Made by a program: the position numbers and the translations under genes. A stretch of 52,863 nucleotides of DNA from assembly GCA_026981975.1 (NCBI GenBank), contig JALSHV010000027.1, forward strand, positions 1 through 52,863, written 5' to 3'. Numbering within the stretch: position 1 is the first letter of the stretch; the number at the start of each line of letters is the position of its first letter. The notes beneath the pieces were generated by a model that saw only the letters and a program-made list of their open reading frames with translations, was not told the DNA's origin and made no database searches. Positions 1 to 52,863 of the stretch are shown here, piece by piece. The stretch comes from Aquificaceae bacterium (GTDB taxonomy: Bacteria; Aquificota; Aquificia; Aquificales; Aquificaceae).

Positions 1-205
1 TTCTTACAGTATTGGGAATATCGTAAAGCTTTAAATCCAAAAAAAGCTCCTTATTAGCAGATTTTATTTTTTCTAAGATCTCTATTCCTCCTTCCAAAAA
101 AAGAACAGGTCCTACTTTAAATACAATAGGGAATTCCTTCAGTTGATCCAAAATAGAAAAAGCCTTATTTAAATCAGTATCTAAGGCTATACACAGCTTA
201 GTCAT
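1..205 (-). CDS. pyrF: Orotidine 5'-phosphate decarboxylase, N-terminal part (cut by window edge)
   Basis: The visible 68 residues start at an ATG at 205 and run off the left edge. The protein would decarboxylate OMP to UMP, the last step of de novo pyrimidine synthesis in the cytoplasm. The N-terminal strand LCIALDTD carries the substrate-binding Asp, and the segment FLDLKLYDIPNTV contains the family's catalytic Asp-x-Lys-x-x-Asp set (DLKLYD), which is diagnostic. It follows dxs by only four bases and is probably cotranscribed with it. The rest of the TIM barrel lies outside the window, so completeness cannot be judged. Confidence 0.93.
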   Translation of the reverse strand, partial: MTKLCIALDTDLNKAFSILDQLKEFPIVFKVGPVLFLEGGIEILEKIKSANKELFLDLKLYDIPNTVR

Positions 206-209
206 GAAA

Positions 210-2090
210 CTATTTTAAGGACTTTTTGAGAATCTCTTTAACGGTTTTTTCTATTCCCTCCGCGTCTATTCCTACTAAATTTCTGAGTAAGTTTTGATTG
301 CCGTGTTCTATAAAGCGATCAGGAATTCCTAAGTTTATAACTTGTGGGATAGTTTTATTCTTTGCTAAAAATTCAAGCACCGCAGAACCGAATCCCCCCA
401 TAACAGTGTTGTCTTCTACTGTAACTATTAATTTACAGCGCTGAACCAGCCGTGTTAAGAGTTCTGTATCTAAAGGTTTTACAAAACGGGCGTTAACAAC
501 ACCTACTTTTATTCTTTCTTTATGAAGATTCTCAGCAGCTCTTAGAGCTTGATAGACGGTGTATCCAACAGCTAATATGACGATATCTTCACCTTCTATG
601 AGTTCCTCCCAACTACCTATCTTAATTTCTTTAAAATCTTCTGTAGGAATACCGTAAGCGGTTCCCCTAGGATACCTTATAGCAAAGGGTTTTTCGCTTT
701 TTACAGCGGTATAAAGAAGATTTCTAAGTTCCTGTTCATCTTTTGGAGCTGAGACTACCATATTGGGAATACACCTGAGAAAAGAAAGATCAAAAGAACC
801 GTGATGAGTAGGACCATCTTCCCCTACAAGTCCACCCCTGTCTATGGCAAAAGTAACCGGTAGATTTTGCAAGGCTATATCGTGAATTACTTGATCGTAA
901 GCTCTCTGTAAAAAAGTGGAGTAATAAGCTACAACAGGTTTTAACCCTTCGCAGGCAAGTCCGGCAGCAAAGGTTGCTGCATGCTGTTCAGCTATACCTA
1001 CGTCAAAAAATCTCTTAGGAAATCTGCGGGCGAATTCAACCAATCCAGAACCTTCCTTCATAGCGGGAGTAATAACCACTATACGATCGTCTCTCTCCGC
1101 AAGTTCTACTATGGCTTTTCCAAAAACCGAAGTCCACGTAGGAGGAGAAGGTTTTTTTATGAATTCACCAGATTCAACTTTGTAGGGAGCTACACCGTGC
1201 CACTTTACGGGATCTTCTTCCGCTGGCTTATAACCTTTTCCTTTCTTGGTAACCACGTGAAGTAAAACAGGACCCTTTATCTCCTTTGCATTCTCAAGAG
1301 TTTTTTCAAGAGATTGTATATCGTGTCCGTCTATAACGCCTATATAATTAAAGCCTAATTCTTCAAAAATAATGCCGGGTGATATGAGTCCCTTTAAAAA
1401 TTCCTCTGTTAATTTCATAAACCTTAAAGGAGTTTTCCCAAAGTGAATTAAAAACTTTTTTATCTTCTGCCTTGACTCTTGGACAAAGTGTCCGCTTATG
1501 ATCCTGCTCAAGTAAGTGGAAAAAGCTCCTACGTTGGGTGAAATTGACAGTTCGTTGTCGTTCAGGATTACGATAAATCTATCTGGTCTCAGATGTCCTG
1601 CGTTGTTTAAAGCTTCAAAAGCCATACCCGCACTCATAGCACCGTCACCTATGACAGCCACTACGTAACTGTTATCTGTTTTCAAATCCTTAGCTATACG
1701 GAAACCGAGAGCTGCAGATATGGAAGTGGAACTGTGTCCAGCTCCAAAAGCATCAAAGGGACTTTCTTCTCTCCGAAGAAAACCAGAAATACCCCCGTAT
1801 TGACGGAGTGTGTGAAAAAGATCTTTTCTGTCGGTGAGAATTTTCCAAGAATAAGCTTGATGTCCTATATCCCAAATTACAGCATCACGCGGTGGATCAA
1901 ATACCCTAAGCAGAGCTATTGTAAGTTCTACAACACCTAAGCTCGGACCCACATGCCCGCCATTCTTTGAAGTGATTTGAATTATAAGATCTCTTACTTC
2001 TTGAGCAAGTTGAAGAAGTTCTGCGTGAGAAAGGTTTTTAAGGGTTTGTAATCCACTGTAATCGCGGAGCAATTTGTATTTTTCAAACAT
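210..2090 (-). CDS. dxs: 1-deoxy-D-xylulose-5-phosphate synthase
   Basis: This 626-residue protein has the usual length of DXS, which condenses pyruvate and glyceraldehyde 3-phosphate to DXP, the first step of the MEP isoprenoid pathway and a precursor route to thiamine and pyridoxal. The thiamine-diphosphate site appears as GDGAMSAGMAFEALNNAG near residue 148. The transketolase-type pyrimidine-binding domain has GIAEQHAATFAAG near residue 365, with the catalytic Glu. The C-terminal transketolase domain is complete. The start ATG has a strong AAAGGAGGT upstream, at a rather long 13-base spacing. It is preceded by a small membrane-protein gene and followed by pyrF. ispF of the same pathway lies at 31081. 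Confidence 0.97.
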   Translation of the reverse strand: MFEKYKLLRDYSGLQTLKNLSHAELLQLAQEVRDLIIQITSKNGGHVGPSLGVVELTIALLRVFDPPRDAVIWDIGHQAYSWKILTDRKDLFHTLRQYGGISGFLRREESPFDAFGAGHSSTSISAALGFRIAKDLKTDNSYVVAVIGDGAMSAGMAFEALNNAGHLRPDRFIVILNDNELSISPNVGAFSTYLSRIISGHFVQESRQKIKKFLIHFGKTPLRFMKLTEEFLKGLISPGIIFEELGFNYIGVIDGHDIQSLEKTLENAKEIKGPVLLHVVTKKGKGYKPAEEDPVKWHGVAPYKVESGEFIKKPSPPTWTSVFGKAIVELAERDDRIVVITPAMKEGSGLVEFARRFPKRFFDVGIAEQHAATFAAGLACEGLKPVVAYYSTFLQRAYDQVIHDIALQNLPVTFAIDRGGLVGEDGPTHHGSFDLSFLRCIPNMVVSAPKDEQELRNLLYTAVKSEKPFAIRYPRGTAYGIPTEDFKEIKIGSWEELIEGEDIVILAVGYTVYQALRAAENLHKERIKVGVVNARFVKPLDTELLTRLVQRCKLIVTVEDNTVMGGFGSAVLEFLAKNKTIPQVINLGIPDRFIEHGNQNLLRNLVGIDAEGIEKTVKEILKKSLK

Positions 2091-2110
2091 AAGCTAAAAA
2101 TTAACCTCCT

Positions 2111-2515
2111 TTAAAAGAAAATCAATCGCAGTAACCAACCTAAAACTATAACAGCTACGGAGAGTCCTAATCCTAAGAGAGAAAAAACTATACCTGCTTT
2201 TCTGCTAAGCTCTCTTTGTTTTATCCAGAGAACAGCAAAGGTTAGGACAGTATAAACAGCAAGAGCTACACCGAGCCACTTATGAGGAAATAAAAAAACA
2301 AAGGGAGCTTTTTGTTGGACATACTGTATTCCCGCAGTGTGAAAGCCTGTCAATACAGTAAAAGGAGAAAGAATCGCGGAGAGAGCATGATTTGTAAGTG
2401 CATAGTAGAATACGAATTTGTAATTACGCAGTAGTAAAAAGTGTAAAAGATAAGCTGTATAACTTAGTAACAGTATTCCTGTTACGAGGTAAACAAAAAG
2501 AGGGTGGAAATTCAT
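2111..2515 (-). CDS. Small four-helix membrane protein of unknown function
   Basis: This 134-residue protein has about four predicted membrane segments (roughly residues 5-27, 33-55, 76-98 and 109-131) and no signal peptide distinct from the first helix. Histidines near helix ends (H4, H43, H59, H78) could bind haem or metal, and the opening NFHPLFVYLVTG resembles small DUF2231-type membrane proteins, but this resemblance is weak. It lies three bases after the reverse gyrase stop and 20 bases before dxs, so it is probably expressed in the same operon. No function can be assigned from sequence; the reading frame is supported by its tight placement and clean membrane topology. Confidence 0.7.
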   Translation of the reverse strand: MNFHPLFVYLVTGILLLSYTAYLLHFLLLRNYKFVFYYALTNHALSAILSPFTVLTGFHTAGIQYVQQKAPFVFLFPHKWLGVALAVYTVLTFAVLWIKQRELSRKAGIVFSLLGLGLSVAVIVLGWLLRLIFF

Positions 2516-2518
2516 ATT

Positions 2519-5500
2519 TTACCTCCTGAGAACCGATTCAAACTTTATTATATCCCTGTGCAACTGCCTCAAAATATCTTCATAGTTTTCTTTTCCTTCT
2601 TCTATTCTGTCCATGATGTTTTCAAGCTTTCTGGTGAAATCTTCTGATAGGAAGGGAATTATATCTTCCTGTTTTCTTAAAAATTCGTAAACCTGTTTAC
2701 CCAGCTTAGTTGGTATTAAAAACCCCTTTCTTTCTATTACATAACCTCTTTCCAATAGCTTTTCAACAGTTGTTGCGTATGTAGAAGGTCTGCCTATACC
2801 TCTTTTTTTCATCTCTTCTACAAGAGATCCCTGAGTAAAGAGGTACGCCTTAGGCATCTCTCTAATTTCTTTTTTATCACTTACGTTGATTTTTCCTGCT
2901 AAGTCTGGTTGTAATTCCACAGGATAGATACAATCATAACCCTCTTTAAGAATTTCTGTTCTGAGAACAATCTCAGTTTTTTTGTTGAAAGCTTTAATCC
3001 TTACTTGTTTTATCTTTACCTTGGGTGATTCCATTTGAGACGCTATGAACCTACGAAAGATTAAATCGTAAAGCCTTAAGTGATCTGTGTTTATATCCTG
3101 AATTTGCCCTGAATATACAACAGATCTTAGCTCTTCCGCATCAATAGGGCGTGTTGGTCTTATACACTCGTGAGCACCTTCAGAACTCCACTGGCGTGGT
3201 TTTATAAGAGAACTGTTCCAAGTTTCTGTTATGTATTCAACAGCTACCGAAATACCGCTGGAAGAAACCCTTGTAGCATCTGTTCTGTGATACGTTATTA
3301 ATCCTTTTTCAAATAAGTCTTGTGCTAATTCCATAGTCTTTCTTACGCTCCACCTGAACTTTTCATTGGCTTCCTTGAGCATTGTATCCGTAGTATAAGG
3401 AGGAGGCGGTGTAAGATACTCTTCTCTTTCTTTTAAAACTTCCACTTCAATACAATCTAAATTTTCAAAAAAAGCTTTTGCTTCTTTTTTATTGGCGAAT
3501 TCAAAATCTATTCTCAATCTGCGATCCGCTTCTTTTATATTTACAACTACAATATGTCTCCGCTTTCTGTAGAGTTTTTCCCTTTCAATTATCCAACCGA
3601 GCACCGGAATCTGAACTCTACCACCTGAAAGCCATAATTTTCCAAAGATGGTTTGCAGTATGCGAGATACTTCAAAACCTATCCATCTATCGGAAATTCT
3701 GCGGACGATTTGAGCCTTTACAAGATTTTCATTAAAATTCTTTGGTTCTTCAAGAGCTTTTTTTACGGCTTTTCTTGTAACTTCATGAAACTCAATGCGG
3801 TTTATTTCCTTTACATAAGGAGAAAGAACAGCACATATATCCCAACCTATTTTTTCCCCTTCCGTGTCGGGATCTGTAGCTATGTAAACGGAATCTACTT
3901 CCTGAGCTACAAGGCGCAAACCTGTAAGCGTTTTCTCTTTCCCTTCTAAGGGTTCGTAGAAAGGCAGAAAGTTTCCATTTTCCACAAAAATACCGTGAAA
4001 TCCGCCTTCCTTAGAAATGTCCAATACATGTCCAAAAGAAGAGGCTATCAGAAGATGAATATCCCCCGCACTAACTTCCATAAGATCAAAACCTTCTACT
4101 CTTCTGGTAACAGGTTTGCCGAAAAAACTTGCAATTGTTCTGGCTTTGGTAGGAGATTCAACTACGAGCAGAACAGGTTTTACATGATCTTTCACAGTTC
4201 CCTTTTCTTCGCCTTCTAGAAGTTTTTTTATTCTTTTTCTGTCCTTATCCACTTTTACAAGGATTTCCTTTAAATTAGCTTCACTGGAAGGAGTAAACCG
4301 AATTTCTTCGTTAAACCACTTTATCTTGCGAGCAAGATTGTTAAAAGTTTTCTTATTATCTACTAGGACATAGCTAAGACCTAAGCTAACTCCGCCTGCA
4401 TAAATACGAGATGTTCTTCCCGAAGCTTGCAGATAACCTGTTACATCTGCAACACTAAGGGAGAAACCCTGCGGTGTTTTTTCAAGGGATATTTCTTCAG
4501 ACTCTTCTATTATTCTTTTAACTTCTTTTAAAAGGAGAAAGTTCTTTACTTCCTCTTTAAGATTATTAATACGTTTCTTTAAATCAGGATTCATTTCTAT
4601 AAAATCTTCACTTATATAAGAATGCTTCTTCAGTATTCGTATCCATCTGTCCACTTCTCTTAATCTGTAAGGAAGTTTCTTAGCAAGTAATGATCTTAAA
4701 GAGAGTAGCAACCAAAGGAGGGGAAAAACACCGGTTTCTATATTTAAGGATATAGTTATTTTGGGAACTCCGAAAAAAAGAGCGTATCTGACACTGTAAG
4801 GTATATCAAGACCACGCACTAATGGATTTTTAAAAGAGGAAATACCTACTAAAATATCTATCTCTCCACTTTCAAAAGAAGATATATCCTTTATCTCTTC
4901 ATAAGACTTTGCCTTTATACCCTCCTTCTTCAGAAGAGTTGTTACCTTTTCAACTCCCGCTTTACCTTTATCCGCAGATACGAATATTAATCCACCTTTT
5001 CCGAGTTCCTTTACACGTTTGAGAAGAGTTTCTTCCAAATCAGAGGGAATTTCGTAGAGATCTAAGACGTTTCTTAAATTAAAAGTGGGTTTTCCTGCTT
5101 CAAAACCCAATAGTTCTCTGAAAAGTTTTATTCTACCGGACTTTGGATTTCCCGTAGCGGAGGAAACCACTAATACTCCTTTTGCTTTTGAAGTAAGCTC
5201 TCTGACTTTACTGCTTGTATCCCTTATCAATTCCCAATCCTTTTCCGTTTTTTTCCTTTTTTCTTTTATTCTTATGAGTTGTTGAGCTATTTCAATATCT
5301 TCCTGAGAAAATCCTAAAAGGTATAATACTTTATATATGTTGCGTGAATTTTTAAGAAATGAATCAACATCATCTATAAATATAAAGGAAAATTCCCGTG
5401 GTATTATTGCGTAGTTTTTGTAAAGATACATGGAAGTAGTTACAAGGATTTTAAAATTACCTTTTACTATTCTTTCTTTCGCTTTTTCTCTTTCCTTAGA

Positions 5501-5962
5501 AGAAGCCCCAAAAACTACTAAAAGATCCTCTTCTTTGAGATTTGATTCCCTTAACTTGTTCTCTACTTGTTTAAGTAACAGTTTTGTCGGAAGAATTATG
5601 TAACTCTTTTTCCTCTCTTTTGCTAAAAGTAAAGCTGTAACTAAACCAAAAGTAGTTTTTCCCACTCCCGTTGGTGCTAAGAGAGCGAAGCTTCTTCCTA
5701 AGAACACTTTCTTAGCCCACGATCTTTGAAGACTCCAAGGCTTTGTTCCCACTACTTTCTTAAAAAGCCTTTCCCATCTTCGGACTTTCTTGTTTATATT
5801 ACAGAGTTCAGATAGGTTTCCCTCTGTTAGAAAAGAGCATATTTCATCTCTGTCTAACTCCTTCGGAAGACATTTTTCACAGGGAAGACCTTTTAAAAGT
5901 CTGTAGGAAGAGACCTTTCCCCCGCAATTTGGACACAGTTTTAAAAAAACAGCACCGATCAT
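2519..5962 (-). CDS. rgy: Reverse gyrase (ATP-dependent positive supercoiling topoisomerase)
   Basis: This 1147-residue protein is the hallmark enzyme of hyperthermophiles. It fuses an SF2 helicase to a type IA topoisomerase and introduces positive supercoils. An N-terminal zinc finger has C10, C13, C28 and C31. The helicase-like domain has Walker A LLAPTGVGKTT near 94-104, DDVD at 197-200 and SAT at 268-270. The Toprim domain begins near 597 (VVESPTKA, Glu602) with DPDTEGE at 697-703. The active-site tyrosine is Y891 in GLITYHRTDATRVS. The second zinc finger, usually found in the Toprim region, has no cysteines here. The gene follows mltG by 42 bases and leads into the small membrane protein and dxs. 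Confidence 0.97.
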   Translation of the reverse strand: MIGAVFLKLCPNCGGKVSSYRLLKGLPCEKCLPKELDRDEICSFLTEGNLSELCNINKKVRRWERLFKKVVGTKPWSLQRSWAKKVFLGRSFALLAPTGVGKTTFGLVTALLLAKERKKSYIILPTKLLLKQVENKLRESNLKEEDLLVVFGASSKEREKAKERIVKGNFKILVTTSMYLYKNYAIIPREFSFIFIDDVDSFLKNSRNIYKVLYLLGFSQEDIEIAQQLIRIKEKRKKTEKDWELIRDTSSKVRELTSKAKGVLVVSSATGNPKSGRIKLFRELLGFEAGKPTFNLRNVLDLYEIPSDLEETLLKRVKELGKGGLIFVSADKGKAGVEKVTTLLKKEGIKAKSYEEIKDISSFESGEIDILVGISSFKNPLVRGLDIPYSVRYALFFGVPKITISLNIETGVFPLLWLLLSLRSLLAKKLPYRLREVDRWIRILKKHSYISEDFIEMNPDLKKRINNLKEEVKNFLLLKEVKRIIEESEEISLEKTPQGFSLSVADVTGYLQASGRTSRIYAGGVSLGLSYVLVDNKKTFNNLARKIKWFNEEIRFTPSSEANLKEILVKVDKDRKRIKKLLEGEEKGTVKDHVKPVLLVVESPTKARTIASFFGKPVTRRVEGFDLMEVSAGDIHLLIASSFGHVLDISKEGGFHGIFVENGNFLPFYEPLEGKEKTLTGLRLVAQEVDSVYIATDPDTEGEKIGWDICAVLSPYVKEINRIEFHEVTRKAVKKALEEPKNFNENLVKAQIVRRISDRWIGFEVSRILQTIFGKLWLSGGRVQIPVLGWIIEREKLYRKRRHIVVVNIKEADRRLRIDFEFANKKEAKAFFENLDCIEVEVLKEREEYLTPPPPYTTDTMLKEANEKFRWSVRKTMELAQDLFEKGLITYHRTDATRVSSSGISVAVEYITETWNSSLIKPRQWSSEGAHECIRPTRPIDAEELRSVVYSGQIQDINTDHLRLYDLIFRRFIASQMESPKVKIKQVRIKAFNKKTEIVLRTEILKEGYDCIYPVELQPDLAGKINVSDKKEIREMPKAYLFTQGSLVEEMKKRGIGRPSTYATTVEKLLERGYVIERKGFLIPTKLGKQVYEFLRKQEDIIPFLSEDFTRKLENIMDRIEEGKENYEDILRQLHRDIIKFESVLRR

Positions 5963-6004
5963 AGCTGAATAATTTTAATCCATCGGTAAGATACGGTGAA
6001 CAGT

Positions 6005-6976
6005 TTATCTTCTTCGGACTTTGAGTATATTCCTTCTGTGTTGTTTGTAGCTACTGCTAAAAAGGTGCTTTCTGGTATGAGGATCTACTACAAAATACAA
6101 ATAGGAAACCTTAGCAGGGTTAAGAGCTGCCTCAAGGGAAGATAAACCGGGATTGCATATAGGAGTAGGAGGTAAACCAAAATACTTATAAGTGTTATAG
6201 GGATCTTCTATTTGTAGATCTTCTTTTGTTAACTTACCCCTCCACAAACCCTTGCGCTTTAAGGCGTATATGACTGTAGGGTCTATTTGAAGACGCATTT
6301 TTTTCTTTAACCTGTTGTATATCACAGCGGATATAAGTGGTTTTTCCTCTTCCCAAAAGGTTTCTTTTTCAATCATAGAAGCTATGGTTACCCATTCCTC
6401 TAAGGAAATTCTTTTCTGAATAAGTTCTGCTCTTAGAATCTCTGTTTTCTTTAGAAAAGTTTTGAACATTGTGTCTATTACCTTTAAAGGGTGTGTATTT
6501 TTTGAAAAAAAGTAAGTTTCCGGAAACAAAAATCCCTCCATAGTATGGGAAGATAAACCATAATTACGTGCAACTTTTTCTGAAGTAGCGTATTTTATGA
6601 AGTCTTCTCCTCTACATATGCCTTTAAGCTCAAGAATTCTTGCAATATCGTATATATCACTTCCCTCAAAAATCACTATTCTATGGAGCTTTCGCAAGCC
6701 TTTTGACAACTTATTATAGACATCAAAAGGAGATACGTAACCTCTAAACTCATATTCACCTGCTTCTAATTTCTCTTTTTTGAACAAATGAATTAAAGCA
6801 AAAGATATTCTATTTCTTATCAAACCTTCTTTGTAAAGTGTATCCACTATCCTAACAGTTGATGTTCCGTAAGGTATATCTACAATTTTTTTGCTTACGT
6901 AAACAGGTAGAAAAGAATAAGCAAGATAAGATATTAAGAGAAAGGATATTACTGAAAGAACTGCAAGTTTTTTCAT
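6005..6976 (-). CDS. mltG: Endolytic peptidoglycan transglycosylase MltG (YceG family)
   Basis: This 323-residue inner-membrane protein has one N-terminal membrane anchor (residues 4-26) and a periplasmic YceG domain. MltG cleaves nascent glycan strands and is thought to terminate their elongation. The catalytic Glu is E203 in IASMIEKET, and the following family motifs are present: AVIYNRLKKKMRLQIDPTV, YNTYKYFGLPPTPICNPG and AALNPA. The start ATG overlaps the ruvX stop by four bases (ATGA), which implies translational coupling. The ruvX-mltG pairing is common in other bacteria. Length is typical for the family. Confidence 0.95.
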   Translation of the reverse strand: MKKLAVLSVISFLLISYLAYSFLPVYVSKKIVDIPYGTSTVRIVDTLYKEGLIRNRISFALIHLFKKEKLEAGEYEFRGYVSPFDVYNKLSKGLRKLHRIVIFEGSDIYDIARILELKGICRGEDFIKYATSEKVARNYGLSSHTMEGFLFPETYFFSKNTHPLKVIDTMFKTFLKKTEILRAELIQKRISLEEWVTIASMIEKETFWEEEKPLISAVIYNRLKKKMRLQIDPTVIYALKRKGLWRGKLTKEDLQIEDPYNTYKYFGLPPTPICNPGLSSLEAALNPAKVSYLYFVVDPHTRKHLFSSSYKQHRRNILKVRRR

Positions 6977-7371
6977 AAGCTTTGTATATATTCTTCTAAA
7001 ATTATTTGAGCAGAAATTGCATCTAAGATTTTCTTCTTCTTTTTACTGTTTACACCGATCAGTCTTCTCAAAGCTTCTTGTGTAGTGTATCTTTCGTCGT
7101 GCATTTCTACAGGTATATGCGGAAGTAATTCCTTCAGCTCCTTTACAAATTCCCTCACCTTTTTGGCTCTTTCCCCTTCCTTTCCAGAGGGAGTAAGAGG
7201 TAATCCTACAATTACTTTTTCTACATTTTTACTTTTTACCATTTGCACAATTTTTTCCTTAAGCTTAGCGTTGTTTTCAAGAACACACTCCGGCATTGCT
7301 ATTTTAAGATCCGTATCTCCTACTGCTACTCCTACTCTCTTAAGCCCGTAATCTAAAGCCAGTAACTTCAA
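6973..7371 (-). CDS. ruvX: Putative pre-16S rRNA nuclease / Holliday junction resolvase YqgF
   Basis: This is an RNase H-fold nuclease of the YqgF/RuvX family, with 132 residues from the chosen start. The opening LLALDYGLKRVGVAVGD holds the first catalytic Asp, VIVGLPLTPSGKEGERA is the second family block, and HDERYTT and DAISAQIILEEY carry the remaining acidic residues. The frame stays open upstream into the tRNA-Ser gene, but that extension merely translates the tRNA. I chose the TTG at 7371 (giving MKLLALDYG), which fits the family N-terminus. No Shine-Dalgarno is possible, because only eight bases separate the start from the tRNA CCA end. Confidence 0.9.
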   Translation of the reverse strand: MKLLALDYGLKRVGVAVGDTDLKIAMPECVLENNAKLKEKIVQMVKSKNVEKVIVGLPLTPSGKEGERAKKVREFVKELKELLPHIPVEMHDERYTTQEALRRLIGVNSKKKKKILDAISAQIILEEYIQSL

Positions 7372-7379
7372 GATTTTTA

Positions 7380-7471
7380 TGGCGGAAGGGGAGGGATTCG
7401 AACCCTCGGTGCCCCAAAAGGAGCACACGGCGTTTCCAGCGCCGCGCCTTCGTCCGCTCGGCCACCCTTCC
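7380..7471 (-). tRNA. tRNA-Ser (GGA anticodon)
   Basis: A 92-base tRNA with a long variable arm, as expected for serine. Acceptor GGAAGGG pairs with CCCTTCC, the discriminator is G and CCA is encoded. The anticodon loop CTGGAAA sits between CGGCG and CGCCG, giving anticodon GGA. The T arm contains GGTTCGAATCC. It lies eight bases upstream of the ruvX start on the same strand. Confidence 0.97.
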
Positions 7472-7490
7472 TTAAGGATAAAAGATATTA

Positions 7491-7519
7491 ATTATAATAA
7501 TACCTGCAGGTTCTTTTAA
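7491..7519 (-). promoter_or_regulatory. Candidate promoter for tRNA-Ser(GGA)-ruvX-mltG
   Basis: On the minus strand a perfect TATAAT occupies 7496-7491, about 20 bases before the mature tRNA 5' end. The -35 region near 7519-7514 reads TTAAAA, a weak match. A 10-base palindrome ACCTGCAGGT (7502-7511) sits in the spacer. The -10 box is clear; the -35 assignment is uncertain. Confidence 0.6.
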
Positions 7520-8163
7520 AACTCCCCCAAAAGAGCAATTTCCCTTAAAGCCTCTTTATAAGCTCTTTTTATCTCCTGAGTTGCTTTTTTGATATTCTCA
7601 AAACCTAAGATCCCCGAACAAAGAGCTATGTTCCTGCAACCGGTTTTTAAAATTTCTTTAACTCTGTAAGGGGTTATTCCCCCTATAGCGACAACAGGTT
7701 TTTCCGATAGCTTAACAGCCTCCCTGAGAGCAGATAATCCTACAAGTCTATAGTCTTCCTTTGTAGAAGTTGGATATACAGAGCCGAATCCTACATAATC
7801 TATAGGTAATCTATTGGCTTCCTGAAGTTCTTCAAGGGAATTTACACTGTATCCTATGTAGAGTTTATTTTCTACAATTTTTCTAACAGCATGAGGGGGT
7901 ATGTCCTTCTTACCCACGTGAATCCCGTCCGCTTCCACTGCTAATGCAAGATCAGCACGATCGTTCACCACAAGATCTGCAGAATACCTTCTTGTTATTT
8001 CTCTAATCTTTAAAAGCTCTTCATACATTTGACGACCTGATTTTCTTTTGAACCTGTATTGGACTGCTGTTATTCCACCTTCAAGAGCTTGTTCTATCAC
8101 TTCGTATATATCTCTTCCTTCAAGATAGGCATCATCGGTTATAAGGTAGATAGTCAAATTCAT
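7516..8163 (-). CDS. thiE: Thiamine-phosphate synthase
   Basis: This 215-residue TIM-barrel enzyme joins the thiazole phosphate and HMP-pyrophosphate moieties to make thiamine phosphate. Recognisable blocks are IYLITDD at the N-terminus, the Q-x-R-x-K segment AVQYRFKRKS, NDRADLALAVEADGIHVGKKD (pyrophosphate and Mg binding), GFGSVYPTSTK and VAIGGITP. The frame is open for 37 more codons upstream, but these read through the tRNA-Ser gene. The ATG at 8163 has GGAGAAGGA in front of it and gives the normal N-terminus. Partner genes thiS and thiG lie nearby at 9927-10939 but in a separate transcription unit. Confidence 0.95.
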   Translation of the reverse strand: MNLTIYLITDDAYLEGRDIYEVIEQALEGGITAVQYRFKRKSGRQMYEELLKIREITRRYSADLVVNDRADLALAVEADGIHVGKKDIPPHAVRKIVENKLYIGYSVNSLEELQEANRLPIDYVGFGSVYPTSTKEDYRLVGLSALREAVKLSEKPVVAIGGITPYRVKEILKTGCRNIALCSGILGFENIKKATQEIKRAYKEALREIALLGEF

Positions 8164-8176
8164 GATCCTTCTCCAG

Positions 8177-8267
<91 letters not shown>

Positions 8268-8300
8268 AAAACACTAACTATTTTACATTAAAATAATGTT

Positions 8301-8636
8301 ATGAAAGATCCTGATAGATTGAGAAGACTTTTTCAAAAGGTAAAACCTATCCAAAACACAACACCTATTGAATTTGTTATGCTTGATCTTGAACCACTGT
8401 GGATGAAGTGCAGGCGGACTAAACGTTTAGTTTTCCAATTTCATAAATTAGGTTCTGCAGAAGGGAAGACCGCTTGTAATAAAACTCTGAAGGAATACCA
8501 AATTCTGCCCGACAGACAAGAAAAAATGGTAATAACTCAAGTAAATTTGATGTTAGGAGGTTTAGGATTGCTTGTTTTCTTTGATCTTTGTCCTCAGTGT
8601 TTTAACAATCTCAACCGTTGCCGTCCCTTAGAGTGA
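8301..8636 (+). CDS. Unknown protein of 111 residues with clustered cysteines
   Basis: I do not recognise this protein. It begins at an ATG at 8301, has a basic N-terminus, one hydrophobic stretch (MLGGLGLLVFFDL, about residues 83-95) and cysteines at 37, 59, 97, 100 and 107. CPQC near the end could be half of a metal or redox site. It is divergent from tRNA-Ser, with a TAAAAT box seven bases before the start and no Shine-Dalgarno, and its last 26 bases overlap the convergent hemY. The only other support is the absence of any better gene in this 340-base stretch. Confidence 0.6.
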   Translation: MKDPDRLRRLFQKVKPIQNTTPIEFVMLDLEPLWMKCRRTKRLVFQFHKLGSAEGKTACNKTLKEYQILPDRQEKMVITQVNLMLGGLGLLVFFDLCPQCFNNLNRCRPLE

Positions 8637-9930
8637 GAAATTCCTCAACTCGGCGGGAGATTTCTTCTGAATTTCTTATACAGTCCGCTAAGGAAATACC
8701 TCCTATATAGTTACCTGTAAGAAACAACCCTTTAAAAGTGTTTTCTAATTCTTCAACTGTTTTTAAAAACTTTTCATAGCCCATTGTATATTGAGGAATA
8801 GCTTTTTCCCATTTCTTAACATGATAAAAATCTACACTTTCTACTTCTAATATATCCTTCAGTTCTTCGCTAACTATTTTAAGAATCTCTTCTTCTGTTA
8901 GATTTATAACTTCTCTGTCGGTAGCTCCTCCCATGTAAACGGTAAGCAAATCCCTTCCGACAGGAGATCTTCCTGTAAATAACTTAGAAGAAAAAATAAC
9001 GCCCAAAATTCTCTTCCTTTCTGTGCGAGGAATCAAAAAACCGAATCCTTCCGGAATTTTTCCACTTTTTACACCAAGGTTTACAACTACAACAGGAACG
9101 TAGTCTATATCCTTAAGGATAAGAGATTTTCCTTCCGATACGGTTTTTAAGATCTGCGCTGTTTCGTAAGCTGGTGTAGAAAGAACTACAGCATCTGCTT
9201 CTTTTTCTTCTTTCTTCGTTTTAAGGATAAATTTTCTATTTCGGATTTCCAAAGCTGTAATTTCTCTTTCTTTCTCCACCTTTACATATTCAGATAATCT
9301 GTCTGTTAGAGCTTTTAATCCCCCTTCAAAGGAAATAAGTTTTCCCTTAGGCCCTATAGCTTTTTTCTTTAAAGCTCCTTTTATAAGACTTCCGTATTCT
9401 TTTTCCAACATATAAATTCTTTTAACAGCGTATTTGACAGATAATTTGTAGGGATCTCCAGCATAGACTCCTGAAATGAAAGGTGTTACTATATAATCAA
9501 GAAATTCTTTTCCGAGACGTCTTTTAACAAAATCAGCAATGCTTTCTTCTTTTTCCGTAGGAGGAATAAAGGGTTCTGTAAAAATTTTCAGCTTTGCTCT
9601 AAAGGAGAGAAGGGGAGATAGAAAAAAAGAAACAGGATTTAAAGGGAGTGGAATAAGTTTCCCTTTTCTGTATATGTATCTGTTTTTTGAAATAGGATTT
9701 GCCCTTAGCGGTTTGAGATTGATTTCTTTTAGGAAATCTTCTATATACTGATCCGCCATCAGCGTTTGAGGACCAAGCTCTATAAGGTATCCCCTATCCC
9801 TAAGGGTTTCTATGTTTCCACCCGCTTTCGTTTTTCTTTCAAAAACACTTACATTATATCCTTTTTTTTTGAGTCTAAAAGCTACAGATAATCCGGAAAT
9901 TCCAGCTCCTACAACTACTATTTTTTTCAT
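8611..9930 (-). CDS. hemY: Protoporphyrinogen/coproporphyrinogen oxidase (HemY type)
   Basis: This 439-residue FAD enzyme oxidises a porphyrinogen in late haem synthesis. The N-terminal Rossmann motif is [15 protein letters not shown], followed by [13 protein letters not shown], and GPQTLMADQ matches the substrate pocket of HemY proteins. The C-terminal segment [18 protein letters not shown] is the usual FAD-binding closure. Whether it makes protohaem by the classical or the coproporphyrin-dependent route cannot be told from this window. It overlaps thiG by four bases (ATGA), so it is the last gene of thiS-thiG-hemY, and its 3' end overlaps the convergent gene at 8301 by 26 bases. Confidence 0.92.
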
Positions 9931-10730
9931 TCTTTAAAGGGAACACCCTTCATCGGAGAAGAAGGAACAGCGTAAGTCCTTTTTGGCATTCTCCCCGCAA
10001 GGTAAGCAAGTCTTCCTGCGATTGTAGCGTATTTCATAGCTACCGCCATTTTTATAGGATCCTTGGCTTCCGCAAGAGCTGTGTTGGTAAGTATGCCGTC
10101 AACACCCAATTCCATCACCGGAGGTATATCAGTTGCACTCCCTATGCCTGCGTCAACGATAACAGGCACAGAAACAGCTTCTTTTATGAATATCAAATTG
10201 TAGGGATTTTGAAGCCCCAAGCCAGATCCTATAGGAGAAGCAAGAGGCATAACAGCTGCACAGCCTATATCTTCAAATTTCTTTGCATACACGGGATCGT
10301 CAAATACGTAAGGGAGAACTACAAAGCCTTCCTTTACAAGAATCTTGGCTGCTTTCAAGGTTTCTTCCATATCGGGAAGAAGGGTTTTCTTATCACCTAT
10401 AACTTCAAGTTTTATCCAGTTTATTCCAGTTGCTTCTCTCGCGAGCATGGCGGTATTTACAGCTTCTTCTGCGGTATAACAACCCGCCGTGTTGGGAAGG
10501 ATAAGGTATTTTTTCGGATCTATATAATCAAGAAGATTTTCCCGAGAGGGATCTGTTATATTAACCCTTCTTACCGCAACGGTTATTATTTCCGCTCCAG
10601 AAGCTTCCAACACTTCCTTGTTCTGTTGGAAACTTTTAAATTTTCCCGAACCTATTATCAGACGGGATTTAAACTTTCTCCCTGCTATTTCAAAGATATC
10701 ATCTTGTAGTAAATTTTCCCAATCTAACAT
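9927..10730 (-). CDS. thiG: Thiazole synthase
   Basis: This 267-residue TIM-barrel enzyme forms the thiamine thiazole ring from DXP, dehydroglycine and ThiS thiocarboxylate. Motifs include [10 protein letters not shown] near the start, [35 protein letters not shown] with the Schiff-base lysine, and [13 protein letters not shown] for phosphate binding. It starts two bases after thiS and overlaps hemY by four, giving a compact thiS-thiG-hemY unit. Its substrate DXP is made by the dxs product at 210-2090. Length and motifs are normal for the family. Confidence 0.96.
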
Positions 10731-10732
10731 TG

Positions 10733-10939
10733 TTAACCTCCTCCTACAAGGTGAACTATCTCTACTTTATCCCCTTCTTTCAATTTGTAGTTTTCGTATT
10801 CGGATTTGGGAATTACTTCTCCGTTAACAGCAACCGCAAGACCGACTTCCCTAAGCTCAATTCCCAGTATGTTTAAAAGTTCCCTTATTGTAACTTCACC
10901 TTCCAAAAATTTTTCATCTCCGTTAAGAAGTATCCTCAT
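10733..10939 (-). CDS. thiS: Thiamine biosynthesis sulfur carrier protein
   Basis: This 68-residue ubiquitin-like protein ends in VGGG, providing the C-terminal Gly-Gly that is adenylated and thiocarboxylated to deliver sulfur to ThiG. The central [13 protein letters not shown] and DKVEIVHLV are standard ThiS blocks. The ATG at 10939 is 39 bases from the divergent lon start, so the two promoters must overlap. No space exists for a TPP riboswitch between the start codons. Confidence 0.95.
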
Positions 10940-10964
10940 GGGGAATTATAATATAAACTACTCC

Positions 10965-10973
10965 AAAGGAGGT
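10965..10973 (+). promoter_or_regulatory. Strong ribosome binding site deciding the GTG start of lon
   Basis: AAAGGAGGT ends five bases before the GTG at 10979. This fixes the non-ATG start, since the first in-frame ATG (10994) is too far away. It is one of the strongest Shine-Dalgarno sequences in the window. A TATAATATAA stretch at 10947-10956 may be the lon -10 region. Confidence 0.75.
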
Positions 10974-10978
10974 ATAAA

Positions 10979-13342
10979 GTGACACAGGACATAATGCAAA
11001 TGCCGGAAATTCCACCCGTCCCTAAGGAATATCCGCTAATGCCTTTGAGAGATTTAGTTATATTTCCTACCATGGTGCTTCCTCTGTTTGTAGGAAGGCC
11101 TTTTTCTATAAAAGCTGTAGAAGAAGCTTCCAAAAGAGATAAGCTTATCTTCTTAGTTCTTCAAAAGGGAAAAGATATAGAAGAACCTTCAGAAGATGAG
11201 CTTTACAGTGTAGGAATAATTGCCCATATACTAAGAGTTGTTCCTATAGAAGATAACAGGATAAAGGTTTTAGTTCAAGGAATAAAAAGAGGAATTCTTA
11301 AAAGGTTAATAAAGGAGGATAATTACTACAGTGCTTTGGTAGATCCCGTGCTTGAAAGAGATGTAAAACCAGAAGATCTCACTATAGAAGAAAAGGCTCT
11401 TATAAAATCTGTAAAAGAACTGCTGGATAAAGCTATATCCCTTGGAAAGCAGGTTATCCCCGATATAGTAATGATCATAAGGGAAATAGAAGATCCGGGA
11501 AAGCTGGCGGATCTTGTAGCGTCCATTCTTGAAATGAAAGCGGAAGACGCCCAGAAGGTTCTGGAAACTTTGGACCCGCGAGAGAGGCTCAAGCGAGTTT
11601 ATAACTTTCTCTTAAATGAAGTAGGAATTCTTGAAGTTAAACAGCAGATAAGTGCGCAAGCAAGGGAGCAGATAGAAAAAGAACAAAGAGAGTATTTTCT
11701 CAGACAACAGCTCAAAGCTATACAAGAGGAGTTGGGAGAAGCAGATGAAAGAAGGGCTGAAATAGAAGAATACAGGAAAAAATTAGAGAGTTTGGAACTT
11801 GAAGAACAAACAAAAACTGAAGTAGAAAAACAGATAAAAAGATTAGAAAGGCTTCACCCTGACTCCGCAGAAGCTGGTGTTATAAGGACTTGGCTTGATT
11901 GGGTTCTGGAGCTTCCGTGGAATAAAAAAACACGGGATAACTACGATCTTGAGAGAGCAAGGCAAATTCTTGACAAAGATCACTACAATCTTGATAAAGT
12001 AAAGGATAGAATCATAGAGTATTTAGCTGTCCGCAAACTAACTGAAGGAAAAGAAGCTCAAGCTCAAATACTTGCCTTTGTCGGACCTCCAGGTGTTGGG
12101 AAAACTTCCCTTGGTAGATCAATTGCTTCTGCTTTGGGTAGAAAGTTTGTCCGCATAGCTCTTGGAGGAGTAAGAGATGAGGCGGAAATACGCGGACACA
12201 GGAGAACATACGTGGGAGCTATGCCCGGTAGGATAATACAGGCTATAAAACAAGCAGGAACAAAAAACCCCCTTATAATGTTAGACGAGATAGACAAACT
12301 TGCTATATCCTTTCAAGGAGATCCTGCAGCGGCTCTTCTTGAAGTTCTTGATCCAGAGCAGAATGTAAATTTTACAGATCTATATATAGGACTCCCTTTT
12401 GATTTGTCCGATGTTATCTTCATCTGCACAGGAAACAGGACGGATACAATACCTTCTCCCTTGTTAGATCGTATGGAACTCATACAGTTATCAGGTTACT
12501 CTGAAGAGGAAAAACTTTTCATAGCTCAAAAACACCTACTTCCTAAGCTTATTCCCCTTCACGGGTTAAAGGAAGAAGAGGTTGATTTTGAAGACGGAGC
12601 TATTCTTGAAATCATAAGAGGATATACCCGCGAAGCGGGTGTTAGGAATCTGCAAAGGCAAATTTCTTCTATACTCAGAAAACTTGCTGTTAAAAAGCTT
12701 AAAGGAGAAAAAGGACCCTTTTCGGTAAAAGCTCAAGATATAAAAAAACTCTTAGGTGTTCCCAGATATTTACCGGAAAAAGAAAAAGAACCTCTTATCG
12801 GAATAGCTACGGGATTGGCTTGGACAGAGGTAGGTGGTGAAATAATGTTCATAGAAGCTACAAAGATGAAAGGAAAAGGGAATCTTCTTCTTACAGGTTC
12901 CTTAGGAGATATAATGAAAGAATCAGCACAGGCTGCGCTTTCTTATATTAGATCAAATGCTGAAAACTACGGCATTGATCCGGATATATTTCCTCAAATA
13001 GATATACACGTGCATGTGCCGGAAGGAGCAGTTCCCAAGGACGGGCCTTCGGCAGGAGTTGCTATAGCTACAGCTCTTGAATCATTGCTTACCGATAAAC
13101 CTGTCCGTATGGATATAGCTATGACAGGAGAAATCACCTTAAGAGGAAGAGTTCTACCGGTAGGCGGATTAAAGGAAAAAATCCTTGCTGCTAAAAGAGC
13201 GGGAATACACGAGGTGATACTACCTGAAAAAAACAAGGAAGAGGTTCTTGAAGATTTACCCTCCTACGTTAGGGAAAAAATGAAATTACACTTTGTAAGT
13301 CACTTAGATGAAGTTTTTAAACTTTCCCTCACAACCACTTAA
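10979..13342 (+). CDS. lon: ATP-dependent Lon protease
   Basis: This 787-residue cytoplasmic AAA+ serine protease degrades damaged and regulatory proteins. The LonB-type substrate-binding N-domain spans about 18-215 and a coiled-coil linker about 225-290. The AAA+ module has Walker [10 protein letters not shown] at 369-377 and Walker B LIMLDEID at 432-439. The protease domain carries the catalytic dyad S691 (PKDGPSAG) and K734 (VGGLKEK). The GTG start is fixed by an excellent ribosome binding site. It stands alone on the plus strand, divergent from thiS, and its stop overlaps the convergent hldD stop by four bases. The 30-residue leader before the first strand is normal. Confidence 0.98.
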
Positions 13343-14268
13343 GACCTTAAGTATCTGAGATAATCCCTAATCCCTTCCTCCAGCGTGTAAGAAGGTTCAT
13401 AGCCAAGAGCTTTCTTTATTTTGCTGATATCCGCTTCTGTATGTTCTTGATAGAAATCATAAGGACAGTCAAAGTATTCAGGTTCATAATCTGTTCCCAG
13501 TTCTTCGTTCAGGATCTTCATTATTTCATTAAAAGAACGAGCCCTACCCGTTCCTACATTAAATATCCCTGAAATATCTTTCTCAAGAGCCAGAAGGTTG
13601 GCTTTTATGACATCTCTTACATAGACAAAATCCCTTTTCTGCTCTCCCCACTTGAAGAGCTTGGGTTTTTGTCCGTGCAGAATTTTAACAGCAAGTTGAT
13701 ATATCATACTGGCACTTTTTCCCTTAAAAGCCTCTCCGGGACCGTAAACGTTGAAATATCTCAAACCGATTATTCTCATGTGAGGATACTTTTCCATATA
13801 ATTGATAGCTATACGATCCATCATCAATTTTGAAAAACCGTATATGTTCTCCGGTTCAAGTCCCTCTTCCTCTCTCATGGGGGGTGAGGTATTTCCATAA
13901 ACTCCTGCGGAAGAAGCGTATATGACTTTTGAATTCCACTCAAGAGCGGATTCTAGTATATACCTTAAGCTATCCGCATTGGTTTCCATCATCAGCTTTT
14001 GATCTGTCACAGTCGTATCCGTTATAGCGGCTTGGTGAAATATAACGTCAAAGGAAAAGTATTTCCTCAAATACTGCCATAGATCCTTATCCTTTATATC
14101 TCCCGTAATAATCTCTCCTTTAAATCCTGTAAGGTTTTTAAAATGTCCTGTAGAAAAGTTGTCAAGTATGTATACTTTTGCATTGGGATACTTATTTTGG
14201 AGGGAACGGGCTAAGTTAGAACCTATAAAACCCGCTCCTCCTGTTATTAGAATTCTCATCTTAGCCAT
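13339..14268 (-). CDS. hldD: ADP-L-glycero-D-manno-heptose 6-epimerase
   Basis: This 309-residue short-chain dehydrogenase-type epimerase makes the L,D-heptose donor for the lipopolysaccharide core. It shows the nucleotide-binding [11 protein letters not shown] at 10-20, ASSAGVYG at 118-125 and the Y143-x-x-x-K147 pair in [23 protein letters not shown] and [12 protein letters not shown] match E. coli HldD. The start codon shares one base with the RND pump stop (TAATG); a second ATG three codons downstream is an alternative. Its place at the end of a metal-efflux operon is odd for a lipopolysaccharide gene and suggests a shared envelope-stress transcript or simple chance. Confidence 0.9.
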
Positions 14269-17200
14269 TATATATTTTTTACAAATCTTCTGTAAACCGA
14301 TTCATAAACAGAAGGTAAGACTATTAAAGTAAGCAGTGTTGAGGTAAAAATCCCGCCTACTACTACCGTAGCTAAGGGTTTTTGAACTTCCGACCCTATA
14401 TCGCTTATAACCAGCAAAGGGATTAATCCTATAAAAGTGGTTATTGCGGTTATAAGGATTGGTCTTATCCTTAAAATAGCTGCTCTTTTTACAGCTTCTC
14501 TTATACTGTATCCGTTTTCTAAAAGCTGTCTGATATAAGAAACAAGAACAACACCGTTAAGGGTGGCTATACCGAATATAGCTATAAATCCTATAGCTGA
14601 AGGAACAGATAGGTTAAATCCCGAAATATACAGAGCTATTATTCCACCTATAACCGCAAAAGGAACGTTTAACATAACAACAAGAGCATCTCTGACAGAG
14701 TTAAAGTTTAAATACAAAAGCACAAATATAAGAAAAATGGAAACCGGCACAGCTACAGAAAGTCTTTTCATAGCTCTTTGTTGATTTTCAAACTGTCCAC
14801 CGTAAGTTATAAAGTAACCCTTAGGAAGATTTACTTCTTTTTCTATTCTACTTCTTAACTCTTCTACAAAACCACCTATATCTCTCCCTTCCACATTACA
14901 CATAACTAAGGAAAATCTAATATTGTTCTCCCTTCTTATTACAAAGAGACCCGGTTCTACTTTGAGATCTGCTATATCTCCAAATGTGAGAATTTTCCCA
15001 TCTCTTTCAAATACGGGAACTTCTTTTAATTTACTGATATCCCCTCTGAACTCATCGGGTAAAGTAATCACTATAGGAAAAAGAAGAGTTCCCTTTTGAA
15101 GAACGCCAGCCTCAGCTCCGCCTAAGGTATATTTGACTATGTTAAGAACTTCTTCAACCGTTATCCCAAATCTTTCAAGAATTTCCCATCGCGGATATAC
15201 CCTCAGTTGGAGTCTGCCTGCTTGTATTTCTTTCTGAACATCTACAGCGCCGGGAATCTGTTCTGTAATTTCCCTCACTTTATCCGCGAGGGTATTTAAA
15301 ACTTCAGGATCTTCTCCGAAAATCTTTATAGCTATATCCGCTCTAACTCCCGATAGTAATTCGTCTATTCTCATCTTTATAGGTTGGGTAAAAGCTATGG
15401 ATATAGGGAGCCATTCCAATCTTTTTCGCAGTATTTGATTAAACTCTTCCCTTGTGCTGAAGGTTTTCCATTCATTCTGAGGTTTGAGAATTATCCAAGT
15501 TTCTATGTAATTAACATCTGCAGCTTCTCCTTTTTCAGCTCTTCCAATGGTGGAATATGTCTTCACAACTTCGGGAAATTTTAAAACCTCCTTTTCTATA
15601 GCCATTGCAACTTTTTTCCCTTCTTCCAAGGATACGTTAGGATCCATAAAAGCTTTAACAAGAACCGCCCCTTCTTCAAGCTCAGGAGCAAACTCTGTTC
15701 CTATTCTAGTAAGCAGGAAGAGACTGAATATAAAAGAAAGGACAACAGCTCCTATTATAGGAATTCTGGCTTTGAAAGAAGCTTCAAGAATTACGTCGTA
15801 TACTCTGTGAATTATAGCCATTATTTTGCTATACGTTTGCTTACCGGGCTTGAGAAAGTAGTAAGTTAATACGGGAATAAATGTGAAAGCTATAAAAAGA
15901 GAAGCTAATAAAGCAATTATAAGCGTTAGTGCAAGAGGTTTAAAATACTTTCCTTCTATAGATTCAAAGACAAAAATAGGGGAAAAGACTATAACAATAA
16001 TCAAAACAGCAAAAAGGACAGGTCTCCATACTTCCTTGACGGAATCCAGCACTACGGAGAATTTGAGCCCGTCTTTTTTCTCAGTAAGGTGTCTGTATAT
16101 GTTTTCCACTATAACCACAGAAGAATCCACAAACATACCTATTCCTATAGCGAGTCCTCCTAAGGTCATTAGATTTCCTGTCATTCCACTTTCACGCATA
16201 ACTATAAAGGCAATTAAAAGAGTCAAAGGCAGAGAGGATATAACTATAAGAGAAGCACGAAAGTTTCCCATAAGGAAAGCTGTAATAAAAGCGACAAGAA
16301 ACATTCCGCTCATAAGAGCCTTTTGAATAGTAGAAACAGCTTTTTCTGTTAGATAAGCCTGATCGTAAAGATGTTCTATTTTAACCCCTTCTGGGAGTAT
16401 TTTTTGAATTTCCTGGAGTTTTCTCTTTACTTTATCTACAACTTCCTTAGTATTTTCAAATATTCTTTTAACCACTATGTTTCCTTGAACTTCCCTTCCG
16501 TTCATTGTAAAAGCACCACGTCTGTTAGGTAATTCGCCCTTTTCCACCCTAGCTATGTCTTTGATGTAAACACTTATTCCCTTCTCTTTATCTACTTTTA
16601 CCGGAATTCTCAAAATATCCTCCGGACTGTAAACTCTCCCAAGACCTCTTACAACAAGATCACCTTCAGCTGATTGAAAGAATCCACCTCCTACTAAAAG
16701 GTTATTTTTTTCAAGAGCTTCTATCAGATCTTCAAGAGTTATCCCGTAGGCTACGAACTTATCTGGATCAGGGACTATGCGGTATGCCAACTCAGGACCG
16801 AATTGAACAATTTCTTCAACACCACCTACACTCATAATGAGTGGGCGAGCGACCCATTGCTGGAAAATGGATTTAAGCTCTGCATTTGAATACCTGCCTT
16901 TTTCGTCATGAAGAACATAGAGCAGGGCGTTTCCCAAACCTGTAGCGTTAGGACCCATAACAGGAGTAAATCCTTCCGGAACTTTTTCTCTTGCGTCCGG
17001 CAGTTTTTCCATTACAAGACGGCGTGCAAAGTATATATCAGTTCCGTCTTTAAAGTAAACGGATACGTAAGACATAGCGGGAAGTGAAGCACTTCTTACC
17101 AAAATTACGTCCTTTAAACCGTTCATGACGGATTCAACAGGTATTGTTATAAGGGTTTCTACTTCTTCAGCCGAAAGGCCAGGAGCGTAAGTGTATATAT

Positions 17201-17330
17201 TGACCTGCACTGGTGTTGGATCGGGAAAAGCATCTATAGGAAGTTTCCTAAAACTATAAATTCCGTATATCACAATTCCTACAAGAGCAAGTAGAACAAG
17301 AAGTCTTAATCTGAGTATAGCTCTGAACAT
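14268..17330 (-). CDS. Heavy-metal RND efflux pump (CusA/CzcA family)
   Basis: This 1020-residue inner-membrane pump drives proton-coupled export of metal ions through a periplasmic adaptor and outer-membrane channel. It has the expected 12-helix RND layout: one helix near the N-terminus, a large periplasmic loop, a central helix bundle and a duplicated second half. The helix-4 segment GGLAIGIGMFVDSSVVIVEN is the metal-RND proton-relay region. It has the conserved VD and VEN but not the DFG that precedes VD in typical Zn/Co/Ni pumps, so the metal cannot be named with confidence. A strong GAGGAGGT precedes the start. The adaptor gene lies 12 bases upstream, and hldD follows with a one-base overlap. 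Confidence 0.93.
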   Translation of the reverse strand: MFRAILRLRLLVLLALVGIVIYGIYSFRKLPIDAFPDPTPVQVNIYTYAPGLSAEEVETLITIPVESVMNGLKDVILVRSASLPAMSYVSVYFKDGTDIYFARRLVMEKLPDAREKVPEGFTPVMGPNATGLGNALLYVLHDEKGRYSNAELKSIFQQWVARPLIMSVGGVEEIVQFGPELAYRIVPDPDKFVAYGITLEDLIEALEKNNLLVGGGFFQSAEGDLVVRGLGRVYSPEDILRIPVKVDKEKGISVYIKDIARVEKGELPNRRGAFTMNGREVQGNIVVKRIFENTKEVVDKVKRKLQEIQKILPEGVKIEHLYDQAYLTEKAVSTIQKALMSGMFLVAFITAFLMGNFRASLIVISSLPLTLLIAFIVMRESGMTGNLMTLGGLAIGIGMFVDSSVVIVENIYRHLTEKKDGLKFSVVLDSVKEVWRPVLFAVLIIVIVFSPIFVFESIEGKYFKPLALTLIIALLASLFIAFTFIPVLTYYFLKPGKQTYSKIMAIIHRVYDVILEASFKARIPIIGAVVLSFIFSLFLLTRIGTEFAPELEEGAVLVKAFMDPNVSLEEGKKVAMAIEKEVLKFPEVVKTYSTIGRAEKGEAADVNYIETWIILKPQNEWKTFSTREEFNQILRKRLEWLPISIAFTQPIKMRIDELLSGVRADIAIKIFGEDPEVLNTLADKVREITEQIPGAVDVQKEIQAGRLQLRVYPRWEILERFGITVEEVLNIVKYTLGGAEAGVLQKGTLLFPIVITLPDEFRGDISKLKEVPVFERDGKILTFGDIADLKVEPGLFVIRRENNIRFSLVMCNVEGRDIGGFVEELRSRIEKEVNLPKGYFITYGGQFENQQRAMKRLSVAVPVSIFLIFVLLYLNFNSVRDALVVMLNVPFAVIGGIIALYISGFNLSVPSAIGFIAIFGIATLNGVVLVSYIRQLLENGYSIREAVKRAAILRIRPILITAITTFIGLIPLLVISDIGSEVQKPLATVVVGGIFTSTLLTLIVLPSVYESVYRRFVKNI

Positions 17331-17342
17331 ATTGCTACCTCC

Positions 17343-18440
17343 TCAATGAGCGTGCCCTGCTTCTTCTACACCCACGAGTTTTGTTTTGAGAAAAACTGTT
17401 CCACTGACGGCTATCTTTTCTCCTTCTTTAACCCCTTCTTCTACTACGTAATAGCCGTTTATTTCCTTATAAACGTGTATTTCACGCGGTTCAAAATAAT
17501 CTCCTTTCCACACAAAGAGGATCTTTTTCCCTTCTATGTCTTGAACAGCTCTTTTAGGAACTAAAAGTGCTTTTTTTCTTCCTGTCTTTAAAGATAGTTT
17601 GACAAACATTCCCGGTTTTAAAAGGTGATCTCTGTTGTGAGCTACACATCTGATTTTAACCCTTCTTGTTTTTTCATCTACTTCATGACCTATAAAGTCA
17701 ACTCTACAAGGTATTTCTGTTTCACCTGTCTTTACAACAGCTTTGATCCCCTCTTTAATTTCCCTTGAAGACTTTTCATCAGCCCATCCGTAAACCCAGA
17801 CAAATTCGTGGGAGTGGATTTTAAAGAGTTCTCTTTGCGGACCTACACTCTCTCCGAGAACGACATCTTGTTCTACTACGTATCCCTCACCCGGAGATCT
17901 GAGTAGGAGATGGTAGCCTTTTATTTCTCCATAACTTTTGAGTTTTTCCAAAAGAGCCTTGTATTCTCCTTGCGCTCTTTCGTATTCTATCATTGAAGCA
18001 AAAAATCGCGTGTATTGGATAACTTTTTGATTGTAAAGTTGCTTATCTCTTTCATACAGTTTCTTGGCAGTTTCCATACGAACCTTTGCTATTTTGATTT
18101 TCCCTATAAGATCTGCTATTTCAGGAGAATATATCTCCGCGACGGGTGCGCCCTTAGCTACATAATCACCCTCTTTCACGTAGAGTTTTCTAACTATTCC
18201 TTCTACGGGACTGTAAACCGAGAAGCTTCTTAAGAGATTTTCTTTAACCTCTGCTGGTAGATTCAATATTCTGCCTGCAAGTTCTTTTTTTACAGTTTGC
18301 AGTTCTATTCCCAGATCCTTTACTTGTTCTTCCTTTAAGTGTATTTCTTTATCGGTAAGCTCTTCATGTTCGTGTTTATGATCTTCTCCCGCATAAAGGA
18401 TACAGCCAAAAGCCAACAGGAAAAACAGTTTCCTTATCAT
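17343..18440 (-). CDS. Periplasmic adaptor (membrane fusion protein) of the metal efflux system
   Basis: This 365-residue secreted adaptor has a signal sequence of about 17 residues (LFFLLAFGCILYAG). The mature N-terminus is histidine-rich (DHKHEHEE) and the C-terminus ends EEAGHAH, both plausible metal-binding ends like those of CzcB-type adaptors. A lipoyl-like half-motif (YVKEGDYVAKGAPVAEIYSP), a helical hairpin and the second half-motif (GEGYVVEQDVVLGESV) follow in order, then beta-barrel and membrane-proximal domains. The start overlaps the channel gene stop by four bases, and the RND pump gene follows. The His-rich ends hint at zinc, cobalt or nickel, but this is inference. Confidence 0.9.
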   Translation of the reverse strand: MIRKLFFLLAFGCILYAGEDHKHEHEELTDKEIHLKEEQVKDLGIELQTVKKELAGRILNLPAEVKENLLRSFSVYSPVEGIVRKLYVKEGDYVAKGAPVAEIYSPEIADLIGKIKIAKVRMETAKKLYERDKQLYNQKVIQYTRFFASMIEYERAQGEYKALLEKLKSYGEIKGYHLLLRSPGEGYVVEQDVVLGESVGPQRELFKIHSHEFVWVYGWADEKSSREIKEGIKAVVKTGETEIPCRVDFIGHEVDEKTRRVKIRCVAHNRDHLLKPGMFVKLSLKTGRKKALLVPKRAVQDIEGKKILFVWKGDYFEPREIHVYKEINGYYVVEEGVKEGEKIAVSGTVFLKTKLVGVEEAGHAH

Positions 18441-19609
18441 CTCCAGCCTCCTATTTCTATGAACTCTGAATATACCTTATGAAGCATTCCGTAAAGCTCC
18501 GCTCTGCGGAGCAATAGATCATAGTATCTCCTTCTGATGTCAGAAAGCTCCAAAAGGGTTATAACCCGAAGACGGTAACTTCTCAAAGCTAACTTAAGTT
18601 CTTCTTCCGCTCTGGGAATTATTTTACTTTCCAACTTTTCAAGTTCCTTGGAAAGAATTTCCAATCTTATCTTTATAGAGGATATTTTGGTTTTAATATT
18701 CAAAAGTTCCCCTTCAAGCTCCTTACTTAAGCTTTCTCTTCGGGCTATTTCCTGAAGGATTTCTCCTTGACGCCTGTAGAAGAGTGGGAATCGGGTTGAA
18801 AGAGCTACTCTGAGTCCGTAGAAACCTTCTTCTGAATCTTCAACTACGAAACCTGCGGAAAGAGAAGGTTTAGCAAGAGCCTTTTCAAGTTCTATTTGTC
18901 TTTTAACTGCTTCTATGCGCTTTTTTATAAACGCAACTGTGGGAGTTTTTTCAGGTTCTATGTCTTTAAGAGAAGGGATTTTTGATAGATCCCCCTCTGG
19001 ATCTTTTACATCTACATTAAGTAAGCGCTCTAAATCTCTTAGAGAAGCTTGGTAAAGGGATTCTGCAATCCGCAACTGCAGAATCGCCATATCTTTTTCC
19101 CTTTTAGCTCTCAGAAGTTCTAATTCCGTTGCTTCTCCCAGTTTGTAGGCTCTTTTGACAAAATCTTCCACTTCACTCGCTGTTTTGAAGTTTTCCCTCC
19201 ATATCCTTACTGTTTCCTTTTTCACTAACGCTGTATAAAAATTCCTGTAAACTTCCGCAACGAGTTTTCTACGAAAGCTCTCTATCATATGATCAAAAGC
19301 GGTTTTTTCTTCTTCAACAACTTTTTTCCCTTTCAAACGAATATCCCACAAAGGCACAGGTTGGGAGTATTCCAACAGATAAACAGCTCTGCCGGCAGGT
19401 TTACCGTTTTTATCATTAGTTATAAATCCGCTTTCAAAACGTATTTCCGGATTTGGAAAAGCCATAGCTGAACGCTCCATACCTTCAAATGCCATTCTTT
19501 GTTCTTTCAAAGCTTTAAGTTGTGGATTCTTTTCAAGAGCAGTTTCTATTGCTCTTTCTAAGTTCAATCCAAAACTCAAAGTTACTAATACGAGCATTAA
19601 AAAGATCAT
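18437..19609 (-). CDS. TolC-like outer-membrane efflux channel
   Basis: This 390-residue outer-membrane factor completes the tripartite efflux system. It begins with a signal peptide (MIFLMLVLVTLSFG) and then LERAIETALEKNPQLKAL, the classic OEP opening. Two long amphipathic helical repeats follow, at about 30-190 and 215-385. The frame is open for another 26 codons upstream, but the ATG at 19609 is preceded by GGAGGTGA at good spacing and opens directly with the signal peptide, so I chose it. The stop overlaps the adaptor start by four bases (ATGA). It is somewhat shorter than E. coli CusC. Confidence 0.9.
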   Translation of the reverse strand: MIFLMLVLVTLSFGLNLERAIETALEKNPQLKALKEQRMAFEGMERSAMAFPNPEIRFESGFITNDKNGKPAGRAVYLLEYSQPVPLWDIRLKGKKVVEEEKTAFDHMIESFRRKLVAEVYRNFYTALVKKETVRIWRENFKTASEVEDFVKRAYKLGEATELELLRAKREKDMAILQLRIAESLYQASLRDLERLLNVDVKDPEGDLSKIPSLKDIEPEKTPTVAFIKKRIEAVKRQIELEKALAKPSLSAGFVVEDSEEGFYGLRVALSTRFPLFYRRQGEILQEIARRESLSKELEGELLNIKTKISSIKIRLEILSKELEKLESKIIPRAEEELKLALRSYRLRVITLLELSDIRRRYYDLLLRRAELYGMLHKVYSEFIEIGGWR

Positions 19610-19652
19610 ATTTTCACCTCCAGCGGGAGTATTGAGAGAGAAGAAAAAACTA

Positions 19653-19994
19653 TCAAATGATAAGTCGCACTGTTTTAATAGGTTCAAAACTTTTTCCCAA
19701 AGGAATCTTCTCTTTCGGTAAAGGCATTTTTATGACATTCTTAAAGAACAAAAGAAAGGAGTTTCCCGTTAGGATTGTGAAACTGTCAGAGGATTCCTTA
19801 CATATTTTAAGGGAAGCATCAGGTATAAGTTTTATGTGGATTTCATCTTCATCAGCCGGCAAACTGGGGTGTTCTTTTTCTATGTGAGCTACTCCCTCCT
19901 TATAATGAATACACAAGACTTCAGAATAACCACCTTTTATTCCAAGAACAGAGAACAATGCTAACAGCAGAACAAACCGCCCTATCCTGTCCAT
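19653..19994 (-). CDS. Small secreted protein heading the metal-efflux operon
   Basis: This 113-residue protein has an N-terminal signal peptide (about residues 6-24) and a mature part of about 88 residues with two cysteines (in VLCIHYKEG and LKICKESS) and several histidines and acidic residues. I do not recognise the family. It is the first gene of the operon, 43 bases before the channel gene, and divergent from the acetyltransferase gene. Position and secretion suggest a periplasmic metal-binding or sensing role comparable to CusF or CzcE, but no CusF-like motif is visible. The shadow frame on the opposite strand is less convincing because it lacks such structure. Confidence 0.7.
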   Translation of the reverse strand: MDRIGRFVLLLALFSVLGIKGGYSEVLCIHYKEGVAHIEKEHPSLPADEDEIHIKLIPDASLKICKESSDSFTILTGNSFLLFFKNVIKMPLPKEKIPLGKSFEPIKTVRLII

Positions 19995-20015
19995 TTCCTA
20001 TACTAATATTAAACC

Positions 20016-20528
20016 ATGGTAAGGAAGGCAAAGCTTAAAGACATATCCGTTATATACTCCCTTATAGAGAAGTATGCAACAGCTGGATTACTTTTACCAC
20101 GCAGTTTAAGTTCTCTATACGAACATGTAAGAGATTTTTGGGTGTATGAAGAAGCAGGGGAAATTTTAGGCTGTGTCGCTCTTCAAATAGTGTGGAAGGA
20201 CTTGGCAGAAATTAGAAGTCTTGCTGTTAGAGAAGACAAAACTGGTGAGGGTATAGGAGGAAAACTTGTAGAAGCCTGCCTTAAAGAGGCGGTGGAACTC
20301 GGTGTGAAAAAGGTATTTTCACTTACTTACGCAAAAGATTTTTTTGAAAAAATGGGTTTTAAAGAAGTGGAAAAAAATAGCCTCCCTCATAAGGTATGGA
20401 AGGAATGTATATCTTGTGTAAAATTTCCAGAGTGCGATGAAACCGCTGTAATAATAGATTTAGAGGAGATTACCCTTTCAAATGAGCATAATTATTTCCT
20501 TAAAAAAAGTAAAGAAACAGATAGGTAA
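20016..20528 (+). CDS. argA: Short ArgA-type GNAT N-acetyltransferase (amino-acid N-acetyltransferase)
   Basis: This 170-residue acetyltransferase probably acetylates glutamate in the first step of arginine synthesis. The GNAT core includes EIRSLAVREDKTGEGIGGKLVE (strand 4 and acetyl-CoA loop) and FFEKMGFKEVE. The tail LPHKVWKECISCVKFPECDE is typical of the short ArgA family and supports this over a generic GNAT call. The start has TATACT and TAATAT boxes 10-15 bases upstream and no Shine-Dalgarno, suggesting a leaderless message. Its last 47 bases overlap lolD. argD of the same pathway is at 24818-25945 on the other strand. Confidence 0.85.
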   Translation: MVRKAKLKDISVIYSLIEKYATAGLLLPRSLSSLYEHVRDFWVYEEAGEILGCVALQIVWKDLAEIRSLAVREDKTGEGIGGKLVEACLKEAVELGVKKVFSLTYAKDFFEKMGFKEVEKNSLPHKVWKECISCVKFPECDETAVIIDLEEITLSNEHNYFLKKSKETDR

Positions 20529-21144
20529 GGAAGAGATTCTAAAAGACATAACTCTTGAAATAAAAAAGGGTGAATTTGTAAGTATAGTAGGTGTTTCAGG
20601 CTCCGGAAAGAGTTCACTCCTTTACATAATGGGCTTCTTAGACAAACCTTCAACAGGTGAAGTTTTCTTTGAGGGAAAAAAGATCAATTACAGGAACGAA
20701 GAAGAACTCTCTACAATACGGAATTTAAAAATGGGCTTTATATTTCAGTTTCACTATTTGCTTCCTGAGTTCTCTGCATTGGAAAATGTAATGGCTCCTA
20801 TGTTGAAAAAAGGAATACCTATCCCAGAAGCGATTGTTAAATCCAGAAAAATTTTGAAAAAAGTTGGACTTGAAGGAAAAGAGCATAGAAAACCCTATCA
20901 ACTCTCAGGAGGAGAACAACAGAGAGTAGCTGTAGCGCGCGCTCTTGCCAATGATCCCTCTGTAATTCTGGCAGACGAACCTACTGGAAATCTTGATTCA
21001 AGGAATACAGAAGAAGTTATGAATATATTTGAAAGTATAAACAGAGAGGGTAGAACTATAATCATGGTTACCCATGAGCTTTATTTAGCAAAGAGAGCAA
21101 GACGGATACTTAGAATGAAAGATGGGAGAGTTGAAGAACTTTAG
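20482..21144 (+). CDS. lolD: LolD-like ABC transporter ATPase (lipoprotein release)
   Basis: This 220-residue ATPase shows Walker [11 protein letters not shown], signature [15 protein letters not shown], Walker [14 protein letters not shown] and the switch His in MVTHE. The MacB/LolD-type sequences around the Q-loop ([19 protein letters not shown], including the Q-x-H-x-L-L-x-E-x-x-A-x-E-N-V spacing) favour LolD, which powers lipoprotein transfer from the inner membrane. No LolC/LolE permease gene is adjacent. The ATG at 20482 lies 47 bases inside argA. This long overlap looks real, because the first beta strand ([11 protein letters not shown]) starts at residue 5. Confidence 0.85.
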
Positions 21145-22093
21145 AGACTTTATGGAGCAAAAGGTTAAAGAGTATTACTCTCTGCCGTGCAACAAGTTCG
21201 GAGCGGGTGGGGATTTTTTCACAGCTCCTGAATTGGATTCCGTGTTCGGTGAAACAGTAGCGCATTTTTTAGTTCCTTTTCTTAAGGAAATGGAGCGTCC
21301 TCTTTTAGTGGAACTGGGTGCAGGCAGAGGGCTTATGGCAAGGGATATACTCAGCTACTACCGTAAAAATTTCCCTTCAGTTTTTTCAAAACTCCGTTAT
21401 GCAATATACGAAATAAGCCCATACCTTAGAGAAGTTCAGAAAAAAATTCTGAGCGAATTTGATAAGGTTACGTGGGTTGATGAAATTCCCACAACAGAAG
21501 GGATCATCTTATCAAATGAGTTTTTTGACGCTTTACCCGTTCATGTAGTTCAAGAAGACAAGGAACTTTTTATAAAAAACACCGAGGAAGTTTGGCTACC
21601 TTTAAAAAATAAAAAAATAAAAGATTTCTTAGAAAAGATGAATTACACAAATCTTAAACAACGGATTGAAATTCCTCTTGATGCTTTAGAATTTCTCAGT
21701 AAAATAAGTAAATCCTTACGCAGTGGATTTCACCTTGCTATAGATTACGGTTATACTTCGGCGGAAATGTATCGTTTTCCTCAGGGAACTTTAACAGCTT
21801 ATAAAAAACACAAAGTAAAGAACGATATATATTCCTGTGCAGGAACAGCTGACATATCTGCCATGGTAAACTTTTCTGCTCTTATGGAATACGGAAAGGA
21901 ATTTGGCCTTAGAACAGTTTTTCTGAAAAGCCAGAGAGATTTTCTAATGAGCAACGGGTATTTTATAAAAGTTTTGAAATCACTTGCAGGTCAGGAGAAC
22001 CCCTCCGCGGTGGAAAGATTGTCTCGTCTTAAAACAATGCTTATAAGTATGGGCGACAGATTTAAAGTTCTTTTCCAGTGCAAGGAGTTGTAA
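21122..22093 (+). CDS. MidA/NDUFAF7-family SAM-dependent methyltransferase
   Basis: This 323-residue protein matches the NDUFAF7/MidA family (DUF185), whose mitochondrial member methylates an arginine of complex I subunit NDUFS2. The N-terminal F-x-x-FM segment, FFTAPELDSVFGETVAHFL, LVELGAGRGLMARDIL (SAM-binding loop), ILSNEFFDALPVH and AIDYGY are family hallmarks. Bacterial substrates are not established. The start lies 23 bases inside lolD; a downstream ATG at 21152 would cut into the conserved F-x-x-FM motif, so 21122 is preferred. It is slightly shorter than most family members. The neighbouring gcvH starts 25 bases downstream. Confidence 0.87.
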   Translation: MGELKNFRDFMEQKVKEYYSLPCNKFGAGGDFFTAPELDSVFGETVAHFLVPFLKEMERPLLVELGAGRGLMARDILSYYRKNFPSVFSKLRYAIYEISPYLREVQKKILSEFDKVTWVDEIPTTEGIILSNEFFDALPVHVVQEDKELFIKNTEEVWLPLKNKKIKDFLEKMNYTNLKQRIEIPLDALEFLSKISKSLRSGFHLAIDYGYTSAEMYRFPQGTLTAYKKHKVKNDIYSCAGTADISAMVNFSALMEYGKEFGLRTVFLKSQRDFLMSNGYFIKVLKSLAGQENPSAVERLSRLKTMLISMGDRFKVLFQCKEL

Positions 22094-22118
22094 AATTATG
22101 GAAATCGGAGGGTAAAAA

Positions 22119-22634
22119 ATGGAGGATATAGTCATAGGAGGCTATTTAATAAAAGGGGACAGATATTATACAAAGGATCACGAATGGGCTTTTATAAAAA
22201 ACGGAAAAGCTCAAATAGGCATAACAGATTACGCTCAAAAAATGTTGGGGGACATAGTCTATGTTGACTTGCCAGAAAAAGAACAGAGTATAGACGCAGG
22301 GGAAACCCTTGCCAACGTTGAATCTGTCAAAAATGTAGCTCCTATTTACAGTCCCATAACCGGAACTGTAATAGAAATAAACGAAGATCTTACAGAAGAT
22401 CCCTCTATACTAAATGAAGATCCTTACGATGCAGGTTGGATAGCGGTGGTAGAAATGAAAGATCCAACCGAAGTTGAAGACTTAATGCCTCCAGAGGACT
22501 ATGCGGAGATAATAAGGGAGATAATAAAGGAGGAAAGCACAGAAGAATCCACAGAAGAAATACCAGTAGAGGGATTGGAAGAGTCTTTAGAAAATCTCCC
22601 GGAGGAAGAGCTGGGTTACGAAGAGGAGAAGTGA
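22119..22634 (+). CDS. gcvH: Glycine cleavage system H protein with acidic C-terminal tail
   Basis: This 171-residue lipoyl carrier protein shuttles the aminomethyl group between the P, T and L proteins of glycine cleavage. The lipoylation lysine is K71 in ANVESVKNVAPIYSP. HEWAFIKNGKAQIGITDYAQ and the GDIVYVDLPE segment are standard. The H fold ends near residue 130. The remaining 40 residues are an added Glu-rich tail (about half acidic) not seen in ordinary 125-130-residue H proteins. A GGAGGG ribosome site precedes the ATG. The stop overlaps the gcvPA start (TGATG), so the two are translationally coupled. Confidence 0.95.
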   Translation: MEDIVIGGYLIKGDRYYTKDHEWAFIKNGKAQIGITDYAQKMLGDIVYVDLPEKEQSIDAGETLANVESVKNVAPIYSPITGTVIEINEDLTEDPSILNEDPYDAGWIAVVEMKDPTEVEDLMPPEDYAEIIREIIKEESTEESTEEIPVEGLEESLENLPEEELGYEEEK

Positions 22635-23962
22635 TGTTTATCCCTCACTCTCCTGAGGAGACGGAAAGTCTTCTCAGAGAGCTTGGCTTGGTATCTCTTG
22701 AAGATCTTTTTTCCCATATAGATAAAGAGTTATTGAATTCCTCTTTTAATTTACCCACTCCCAAGTCAGAAGAGGAAATAAGAACCTTTTTTAAAGAAAT
22801 AGCTCAACACAACAGAGATCTTATATACTTTACAGGAGCCGGAAGTTACGACAGGATAATCCCCTCTGCTCTTGAGTATTTAATCAGCAGGGGAGAGTTT
22901 TTAACTCCCTACACTCCCTACCAAGCAGAAGCCTCCCAAGGAACACTACAGGCTATTTTTGAATATCAAACCCTTATCTGTGAACTTACCGCTATGGAAG
23001 TAGCAAACGCTTCCATGTATGACGGAGCCTCCGCTCTTGCGGAAGCTGTTTTAATGGGACGAAATATAAGAAAAAGCGCTGAAGGTAAAATCCTTCTTTC
23101 CGAGGGAATAAATCCTTTATACAAACAAACGGTAAAAACCTACCTCACAAATTCCGCCCATCAAATAGAGGAAATCAAAGTATCCCCTGAAGGCATTACG
23201 GATCTATCTTTGTTAGAAGATTATTTAAAAAAAGAACGTGTAGATATCTTTGTGGTTCAATACCCCAATTTCTTTGGTTTTATAGAACCGTTGAAGGACA
23301 TAGGAGATATTGTTCACAAATACGGAACAATTTTCATAGTGGTTGCCGATCCTATAGCACTTTCTCTTTTAAAACCCCCCGGATACTTTGGTGCGGATAT
23401 AGTGGTGGGAGAAGGTCAACAACTTGGACTTCCCATGAACTTCGGCGGACCTTACGTTGGCTTCTTTGCAACAAGGGAGAAGTATATAAGAAAACTTCCC
23501 GGCAGACTTGTGGGTATGGCACAGGATATAGAAGGAAAAAGAGCTTTCACCCTTATACTTCAGACAAGAGAACAGCATATCAGAAGGGAAAAGGCAACTT
23601 CCAACATATGCACCAATCAGAATCTTATGGCTCTTGCAAATCTCATATACTTGTGTCTCCTCGGCAGAAAAGGACTTCAAGAGGTTGCCCTTCAAAGTCT
23701 TTCAAAAGCTATTTATTTAAAAGAAAGACTAAAAAGCCTCGGTTTTGAAGAAGTGTTTTCAGGCAAGCACTTATGGGAATTTCCTTTAAAAAAGGAGAAT
23801 GCACGTAAACTTTGGGATAAACTTCTAAAAAAGGGTTATATGTTGGGAATACCCTTGGAGAATTTAGGTCTAAAAAATACCTTACTGATAGCGGTCACAG
23901 AAAAAAGAACCCGACAGGAAATAGATAATCTTATGGAAGTTCTTGGGGGAGAATTGGATTGA
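22634..23962 (+). CDS. gcvPA: Glycine dehydrogenase (decarboxylating) subunit 1
   Basis: This 442-residue protein is the N-terminal half of the P protein, which in many thermophiles is a separate subunit. With subunit 2 it decarboxylates glycine and loads the H protein. Recognisable blocks are IPHSPEE at the start, FTGAGSYDRIIPSAL, FLTPYTPYQAEASQGTLQ, MYDGASALAEA and NFGGPYVGFFATREK. The PLP lysine belongs to subunit 2, which is not in this window. I chose the ATG at 22634 over the preceding GTG because it gives the common one-base stop-start overlap with gcvH and better ribosome-site spacing. The stop overlaps the next gene by four bases. Confidence 0.95.
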   Translation: MFIPHSPEETESLLRELGLVSLEDLFSHIDKELLNSSFNLPTPKSEEEIRTFFKEIAQHNRDLIYFTGAGSYDRIIPSALEYLISRGEFLTPYTPYQAEASQGTLQAIFEYQTLICELTAMEVANASMYDGASALAEAVLMGRNIRKSAEGKILLSEGINPLYKQTVKTYLTNSAHQIEEIKVSPEGITDLSLLEDYLKKERVDIFVVQYPNFFGFIEPLKDIGDIVHKYGTIFIVVADPIALSLLKPPGYFGADIVVGEGQQLGLPMNFGGPYVGFFATREKYIRKLPGRLVGMAQDIEGKRAFTLILQTREQHIRREKATSNICTNQNLMALANLIYLCLLGRKGLQEVALQSLSKAIYLKERLKSLGFEEVFSGKHLWEFPLKKENARKLWDKLLKKGYMLGIPLENLGLKNTLLIAVTEKRTRQEIDNLMEVLGGELD

Positions 23963-24825
23963 CAGTATCGCCCCTTGTAAGAGACTTTATGATTCGCACT
24001 CCTGTTACCTGCACCCTTGACAATACTGTCCGAGAAGCCATATCTCTTATGGAAGCTCATGATATAAGTAGTGTTGTAGTGGTGGAGAATCCGCAGGGAA
24101 AGCCGGTTAACATTCTTACCCATAAAGACATAATATCAGCCATATATCACAGCATGTTAGACAGCTCCGTTAAAGAGCTTATAGATCTTCTTAAAAAAGA
24201 AAATCTAATAACTGTAAAGGAAGAAAGTACCATCATAGAAGCTATTAGAGTTTTTGAAGAAAAAGGGATAGAACATCTTCCCGTTGTTAACGACAAGGGA
24301 AATCTTGTGGGAATAATAACAGGAACAGATATTCTCAGAGGATTACCTAAATTCGCTTTTATTGATCCTCTTACAGGTCTTGAAAACCGAAGGTTTTTGG
24401 AATACTTAAGTAGCCGTCTTCATATTCAAAAAATCAGAGATCTCTATGTGTTGATGATAGATATAGACGATTTTAAAAAGGTTAACGATACCTTCGGTCA
24501 TTTAGTAGGAGATACAGTTCTTAAAAGTATAGCGGATAGTATTTTAAAATCTGTGAGAACTTACGATAACGTTGTCCGCTTCGGAGGAGAAGAAATAGTA
24601 GTAATACTTCACAGGATAAAAGAAAGAAGTGCTTTGGAAATTGCTCAGCGCATAAGAAAGTCTGTGGAATCTCTTAAATTTGAAAAGTATCCTTCTTTAA
24701 AAGTAACAGTCAGTATAGGAATATCACCCTTTAAGATATCCCTTACAGAAACTATTAAAAATGCGGACAAAGCAATGTATAAAGCTAAGGAAGAAGGAAA
24801 AAATAAAGTAGTTTTACTTAAATGA
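23959..24825 (+). CDS. CBS-pair diguanylate cyclase
   Basis: This 288-residue cytoplasmic protein has two CBS domains (about residues 5-65 and 68-128) joined directly to a GGDEF domain (133-288). The active site is GGEEI at 209-213, with I in place of the usual F, and the product-inhibition site R-x-x-D is present as RTYD at 200-203, so it probably makes cyclic di-GMP. CBS pairs usually bind adenine nucleotides or S-adenosylmethionine, which suggests control by energy or methyl-donor status. The TTG start overlaps the gcvPA stop by four bases, placing it in the glycine cleavage operon. The 3' end overlaps the convergent argD by eight bases. Confidence 0.92.
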   Translation: MTVSPLVRDFMIRTPVTCTLDNTVREAISLMEAHDISSVVVVENPQGKPVNILTHKDIISAIYHSMLDSSVKELIDLLKKENLITVKEESTIIEAIRVFEEKGIEHLPVVNDKGNLVGIITGTDILRGLPKFAFIDPLTGLENRRFLEYLSSRLHIQKIRDLYVLMIDIDDFKKVNDTFGHLVGDTVLKSIADSILKSVRTYDNVVRFGGEEIVVILHRIKERSALEIAQRIRKSVESLKFEKYPSLKVTVSIGISPFKISLTETIKNADKAMYKAKEEGKNKVVLLK

Positions 24826-25945
24826 TATCCTTTAAAACAGCTATTGCTTCTTCTATATGATTTTCTGTAATTACAAGAGGAGGTAAAAATCTCAAAACAT
24901 TTCCTGAGGTGCAGTTAATTATTAGCCCTTTCTCAAGGGCTTTAAGAACCATTTCCTTACAGTTCTCTTCCATTTCCAAACCTATCATTAATCCCTTTCC
25001 CTTGACTTTTCCAATCCTTAGTTCCTGAAGCTTACTTTGGAAAAAGTCTCCTCTTTTCTTTACGGAAGGTAACATATCTTTCACAGTGTCCACCACGAAA
25101 CTGGCAACCTTGCAGGCAAGAGCATTTCCGCCAAATGTAGAGCCATGAGATCCCACTGTAAAGGCTGAAGCTATTTCCTCTTTTGCAATAAGAGCTCCTA
25201 TAGGAATTCCACTCCCTAAGCCCTTTGCAAGAGTAACCATATCAGGAGTTATTCCGTAATGCTGAAATCCAAAGAACAGTCCTGTTCTGCCAACACCTGT
25301 TTGAACTTCATCTACTATCAAAAGAATTTCCTTTTCTTTACAAAAATTCTGAAGTTCTTTCAGAAAATCCTTTTCACATTCGTTAATGCCTCCTTCTCCC
25401 TGAATAACTTCCAGCATAACAGCAGCTGTTTCTCTTCTAAAGGCTTTTTTCACAGAGTCCATATCGTTCAAATAAGCGTAATCAAATCCCTCCAGCAAAG
25501 GTTCAAATCCGTAGTGAAACTCCTTCTGAGCTGTTGCTGAGAGACTACCGTAGGTTCTACCGTGGAAACTCTTCCAAAAGGTAATAATTCTGTATCTGCT
25601 TTTGTTTTTTAAACGCCAGTATCTTCTGGTCAGTTTAATAGCTGCTTCATTTGCTTCAGTTCCAGAGTTGCAAAAAAACACCTTTGCAGGAGATCCGAAT
25701 TCCCTAACCAGTTTTTCAGCTAACTCTTCCTGCCATGGATTCAAAAAAAGATTTGATATGTGAAGCAACTCTGCGGATTGTCGGTTGATTACTTCTACAA
25801 CACCCGGGTGGGAATGTCCTAAGGAAACAACTCCTAAACCTGCTATCAGATCCAAATATCTATTACCTTTTTCATCGTAAAGATAAACTCCTTCTCCTTT
25901 TACAAAACTTACGGGAAGTCTTGAGTAGTTTTCCATAAGATACAT
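24818..25945 (-). CDS. argD: Acetylornithine aminotransferase
   Basis: This 375-residue class III PLP aminotransferase converts N-acetylglutamate semialdehyde to N-acetylornithine in arginine synthesis, and many members also act in lysine synthesis. Features include VKGEGVYLYDEKGNRYLDL at the N-terminus, FFCNSGTEANEAAIKL, LLIVDEVQTGVGRTG and the PLP lysine in TLAKGLGSGIPIGA. Length is normal. The start shares one base with the stop of the upstream carbonic anhydrase-like gene (TAATG). A second ATG three codons in is possible. GABA or succinylornithine specificity is less likely given the pathway context with argA at 20016. Confidence 0.93.
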   Translation of the reverse strand: MYLMENYSRLPVSFVKGEGVYLYDEKGNRYLDLIAGLGVVSLGHSHPGVVEVINRQSAELLHISNLFLNPWQEELAEKLVREFGSPAKVFFCNSGTEANEAAIKLTRRYWRLKNKSRYRIITFWKSFHGRTYGSLSATAQKEFHYGFEPLLEGFDYAYLNDMDSVKKAFRRETAAVMLEVIQGEGGINECEKDFLKELQNFCKEKEILLIVDEVQTGVGRTGLFFGFQHYGITPDMVTLAKGLGSGIPIGALIAKEEIASAFTVGSHGSTFGGNALACKVASFVVDTVKDMLPSVKKRGDFFQSKLQELRIGKVKGKGLMIGLEMEENCKEMVLKALEKGLIINCTSGNVLRFLPPLVITENHIEEAIAVLKDII

Positions 25946-26466
25946 TAAGAAGATATTTTAAGATACTCGTTCTTGTAACGAACGTAATTATCGGCAGATT
26001 CTTCTATGAGCTTTATCTCCTCAATTTTGAGATCTCTTACTATCTTTGCAGGCACTCCGGTTACAAGCACACCCGACGGAATCTTACGTCCCGGTGGTAT
26101 AACCGCTCCCGCACCTACCAAGACAAAGTCTTCTATTTCAACCCCGTCCATAATCACCGCTCCCATGCCTACCAATATGTTGTTGTGTAAAAGGCAACCG
26201 TGAACAATTGCTCCGTGTCCCACCGTTACTTTATCTCCTATAAGGGTCGGAAACTTTTCGCTCGTTACGTGAATTACAGAGTTGTCTTGAATATTAGTTT
26301 TCTTACCTATTCTTATGAAGTTTACATCTGCTCTGATCACGCTCCCGAACCACACACTTGAATCTTCACCTATTTCCACATCTCCGATTACATACACATT
26401 CTCCGATAGGTAAACCCCTCTGCTGATTTTTGGTGTTTTTCCTCCGTAAGGTTTTATAAACGCCAT
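25945..26466 (-). CDS. Gamma carbonic anhydrase-like hexapeptide protein
   Basis: This 173-residue left-handed beta-helix protein has repeating hexapeptides across residues 15-140. The zinc-site histidines appear in NSVIHV and GHGAIVHGCLLHNN, as in YrdA/PaaY and gamma carbonic anhydrases. It may hydrate CO2, which would suit an autotroph, but many family members are inactive or act as maturation factors. Its promoter region is a 20-base divergent gap shared with the peptide-binding protein gene. It leads directly into argD with a one-base overlap. Confidence 0.88.
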   Translation of the reverse strand: MAFIKPYGGKTPKISRGVYLSENVYVIGDVEIGEDSSVWFGSVIRADVNFIRIGKKTNIQDNSVIHVTSEKFPTLIGDKVTVGHGAIVHGCLLHNNILVGMGAVIMDGVEIEDFVLVGAGAVIPPGRKIPSGVLVTGVPAKIVRDLKIEEIKLIEESADNYVRYKNEYLKISS

Positions 26467-26486
26467 GACATTACAATAATTATTTA

Positions 26487-28220
26487 ATGTTTTACGTCCT
26501 GAGCGCTATTCTTTTTGCCTTTGTTCTTTTTCTACCTTTTCACATGAGCGGATCTCCCTCGGGGGGTAAAGTTATTTTTGAAAAAGTCAACCCTAAGGAC
26601 TTTGTGCCTGTCAAAGGAAAAGAAGGAGGAACTCTTTACTTTATACTCAACGGAGATCCTAAAACTCTTAATCCCGCTCTTGCTCAGGAAACTACTTCAA
26701 CAGCTGTAATAGGCGATCTGTTTTCCGGACTGACAAGACTTGATTTGAAAACCATGGAAGTAAAACCGGATCTCGCTCAAAGATGGGAAGTATCTCCCGA
26801 TGGAAAGGTGTGGACTTTTTATCTTAGAAAAGATGTAAGATGGAGCGATGGAACACCTTTTACCGCAGACGATGTTGTATTTACCTTCAACGAAGTGTAT
26901 TACAATGACAACATACCGACTCCCACAAGGGATATACTCACTGTAAAAGGTAAAAGGATAAAAGTGGAGAAATTAGACAGATATACTGTAAGATTCACCA
27001 TGCCGGAACCTTTTGCACCTTTTTTAAATGCTCTGAGCGCAGAAATACTACCGAAGCACAAACTGGAGAAATACGTAAGGGAAGGCACTTTCAATACCGC
27101 TTGGAACGTTAATACAGATCCTTCCCAAATAGTAGGAACAGGTCCATGGGTTATAAAGGAGTATATAAAAGGACAAAGAGTAGTTTATGAAAGAAACCCC
27201 TACTATTACCGCACAGATGAGTTTAACAACAAGCTTCCGTATATAAAAAGAAAAGTAGGAATAATTGTCAGCGATCCCGATACCGCACTGCTTAAGTTCT
27301 CAAACGGTGAAGTTGACTACATAGGGTTAAGATCTCAAGATATTCAACACATAGTAAAGCTCAGTAGAAAAGATATAAAGGTTTACGATCTCGGTCCCAC
27401 TCCTTCAACAACTTTTTTGGTTTTTAATCAAAACCCTTCCGCTAAAATACCTTCTTACAAGCTCAAGTGGTTTCGTAACAGGATTTTCAGAATTGCTATA
27501 TCCCACGCCATAGATAGAAAAGGAATATGTGCTTTGGTTTACAACGGATTAGCTGAACCCCTTTACACTCCCATTACACCCGCTAATAGACCTTATTTTG
27601 TTGAAAACTACTATCCACGCTTTGAGTTTGATCTTAATAGGGCAAAATCCCTTTTAAAAAGTATAGGATTTTCCGATAAAGACGGAGACGGAATCTTAGA
27701 AGATCCCGAAGGCAACGATCTTAAAATAACTTTAATAACCAACGCAGGTAATAAGGAAAGGGAAACCATAGGCAACATAATAAAAGAGGATCTTAAAAAG
27801 ATAGGCATAGAAGTCCACTTCCAACCCATAGATTTTAACAATCTTGTATCCAGACTCACCGCACCTCCCTATGAATGGGAAGCAGTTATAATAGGACTCA
27901 CGGGATCCTTAGATCCTCATTTTGGAAGAAATGTTTGGCACTCTTCCGGACTACTTCATATGTGGAATCCGCGCCAGAAAAGCCCCGCTACAGATTGGGA
28001 AGCTGAAGTAGATAGATTGATAGACAAAGGAGCTGTTGAACTTAACTTTCACAAACGGGTGGAAATCTACAAAAAGGCTTTTAAAATCATAACAGAACAG
28101 CAACCCATGATATTCATAGCAACTCCTAAGAGTATGATAGCGGTTTACGATAAGTTTGGAAATCTTTTTCCAACTGTTTGGGGATGGTATGAAGAGGAAA
28201 GGCTCTTTATAAAGGATTAG
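26487..28220 (+). CDS. Extracellular solute-binding protein, family 5 (peptide type)
   Basis: This 577-residue protein has an N-terminal hydrophobic signal (VLSAILFAFVLFLPF) and the full SBP_bac_5 fold used by dipeptide, oligopeptide and nickel ABC importers. GGTLYFILNGDPKTLNPAL, WEVSPDGKVWTFYLRKDVRWSDG and FTADDVVFTFN are the family signature. No cysteine of a lipoprotein signal is seen, so it is soluble or anchored by the signal helix. No permease or ATPase genes are adjacent. A TACAAT box lies about ten bases before the start with no Shine-Dalgarno. The stop overlaps the convergent nadA by four bases. Confidence 0.9.
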   Translation: MFYVLSAILFAFVLFLPFHMSGSPSGGKVIFEKVNPKDFVPVKGKEGGTLYFILNGDPKTLNPALAQETTSTAVIGDLFSGLTRLDLKTMEVKPDLAQRWEVSPDGKVWTFYLRKDVRWSDGTPFTADDVVFTFNEVYYNDNIPTPTRDILTVKGKRIKVEKLDRYTVRFTMPEPFAPFLNALSAEILPKHKLEKYVREGTFNTAWNVNTDPSQIVGTGPWVIKEYIKGQRVVYERNPYYYRTDEFNNKLPYIKRKVGIIVSDPDTALLKFSNGEVDYIGLRSQDIQHIVKLSRKDIKVYDLGPTPSTTFLVFNQNPSAKIPSYKLKWFRNRIFRIAISHAIDRKGICALVYNGLAEPLYTPITPANRPYFVENYYPRFEFDLNRAKSLLKSIGFSDKDGDGILEDPEGNDLKITLITNAGNKERETIGNIIKEDLKKIGIEVHFQPIDFNNLVSRLTAPPYEWEAVIIGLTGSLDPHFGRNVWHSSGLLHMWNPRQKSPATDWEAEVDRLIDKGAVELNFHKRVEIYKKAFKIITEQQPMIFIATPKSMIAVYDKFGNLFPTVWGWYEEERLFIKD

Positions 28221-29185
28221 CTCATGGCAAGCATTTTCTCTATGGGTTTTCTTGCTCTTTCCATAATGTCTGGGGGAAGCAGAACTTCATTTGTTTCGTT
28301 TTTTACAGTTTCGTAAACCTTGGGCAGGGTAATACCCTTCATAGTGCAACAGTAAACAGTTCCACAGTAGTTCATGGATTCGGGAAATATATACTCTTTA
28401 TAGGGATTTATTTTTTGAAGTGTGTATTTTAATCCTACTTCGGTAATGACTATCACTTTCCTGCTTTCCACAGAAGTTGCGTATTTTATTATTTGAGAAG
28501 TTGAACCTACAAAATCTGCCAGTTCTATAACCTTAGGATGACATTCTGGGTGAACCGCCACCTTTGCATCGGGATATTTCTCTTTAAGCTTGGAAACCTC
28601 ACGAGCGGTAAATTCAAAGTGAGGAGGACAAAAACCTTTCCAGAGAATAAATTCCTTATCGGGAACTTGTCTGCTAATCCATTCACCGAGAGCTTGATCG
28701 GGGAGAAAAACTATCTTCTTTGATTTAAGTTTTTTTATTATCTTAGGAGCATTTGCGGAGGTTACACATATATCCACTTCAGCCTTTACATCAGCGGTAG
28801 TGTTTATGTAAGCAACAAACTCTGCATCTGGATACTTTCTCCTAAGATCTCTTACCTGATCTGCTCTTACCATGTCAGCCATAGGGCATCCCGATTCTGG
28901 ATTGGGATGAAGAACCTTTTTGTGAGGACTTAGGATTTTTGCGGTTTCACACATAAACCGGACACCGCAGAAGACTATAATGTCTGCATCTGTAGTTGCC
29001 GCTTTGCGAGAGAGTTCAAGGGAATCTCCAATAAAGTCAGCTATATCCTGAACCTCCGGACGTTGATAGTAATGAGCGAGAATTACTGCATTTTTTTCCT
29101 CTACCAATCTGCGAATTTTTCTCTGAAGATTTTTTATCTCCTGTGGAGTAAGTTCCTTTTCTTGGAGTTCAAAACCCGCACCCAT
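28217..29185 (-). CDS. nadA: Quinolinate synthase
   Basis: This 322-residue iron-sulfur enzyme condenses iminoaspartate with DHAP to quinolinate in NAD synthesis. Characteristic blocks include VILAHYYQRPEVQDIADFIGDSL, FCGVRFMCETAKIL, VAYINTTADVKAE, CVTSANA, LWKGFCPPHFEF and PESMNYCGTVYCCTMKGI. Several cysteines in these blocks are available to hold the single 4Fe-4S cluster, and they are conserved in position with other short NadA proteins. The start at 29185 has TCAGGAGG upstream. Downstream it overlaps the convergent SBP gene by four bases. panC lies 49 bases from its 5' end on the same strand but ahead of it. Confidence 0.96.
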   Translation of the reverse strand: MGAGFELQEKELTPQEIKNLQRKIRRLVEEKNAVILAHYYQRPEVQDIADFIGDSLELSRKAATTDADIIVFCGVRFMCETAKILSPHKKVLHPNPESGCPMADMVRADQVRDLRRKYPDAEFVAYINTTADVKAEVDICVTSANAPKIIKKLKSKKIVFLPDQALGEWISRQVPDKEFILWKGFCPPHFEFTAREVSKLKEKYPDAKVAVHPECHPKVIELADFVGSTSQIIKYATSVESRKVIVITEVGLKYTLQKINPYKEYIFPESMNYCGTVYCCTMKGITLPKVYETVKNETNEVLLPPDIMERARKPIEKMLAMS

Positions 29186-29234
29186 TGAACTGCCTCCTGA
29201 GGGGAAAATATAAATTTAGAGAATTTCTTACAAA

Positions 29235-30104
29235 CTACAACTGTGTTTCAGGTTTCTTGATCTTCCAGTTATCTATAAGTCTTGTATTTCCCACCCATAG
29301 AGCTATCAATATCCTATCACCGACTTCTACGAATTCCTTAGGATTTAAAAAGGGATCCGTTATAGCTATATAGTCTATCTTCTTAATATGAGGGTGTGAA
29401 AGTATAAATCTTTTCATTTCCTGTTTTATGACATCCGCTTTGTATTCTCCTTGATTAAACATTTCCTGAGCTAAAAGAAAAGATCTGTATATGGAAAGTG
29501 CCGACTCTCTCTCCTCAGGACTTAGATATACGTTTCTGGAACTGCAAGCAAGTCCGTCGGGTTCTCTTACTGTTTCTACAGGGATTATCTGAACAGGTAT
29601 AAGGAGATCTTTAACCATTTTTTCCACTATCTTAAGCTGCTGATAATCTTTCTCCCCAAAATAAGCTCTGTCGGGCTGAACCACATTGAAAAGTTTTAAG
29701 ACAATTGTAAGCACTCCCCTGAAGTGAGTGGGTCTGAATTCACCCTCTAAAATAGATTCCAAATCTTTTACCCTTACTTCCGTATTACCGAATCCTTCAG
29801 GATACATCTCTTTATCAGAAGGGGCAAATACAGCATCTACGTTTAACTCTTCACATATAGCCATATCCCTTTCAAGATCACGAGGATACTTATTGTAATC
29901 TTCAGAAGGCGCAAACTGAGTAGGATTTACGTATATACTAACAACGGTTATATCGTTTTGTAGGGTGGATCTCCTTATAAGCTCTTTATGTCCTTCATGC
30001 AAGTATCCCATTGTGGGAACAAAGCCTATACTCTTGCCTTTGGCACACTTTAACTCCTGTAGATAATTTCTTATATCCTTTACACGTTTGAACAGAAGGG
30101 GCAT
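29235..30104 (-). CDS. panC: Pantothenate synthetase
   Basis: This 289-residue enzyme joins pantoate and beta-alanine through a pantoyl-adenylate in coenzyme A synthesis. It shows GFVPTMGYLHEGHKELI (HIGH-type nucleotide motif), VVSIYVNPTQFAPSEDYNKYPR, YFGEKDYQQL and GLACSSRNVYLSPEER. The frame is open for seven more codons upstream, but the ATG at 30104 has AAGGAGGAAAG at good spacing and matches the family N-terminus. It is divergent from pyrB, with about 92 bases between start codons. Confidence 0.96.
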   Translation of the reverse strand: MPLLFKRVKDIRNYLQELKCAKGKSIGFVPTMGYLHEGHKELIRRSTLQNDITVVSIYVNPTQFAPSEDYNKYPRDLERDMAICEELNVDAVFAPSDKEMYPEGFGNTEVRVKDLESILEGEFRPTHFRGVLTIVLKLFNVVQPDRAYFGEKDYQQLKIVEKMVKDLLIPVQIIPVETVREPDGLACSSRNVYLSPEERESALSIYRSFLLAQEMFNQGEYKADVIKQEMKRFILSHPHIKKIDYIAITDPFLNPKEFVEVGDRILIALWVGNTRLIDNWKIKKPETQL

Positions 30105-30196
30105 TGAACTTTCCTCCTTGGACAAGGGAAATATTATCTTACAGTAAATCCTTTAGTGCAAGAGGTTACAATTGTTTTAAAATAATCAAGAAAAGT

Positions 30197-31078
30197 ATGA
30201 GAAGCCTTATTTCTGTAATGGATCTCCGTAAAGAAGAAGTAGAAGAGATCCTTTCCCTTGGAAGTGAAGCTAAGCAAGTGCAGGGTGAAAAACTGTCCGG
30301 GGAAGCAATTTTGCTTTTTTTAGAGCCTTCAACCAGAACAAGACTGTCTTTTGAGAAAGCTTGTAAAAGATTGGGCTTAGAGGTTTACTCTGTGATAGGA
30401 GAAAGCAGTTCAATTGTTAAAGGGGAAAGTCTATACGATACGTTCAAAACCATTGAAGCTCTGGGGTTTCGTTGTGTTATTTTTAGATTTCCTTTTGTAT
30501 TTTTCCCTTACAGACAAATTGTTGACAAAGTCAGAATAGCTTTTATAAATGCAGGTGACGGAACCCATCAACACCCTACTCAAGGACTTATAGATTTATT
30601 TACTCTTAAGGAAAAGTTAGGAGATATTAAAAACCTACGGGTTCTCTATGTAGGTGATATTCTTCACAGCAGAGTCTTCAGATCCGGAGCACCGCTTTTG
30701 AAAATGTTCGGAGCAAAAGTTTCCGTATGCGGACCGAAGTCCCTTATTCCAGAAGATATAAATGTTTTTGAAGTGGAGCAGGTTTTTTTTGATCTTGACA
30801 AAGCTTTAGATTGGGCGGATACGGTTATATGGCTCAGGTTACAAAAAGAACGTCAGGAAGAAAGGTTCATATACGAAAGAAGTTATTTCCGCCGTTTTGG
30901 ATTAACAGCTCAGAGATACAATAAGTTGAAAGGTTTTTTCATGCATCCCGGACCGGTTAACAGAGAAGTTGACATAGAAGGTGATCTTGTTTATTCAGAA
31001 AAATCTCTTGTGCAGGAGCAGGTAAAAAACGGAATTTACATAAGAACAGCGGTGTTAAAGTGGTGTTTGGAAAGTTGA
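30197..31078 (+). CDS. pyrB: Aspartate carbamoyltransferase catalytic chain
   Basis: This 293-residue enzyme makes carbamoyl-aspartate in pyrimidine synthesis. It has the carbamoyl-phosphate loop FLEPSTRTRLSFEKA, KGESLYDTFKT, GDGTHQHPTQGLIDLFTL, YVGDILHSRVFRSGAPLL, VIWLRLQKERQ and MHPGPVNREVD. The sequence is very like the 291-residue Aquifex aeolicus enzyme as I recall it, including the start MRSLIS, and this decided the ATG at 30197 over a longer open frame starting at 30104. No regulatory PyrI gene is adjacent. ispF follows directly. Confidence 0.96.
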   Translation: MRSLISVMDLRKEEVEEILSLGSEAKQVQGEKLSGEAILLFLEPSTRTRLSFEKACKRLGLEVYSVIGESSSIVKGESLYDTFKTIEALGFRCVIFRFPFVFFPYRQIVDKVRIAFINAGDGTHQHPTQGLIDLFTLKEKLGDIKNLRVLYVGDILHSRVFRSGAPLLKMFGAKVSVCGPKSLIPEDINVFEVEQVFFDLDKALDWADTVIWLRLQKERQEERFIYERSYFRRFGLTAQRYNKLKGFFMHPGPVNREVDIEGDLVYSEKSLVQEQVKNGIYIRTAVLKWCLES

Positions 31079-31080
31079 CA

Positions 31081-31560
31081 GTGAAATACCGCGTGGGAAT
31101 AGGTTTTGACTCCCATCTTTTTGAAGAAGGGAAAACCCTGATATTGGGAGGTGTTCGTATAGATTTTCCTAAGGGTCTTAAGGGACACTCTGACGGAGAC
31201 GTTATTCTGCACGCAATTACAGATGCTATATTAGGAGCGCTTGGAGAACCAGATATAGGAGAACTTTTCAGTGATAAAGATAAAAGATGGGAAGGTGTTC
31301 CCTCGGAGGTTTTTTTAAAAGAAGCGATTAAAAGGGCAAGTAAAAAGGGCTTTCGTTTTGTAAATCTTGATTGCATAGTAATAGCAGATGAGCCTAAGAT
31401 AAGCTTGTATAAAGAAAAAATAAAAGGTAAACTTGCGGAGCTTATAGGTATTTCTAAGGAGTTTATTTCCGTAAAAGGTAAGAGAAAGGAAGGCTTCTCC
31501 TCGGAAGAGGGAATAGCTTGTCTTTGCTGTGTCCTGTTGGAATCCGCAGATGAAAGTTAA
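31081..31560 (+). CDS. ispF: 2-C-methyl-D-erythritol 2,4-cyclodiphosphate synthase
   Basis: This 159-residue MEP-pathway enzyme cyclises CDP-methylerythritol phosphate. RVGIGFDSHLFEEGK carries the zinc-binding Asp and His, KGHSDGDVILHAITDAILGALGEPDIGELF is the core motif, and LDCIVIADEPKI and GISKEFISVKGKRKEGF follow the family. Several GTG/TTG codons are possible starts; GTG at 31081 (two bases after the pyrB stop) gives the family N-terminus MKYRVGIGFD. The 3' end overlaps the patatin-like gene by 11 bases. It acts in the same pathway as dxs at 210. Confidence 0.95.
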   Translation: MKYRVGIGFDSHLFEEGKTLILGGVRIDFPKGLKGHSDGDVILHAITDAILGALGEPDIGELFSDKDKRWEGVPSEVFLKEAIKRASKKGFRFVNLDCIVIADEPKISLYKEKIKGKLAELIGISKEFISVKGKRKEGFSSEEGIACLCCVLLESADES

Positions 31561-32320
31561 TTTAGTCTTATCAGGCGGGGCAGCAAGAGGAGTAGCTCAC
31601 ATAGGTGTTTTAAAGGCTCTTGAAGAACTCGGTGTATCAATTAAAGCTCTGAGCGGTGTGAGTGCGGGTGCTATAGTAGCTGTTTTTTACGCAGAAGGGT
31701 ATTCTCCTGAAGATATGCTGGATATTATAAAGAAAACCCGTTGGATATCTTTATTTCAACCTAAGATACCGCGAAGCGGTCTTTTTTCTTTTTCAAAAGC
31801 AGCGTCATACCTTGAAAAATTTTTGAGTTGTAAAAGATTAGAAGAATTAAAAAAAGAAGTTCATATATGTGCAACTGATATTCTGTCTGCTAAATCTCTT
31901 TACTTTTCCGAAGGGGATTTAATTCCGCTTCTTTTGGGAAGCTGCGCATTGCCGGGAATATTTGAGCCGGTTGAATACAAAAACTATATGTTAATAGACG
32001 GTGGTGTTATGAATAACCTGCCCGTTGAACCTTTTGAAAAGAGCAGAATACTTCGGATAGGGGTTGATGTTAATCCCTTAGAGAAAATAGAAACAGTAGG
32101 TAATATAGTGTCCATTCTTGTTAGGAGTTTCTTTCTTGCGGTCAGATCAAACACCGATAAGAGAAAAGAAATGTGTGATGTTGTTATAACACCCGATATT
32201 GTCCGTTACTCTCCGTTGGACATAAAGAAAGCGGAGGAGCTTTACAGAGTTGGTTACGTGGAAACTATTAAAGTAATGGAAAACTATTTGAAGATTTCCG
32301 AAAAGAGAAAGCCTTCGTAG
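31550..32320 (+). CDS. Patatin-like phospholipase (NTE/RssA family)
   Basis: This 256-residue cytoplasmic lipid hydrolase has the oxyanion-hole motif GGAARG at 9-14, nucleophile S38 in GVSAG and the catalytic Asp150 in DGGV, so the Ser-Asp dyad is complete. It resembles the bacterial YchK/RssA/NTE group. The start ATG at 31550 overlaps ispF and gives the correct first beta strand MKVNLVLSGG; an earlier start would add residues in front of that strand. Substrate is unknown. It overlaps the convergent dapF by 37 bases. Confidence 0.9.
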   Translation: MKVNLVLSGGAARGVAHIGVLKALEELGVSIKALSGVSAGAIVAVFYAEGYSPEDMLDIIKKTRWISLFQPKIPRSGLFSFSKAASYLEKFLSCKRLEELKKEVHICATDILSAKSLYFSEGDLIPLLLGSCALPGIFEPVEYKNYMLIDGGVMNNLPVEPFEKSRILRIGVDVNPLEKIETVGNIVSILVRSFFLAVRSNTDKRKEMCDVVITPDIVRYSPLDIKKAEELYRVGYVETIKVMENYLKISEKRKPS

Positions 32321-33120
32321 ATTTTGCGAACTGGTCCTTCAAGAAAAATCTCTTTTATATCATCGCTGAAATCCACTCTAAGAATCTCTCCACTCCTTGT
32401 AAGGACATTAACGGGTTTTAACTCAATAAGCTTAAGAGTATGGGCAACCAGCGCTGCAGCGGTTGCTCCTGTTCCACAGGCAAGGGTTTCTGTCTCAACT
32501 CCTCTTTCATAAGTTCTAAGGGTTAATGTTCTCTTATCCACTGTAGTTATAAAATTAACGTTAGTTCCCTTAGGTTTGAACTCGCTGTGAAATCTTATTT
32601 TTCTTCCAAGGCGAACAACATCAATATTACTTAAATTTTCGGTTACTACTACAAAGTGCGGAACACCCGTATTGACAAAATACCCTGTAAGCTTTACATT
32701 TTCCAACTCAATGGTTTTCTCTTCAACCTCAGAAGGAGTGGTAAGCTGAACCTTCACTCTCCTTCCCCCTTCCAGTATTTCTGCCTTAACTACACCCGCA
32801 TCAGTTTCAAAGCTTACATTTTTCTCTACCAGTCCCAAATCGTAACAAAACCTAACAGCGCATCTGGCGCCGTTTCCGCACATCTCGGCGGAAGATCCAT
32901 CGGAGTTGAAAAACTGCCATCTAAAATCATTTGATGGATCTAAAGGGGATTCAATCAAAATCACTCCGTCCGCGGATATGCCTTTGTGAGGTTGGCAGAG
33001 CTTGCGAACAAAGTCTTCAACAGCAATAGATATTTTACTTAGGAATTTATCCACCTTGCCGTCACGATTATCAATTAGTATAAAATCATTACCGGATCCT
33101 TCTAATTTTGCAAAATCCAC
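32284..33120 (-). CDS. dapF: Diaminopimelate epimerase
   Basis: This 278-residue racemase interconverts LL- and meso-diaminopimelate for lysine and peptidoglycan. The two catalytic cysteines are in SSAEMCGNGARC and TLACGTGATAA. FAKLEGSGNDFILIDNRDG is the family N-terminus. It is divergent from the subtilisin-like gene with only 20 bases between starts, and its tail overlaps the patatin-like gene by 37 bases. Confidence 0.96.
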   Translation of the reverse strand: MDFAKLEGSGNDFILIDNRDGKVDKFLSKISIAVEDFVRKLCQPHKGISADGVILIESPLDPSNDFRWQFFNSDGSSAEMCGNGARCAVRFCYDLGLVEKNVSFETDAGVVKAEILEGGRRVKVQLTTPSEVEEKTIELENVKLTGYFVNTGVPHFVVVTENLSNIDVVRLGRKIRFHSEFKPKGTNVNFITTVDKRTLTLRTYERGVETETLACGTGATAAALVAHTLKLIELKPVNVLTRSGEILRVDFSDDIKEIFLEGPVRKIYEGFLFSEIFK

Positions 33121-33140
33121 AATTATTTATTATATAAATA

Positions 33141-34778
33141 ATGGTTCTGCTACTGGCTCTAATGATAGGTGTGATTTCTACCTTAGGTGCTGAATATCTT
33201 GTAAAATCACCGATTCCCCCCACTTCTTTTAAAAAGAAAATTTCAGAAGACGTGTATTTAGTAGAAAAAGCGGATCTTCAAATTCTAGGTCTTAAAAGGT
33301 CAGGAGTTTTACTGGAAAAAAACCATAAATTGAAAATTTTCAATGTTCCTTTAGATCCCTGCTTAGAAAGGTGGGATCTTGAATTTATAAGAGCTTATAA
33401 GGCATGGGATATATTTACAGGTAGCGAAATAGTATACGTAGGACTTCTTGATACAGGAGTAGATTACAACAATCCCGATTTAAAGGTAAACTTGTGGAAA
33501 AATACAGCGGAGTGCGGTGGAGTTCCGGGCATTGATGATGACGGGAACGGTTATGTAGATGACTGTTTCGGTGTTAATGTTTTGTGCTATCCCAAAGGTA
33601 GTTATGATCCGACAGCCACAGGTTGCAATTCTCCTGACGCCTTAGATGATAACGGTCACGGAACTCATGTAGCCGGTATAATCGGAGCTGTAGGTAACAA
33701 CAACTTCCTTACAGTAGGTATAAACTGGAAAGTTAAGATAATTCCCTGTAAATTTTTAAATTCCGCAGGTATAGGTGATATAGCGGGAGAGATAGAGTGT
33801 TTAAAATACATAAGATCTTTAAAGGAAAGAGGTTTAAACGTAGTCGCAGTCAACGCCAGTTACGGTGCTATTTATCCCGCTTCTGACATTCAGAAATCGG
33901 AGATATCTAAACTGGCAGATTTAGATATCCTTTACATAAGTGCTGCGGGAAACTGGGGGTTCAGTAATGAAGAAAACGGGGTATATCCTTGTAATTACGA
34001 TCTTGAAAATCAAATATGCGTGGGAGCGATAAATCCAGAAGGAGATAAGGCTTACTTTTCTAACTACGGACAGCAAAAAGTAAAACTTCTTGCTCCAGGT
34101 GAAGAAATTGCCAGCTTAAAATCTGGAAGTTACAGTAATGACTGTCAGCAATCCCTTGTAAAAATAAGCGGAACTTCTATGGCAACGGGTTTTGTTACAG
34201 GAGGGGTTGCTCTTTTGAAAGGATACAATTCACTTTTAAATTACAAAGACTTAAAGAAAACAATAATTATCAATACACGTAAGAATTTGAATCTATCCGA
34301 ACATACATACTCCTGTGGTGTTTTTGACCTTTACAGTCTCTTCACAAATGAAACGGAATCCTTTCTTTGTCTGAGCAGACTAACTATAGATTTCGGCACC
34401 GTGTCCTCATGCACAACTCTGAGAGAATCGCTCGTTGTCCGGAATACGGGATCTAATTCCCTTGTTGTAAGGGAAATTTCTGTTAACGGAAAGGGATTTT
34501 TTCTGAAATCGGACAACTGTTCCGGAAAAACACTTGATCCATTAGAAGAGTGCAAACTTTCAGTGGAGTTTAATCCGCCCAAAACGGGAAACTATACAGG
34601 AAAGATTTTTTTCTATACGGACAAGGTTGTAGCTGAAGTTAATCTAAAAGGAAAATTGGACTCTTCAGAACTTATTGTGTGTTACTCAAGCTCCGGGTGT
34701 AATAACGGAATAGGATACGCTTTTGTTGTTATTCCTTTACTTTTTCTTAAAAGACTTTTAAAAATTCGTTTGCTATAA
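33141..34778 (+). CDS. Secreted subtilisin-like serine protease with Cys-containing C-terminal anchor
   Basis: This 545-residue S8 protease has a short hydrophobic signal (residues 2-16) without a clear basic n-region. The catalytic triad is D104 (GLLDTGVD), H173 (GHGTHVAGI) and S346 (SGTSMATGF), with oxyanion N271. Many cysteines suggest disulfides. Residues about 385-510 form an ASH/choice-of-anchor-type beta domain (DFGTV, VVRNTGSNSL, VEFNPPKTGNYTG). The last 31 residues are Ser/Gly-Cys-Asn (Cys520), a hydrophobic stretch and a Lys/Arg-rich end, resembling MYXO-CTERM or Synerg-CTERM sorting tails. A TATATAA box a few bases before the ATG and no Shine-Dalgarno suggest leaderless expression. 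Confidence 0.9.
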   Translation: MVLLLALMIGVISTLGAEYLVKSPIPPTSFKKKISEDVYLVEKADLQILGLKRSGVLLEKNHKLKIFNVPLDPCLERWDLEFIRAYKAWDIFTGSEIVYVGLLDTGVDYNNPDLKVNLWKNTAECGGVPGIDDDGNGYVDDCFGVNVLCYPKGSYDPTATGCNSPDALDDNGHGTHVAGIIGAVGNNNFLTVGINWKVKIIPCKFLNSAGIGDIAGEIECLKYIRSLKERGLNVVAVNASYGAIYPASDIQKSEISKLADLDILYISAAGNWGFSNEENGVYPCNYDLENQICVGAINPEGDKAYFSNYGQQKVKLLAPGEEIASLKSGSYSNDCQQSLVKISGTSMATGFVTGGVALLKGYNSLLNYKDLKKTIIINTRKNLNLSEHTYSCGVFDLYSLFTNETESFLCLSRLTIDFGTVSSCTTLRESLVVRNTGSNSLVVREISVNGKGFFLKSDNCSGKTLDPLEECKLSVEFNPPKTGNYTGKIFFYTDKVVAEVNLKGKLDSSELIVCYSSSGCNNGIGYAFVVIPLLFLKRLLKIRLL

Positions 34779-34807
34779 TTTTTACAAAAAATCAGGGAGG
34801 TTTTTGT

Positions 34808-35503
34808 ATGAAGCGTTTGATGTTTGCTTTATTTTCAACGTCCCTGATAGCATTCTCTCAGGATTATAAAGCTTTTGGTGGAGTGTGGATAGGACAGACA
34901 TCTTACAAAGATGGAGAAACTCCCGCTCTGAACGTAGGTTCCTTCTTCTTGGCTCAATCTCCTTTCTTGGAAAATCTACACTTCGGCTACGGAGTATCTG
35001 CAAATACAAACATAGCGGTTGGTTCCGTCATAGGAGCGGATAGTTTTGGGAACATTGTGGCGGTGAATATAACAGGTGTTGCTGTTCATCTTCCCTTTGA
35101 AGCCAATGTTGCCTATGTTTTGGGAACTCCAAAGATCAGAGGTTGGATAGGAGGAGGTCTTAATATAAGTATTGCACAAGCCAACGTTGTTCTCTCCTAC
35201 ACAGATCTTACCAACGGGATTAACTGCAGTGCAAGTGTAACAGGTAAGACAGAGTTCACTCCCGGATTTCAGATATTCGGTGGTGGAGAATACGTATTTG
35301 GCGGATTGCCTACCATAGGCGGTATTTGGGGTGTTTTTGCTCAGCTTAAATACATGTATGCTAAGGAAGTAGATATGAGTGTAAGCGGAAACGTTGAATG
35401 CACGGATACACTGGGCAATAGGATAACGCAGTCTGTAGACGAAAGTATATCAATAGATCTTTCTAACACTTCCTATGTAGTGGGGCTTTCCTATCACTTT
35501 TGA
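34808..35503 (+). CDS. Outer-membrane beta-barrel protein
   Basis: This 231-residue protein has a signal peptide (about 1-18, cleavage after IAFS) followed by alternating strands rich in Gly and aromatics, and ends in VVGLSYHF. The terminal Phe is the usual BAM recognition residue. Two cysteines (near NCSA and ECTD) lie in likely external loops. A good AGGGAGG ribosome site precedes the ATG. It follows the subtilisin-like gene by 29 bases and may be cotranscribed with it. The specific function, porin or structural, is not evident. It overlaps the convergent wzz-like gene by ten bases. Confidence 0.82.
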   Translation: MKRLMFALFSTSLIAFSQDYKAFGGVWIGQTSYKDGETPALNVGSFFLAQSPFLENLHFGYGVSANTNIAVGSVIGADSFGNIVAVNITGVAVHLPFEANVAYVLGTPKIRGWIGGGLNISIAQANVVLSYTDLTNGINCSASVTGKTEFTPGFQIFGGGEYVFGGLPTIGGIWGVFAQLKYMYAKEVDMSVSGNVECTDTLGNRITQSVDESISIDLSNTSYVVGLSYHF

Positions 35504-36648
35504 GAACGTCTACGACGAGCTTCGGAAAGCCATTCCGTAAACAGAGCTAAGAATACACCTCCGAAAAGGGAGGAGATTCCGGCAACCGCTATTATTAGTT
35601 TTTTCTTAGGTTTTACCGGTATATCTGGATCGGAAGGAGGATCAATTATCTCCACGTGTATAAAATCTCTTTGCTCTTCCAGTTTAGCCTGTTCGTAAAG
35701 TTTTAACAGGGTTTCATACTTAGCCTGTAATCCTTTTACTTTTAGAAAAATCTCCGTATGGCGAGCCATCTTTTCCGGAGTAGCTTCAAGACTCGGTATA
35801 GGTGAAAATCCGCCTGTGGAACGTTCTATACTAGCGAGCTGTTTTTCTACTTCTTTAATCTGATTTTTCAAATAAGTCAGCCTAGGACTGTCGGGAGATA
35901 GAACATTTTCCAGCTTACGGAGTTCCATCTGAAGGCTTATCCTTCTAGAAAGGAGTTCTGTATAAAGCTCTAAAGCTCCTTTGATTTGTTCTTGAGGAAC
36001 TAAAATCTTTTCCTTCTTCTGAAACAGAGCGAATTCTTCTAAAGCTTTTCTAAGATCCTCTTCTGTTTCCTTAAGCTGTGATTCCAGAAATAATCTGTTA
36101 GCTTTAGCAACGGTAAGTGCTTTTTCCTTCAGTATTTGCTTTAACTCTTCTAAAACAGCAGTGGCTATAAGCTTAGCAAGTTCCTTATCCGTATACTCCA
36201 CTCCTATGGTTATCAAACCAGTTTTTCTATCTGAACTTACAGTTATGATCTCCTCAAGAGAAGAAACCGCAACACTAAGAGGATCTCTTCCCTTAGGAAC
36301 TTCCTTTGCTAAAATTTCCACAAGATTGAGTTTTTTCACTACGCGCTCCCTTAAGGTTCTACTTTTTAAAACTGCCATTATCTTGGAAGAAGTATTTTCT
36401 CCCTTTATTTGAATTCCTAAGAACTGTCCCGCCAATTCCGCAATTCCGGAAGTGGGTTGAGAGGATACAGGTATAACTGAAGCCTCCGATCTGTATACGG
36501 GTTTCATAAGAAAACTTACAACTGTTGCTAATACTAATCCGATAGTAAAGAAGGAAAAGATTAATTTCTTTCTTTTTAAAAGTATTTCCCAAAGTTCGTA
36601 GAGATCTATTTCCTCTTCTGATGTAGGATACTTCTTATTTTCTTCCAT
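35494..36648 (-). CDS. Wzz-type polysaccharide chain-length determinant / copolymerase
   Basis: This 384-residue inner-membrane protein has two membrane segments, at about 30-50 (SFFTIGLVLATVVSFLM) and 347-370, flanking a periplasmic coiled-coil domain of some 290 residues. This is the Wzz/PCP topology. The N-terminal EEEIDLYELWEILLKRKK and the proline-rich PPSDPDIPVKPKKK before helix 2 are family signatures. There is no tyrosine kinase domain, so it is PCP-1 or kinase-less PCP-2. It is the third gene after the OPX and Wzi-like genes and probably sets polymer length during export. Confidence 0.88.
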   Translation of the reverse strand: MEENKKYPTSEEEIDLYELWEILLKRKKLIFSFFTIGLVLATVVSFLMKPVYRSEASVIPVSSQPTSGIAELAGQFLGIQIKGENTSSKIMAVLKSRTLRERVVKKLNLVEILAKEVPKGRDPLSVAVSSLEEIITVSSDRKTGLITIGVEYTDKELAKLIATAVLEELKQILKEKALTVAKANRLFLESQLKETEEDLRKALEEFALFQKKEKILVPQEQIKGALELYTELLSRRISLQMELRKLENVLSPDSPRLTYLKNQIKEVEKQLASIERSTGGFSPIPSLEATPEKMARHTEIFLKVKGLQAKYETLLKLYEQAKLEEQRDFIHVEIIDPPSDPDIPVKPKKKLIIAVAGISSLFGGVFLALFTEWLSEARRRRSQK

Positions 36649-36650
36649 GA

Positions 36651-38096
36651 TTATAGCCTCCAGCTTATGGCAAACTGAAAGCTAAAAAAGTTTTTATTTT
36701 CCCTTACAATTTTGAAATGCACAGGGGAGGGATTTTTATCGTAGTTATGAGTTCTGTCGTATCTAAGTGCTAATCTTAAGATTAAACTTTTAAGTCTCTT
36801 CTCTCCACCCAAGGAAATAAAATACCTTTTCATTGAAGGTTTCTCCGTAAGCGGTTTCTCGTAAAGACCTAACTGATATTTGAAAGAAGAGCTTTTGGAA
36901 AAATAAAACCTGTGAGAGAGAATTAAAGATCTGGAATCCCTTCCGTATGGATGTCCTAAGGGAATACCCCGATACGTGTATCCTTCTATACCGTAAATAT
37001 GGTGAATATACCATTTATCGCTTACCTTTGTAAATTCAAGCCTGAGTATATGTTTATCTGTTGACATTAAAAACCCCGCTACATAACTCATAAAAAGCAG
37101 TTTAAAACCAAAGGGAAAGTAGAATTTACCTCTATCCTCTTTTTGCCACCACGCTTTTATATCAGTTCCTGCTTCTTGATAGTAAACCCTAAGGGTTTTC
37201 ACACTTTTAAAAATCCTGTTTACAGGTAAGTTAAGACTTATATCCCAACCTCCGTATCCGTCAGAATCGTATTTACTATAAGGGATATTCTCTTCAGAAC
37301 CTATAATCATTTTTGGATATTCTGTTAACTTCAACCCAGGTCTTCCTTTTCCACCGAAAAGGGCGCTTCTGGTTCCTCCCAATTCAAGAGTATCAAAAGG
37401 TTTCCAAACAACCCTCAAAGCCAAGAGATTCGGGTTATCTATATCCTTTCTTTTCTCTTTTAACCAACCTTTTAAAAATATAAAGTCCCATTTTCCAAAG
37501 ACTTTAAAGGATTCCTCAGTTTGAATTTTTATAAGAAAGAACGGCTCCGCCGTTGAAGAGAGAAATAATCCAAACCTACCGGGTCCTAAATGGACGTTGT
37601 CTTTTCCTGCCTGAAGGGAAACCTTCCCAATTTTGAACTTGGCGTAGCCTCTGAAAAGTTCTACTTTCTGCAGCCTGTTCCTTTTAACATGTCTGATCTG
37701 GTAGTAAAGAACAAAATTTTTGCCTGTAGATAAAAATCCGTCCGCAAAGTTGTAGAGATTAATACCTTTTCTTAGAACTGTTCCCGCACTGTTTTCAAGA
37801 AGGAAAAAATCTTCAGTAGTATGCATTACCTTCATCGTTAAGGAATTTAAAGGTTTCCAGTAATACCCCGGCGCAGAAAGAGCATTCATATAAGTCTTTA
37901 TCCTGCCAGGATTTTCCACAATTACGTAAGCTTTTTCTAAGGAAAACGGCTTAATGGAAAAGTTAAAGTAAGGGTATGCTGAAGAAGATTCAAGATTTTC
38001 ATAGACTATATACTCTTCTGTATTGAGATTAAGTAAGGGGTTTGCTAAGCAACAAGTATAGAAAACAATAAAAACTGTAAGAAGCCTTACATTCAT
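36651..38096 (-). CDS. Wzi-like capsule assembly outer-membrane protein
   Basis: This 481-residue protein has a signal peptide (MNVRLLTVFIVFYTCCLA) and then a long run of amphipathic beta strands ending in FQFAISWRL. The block DNVHLGPGRFGLFLSSTAEPFF matches the conserved Wzi segment (W/H-GPG-x-x-x-x-L-L-S). Wzi holds surface polysaccharide at the cell surface. Position between the OPX and Wzz-like genes, with gaps of three and two bases, supports a role in capsule or exopolysaccharide anchoring. Glycosyltransferases are not in the window. Confidence 0.85.
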   Translation of the reverse strand: MNVRLLTVFIVFYTCCLANPLLNLNTEEYIVYENLESSSAYPYFNFSIKPFSLEKAYVIVENPGRIKTYMNALSAPGYYWKPLNSLTMKVMHTTEDFFLLENSAGTVLRKGINLYNFADGFLSTGKNFVLYYQIRHVKRNRLQKVELFRGYAKFKIGKVSLQAGKDNVHLGPGRFGLFLSSTAEPFFLIKIQTEESFKVFGKWDFIFLKGWLKEKRKDIDNPNLLALRVVWKPFDTLELGGTRSALFGGKGRPGLKLTEYPKMIIGSEENIPYSKYDSDGYGGWDISLNLPVNRIFKSVKTLRVYYQEAGTDIKAWWQKEDRGKFYFPFGFKLLFMSYVAGFLMSTDKHILRLEFTKVSDKWYIHHIYGIEGYTYRGIPLGHPYGRDSRSLILSHRFYFSKSSSFKYQLGLYEKPLTEKPSMKRYFISLGGEKRLKSLILRLALRYDRTHNYDKNPSPVHFKIVRENKNFFSFQFAISWRL

Positions 38097-38099
38097 ATT

Positions 38100-40472
38100 T
38101 TACAACCTCTTAGCCAATACTGCAGTGGATATAGCCTGAAAAATAATCTGAACTACGTCTCTTATAAGAGGTCTCCACATAGTAGGGACTTTGAGTTTTG
38201 AAGGAACTACAACTGTATCCCCTTCTTCCAAGGGCAAATCCATAAAATCTTTAGCAAAGTAAAGTTTGTTGTCTTTCCAATTAAACGCTAAGGTTTTTCT
38301 GTAGTTTCTGCGGGATATAACCCTGCCGTTTGCTTTGATTACGTATATATTTTCAAGATCCGCATTAGTTGCAGGTCCACCTACCTGATTCAGATAATAC
38401 GACAGGGTTGCTCCCTTTCTAAAGGGAAGCGATATTTGATTGTAAACATCTCCTAAAACAAGAATATAGTTCGGTCTTGAGGGTATGTATATGTAATCAC
38501 CGGCTTCTAAAATTATATTATCCTTGCTTTTCTTAAGTTCTTCTAAGGTTTCTGGAATATCTAAGGCTATTCTGCCTAATCCTATCTGAGCTTTATGTTT
38601 TATAAGTTCATACAGTCTCTTCTGTTTTCTTAAAGTTATTTCTAAAGCTCTTCTTTCCTCCGCAGAAGCACCTGTAAGTTCTAATCCCTCTTCTCCTTTA
38701 ATAAGGCTCTCTTCTAAAACACTCAATGCTATTTTGAGGTGTTCCTCCTGCAATTTCTTTGCACTTTCTCTTACAAATACAATTCCCTTCGGATAGGCTC
38801 TGGTTGTATACCCTCCTGCTTTGAGCAGTAAGTCGTAAAGGGTCATTCCCTTTTCAAGTTTGTAAATACCGGGTTTTACAACTTCACCGAGAACAGTAAC
38901 TGTTTTATCCTTTTCAACCGGGCTCGTTTTTTTAACAACCACCCTATCACCCGGCATTAAGGCTAAATTGTTCTTACCCTCAACGAGAAGTTCAGAGAGA
39001 TATACAGTAGTAAGAATTTTTATTTCTTCTGTTTCTTTCTCCTCTGTTTCTTCCACTGTTTTTGTTATTCTGTATATATCAACTCTCAGTTTATTTATCT
39101 CTTGGGTAAACTTTTTCTCCCTTAAAACGTCCAAAAGGGTTATCCCTTCATAAAAGGGAATAACGGTTGGATTTTCAACTTCTCCGCTTAAATAGATTGG
39201 AGGAAAAACCCAACGTGGGAAAAACCGGACTATATCGTAATTCTTTAACTCAAGGTTCGTTTTACCTTTCACAACGTCAAGAGGAACAAATCTGAGAATT
39301 TTCAGAGAGTAATCGGGAGGTGTTCTTCTTAAAATTTCTCCGTAATACATATTTGTATCAGGCAAAAGCTTAACTTTAAACACAAGATCTTTAAGTGTTT
39401 TTGTCTCTTCCAGAGAATAAAAGCCCGGATACGCTACAAATCCTTCAACGTGTATTCCTTCCTGAGGTTTTCCTGTATATGCACCTTCCAGTATGATTAA
39501 GTCACCGTCTTTAATGTGATACTCAAAACTACCTTCCCGCACGCTTATCTTTCCGTTTTCGTAGCGTTTAATCTTTATAAGAGGAAGATAAGCGGAAGGT
39601 AAAATTCCTCCTGCCAAGGACAGAACTTCTTTGAGTTTTTTCTCTTCTTTAACTTCGTAAATTGCGGATCTTTTAACCGCTCCAACTACACCAACCGTTT
39701 CACCTATGGGAGGGACATAAATAACATCTCCGTCAGTTATTTTGATATTAATCTTCTTACCCTTTATCAAGAAATCGTATAGATCTACCTTTATCTCTTC
39801 ACCGCTATTTTTTCTAATAACTATATTCCTGAGACTACCACTTTTTAAAACTCCTCCTGCTGACGCGAGGATGTCTATAACAGAATCCGTTACTGTAGCT
39901 GTTACTATGCCGGGTTTTTTCACAAAGCCGGAAACGTAAACAGGAAATTTTCTAAGTTTGCCTAAGGATACTTCTATACTGAATCTTTTGAATTTACGGG
40001 ATAACTTCTTCTTAAGCTCCTCTCTGAAATCAGAGACACTTTTACCCCATAAATACATTACACCCACAGAGGGAATAAAAACCTTTCCCTCCCTGTCTAT
40101 TTGGACTCTGTAAAAGCTGTCCAAGTTTAAAACTTCAACGGGATCTCCCCAAAAGTAAATTACAAGTTCATCTCCCGGTCCCAGTATGTAAGAATCTCCC
40201 ACTGGAACGGAAACGATAATTTCTTTTTTTTCAAACACATCGTAACCAAACTGCCTCAGTTGATCTTCAGGGTATAAGTCTTTGTAAATTTTTTCTATTG
40301 GAGACAGAGGTTCTTCAACTTCTTTGTCTGTTTCCTCTTCTAAGTCTTCTTCTGGAGAAATTTCCGTAACTTCTTCATAGAGAAAGTCCTGAAAATTATT
40401 TACCTCTTTCTCCTCCGAATTTTGGGAAAGAGCAAAACACAAAGAGATTAGGAAAGCAAGCACAACAAACAT
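38100..40472 (-). CDS. Polysaccharide export outer-membrane protein (OPX, multiple SLBB repeats)
   Basis: This 790-residue secreted protein has a signal peptide (MFVVLAFLISLCFALS), an acidic linker, an export domain (YILGPGDELVIYFWGDP, IPSVGVMYLWGKSV near 110-200) and about six SLBB repeats (for example VYVSGFVKKPGI, VGVVGAVKRSAIYEV, VHVEGFVAYPGFYSL, VTVLGEVVKPGIYKL). It is related to Wza-like channels but much longer. The frame stays open to a TTG at 40490, yet those codons contain the GAGGAGGGG ribosome site, so ATG 40472 is the start. The C-terminus (VVQIIFQAISTAVLAKRL) is amphipathic and may form the membrane helix. Confidence 0.9.
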   Translation of the reverse strand: MFVVLAFLISLCFALSQNSEEKEVNNFQDFLYEEVTEISPEEDLEEETDKEVEEPLSPIEKIYKDLYPEDQLRQFGYDVFEKKEIIVSVPVGDSYILGPGDELVIYFWGDPVEVLNLDSFYRVQIDREGKVFIPSVGVMYLWGKSVSDFREELKKKLSRKFKRFSIEVSLGKLRKFPVYVSGFVKKPGIVTATVTDSVIDILASAGGVLKSGSLRNIVIRKNSGEEIKVDLYDFLIKGKKINIKITDGDVIYVPPIGETVGVVGAVKRSAIYEVKEEKKLKEVLSLAGGILPSAYLPLIKIKRYENGKISVREGSFEYHIKDGDLIILEGAYTGKPQEGIHVEGFVAYPGFYSLEETKTLKDLVFKVKLLPDTNMYYGEILRRTPPDYSLKILRFVPLDVVKGKTNLELKNYDIVRFFPRWVFPPIYLSGEVENPTVIPFYEGITLLDVLREKKFTQEINKLRVDIYRITKTVEETEEKETEEIKILTTVYLSELLVEGKNNLALMPGDRVVVKKTSPVEKDKTVTVLGEVVKPGIYKLEKGMTLYDLLLKAGGYTTRAYPKGIVFVRESAKKLQEEHLKIALSVLEESLIKGEEGLELTGASAEERRALEITLRKQKRLYELIKHKAQIGLGRIALDIPETLEELKKSKDNIILEAGDYIYIPSRPNYILVLGDVYNQISLPFRKGATLSYYLNQVGGPATNADLENIYVIKANGRVISRRNYRKTLAFNWKDNKLYFAKDFMDLPLEEGDTVVVPSKLKVPTMWRPLIRDVVQIIFQAISTAVLAKRL

Positions 40473-40508
40473 CAATCTTCCCCTCCTCAATACGGACTTC
40501 GCTGTTAT

Positions 40509-41078
40509 TTAAATTTCCTTTAAAAAGTTCGCAAGAATTTCCATACCGAATTCTGAAAGGACAGACTCCGGATGAAATTGAATACCGTAAACCGGATACT
40601 TCTTGTGCTGGAGTGCCATTATCTCTCCCTCTTCTGAAAAAGCGGTTATACGCAAATCCTTGGGAAGACTATTCCTTTCCACTACAAGGGAGTGATAACG
40701 CACAGCTCTAAAGGGGTTGGGAATGTCCTTTAAGATTCCTTCTCCTGTATGTTCAATACGGGAAATCTTACCGTGCATAAGTTTTTTTGCTCTTACTATC
40801 CTACCACCAAAAGCGGTTCCTATAGCCTGATGTCCTAAGCAGACCCCAAGGATAGGTATCTTTTTGTAATACCTTTTAATAACTTCAACAGATATACCCG
40901 CTTCGGAAGGAGTGCAGGGACCCGGAGATATAACTATACCCGCAGGAGCTAAGCTCTCTACTTCTTCCGGAGTTATCTCATCGTTCCTTTTCACTTCTAC
41001 TTCAGCTCCTAGCATTTGAAAATACTGAACCAGATTGTAAGTAAAAGAATCGTAGTTATCTATCATCAGAAGTTTCAT
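40509..41078 (-). CDS. trpG: Anthranilate/aminodeoxychorismate synthase glutamine amidotransferase
   Basis: This 189-residue class I glutaminase supplies ammonia to TrpE or PabB for tryptophan or folate synthesis. MIDNYDSFTYNLVQYFQMLG is the standard N-terminus, VISPGPCTPSEAG follows, the nucleophilic Cys is in GVCLGHQAIG, and the His-Glu pair is in GIQFHPES. TrpG and PabA cannot be told apart by sequence alone, and many bacteria use one for both. The gene precedes the polysaccharide export set by 36 bases on the same strand, with no functional link evident. Confidence 0.94.
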   Translation of the reverse strand: MKLLMIDNYDSFTYNLVQYFQMLGAEVEVKRNDEITPEEVESLAPAGIVISPGPCTPSEAGISVEVIKRYYKKIPILGVCLGHQAIGTAFGGRIVRAKKLMHGKISRIEHTGEGILKDIPNPFRAVRYHSLVVERNSLPKDLRITAFSEEGEIMALQHKKYPVYGIQFHPESVLSEFGMEILANFLKEI

Positions 41079-41128
41079 AGGTATTTTAAAATTTATACCG
41101 ATAAGAAGGATCTTTGCAAGAGATAATG

Positions 41129-41157
41129 TTGCCTTCTTAAGATTTCTGTTAGATAAT
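41129..41157 (+). promoter_or_regulatory. Promoter of tRNA-Leu
   Basis: TTGCCT at 41129-41134 and GATAAT at 41152-41157 are separated by 17 bases, and the mature tRNA begins ten bases after the -10 box. This is the best sigma-70-type promoter match I found in the window. Confidence 0.75.
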
Positions 41158-41166
41158 TAATTTCAA

Positions 41167-41250
41167 GCCGGAGTGGCGGAACTGGCAGACGCGGGGGATT
41201 CAAAATCCTCTGCCCGCAAGGGCGTGCGGGTTCGACTCCCGCCTCCGGCA
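41167..41250 (+). tRNA. tRNA-Leu (CAA anticodon)
   Basis: An 84-base tRNA with a long variable arm. Acceptor GCCGGAG pairs with CTCCGGC, and the discriminator is A without an encoded CCA. The anticodon loop TTCAAAA between GGGGA and TCCTC gives CAA. The T arm has GGTTCGACTCC. It is the only tRNA on the plus strand, and the convergent stop codon of the next gene begins at the very next base. Confidence 0.97.
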
Positions 41251-41466
41251 TTAAAGGCGTATAGGTAAGTGTTTTTTGTGTTTTCTAAGCCAAAAGAACG
41301 CACTTGTTGCCATCGCGATAAAGGTTATAAGCAAAGAAAGCGGTAATGCAATGCTCTCGTTCAATCTTGTAAAGGTATCCATTAAAAATAGAAAGAGAAG
41401 GTAAAAGCCGTAAAGCACAAAAACAAAAGACAAAGCTTGCCATATCTTTCTCAAGAGATTCCTCAT
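41251..41466 (-). CDS. Small two-helix membrane protein
   Basis: This 71-residue open frame encodes a basic N-terminus, two hydrophobic helices (about residues 10-30 and 40-62) and a basic tail (RKHKKHLPIRL), a sensible hairpin topology. I do not recognise it. It starts 18 bases after purH and its stop abuts the tRNA-Leu 3' end. No Shine-Dalgarno is visible; a TATAAT-like stretch lies just before the start. The topology and operon position are the only support. Confidence 0.5.
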   Translation of the reverse strand: MRNLLRKIWQALSFVFVLYGFYLLFLFLMDTFTRLNESIALPLSLLITFIAMATSAFFWLRKHKKHLPIRL

Positions 41467-41484
41467 CGGAGGATATTATATCCC

Positions 41485-43005
41485 TCAGTGGCGGAAATGC
41501 CTTGTTTTGGTAAATACCATAGATATGCTAAATTCCTCAGCTGCTTTTATAACTTCCTTATCCCTTATGGATCCTCCGGGTTGAACAATGGCGCTTATTC
41601 CCACCCTGTGAGCAAGATCCACACTGTCCCTGAAAGGCAGGAAAGCCTCAGAGGCAAAAACAGAACCCTTAAGATCATATCCGTATCTAAGAGCTTTTTC
41701 TATTGCACATCTTAAACTGTCTATACGAGAAACCTGACCCGATCCTACACCAAGGGTTCTTTTATCCTTCACTATTACGATTGCATTTGACTTAACGTAT
41801 TTGCAAACTTTCCAAGCGAATAAGAGATCTTCCTTTTCTCTCTCCGTAGGTTTTCTGCTGGTTACTGTCTCAAACTGATTGTTCAGCAGGGTATCCTCTT
41901 CTTGTAAGAGAAAACCACCGCTGATTTTTCTTATTTCGTAAAAGCTCGTTATTCCGTAAAGTCTTAAAACCCTGAGATTTTTTCTGCGAGAGAGTATGTC
42001 AAGAGCTTCGTCTTCATAGTGCGGTGCTATTACTACTTCTAAAAAGACTGAAGTTAACTTTTCTGCGGTCTCCTTAGTTACCGTATCGTTAAAAGCAACT
42101 ATACCACCAAAGGCTGATTGAGGATCCGCTTCAAAAGCTCTGATAAAAGCTTCCGCAGAATCCTTACCTACAGCCACCCCACAAGGATTATTGTGCTTGA
42201 CAATTGCACACACGGGGTCGTTGGGAAATTCAAGCACTATGCGAGAAGCGGAATCAGCATCAAGGTAGTTGTTATAAGACATTTCTTTACCCTGAAGGAG
42301 TTCTGCTTTAGCTATACCTATATCTTCAAAAGGATTCGTGTAAAGCCAAGCCTTTTGATGAGGATTTTCTCCATATCTGAGTTTACGGACAAGTTTCATA
42401 GGAAGGGTTAACTCTTTAAGTTCCTGTTCTTGATCCATTAGCTTTCGTAGGTGCTGAGCTATGACACTATCGTAGTAAGCTGTATGGGAAAAGGCTTTTT
42501 GTGCTAAAAAAATTCTATCTTCTTGGGAAAGTTCCCCTTTTTCCAGTTTACGAGCCACCCAACTGTAATCTTCAGGATCAACCACTACGGTAACCCTAAA
42601 GAAGTTTTTCGCTCCAGCCCTTATAAGAGCAGGTCCACCTATATCTATGAATTCCATAAGTTCTTTTTCACCAAGATCTTCTCTCATCATTTCTTCAAAG
42701 GGATAAAGATTTACCACCACTACATCTATAGGTAGAATTCCTAGCCTGTTTGCATTTTCCCTGTCTTCTTTAACCCAATCCCGATATAAAATACCACCGT
42801 GTATCACAGGGTGAAGGGTTTTAACTCTTCCTTCCATGATTTCGGGAAATCCGGTAACGGTTGAGATTTCTCTAACCTTTATGCCTTTTCTTTTAAGATA
42901 TTCAGCTGTTCCCCCTGTGGACAGAATTTCATATCCGAGTTTTTCAAGAGTTTTTGCCAGTATTTCAACTCCTTCTTTTCTGTAAACAGATACAACAGCT
43001 CTCAT
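41485..43005 (-). CDS. purH: Bifunctional AICAR formyltransferase / IMP cyclohydrolase
   Basis: This 506-residue enzyme performs the last two steps of IMP synthesis. The N-terminal IMP cyclohydrolase (MGS-like) domain shows LEKLGYEILSTGGTAEYL, GFPEIMEGRVKTLHPVIHGG and NLYPFEE. The formyltransferase half has KLRYGENPHQKAWLY, SYNNYLDADSA, IVKHNNPCGVAVG and GVGSGQVSRIDS, and ends with IVQPGGSIRDKEVI and FTKTRHFRH. The start ATG is three bases after the gyrB stop. Length and motifs are normal for both activities. Confidence 0.97.
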   Translation of the reverse strand: MRAVVSVYRKEGVEILAKTLEKLGYEILSTGGTAEYLKRKGIKVREISTVTGFPEIMEGRVKTLHPVIHGGILYRDWVKEDRENANRLGILPIDVVVVNLYPFEEMMREDLGEKELMEFIDIGGPALIRAGAKNFFRVTVVVDPEDYSWVARKLEKGELSQEDRIFLAQKAFSHTAYYDSVIAQHLRKLMDQEQELKELTLPMKLVRKLRYGENPHQKAWLYTNPFEDIGIAKAELLQGKEMSYNNYLDADSASRIVLEFPNDPVCAIVKHNNPCGVAVGKDSAEAFIRAFEADPQSAFGGIVAFNDTVTKETAEKLTSVFLEVVIAPHYEDEALDILSRRKNLRVLRLYGITSFYEIRKISGGFLLQEEDTLLNNQFETVTSRKPTEREKEDLLFAWKVCKYVKSNAIVIVKDKRTLGVGSGQVSRIDSLRCAIEKALRYGYDLKGSVFASEAFLPFRDSVDLAHRVGISAIVQPGGSIRDKEVIKAAEEFSISMVFTKTRHFRH

Positions 43006-43008
43006 ATA

Positions 43009-46108
<3,100 letters not shown>

Positions 46109-46111
46109 TGA

Positions 46112-46651
46112 TTAACCCCCGCTATAAGTCACAAGAGTAATTTCAAAGATATCTCCTTCTGAGGTTTTCTTGTAAAGCTGAAGAGGTAAGGGAATTTTTC
46201 TGTTTACACAAAGCCGGAATATTACCTCCGAATCTCTTGATATTTCAAGTAGTTTTCCCTTAAAAGAAGCGATTTTACAATCTTTTACTTTCCTGTGAAA
46301 TTTTCCTTCTTTTGAAGGAGTCCATTCAAGTCTATTAGCTAAAAGCACCTGAACAAGTCCGCGGGAAAAGAGGGTTTTCCCCAAGGGGATAAGCCAATGA
46401 TGTTTAAAATACATCTTCATTGTTATCCACCCTGCTAATTCTTTCACCGACTTAAAGCGAAAATCCGCAGAGCCTTTCCACTTATGATAACTTCCCTTTA
46501 CAGTAAGCTCAAATTCTTCCCCTTTTTTCTCTATAAAGAATTCTACTTTTCCTTTTCTGACTTCCTTTCCTAATTTTTCCCTATAAGTGTATTCGTATCT
46601 TTCTTTCTTTCCAAAAGCATAAGGCTTCCAGTAAGATTTTCTTTCTGCCAA
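46112..46651 (-). CDS. Unknown protein, possibly DUF3108-like
   Basis: This 179-residue basic protein begins at a TTG at 46651, 15 bases after the tRNA 3' end, with AAAAGGG as a weak ribosome site. It shows repeated short beta-strand patterns (YEYTYREKLGKEV, FELTVKGSYHKW, KDCKIASFKGKLLEISR, CVNRKIPLPLQLYKK, FEITLVTYSG), reminiscent of DUF3108 beta-sandwich proteins, but it has no signal peptide. The ending IPLPLQLYKK is typical of proteins reporting polymer or lipid binding in that family. This is a weak resemblance and I cannot assign a role. It is upstream of the zinc-ribbon gene and probably in the same operon. Confidence 0.65.
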   Translation of the reverse strand: MAERKSYWKPYAFGKKERYEYTYREKLGKEVRKGKVEFFIEKKGEEFELTVKGSYHKWKGSADFRFKSVKELAGWITMKMYFKHHWLIPLGKTLFSRGLVQVLLANRLEWTPSKEGKFHRKVKDCKIASFKGKLLEISRDSEVIFRLCVNRKIPLPLQLYKKTSEGDIFEITLVTYSGG

Positions 46652-46666
46652 TACAAAACCCTTTTA

Positions 46667-46739
46667 TGGGCGCGGGAGGACTCGAACCCCCAACCGGGCG
46701 GTTATGAGCCGCCCGCTCTGCCAATTGAGCTACGCGCCC
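46667..46739 (-). tRNA. tRNA-Met or tRNA-Ile2 (CAT anticodon)
   Basis: A 73-base tRNA: acceptor GGGCGCG pairs with CGCGCCC, discriminator A, no encoded CCA. The anticodon loop CTCATAA between GGCGG and CCGCC gives CAT. It lacks the C1 mismatch of an initiator. Elongator methionine and lysidine-modified Ile2 cannot be distinguished by eye. It lies 15 bases upstream of the TTG of the next gene. Confidence 0.93.
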
Positions 46740-46750
46740 TTTTCTTTATA

Positions 46751-46779
46751 ATTATAAATCCTATCCACTTATAGCTCAA
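46751..46779 (-). promoter_or_regulatory. Promoter of tRNA-Met/Ile2
   Basis: On the minus strand TTGAGC (46779-46774) and TATAAT (46756-46751) are separated by 17 bases and end 11 bases before the mature tRNA. The -35 hexamer overlaps the 3' end of the PilZ gene. It probably also drives the downstream protein genes at 46651 and 46108. Confidence 0.7.
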
Positions 46780-47860
46780 ATCCTTTAATTTCTCTTAAGA
46801 TTTCAAACTGCCGTTCCATAACGTAATCGCTTATTATTTCTTCGGATTTTAAATCCGGCTCAAAGTATATACCTGTTCTGTAAATTCTTCCGTGGGGAGA
46901 AACGTATTTAACTATACCTTCCGTTTCTATTGTGCCTTTTGGAAGTGTAAATCTGACTAAGATTTTACTGCCTACATAGAAATTGTGCGGAATATTTGTG
47001 TAAACTCCTACTCCCCTAACACACAGATCTGCTACCACTCCCACAATTTCTCTACCGAATCCTTTCAGCTCAACAGGGATATCCTCTTCAGGAACAACGC
47101 GCACGTATTTTCGCTGCTCCTCCGGCAAATCTTCAAATCCTATAACTCTTACTTTTATTTTACTTTCAGGAAAATTCACTTCTTCTACTACAGCTGTTAT
47201 AGCTCTGGGAGCTGCGGAACATTTAAGATGAACTTTCTTTCCCGCTTTATAAACTCTTAAGTGCGTTGTTTTTATCAATATCTCCTTATCTCCCACGTCA
47301 ACTATTTGCGAATTTGTGTCTATGAAAAGACCTTTAAATTTTGTATGAACTATTACTCTTCCCTCTCCTGTTTCACAGATTTTCTTCACGATACCAAAGG
47401 CAAGTTCCGATTCTTCCTTTGCTCTGACTTCTTCTTTTTCCGAAAGTTGTTTTTCTATTTTCCTTATATAAGCTGTATAGGCATCTTCAGTAGCGGATAT
47501 ATACATTTCCAAAAGATCAAGCAGAACTTTTATTCTGGGTAGCGGCTTGGAATACTGAACTACGTAATCTATATAGTCCTTTACCATAGCAAGACAGGTA
47601 TTTGTAAGCACTTTTTTAAATTCAAGCTTATAACCTGCAAGGGTAAAGGTTATCTCTCTGAGTTCTTTTCTGGGATCACGATTAAAAGAAAACATAAGCA
47701 GATAGAGTCTGCTTACAAGAGTATTCAAAACGGGAAGAGTAGCCAAGCGAACATCGTAACTACTGAGAGTTTTAGAAAACTTATCTACAAAAGTATCCAT
47801 ATAGTTTTTGAAAAACTTTTCATCTCTTTGTAACTCTTTCTGTAATTCGTAAACATTCAT
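46769..47860 (-). CDS. PilZ-domain cyclic di-GMP receptor
   Basis: This 363-residue cytoplasmic protein has a helical N-terminal region (1-155), a YcgR-like beta domain (about 160-245) and a C-terminal PilZ domain (about 248-345). The c-di-GMP site is R250-K-Y-V-R254 and D278-LCVRG, where the usual Ser of D/N-x-S-x-x-G is Cys. RNA or flagellar targets are unknown. The start overlaps the GGDEF-EAL stop by four bases, so enzyme and receptor are translationally coupled. It ends just upstream of the tRNA-Met promoter. Confidence 0.88.
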   Translation of the reverse strand: MNVYELQKELQRDEKFFKNYMDTFVDKFSKTLSSYDVRLATLPVLNTLVSRLYLLMFSFNRDPRKELREITFTLAGYKLEFKKVLTNTCLAMVKDYIDYVVQYSKPLPRIKVLLDLLEMYISATEDAYTAYIRKIEKQLSEKEEVRAKEESELAFGIVKKICETGEGRVIVHTKFKGLFIDTNSQIVDVGDKEILIKTTHLRVYKAGKKVHLKCSAAPRAITAVVEEVNFPESKIKVRVIGFEDLPEEQRKYVRVVPEEDIPVELKGFGREIVGVVADLCVRGVGVYTNIPHNFYVGSKILVRFTLPKGTIETEGIVKYVSPHGRIYRTGIYFEPDLKSEEIISDYVMERQFEILREIKGFEL

Positions 47861-49785
47861 ACTCCCCTCCTTACAAAAGTTTCAAACTCTTCCGCCGGTA
47901 AGGGTGGTGCAAACAGATATCCCTGAGCGTAATCACAGCCGAGTTCTGTCAGATACAGTGCTTGAATTTCCTTTTCCACCCCTTCCGCTACGGTTTTTAA
48001 ACCAAAGGCTTTGGCGAGTGCTATTGTTGCTTTAACTATTTCAAGACTGTCTTTATCAATAGGTAGATCCCTTACAAATTCTCTGTCTATTTTTATCGCG
48101 TATACGGGTAACTTTTTCAAATAAGAAAGAGAAGAATAGCCAGTTCCGAAATCATCTATGTAAGTTTTAATCCCGTAAGAAGTCAACGTATTTATAAAGT
48201 CAACCGCTCTGGAAGGATCTTCCATAATTGCCGATTCTGTAATTTCTACTTCTAATTTACTTAAATTCTCTCTACAACCTGCGGTTATAAAGGGAAATCC
48301 TCCGGAAAAAGACGAGATTTTAAGCTGAACGGGTGAAATGTTTACAGCAATGGGTAAGTCAATCCCGCTTTGGCGGAATTTGTTTATTTGGGAACAAGCT
48401 TCCTTCAAAATCCACAAGCCGAGTTCATGAATAAGTTCACTTTTTTCTACAAAAGGAAGGAAATCCGCAGGAGGAATTACCTTTCCATTCCTTATCCATC
48501 TTAAAAGGGCTTCAGCACCTATTACTTTACGACTTTTCAAATCTACTTTTGGTTGGTAGAAAAGAGTGAATTCTCTGTTTTCCAGCGCTCTTCTAAGATC
48601 CGAACGGAAACGCAAACTTGTTTCAGAAGCTCTTGTTATATCTTCCGAGTAAAAAACAACCGTGTTTCCACCTATGTATTTCGCCTTTTGTAAAGAAGCG
48701 GTTGCATTTGCAAAGAGCGTGTCCAAGTCTGTTGTGTCTGAGGGATAAAGAGATACCCCTCCGGAGAAGGAAATGTAAAGGCTGTAGGAATTTATCTTTA
48801 TAGGTTTTGAAAAAGCTTTTCTTATTCTCTTAGACAGTTCTAAAACCGCTTCTTTCGGTTGTTCAGAAACTATAAGGATTGCAAACTCATCGGATCCTAT
48901 TCTTGCTACCATATCGGTTTTCCTTGTCAAAGACCGAATCGTATGAGCTACGTGTATTAGAATATTGTCCGCTGCGGAATGTCCAAGAGCTTGATTTATA
49001 TCCCCAAAGTTGTCTATATCTAAGAGTAAAAGAGCAGCCGTCTTTTTTGTTGAATTCACAAGCTGTAATGTTCTATCCATATACCGAACAAAGTTATTTC
49101 TGTTAGGAAGCCCTGTAAGAGGATCGGTGTAAAGAGCTTCTATTTTTTCCGCTTCTGTGCGCAATCTTCTCAAGCCGAAGGCTATATCGTGAACCGCTTC
49201 GTAAAGCAAGTTTAACTCTTCCCTTGAAAAATCTCCTCTTTTAGAAATAAGTATGTAAGGAGAATAGAGATTGTCTCCCACGTTCAAACATATTTTTCTG
49301 TCTCCACCTGGTTTTCCCTCCTCCGCATACGGTTTCTTTCCTTCCTTAGGAAATACAGCTATATATTCAAATAAACCGCTTTCATAAAGGGATTTTACAC
49401 TTCCTTCTAAGAGTTCCACAACGTTAGTTGCTTCTGTAGTAAGCTTGTTTATTTTACTGAGAGTTTTGTAAAGAGTTTGGAATTTATTGGCAGTAAACTC
49501 TGGGGAAGGAAATATAACTACAACCAGTATATAGTTCTTATCTACTGATGAAAACTTAATGTCAACAGAGGTTTTCTTTTCTCCAACAATTACTTCTTCT
49601 AAATATGCATCTTCTAAACTTTTCAGTTGAGGAAAAAGATCACTAAACTTCTGTCCTTCAACAGGCGGTAGATTTGTAACTTTGTAAAAAGCTGGATTGG
49701 CAAAAACTATATCCTTAGTTCTTTTGTCAAGTAATAAAGTAGGAACAGGCAGAATGTTGAGAAAGGATTTATACTTCACCCTCAA
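47857..49785 (-). CDS. PAS-GGDEF-EAL cyclic di-GMP protein
   Basis: This 642-residue protein has an N-terminal PAS-like domain (about 5-95), a GAF-like or linker region (100-210), GGDEF (215-380) and EAL (385-640). The cyclase motif is GSDEF at 297-301 with an intact I-site RKTD at 288-291. The EAL side has E425-A-L, N482, E515 (EITES), D544-D545, K565 and E601, a full set of catalytic residues, so phosphodiesterase activity is likely and cyclase activity is possible. Start is TTG 49785 or GTG 49779; the ribosome site fits either. It is the first gene of the pair with PilZ. Confidence 0.9.
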   Translation of the reverse strand: MRVKYKSFLNILPVPTLLLDKRTKDIVFANPAFYKVTNLPPVEGQKFSDLFPQLKSLEDAYLEEVIVGEKKTSVDIKFSSVDKNYILVVVIFPSPEFTANKFQTLYKTLSKINKLTTEATNVVELLEGSVKSLYESGLFEYIAVFPKEGKKPYAEEGKPGGDRKICLNVGDNLYSPYILISKRGDFSREELNLLYEAVHDIAFGLRRLRTEAEKIEALYTDPLTGLPNRNNFVRYMDRTLQLVNSTKKTAALLLLDIDNFGDINQALGHSAADNILIHVAHTIRSLTRKTDMVARIGSDEFAILIVSEQPKEAVLELSKRIRKAFSKPIKINSYSLYISFSGGVSLYPSDTTDLDTLFANATASLQKAKYIGGNTVVFYSEDITRASETSLRFRSDLRRALENREFTLFYQPKVDLKSRKVIGAEALLRWIRNGKVIPPADFLPFVEKSELIHELGLWILKEACSQINKFRQSGIDLPIAVNISPVQLKISSFSGGFPFITAGCRENLSKLEVEITESAIMEDPSRAVDFINTLTSYGIKTYIDDFGTGYSSLSYLKKLPVYAIKIDREFVRDLPIDKDSLEIVKATIALAKAFGLKTVAEGVEKEIQALYLTELGCDYAQGYLFAPPLPAEEFETFVRRGV

Positions 49786-49876
49786 TCCTCTTCATTATAA
49801 TATGGAAAAATACAGATTTTTTGCAATATAAATATAAAATTCCAAAATGTAATGTTTGGTAGGTATCATAGTTAAC
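49786..49876. promoter_or_regulatory. Divergent intergenic region between GGDEF-EAL gene and cas6
   Basis: About 91 AT-rich bases. On the minus strand a TATAAT (49799-49794) lies nine bases before the GGDEF-EAL start and is its likely -10 box. The plus-strand side has several TATAAA-like stretches but no clear promoter. There are no CRISPR-like repeats. Confidence 0.45.
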
Positions 49877-50677
49877 ATGCCTGCGAAATTGATTGTGTCT
49901 TTTAATTTGCAAAGCAGGCTTTGTGCTGAAGAGCTTTATCCAGATAGGCTACACGGTTTATTTTTCTCTATTAGCGGAGAAGCTTTGGCTTCTCAAATTC
50001 ACAGTTATAGAAACATTAAACCTTTTTCCCTTGGTTTTTCAACCCGTTCGGAAACTGGTAAAAGGGATTTTTTACTTAGTAATAAGCTAAGTAAAACTGA
50101 AGCTGTTCAAAAAGTATACCTTGAAATATCTTTCCTTGAAGAAGGTCTGTTTCCTAAGTTTTTATCAAATTTTATGTTAAGTAAAGAATCAGAGTTTAGC
50201 TTAGGCGGAGTAAAGCTCCAGAAGATAAGAAAACCTTATATTAGGGAAGAATTTATAAAATCTTACAGACATCTTTTTGAAGAAGCGCCTGAGGAAGATA
50301 GAATATGTTTTGAGTTTTTGACACCTACTTCTTTTAGAAAAGGTAAATACAACTACCCTTTACCAGATCCGAAGTTGATATTTAAAGGGCTTATAAGAAA
50401 ATGGCAAATATTCTCCGACTATAAGATAGATACAGATTTGAAAGAAGAAGTAGAAAAAATAAAAGTGGTAGGAGTAGGAATTAAAACCTCTAAGATTGAG
50501 CTTTCCGATCTTGGGTGGGTGGTAGGGTTTACAGGACGCGTTACATTTTCAGTAGACTCCGATAAGGGGAAAGTTCTTAAGTGGTTTCAAGCTCTTTCCA
50601 GATTTGCGGAATTCGCCGGTGTGGGAATAAAGACCACAATGGGATTCGGTAAGGTTAAACTCATCAGGGATAAGTAA
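49877..50677 (+). CDS. cas6: CRISPR pre-crRNA endoribonuclease Cas6
   Basis: This 266-residue protein cuts CRISPR transcripts within repeats in type I and III systems. The N-terminal ferredoxin-like domain includes a histidine in DRLHGLFF (H26), the usual location of the catalytic His. The C-terminal FAGVGIKTTMGFGKVK is the glycine-rich loop that defines the family. The frame extends seven codons upstream to a TTG, but the ATG at 49877 gives the standard MPAKLIVSF strand. Its last 129 bases are opposite the 3' end of the unknown gene at 50549. The interference genes it would serve are outside this window. Confidence 0.9.
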   Translation: MPAKLIVSFNLQSRLCAEELYPDRLHGLFFSISGEALASQIHSYRNIKPFSLGFSTRSETGKRDFLLSNKLSKTEAVQKVYLEISFLEEGLFPKFLSNFMLSKESEFSLGGVKLQKIRKPYIREEFIKSYRHLFEEAPEEDRICFEFLTPTSFRKGKYNYPLPDPKLIFKGLIRKWQIFSDYKIDTDLKEEVEKIKVVGVGIKTSKIELSDLGWVVGFTGRVTFSVDSDKGKVLKWFQALSRFAEFAGVGIKTTMGFGKVKLIRDK

Positions 50678-51271
50678 TTCTATAAGATTGAGCGATTTTT
50701 TCAGTAAGAAGTTAAAAAAATCACAGCTTAATAAATAGCTTAACACAGTGTTTGCTGCTTCAACAGGTTCACGACAAACTTCCAAATTGTAATTTATAGC
50801 CTTCTCGGTTTCTTTTAAGACTGCGTAACAGCTACAGGGTAAAAACAAAATCTCCCATGGTGTTAGATTTATTCCTTTAACATTAACAGGACTTTGTAAG
50901 TTAATATGTTTTATTTTTGCAAAGTTGTGAAGGATTAAAAAAGCACAGAAAGTATTAAAAAGAAGACTGTTTATATCTTTTAAAGCAAGTAGTTCGGTAA
51001 TTTTCTTAACCTTAAAATCGGTTTTAGAATTAATTGCATGTAAGGTTAAGCTTAAAACTTCATTTATATAAAAAGAAGAACAGGATAATTTGTTATTTAC
51101 TGGTATATTAAGGAATTCTACGTTATTTTTACTTACAATAAAACATGGGATTTCTAAATCTTCAAGACATTTTAACTTATGAAAGGAAAGAATCCCCTTT
51201 AAGGTGTTTAAATCCTGCAAGTTTATTATCGGATTTTTTCTTGTTACTATCAAATACTTCAAAGCACCCAT
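50549..51271 (-). CDS. Unknown protein coupled to the second Cas2 (X)
   Basis: I do not recognise this 240-residue protein. It is rich in Leu, Asn, Phe and Cys (ten cysteines or so), has no signal peptide and shows hydrophobic helices (about 65-80, 95-120 and 135-150). Its ATG lies inside the last 13 bases of the second cas2 (ATGGGTGCTTTGA), so translation is coupled. The last 43 codons run antisense through the conserved C-terminal loop of cas6, and its stop lies within cas6. This suggests either a true overlapping gene or a 3' end lost and replaced by readthrough. It could be a CRISPR accessory protein or a decaying remnant. Confidence 0.6.
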   Translation of the reverse strand: MGALKYLIVTRKNPIINLQDLNTLKGILSFHKLKCLEDLEIPCFIVSKNNVEFLNIPVNNKLSCSSFYINEVLSLTLHAINSKTDFKVKKITELLALKDINSLLFNTFCAFLILHNFAKIKHINLQSPVNVKGINLTPWEILFLPCSCYAVLKETEKAINYNLEVCREPVEAANTVLSYLLSCDFFNFLLKKSLNLIELLIPDEFNLTESHCGLYSHTGEFRKSGKSLKPLKNFPLIGVY

Positions 51272-51513
51272 TCCATACCCTCTAATAAACTGCCTATTCT
51301 TTTTATTTTTCCCCTACGGTTAAGTCTTATAATGGCAAACCTATTTGCAGGACTGAATACGAATTCTAAGGACTTCTCTATTTCTTGAGCATTTCCGGCT
51401 TTGAGTTCAAAAAAGCTTCTTTGGGCATGGAATCCTTTGTTTTTTAATTCTTTTAATGTTCTATTTCTGATAGAGTCAATAGAAATGTCATAACAAACTA
51501 CATATCTTTTCAT
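51259..51513 (-). CDS. cas2: Second Cas2-family protein (Cas2')
   Basis: This 84-residue protein has the Cas2 ferredoxin fold: MKRYVVCYDISIDSIRNRTL with the conserved Asp9, then GFHAQRSFFELKAG and a final IRLNRRGKIKRIGSLLEG. It differs strongly from the first Cas2 at 52385. The start overlaps the cas1 stop by four bases and the stop overlaps the unknown gene X by 13. Having two divergent Cas2 proteins around one Cas1 is unusual. Toxin-like Cas2 homologues (VapD) are an alternative, but the cas1 context makes Cas2 the better call. Confidence 0.88.
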   Translation of the reverse strand: MKRYVVCYDISIDSIRNRTLKELKNKGFHAQRSFFELKAGNAQEIEKSLEFVFSPANRFAIIRLNRRGKIKRIGSLLEGMEWVL

Positions 51514-52388
51514 CTTATAATCTCCTCCACCAATAGTATGGAACTCTTGAGTGAGATAATAACGTCTTCTTTTATGCTTTCAAACCAGTTGAGAAACTTA
51601 GGTAAACTTTCTTTTTTTAAATAAAAACCGTTGTTCTCTTTTATAAAATCTTTTTTTGAAAAAACTTCTGTAATTATTGGAGTTTCAAGTTTCTTAGTTA
51701 CCAAAGGTCTAACAGGTTCTACAATGTCTGAGCAAAAAGATAAATGCTTGCCTCTTTTTGAGTGAAGGAAAGATATATAAGGATCGTATCCCATGAATAT
51801 TATCAAAGGCAAAGCTAAAAAATACGTAAAGGTGTAAGCTAAACTCAGTAGAGCGTTTGTGCGATCCGCGGGAGGATAATAGTTTCTACCGTTGAACTCT
51901 ATTCTGCTTCCTTTTATATTTTCTTTAAACTTTTCAAACATAGCGCGTGAAGCTATACCTTCTACTCCCATAATACTTTCCAATGTTTCCGCCTTTTTGA
52001 TTTGAGACTTTAATGAATTCAACTCTATATTGAAGTTTTTTTCTATATTTGATATCTTTTCCAAGATTATCCTACCAGCGACAGCTGGTCTATTTTTTTT
52101 GAAAATCTCATACTGTTTAAGTCTTGCATTGTATTTGCTGGTTAATAGTTGAGGGATAAGCAATCCCTTAGGTTTACCAAATTTAGACATGAAAAATACA
52201 GGAACATTACTCCTTAGTGCAAGATTTATAGCTTCCCCTGTGAAGGAAATTCTACCCATAACAACAATGGCTTCAATGTAGCGTATCGGGATAGTGGAAA
52301 CATGTGAACCTTTGATAACCTTTAACCTTTCCCCTTCCTTCTTTAGCTCCGCAAAATCGGATATTAAAAGAAATCTTCTATCTATCAT
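51510..52388 (-). CDS. cas1: CRISPR integrase Cas1
   Basis: This 292-residue integrase inserts new spacers together with Cas2. The N-terminal beta-sandwich (1-75) includes VSTIPIRYIEAIVVMG and LRSNVPVFFMS. The metal site is complete: E143 in MGVEGIASRAMF, H209 in YISFLHSKRGKHLSF, and D221 and E224 in FCSDIVEPVRPL. YYPPADRTNALLSLAYTF is the expected R/N-x-x-L-S segment (residues 170-187). The gene overlaps the first cas2 by four bases at its start and the second cas2 by four at its end. The subtype cannot be fixed without effectors. Confidence 0.96.
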   Translation of the reverse strand: MIDRRFLLISDFAELKKEGERLKVIKGSHVSTIPIRYIEAIVVMGRISFTGEAINLALRSNVPVFFMSKFGKPKGLLIPQLLTSKYNARLKQYEIFKKNRPAVAGRIILEKISNIEKNFNIELNSLKSQIKKAETLESIMGVEGIASRAMFEKFKENIKGSRIEFNGRNYYPPADRTNALLSLAYTFTYFLALPLIIFMGYDPYISFLHSKRGKHLSFCSDIVEPVRPLVTKKLETPIITEVFSKKDFIKENNGFYLKKESLPKFLNWFESIKEDVIISLKSSILLVEEIIR

Positions 52389-52645
52389 ACGATTTCAACC
52401 TCCCAAGGTTCTATAGGGAAACCTTTGAAAACTTCTATTTCCTCTACAGGGTAAAAGAAGACTTTATCAGTTCTTGGATTTATCAAGGCTTTTATTTCCT
52501 TATATATAAGTTCAAGCTCCCCTTCTGTTACATTCGGCAAGTAAAAAACACTGAGCTGAATTCTGTAACCGTATTTAGTCAATATTTTTGAAACCCTAAC
52601 ACGAACTGCAGATTTAGAAATATCATACGCTACGATGTATCTCAT
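52385..52645 (-). CDS. cas2: CRISPR-associated Cas2
   Basis: This 86-residue protein begins MRYIVAYDISKSAVRVRVSK, with the conserved Asp8, and shows GYRIQLSVFYLPN and DKVFFYPVEE. The open frame extends 14 codons upstream, but the ATG at 52645 gives the standard Cas2 start and has a TATGAT box six bases before it, suggesting leaderless transcription. It heads the minus-strand set cas2-cas1-cas2'-X and forms the Cas1-Cas2 integration complex with one of the two Cas2 proteins. Confidence 0.93.
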   Translation of the reverse strand: MRYIVAYDISKSAVRVRVSKILTKYGYRIQLSVFYLPNVTEGELELIYKEIKALINPRTDKVFFYPVEEIEVFKGFPIEPWEVEIV

Positions 52646-52863
52646 TACAGTATCATATAAACGGGAAAAATAAATCTTATCTGACAAAATACTATCTCCA
52701 GTTTTTATGAATTTGTAAGTTTTTGATTTTTCTAAAAAAATTTAGAACCCTGACACAGATCATACCGATTTTAAAATTAAGAACTTTAAGTTATTACTGG
52801 ACAATAAGAAGGGTTTAGATACCCTTCCGGCTCCTTGGCAATTGAATAGGGTGTTTTTTATCA
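52646..52863. other. Non-coding AT-rich region upstream of cas2
   Basis: These 218 bases hold no convincing gene. A 7-base-pair hairpin (GAAGGGT, loop TTAGAT, ACCCTTC) spans 52808-52827. The region 52720-52800 is AT-rich (long T and A tracts). It might be a CRISPR leader or the spacer to a neighbouring array, but no direct repeat is visible before the window ends. Confidence 0.4.

Follow-up and report, generated by a model that had tools for sequence, protein, structure and literature searches.

A likely cysteine-type C-terminal sorting tag on a subtilisin-like protease of Aquificaceae and a candidate CPBP sorting protease inherited with it

The closest described systems to the locus analysed here are the tag–enzyme pairs MYXO-CTERM/MrtX of Myxococcus xanthus, Synerg-CTERM/MrtS and JDVT-CTERM/MrtJ, together with VesB of Vibrio cholerae, a serine protease whose C-terminal GlyGly-CTERM tag is the business of a rhombosortase. 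MYXO-CTERM tags combine a Cys signature, a helix and a basic end, and MrtX is a CPBP protein with the catalytic pattern EExxxR/HxxxN, for which cleavage was demonstrated experimentally in 2025, E. coli being a host in which it cut MYXO-CTERM, while the acyltransferase that would lipidate the MYXO-CTERM-type Cys is still to be identified, according to PMC11980579. In a passage of PMC11980579, the JDVT-CTERM/MrtJ pair is reported from beta- and gammaproteobacteria only, with one client per enzyme. Our literature search returned no description of such tags in Aquificota. A 2024 study by Haft, reportedly the key bioinformatic study of this subject, may already mention them.

The window, as we call the whole analysed stretch of 52,863 nucleotides, is contig C27 of an Aquificaceae genome of 1.61 Mb in 29 contigs that is 99.94% complete. 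The first-pass annotation had described a subtilisin-like protease in it, ending in a Ser/Gly-rich segment, a Cys, a hydrophobic stretch and a Lys/Arg end, and the open reading frame at 33141-34778 confirms this description. Its features are:

33141..34778, plus strand: S8 subtilase with an Ig-like stalk and a probable C-terminal Cys sorting tag, 545 aa plus stop, ATG start.
33141..33191, plus strand: probable N-terminal signal peptide MVLLLALMIGVISTLGA, judged by eye.
33432..34292, plus strand: Peptidase_S8 catalytic domain, residues 98-384 (PF00082, E 9e-43).
34374..34640, plus strand: HYDIN/VesB/CFA65-like Ig domain (HYDIN_VesB_CFA65) of the choice-of-anchor D type, residues 412-500 (E 2.1e-8).
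34686..34775, plus strand: probable tripartite sorting tag SSSGC-helix-KRLLKIRLL, residues 516-545 (tail profile A1, E 3.3e-6).

The catalytic Asp, His and Ser lie in the motifs DTGVD at residue 104, HGTH at 173 and GTSMA at 344, the Cys of the tag is residue 520 (codon 34698-34700), and the C-terminal 31 residues are Y-SSSGCNNGIGYAFVVIPLLFLKRLLKIRLL. A match to the choice_anch_D model fell below its cut-off (38.2 against 45 bits). With 17 cysteines, the sequence would fit an exported protein. Inspection of 33121-33191 by eye revealed no clear ribosome-binding site upstream of the gene and a signal peptide without a basic residue ahead of its hydrophobic core. A polysaccharide export cluster at window positions 35494-40490, with a chain-length protein of the Wzz type, a Wzi protein of capsule assembly and a Poly_export protein that contains five SLBB stretches, lies 3' of the subtilase gene and of an intervening gene for a 231-aa protein, for which no family match was found. 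The domain layout can be compared with that of VesB, which we take to be a serine protease, an Ig domain and a sorting tag, and after which the Ig family of the window protein is also named. Unlike VesB, the window protease belongs to family S8, its tag contains a Cys, and its likely processing enzyme is a CPBP protein and not a rhomboid. The likely job of this client is proteolysis at the cell surface, either to feed the cell or to mature other surface proteins.

The Cys-helix-basic tail is more than a chance composition, since a layout filter was passed by one of the 47 ORFs of 150 aa or more in the window and since the tail is kept in homologues. Matches to the subtilase were obtained in 32 of the 41 genomes searched, its own included, some of them to the Ig domain only, and a tail filter found the Cys-helix-basic tail at the end of 15 of 20 fetched loci, again counting its own. 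Of the others, L016 has by eye the same tail with a longer end, L018 and L020 have a tag that the profile locates later in a frame at the same site, and L005 is broken at a contig end, with a tag on another contig of its genome, where the end of the query finds a match as well; L014 is the sole one of the 20 without a visible tag. A set of 32 tails has an invariant Cys, preceded by Gly in 31/32 and followed by Ser or Asn in 27/32, figures that characterize the motif without testing it, as these tails were hand-picked for likeness.

Like a MYXO-CTERM protein, the window protein carries a Cys signature, a hydrophobic helix and a basic end at its extreme C-terminus; its Gly-rich G-C-S/N motif lacks the GCGC signature given for MYXO-CTERM in Fig. 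7 of PMC11980579. Synerg-CTERM (TIGR04564) was the only named sorting tag among the matches listed for the window tail, with 13.5 bits under a cut-off of 22.5 bits, and this cut-off was passed in 2 of 41 genomes (23.3 and 22.7 bits), one of them of the same genus. The matches listed for the window protein included neither MYXO-CTERM (TIGR03901, TIGR03382) nor JDVT-CTERM (NF033191, cut-off 27 bits), and those listed for its tail included no GlyGly-CTERM model. A relative, L084, scored 13.1 bits with TIGR03382, under the cut-off of 15.85, and two positive controls, L137 and L161, exceeded the JDVT-CTERM cut-off.

We then looked at how many proteins share the tail, for which the first-pass annotation had expected ten or more in the genome. 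Genomes of the phylum were searched with two profiles, A1, built from 23 tails including that of the window as one row, and A4, built partly from tails spotted beside the enzyme (L124, L128). In the own genome, A1 returned one credible tagged protein, the window protein itself (E 3.3e-6), compared with the 35 tagged proteins of M. xanthus reported in PMC11980579. Seven weaker matches, at E up to 10, were also obtained: those in C13, C1 and C8 were rejected on reading as not being the C-terminal tag of any ORF there, and the remaining four sit in frames of 35-72 aa. A search of the same genome for the GCNNG pattern at the DNA level gave one extra site, likewise rejected because it does not end an ORF with such a tail. 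Among relatives, the largest number was 8 matches (G079), several of which lie in short frames where a contig ends, so that the true number of tags there is uncertain. The expectation of ten or more was therefore not borne out. A4 misses the window's own tail, which A1 detects, so that calls of tag absence are soft; the union of A1 and A4 was used for tag calls, and matches at E about 0.014 in G059 and G066 are real tails.

Domain scans of seven tagged Aquificota proteins gave matches to S8, SBBP propeller, PKD, Flg_new_2 and choice-of-anchor Q/U domains; the window's own genus is represented among them by L106 (S8) and by L090 and L084 (SBBP). Relatives, but not this genome itself, thus have one tail shared by unrelated ectodomains, as is characteristic of a sorting domain. 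These observations bear on another possibility, in which the tail is a plain, never-cleaved membrane anchor and the CPBP protein works in unrelated housekeeping. A hydrophobic helix and a basic end suffice for anchoring, and the own genome has a single detected tail of this kind. Against this, a plain anchor would need no Cys motif common to unrelated proteins.

The prediction of a candidate sorting protease was upheld. A single CPBP/Rce1-family protein is encoded in the own genome, 180 aa long and located on contig C25 (L003:1276-1818), which matches PF02517 at E 2.4e-17 (63.7 bits, gathering cut-off 22.4) and whose six best NCBIfam models are all Mrt, that is, myxosortase-type. By eye, its gene adjoins ORFs resembling thiD, aroD and nadD. 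The best of these matches was Mrt_core (NF040914), with 59.6 bits under a cut-off of 100; scores against cut-offs were 48.4/130 for MrtS, 45.1/75 for MrtJ and 34.3/180 for MrtX. The Mrt_core cut-off was reached in 0 of the 41 genomes searched, and L137, an enzyme that exceeds the MrtJ cut-off, likewise stays under that of Mrt_core with 62.5 bits. Four scanned Aquificales enzymes scored 44.7-67.7 bits with Mrt_core (L128 giving the 44.7), and three unrelated CPBP proteins, from a Clostridium, an actinomycete and a Thermoplasmata archaeon, had ABC_perm_CPBP as first match and 34.4-36.5 bits with Mrt_core. The presence of a CPBP protein is by itself unspecific: among 14 control genomes, PF02517 was matched in 11, and 8 gave a Mrt_core match that stayed below the cut-off of that model.

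The own CPBP protein contains the motifs EEIFFR and HFSAN, corresponding to the MrtX pattern. An ORF with EExxxR and HxxxN was present in 30/30 fetched enzyme loci, and both motifs occupy the same columns across 18 aligned enzymes, an invariance that is partly due to selection because the 18 were chosen from motif-bearing loci. The closest named relatives of the protein, at 52-62% identity, come from four Aquificaceae bins and one genome labelled Aquifex aeolicus. For a homologue 61% identical to it, L113, a predicted model (pLDDT 94.8) was aligned by VIA-align with SpdC (6u0o) at Z 13.4 and with Rce1 (4cad) at Z 12.1, the next row being at 5.3; 4cad is MmRce1, and SpdC is a CPBP relative, both being CPBP structures. 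On this model, the L113 homologue has the Rce1 fold, at 14-16% identity to the SpdC and Rce1 structures, and such a shared predicted fold does not indicate a function. Foldseek returned no match of the L113 enzyme model to the PDB at E 0.001, and the enzyme sequence profile gave one chance match and nothing significant against PDB chains.

A rhomboid is the other type of enzyme to consider, because the tail could be a GlyGly-CTERM-like signal cut by the genome's own rhomboid in the manner of a rhombosortase. Indeed, the genome has one rhomboid (E 3e-36), GlyGly-CTERM tails are also rich in Gly and Ser according to PMC6219818, and VesB, whose name the Ig family bears, is a rhombosortase client. 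At E 0.01, however, the rhomboid matches GlpG only, with 19.3 bits against a cut-off of 250, no rhombosortase model matches it, and the tail has no GlyGly-CTERM match in its list. Rhomboids were found in 14/14 control genomes, so the presence of one says little. We consider processing by the rhomboid to be very improbable.

The CPBP enzyme and the tag were then compared across genomes. Out of 136 genomes searched, the co-occurrence table comprises 114 (G000-G113), G114-G135 (22 genomes, f5 wherever listed) being left out. A tag was called at E <=0.05 with a start at model position <=6 in an open frame of >=100 aa, the frame minimum being eased to 80 aa where E was <=1e-3. By this definition, a tag is present in 59 of the 76 genomes that have the enzyme and in 4 of the 38 that lack it (Fisher p 3.5e-12), and within-genus shuffles of the tags reached the observed count in 19 of 20,000 trials. 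At the level of the 21 listed genera, 18 have both tag and enzyme in some of their genomes, 3 have neither and none has only one. The table includes ten genomes of G098-G113 that never appear in any match listing and were counted as neither by subtraction, and without them it reads 59/76 against 4/28 (p 5e-9). Weak short-frame matches were set aside in G017, G097 and G068, which have no enzyme, and in G043, which has it; counting all four gives 60/76 against 7/38 (p 5e-10). With A1 only, the figures are 57/76 against 4/38. G010, for which a frame of 37 aa is listed, was counted via its other matches.

The exceptions fall on both sides. A tag without a detected enzyme was found in four genomes, G066, G088, G073 and G087, whose completeness is 99%, 96%, 87% and 85%, respectively, and the enzyme without a detected tag in 17. 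Two of the tagless genomes, G056 and G057, belong to one genus and have enzyme frames of only 126 and 125 aa (loci L222 and L220). The match of these open frames to the enzyme model starts only at position 32, a pattern that decay of the enzyme after the loss of its clients would produce; the remnants are alike, so that the two genomes represent one event at most. Gaps in draft assemblies can also hide both genes at once.

The neighbourhoods of the two genes point in the same direction in part of the phylum. Tag and enzyme matches lie <=2 kb apart in 11 genomes of four genera (G023 and G079; G026, G032, G034, G039 and G102; G040; G071, G072 and G074), cases that share ancestry within these genera, so that a Poisson estimate for them is too strong, and in three genomes of g17 the gap is 5.6-6.1 kb. 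In the own genome, the two genes are on separate contigs and are not adjacent. Among the named loci, the tag filter was passed by 6 of 350 ORFs within 1 kb of the enzyme gene against 1 of 647 beyond (p 0.009), a comparison in which known JDVT pairs are counted and which carries little weight for Aquificota by themselves. Twenty neighbourhoods were inspected, of which three are those of known tag–enzyme neighbours; the other 17, from 16 genomes, contained no tag bar one filter match in L220, rejected as it looks like an ordinary membrane protein. As a positive control, JDVT-CTERM tags over the cut-off were recovered beside the CPBP gene at the two Campylobacterota loci L137 and L161, and the L137 enzyme exceeds the MrtJ cut-off. 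The Aquificota pair resembles JDVT-CTERM/MrtJ in this adjacency and in its few clients, and differs from it in the tag and enzyme scores given above and in the separate location of the two genes in the own genome.

Returning to the plain anchor, the 17 genomes with a CPBP protein and no detected tag, and the four with the reverse, are what it would allow. It would need neither the co-inheritance of the tail with a CPBP gene nor their adjacency in four genera, and we regard it as unlikely. The earlier suggestion that the tail is a sorting domain is thus largely supported, by the unrelated ectodomains, the co-occurrence with CPBP and the adjacency in several genera. We therefore favor, with good confidence, the reading of the tail as a C-terminal sorting domain of the Cys type, with the 180-aa CPBP protein as its cognate myxosortase-type intramembrane glutamic endopeptidase. 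This pairing is proposed on comparative evidence from sequences, namely the tag, the enzyme, their co-inheritance and their neighbourhood, together with the occurrence of Lgt and GspD.

By analogy with MrtX/TraA (PMC11980579), the subtilase would be exported by Sec and held in the inner membrane by the helix of its tail, the Cys of the tag would be lipidated, probably before cleavage, the CPBP enzyme would cleave after this Cys, and the T2SS would move the anchored protein to the cell surface. The lipidation, the cleavage site, the T2SS route and the surface location are all carried over from that analogy. As in M. xanthus, the genome encodes Lgt and a T2SS secretin, a GspD over its equivalog cut-off, and the needed partners thus exist; both are common, and neither proves anything alone.

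Whether this pair should be filed under a family that already has a name is a separate question. The tag may be Synerg-CTERM with MrtS as its enzyme, the low scores reflecting divergence, which overlaps with the reading favored here, as the mechanism is identical and only the filing differs. Synerg-CTERM is the sole named tag listed for the window tail, two relatives pass its cut-off, the own enzyme matches MrtS, and L125, from Hydrogenothermaceae, has MrtS ranking first with 74 bits. On the other hand, no tail exceeds the Synerg-CTERM cut-off in 39 of 41 genomes, the MrtS cut-off of 130 is reached by 0 of 6 scanned Aquificota enzymes, and Mrt_core or MrtP outscores MrtS in 5 of the 6. We hold this assignment to be possible but doubtful. 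By the curated cut-offs, the own pair is placed outside the MYXO, Synerg and JDVT families, with a border to Synerg-CTERM that is soft because two relatives cross it.

The best explanation is that the Aquificota pair is a mostly unnamed variant of the myxosortase/Cys-CTERM system. The idea that the lineage has its own system survives in so far as tag and enzyme mostly fail to reach the cut-offs of named NCBIfam families; as a variant of the MYXO/Synerg/JDVT type, it brings no new principle. A known sorting scheme would thus extend to a lineage in which, for the genomes tested here, NCBI family models leave both tag and enzyme mostly unnamed. Its small genomes with one or few clients would give a short client list, its proteins, if heat-stable as the lineage suggests, would be good material for structure work, and a wider range of genomes would become available for seeking the lipidating enzyme by co-occurrence. 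More tentatively, and with somewhat less than even confidence, Aquificota may carry their own, old and minimal Cys-CTERM system, with an enzyme that some species keep for one client. If so, CPBP sorting would be an old housekeeping route of thermophilic diderms and not tied to surface-rich social bacteria, and a one-client genome would be a clean place to seek the missing Cys-lipidating enzyme.

Some further observations concern genomes beyond the table and the phylum. The set G114-G135, which is probably Desulfurobacteriaceae, the family of L126, has a more distant CPBP protein in 20 of its 22 genomes, with only weak matches of the tail models, at E 0.01-0.05, in four, and may use a different tag. 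The enzyme of L126 (1936-2571), labelled Desulfurobacteriaceae, scored 92.9 bits with MrtP and 81.0 with Mrt_core and is nearer to both than the window's enzyme. A Denitrovibrio locus, L134, has a MrtJ over the cut-off. In Nitrospira, L164:3273-5795 encodes a protein that combines glucose/sorbosone-dehydrogenase and PKD domains with a tail of 24.6 bits against the JDVT-CTERM cut-off of 27, in a frame that overlaps the CPBP frame by 23 bases. A Planctomycetales protein (L160:553-2097) has a tail of the form SGGGC...RRRRA and lies 3.5 kb from a CPBP gene.
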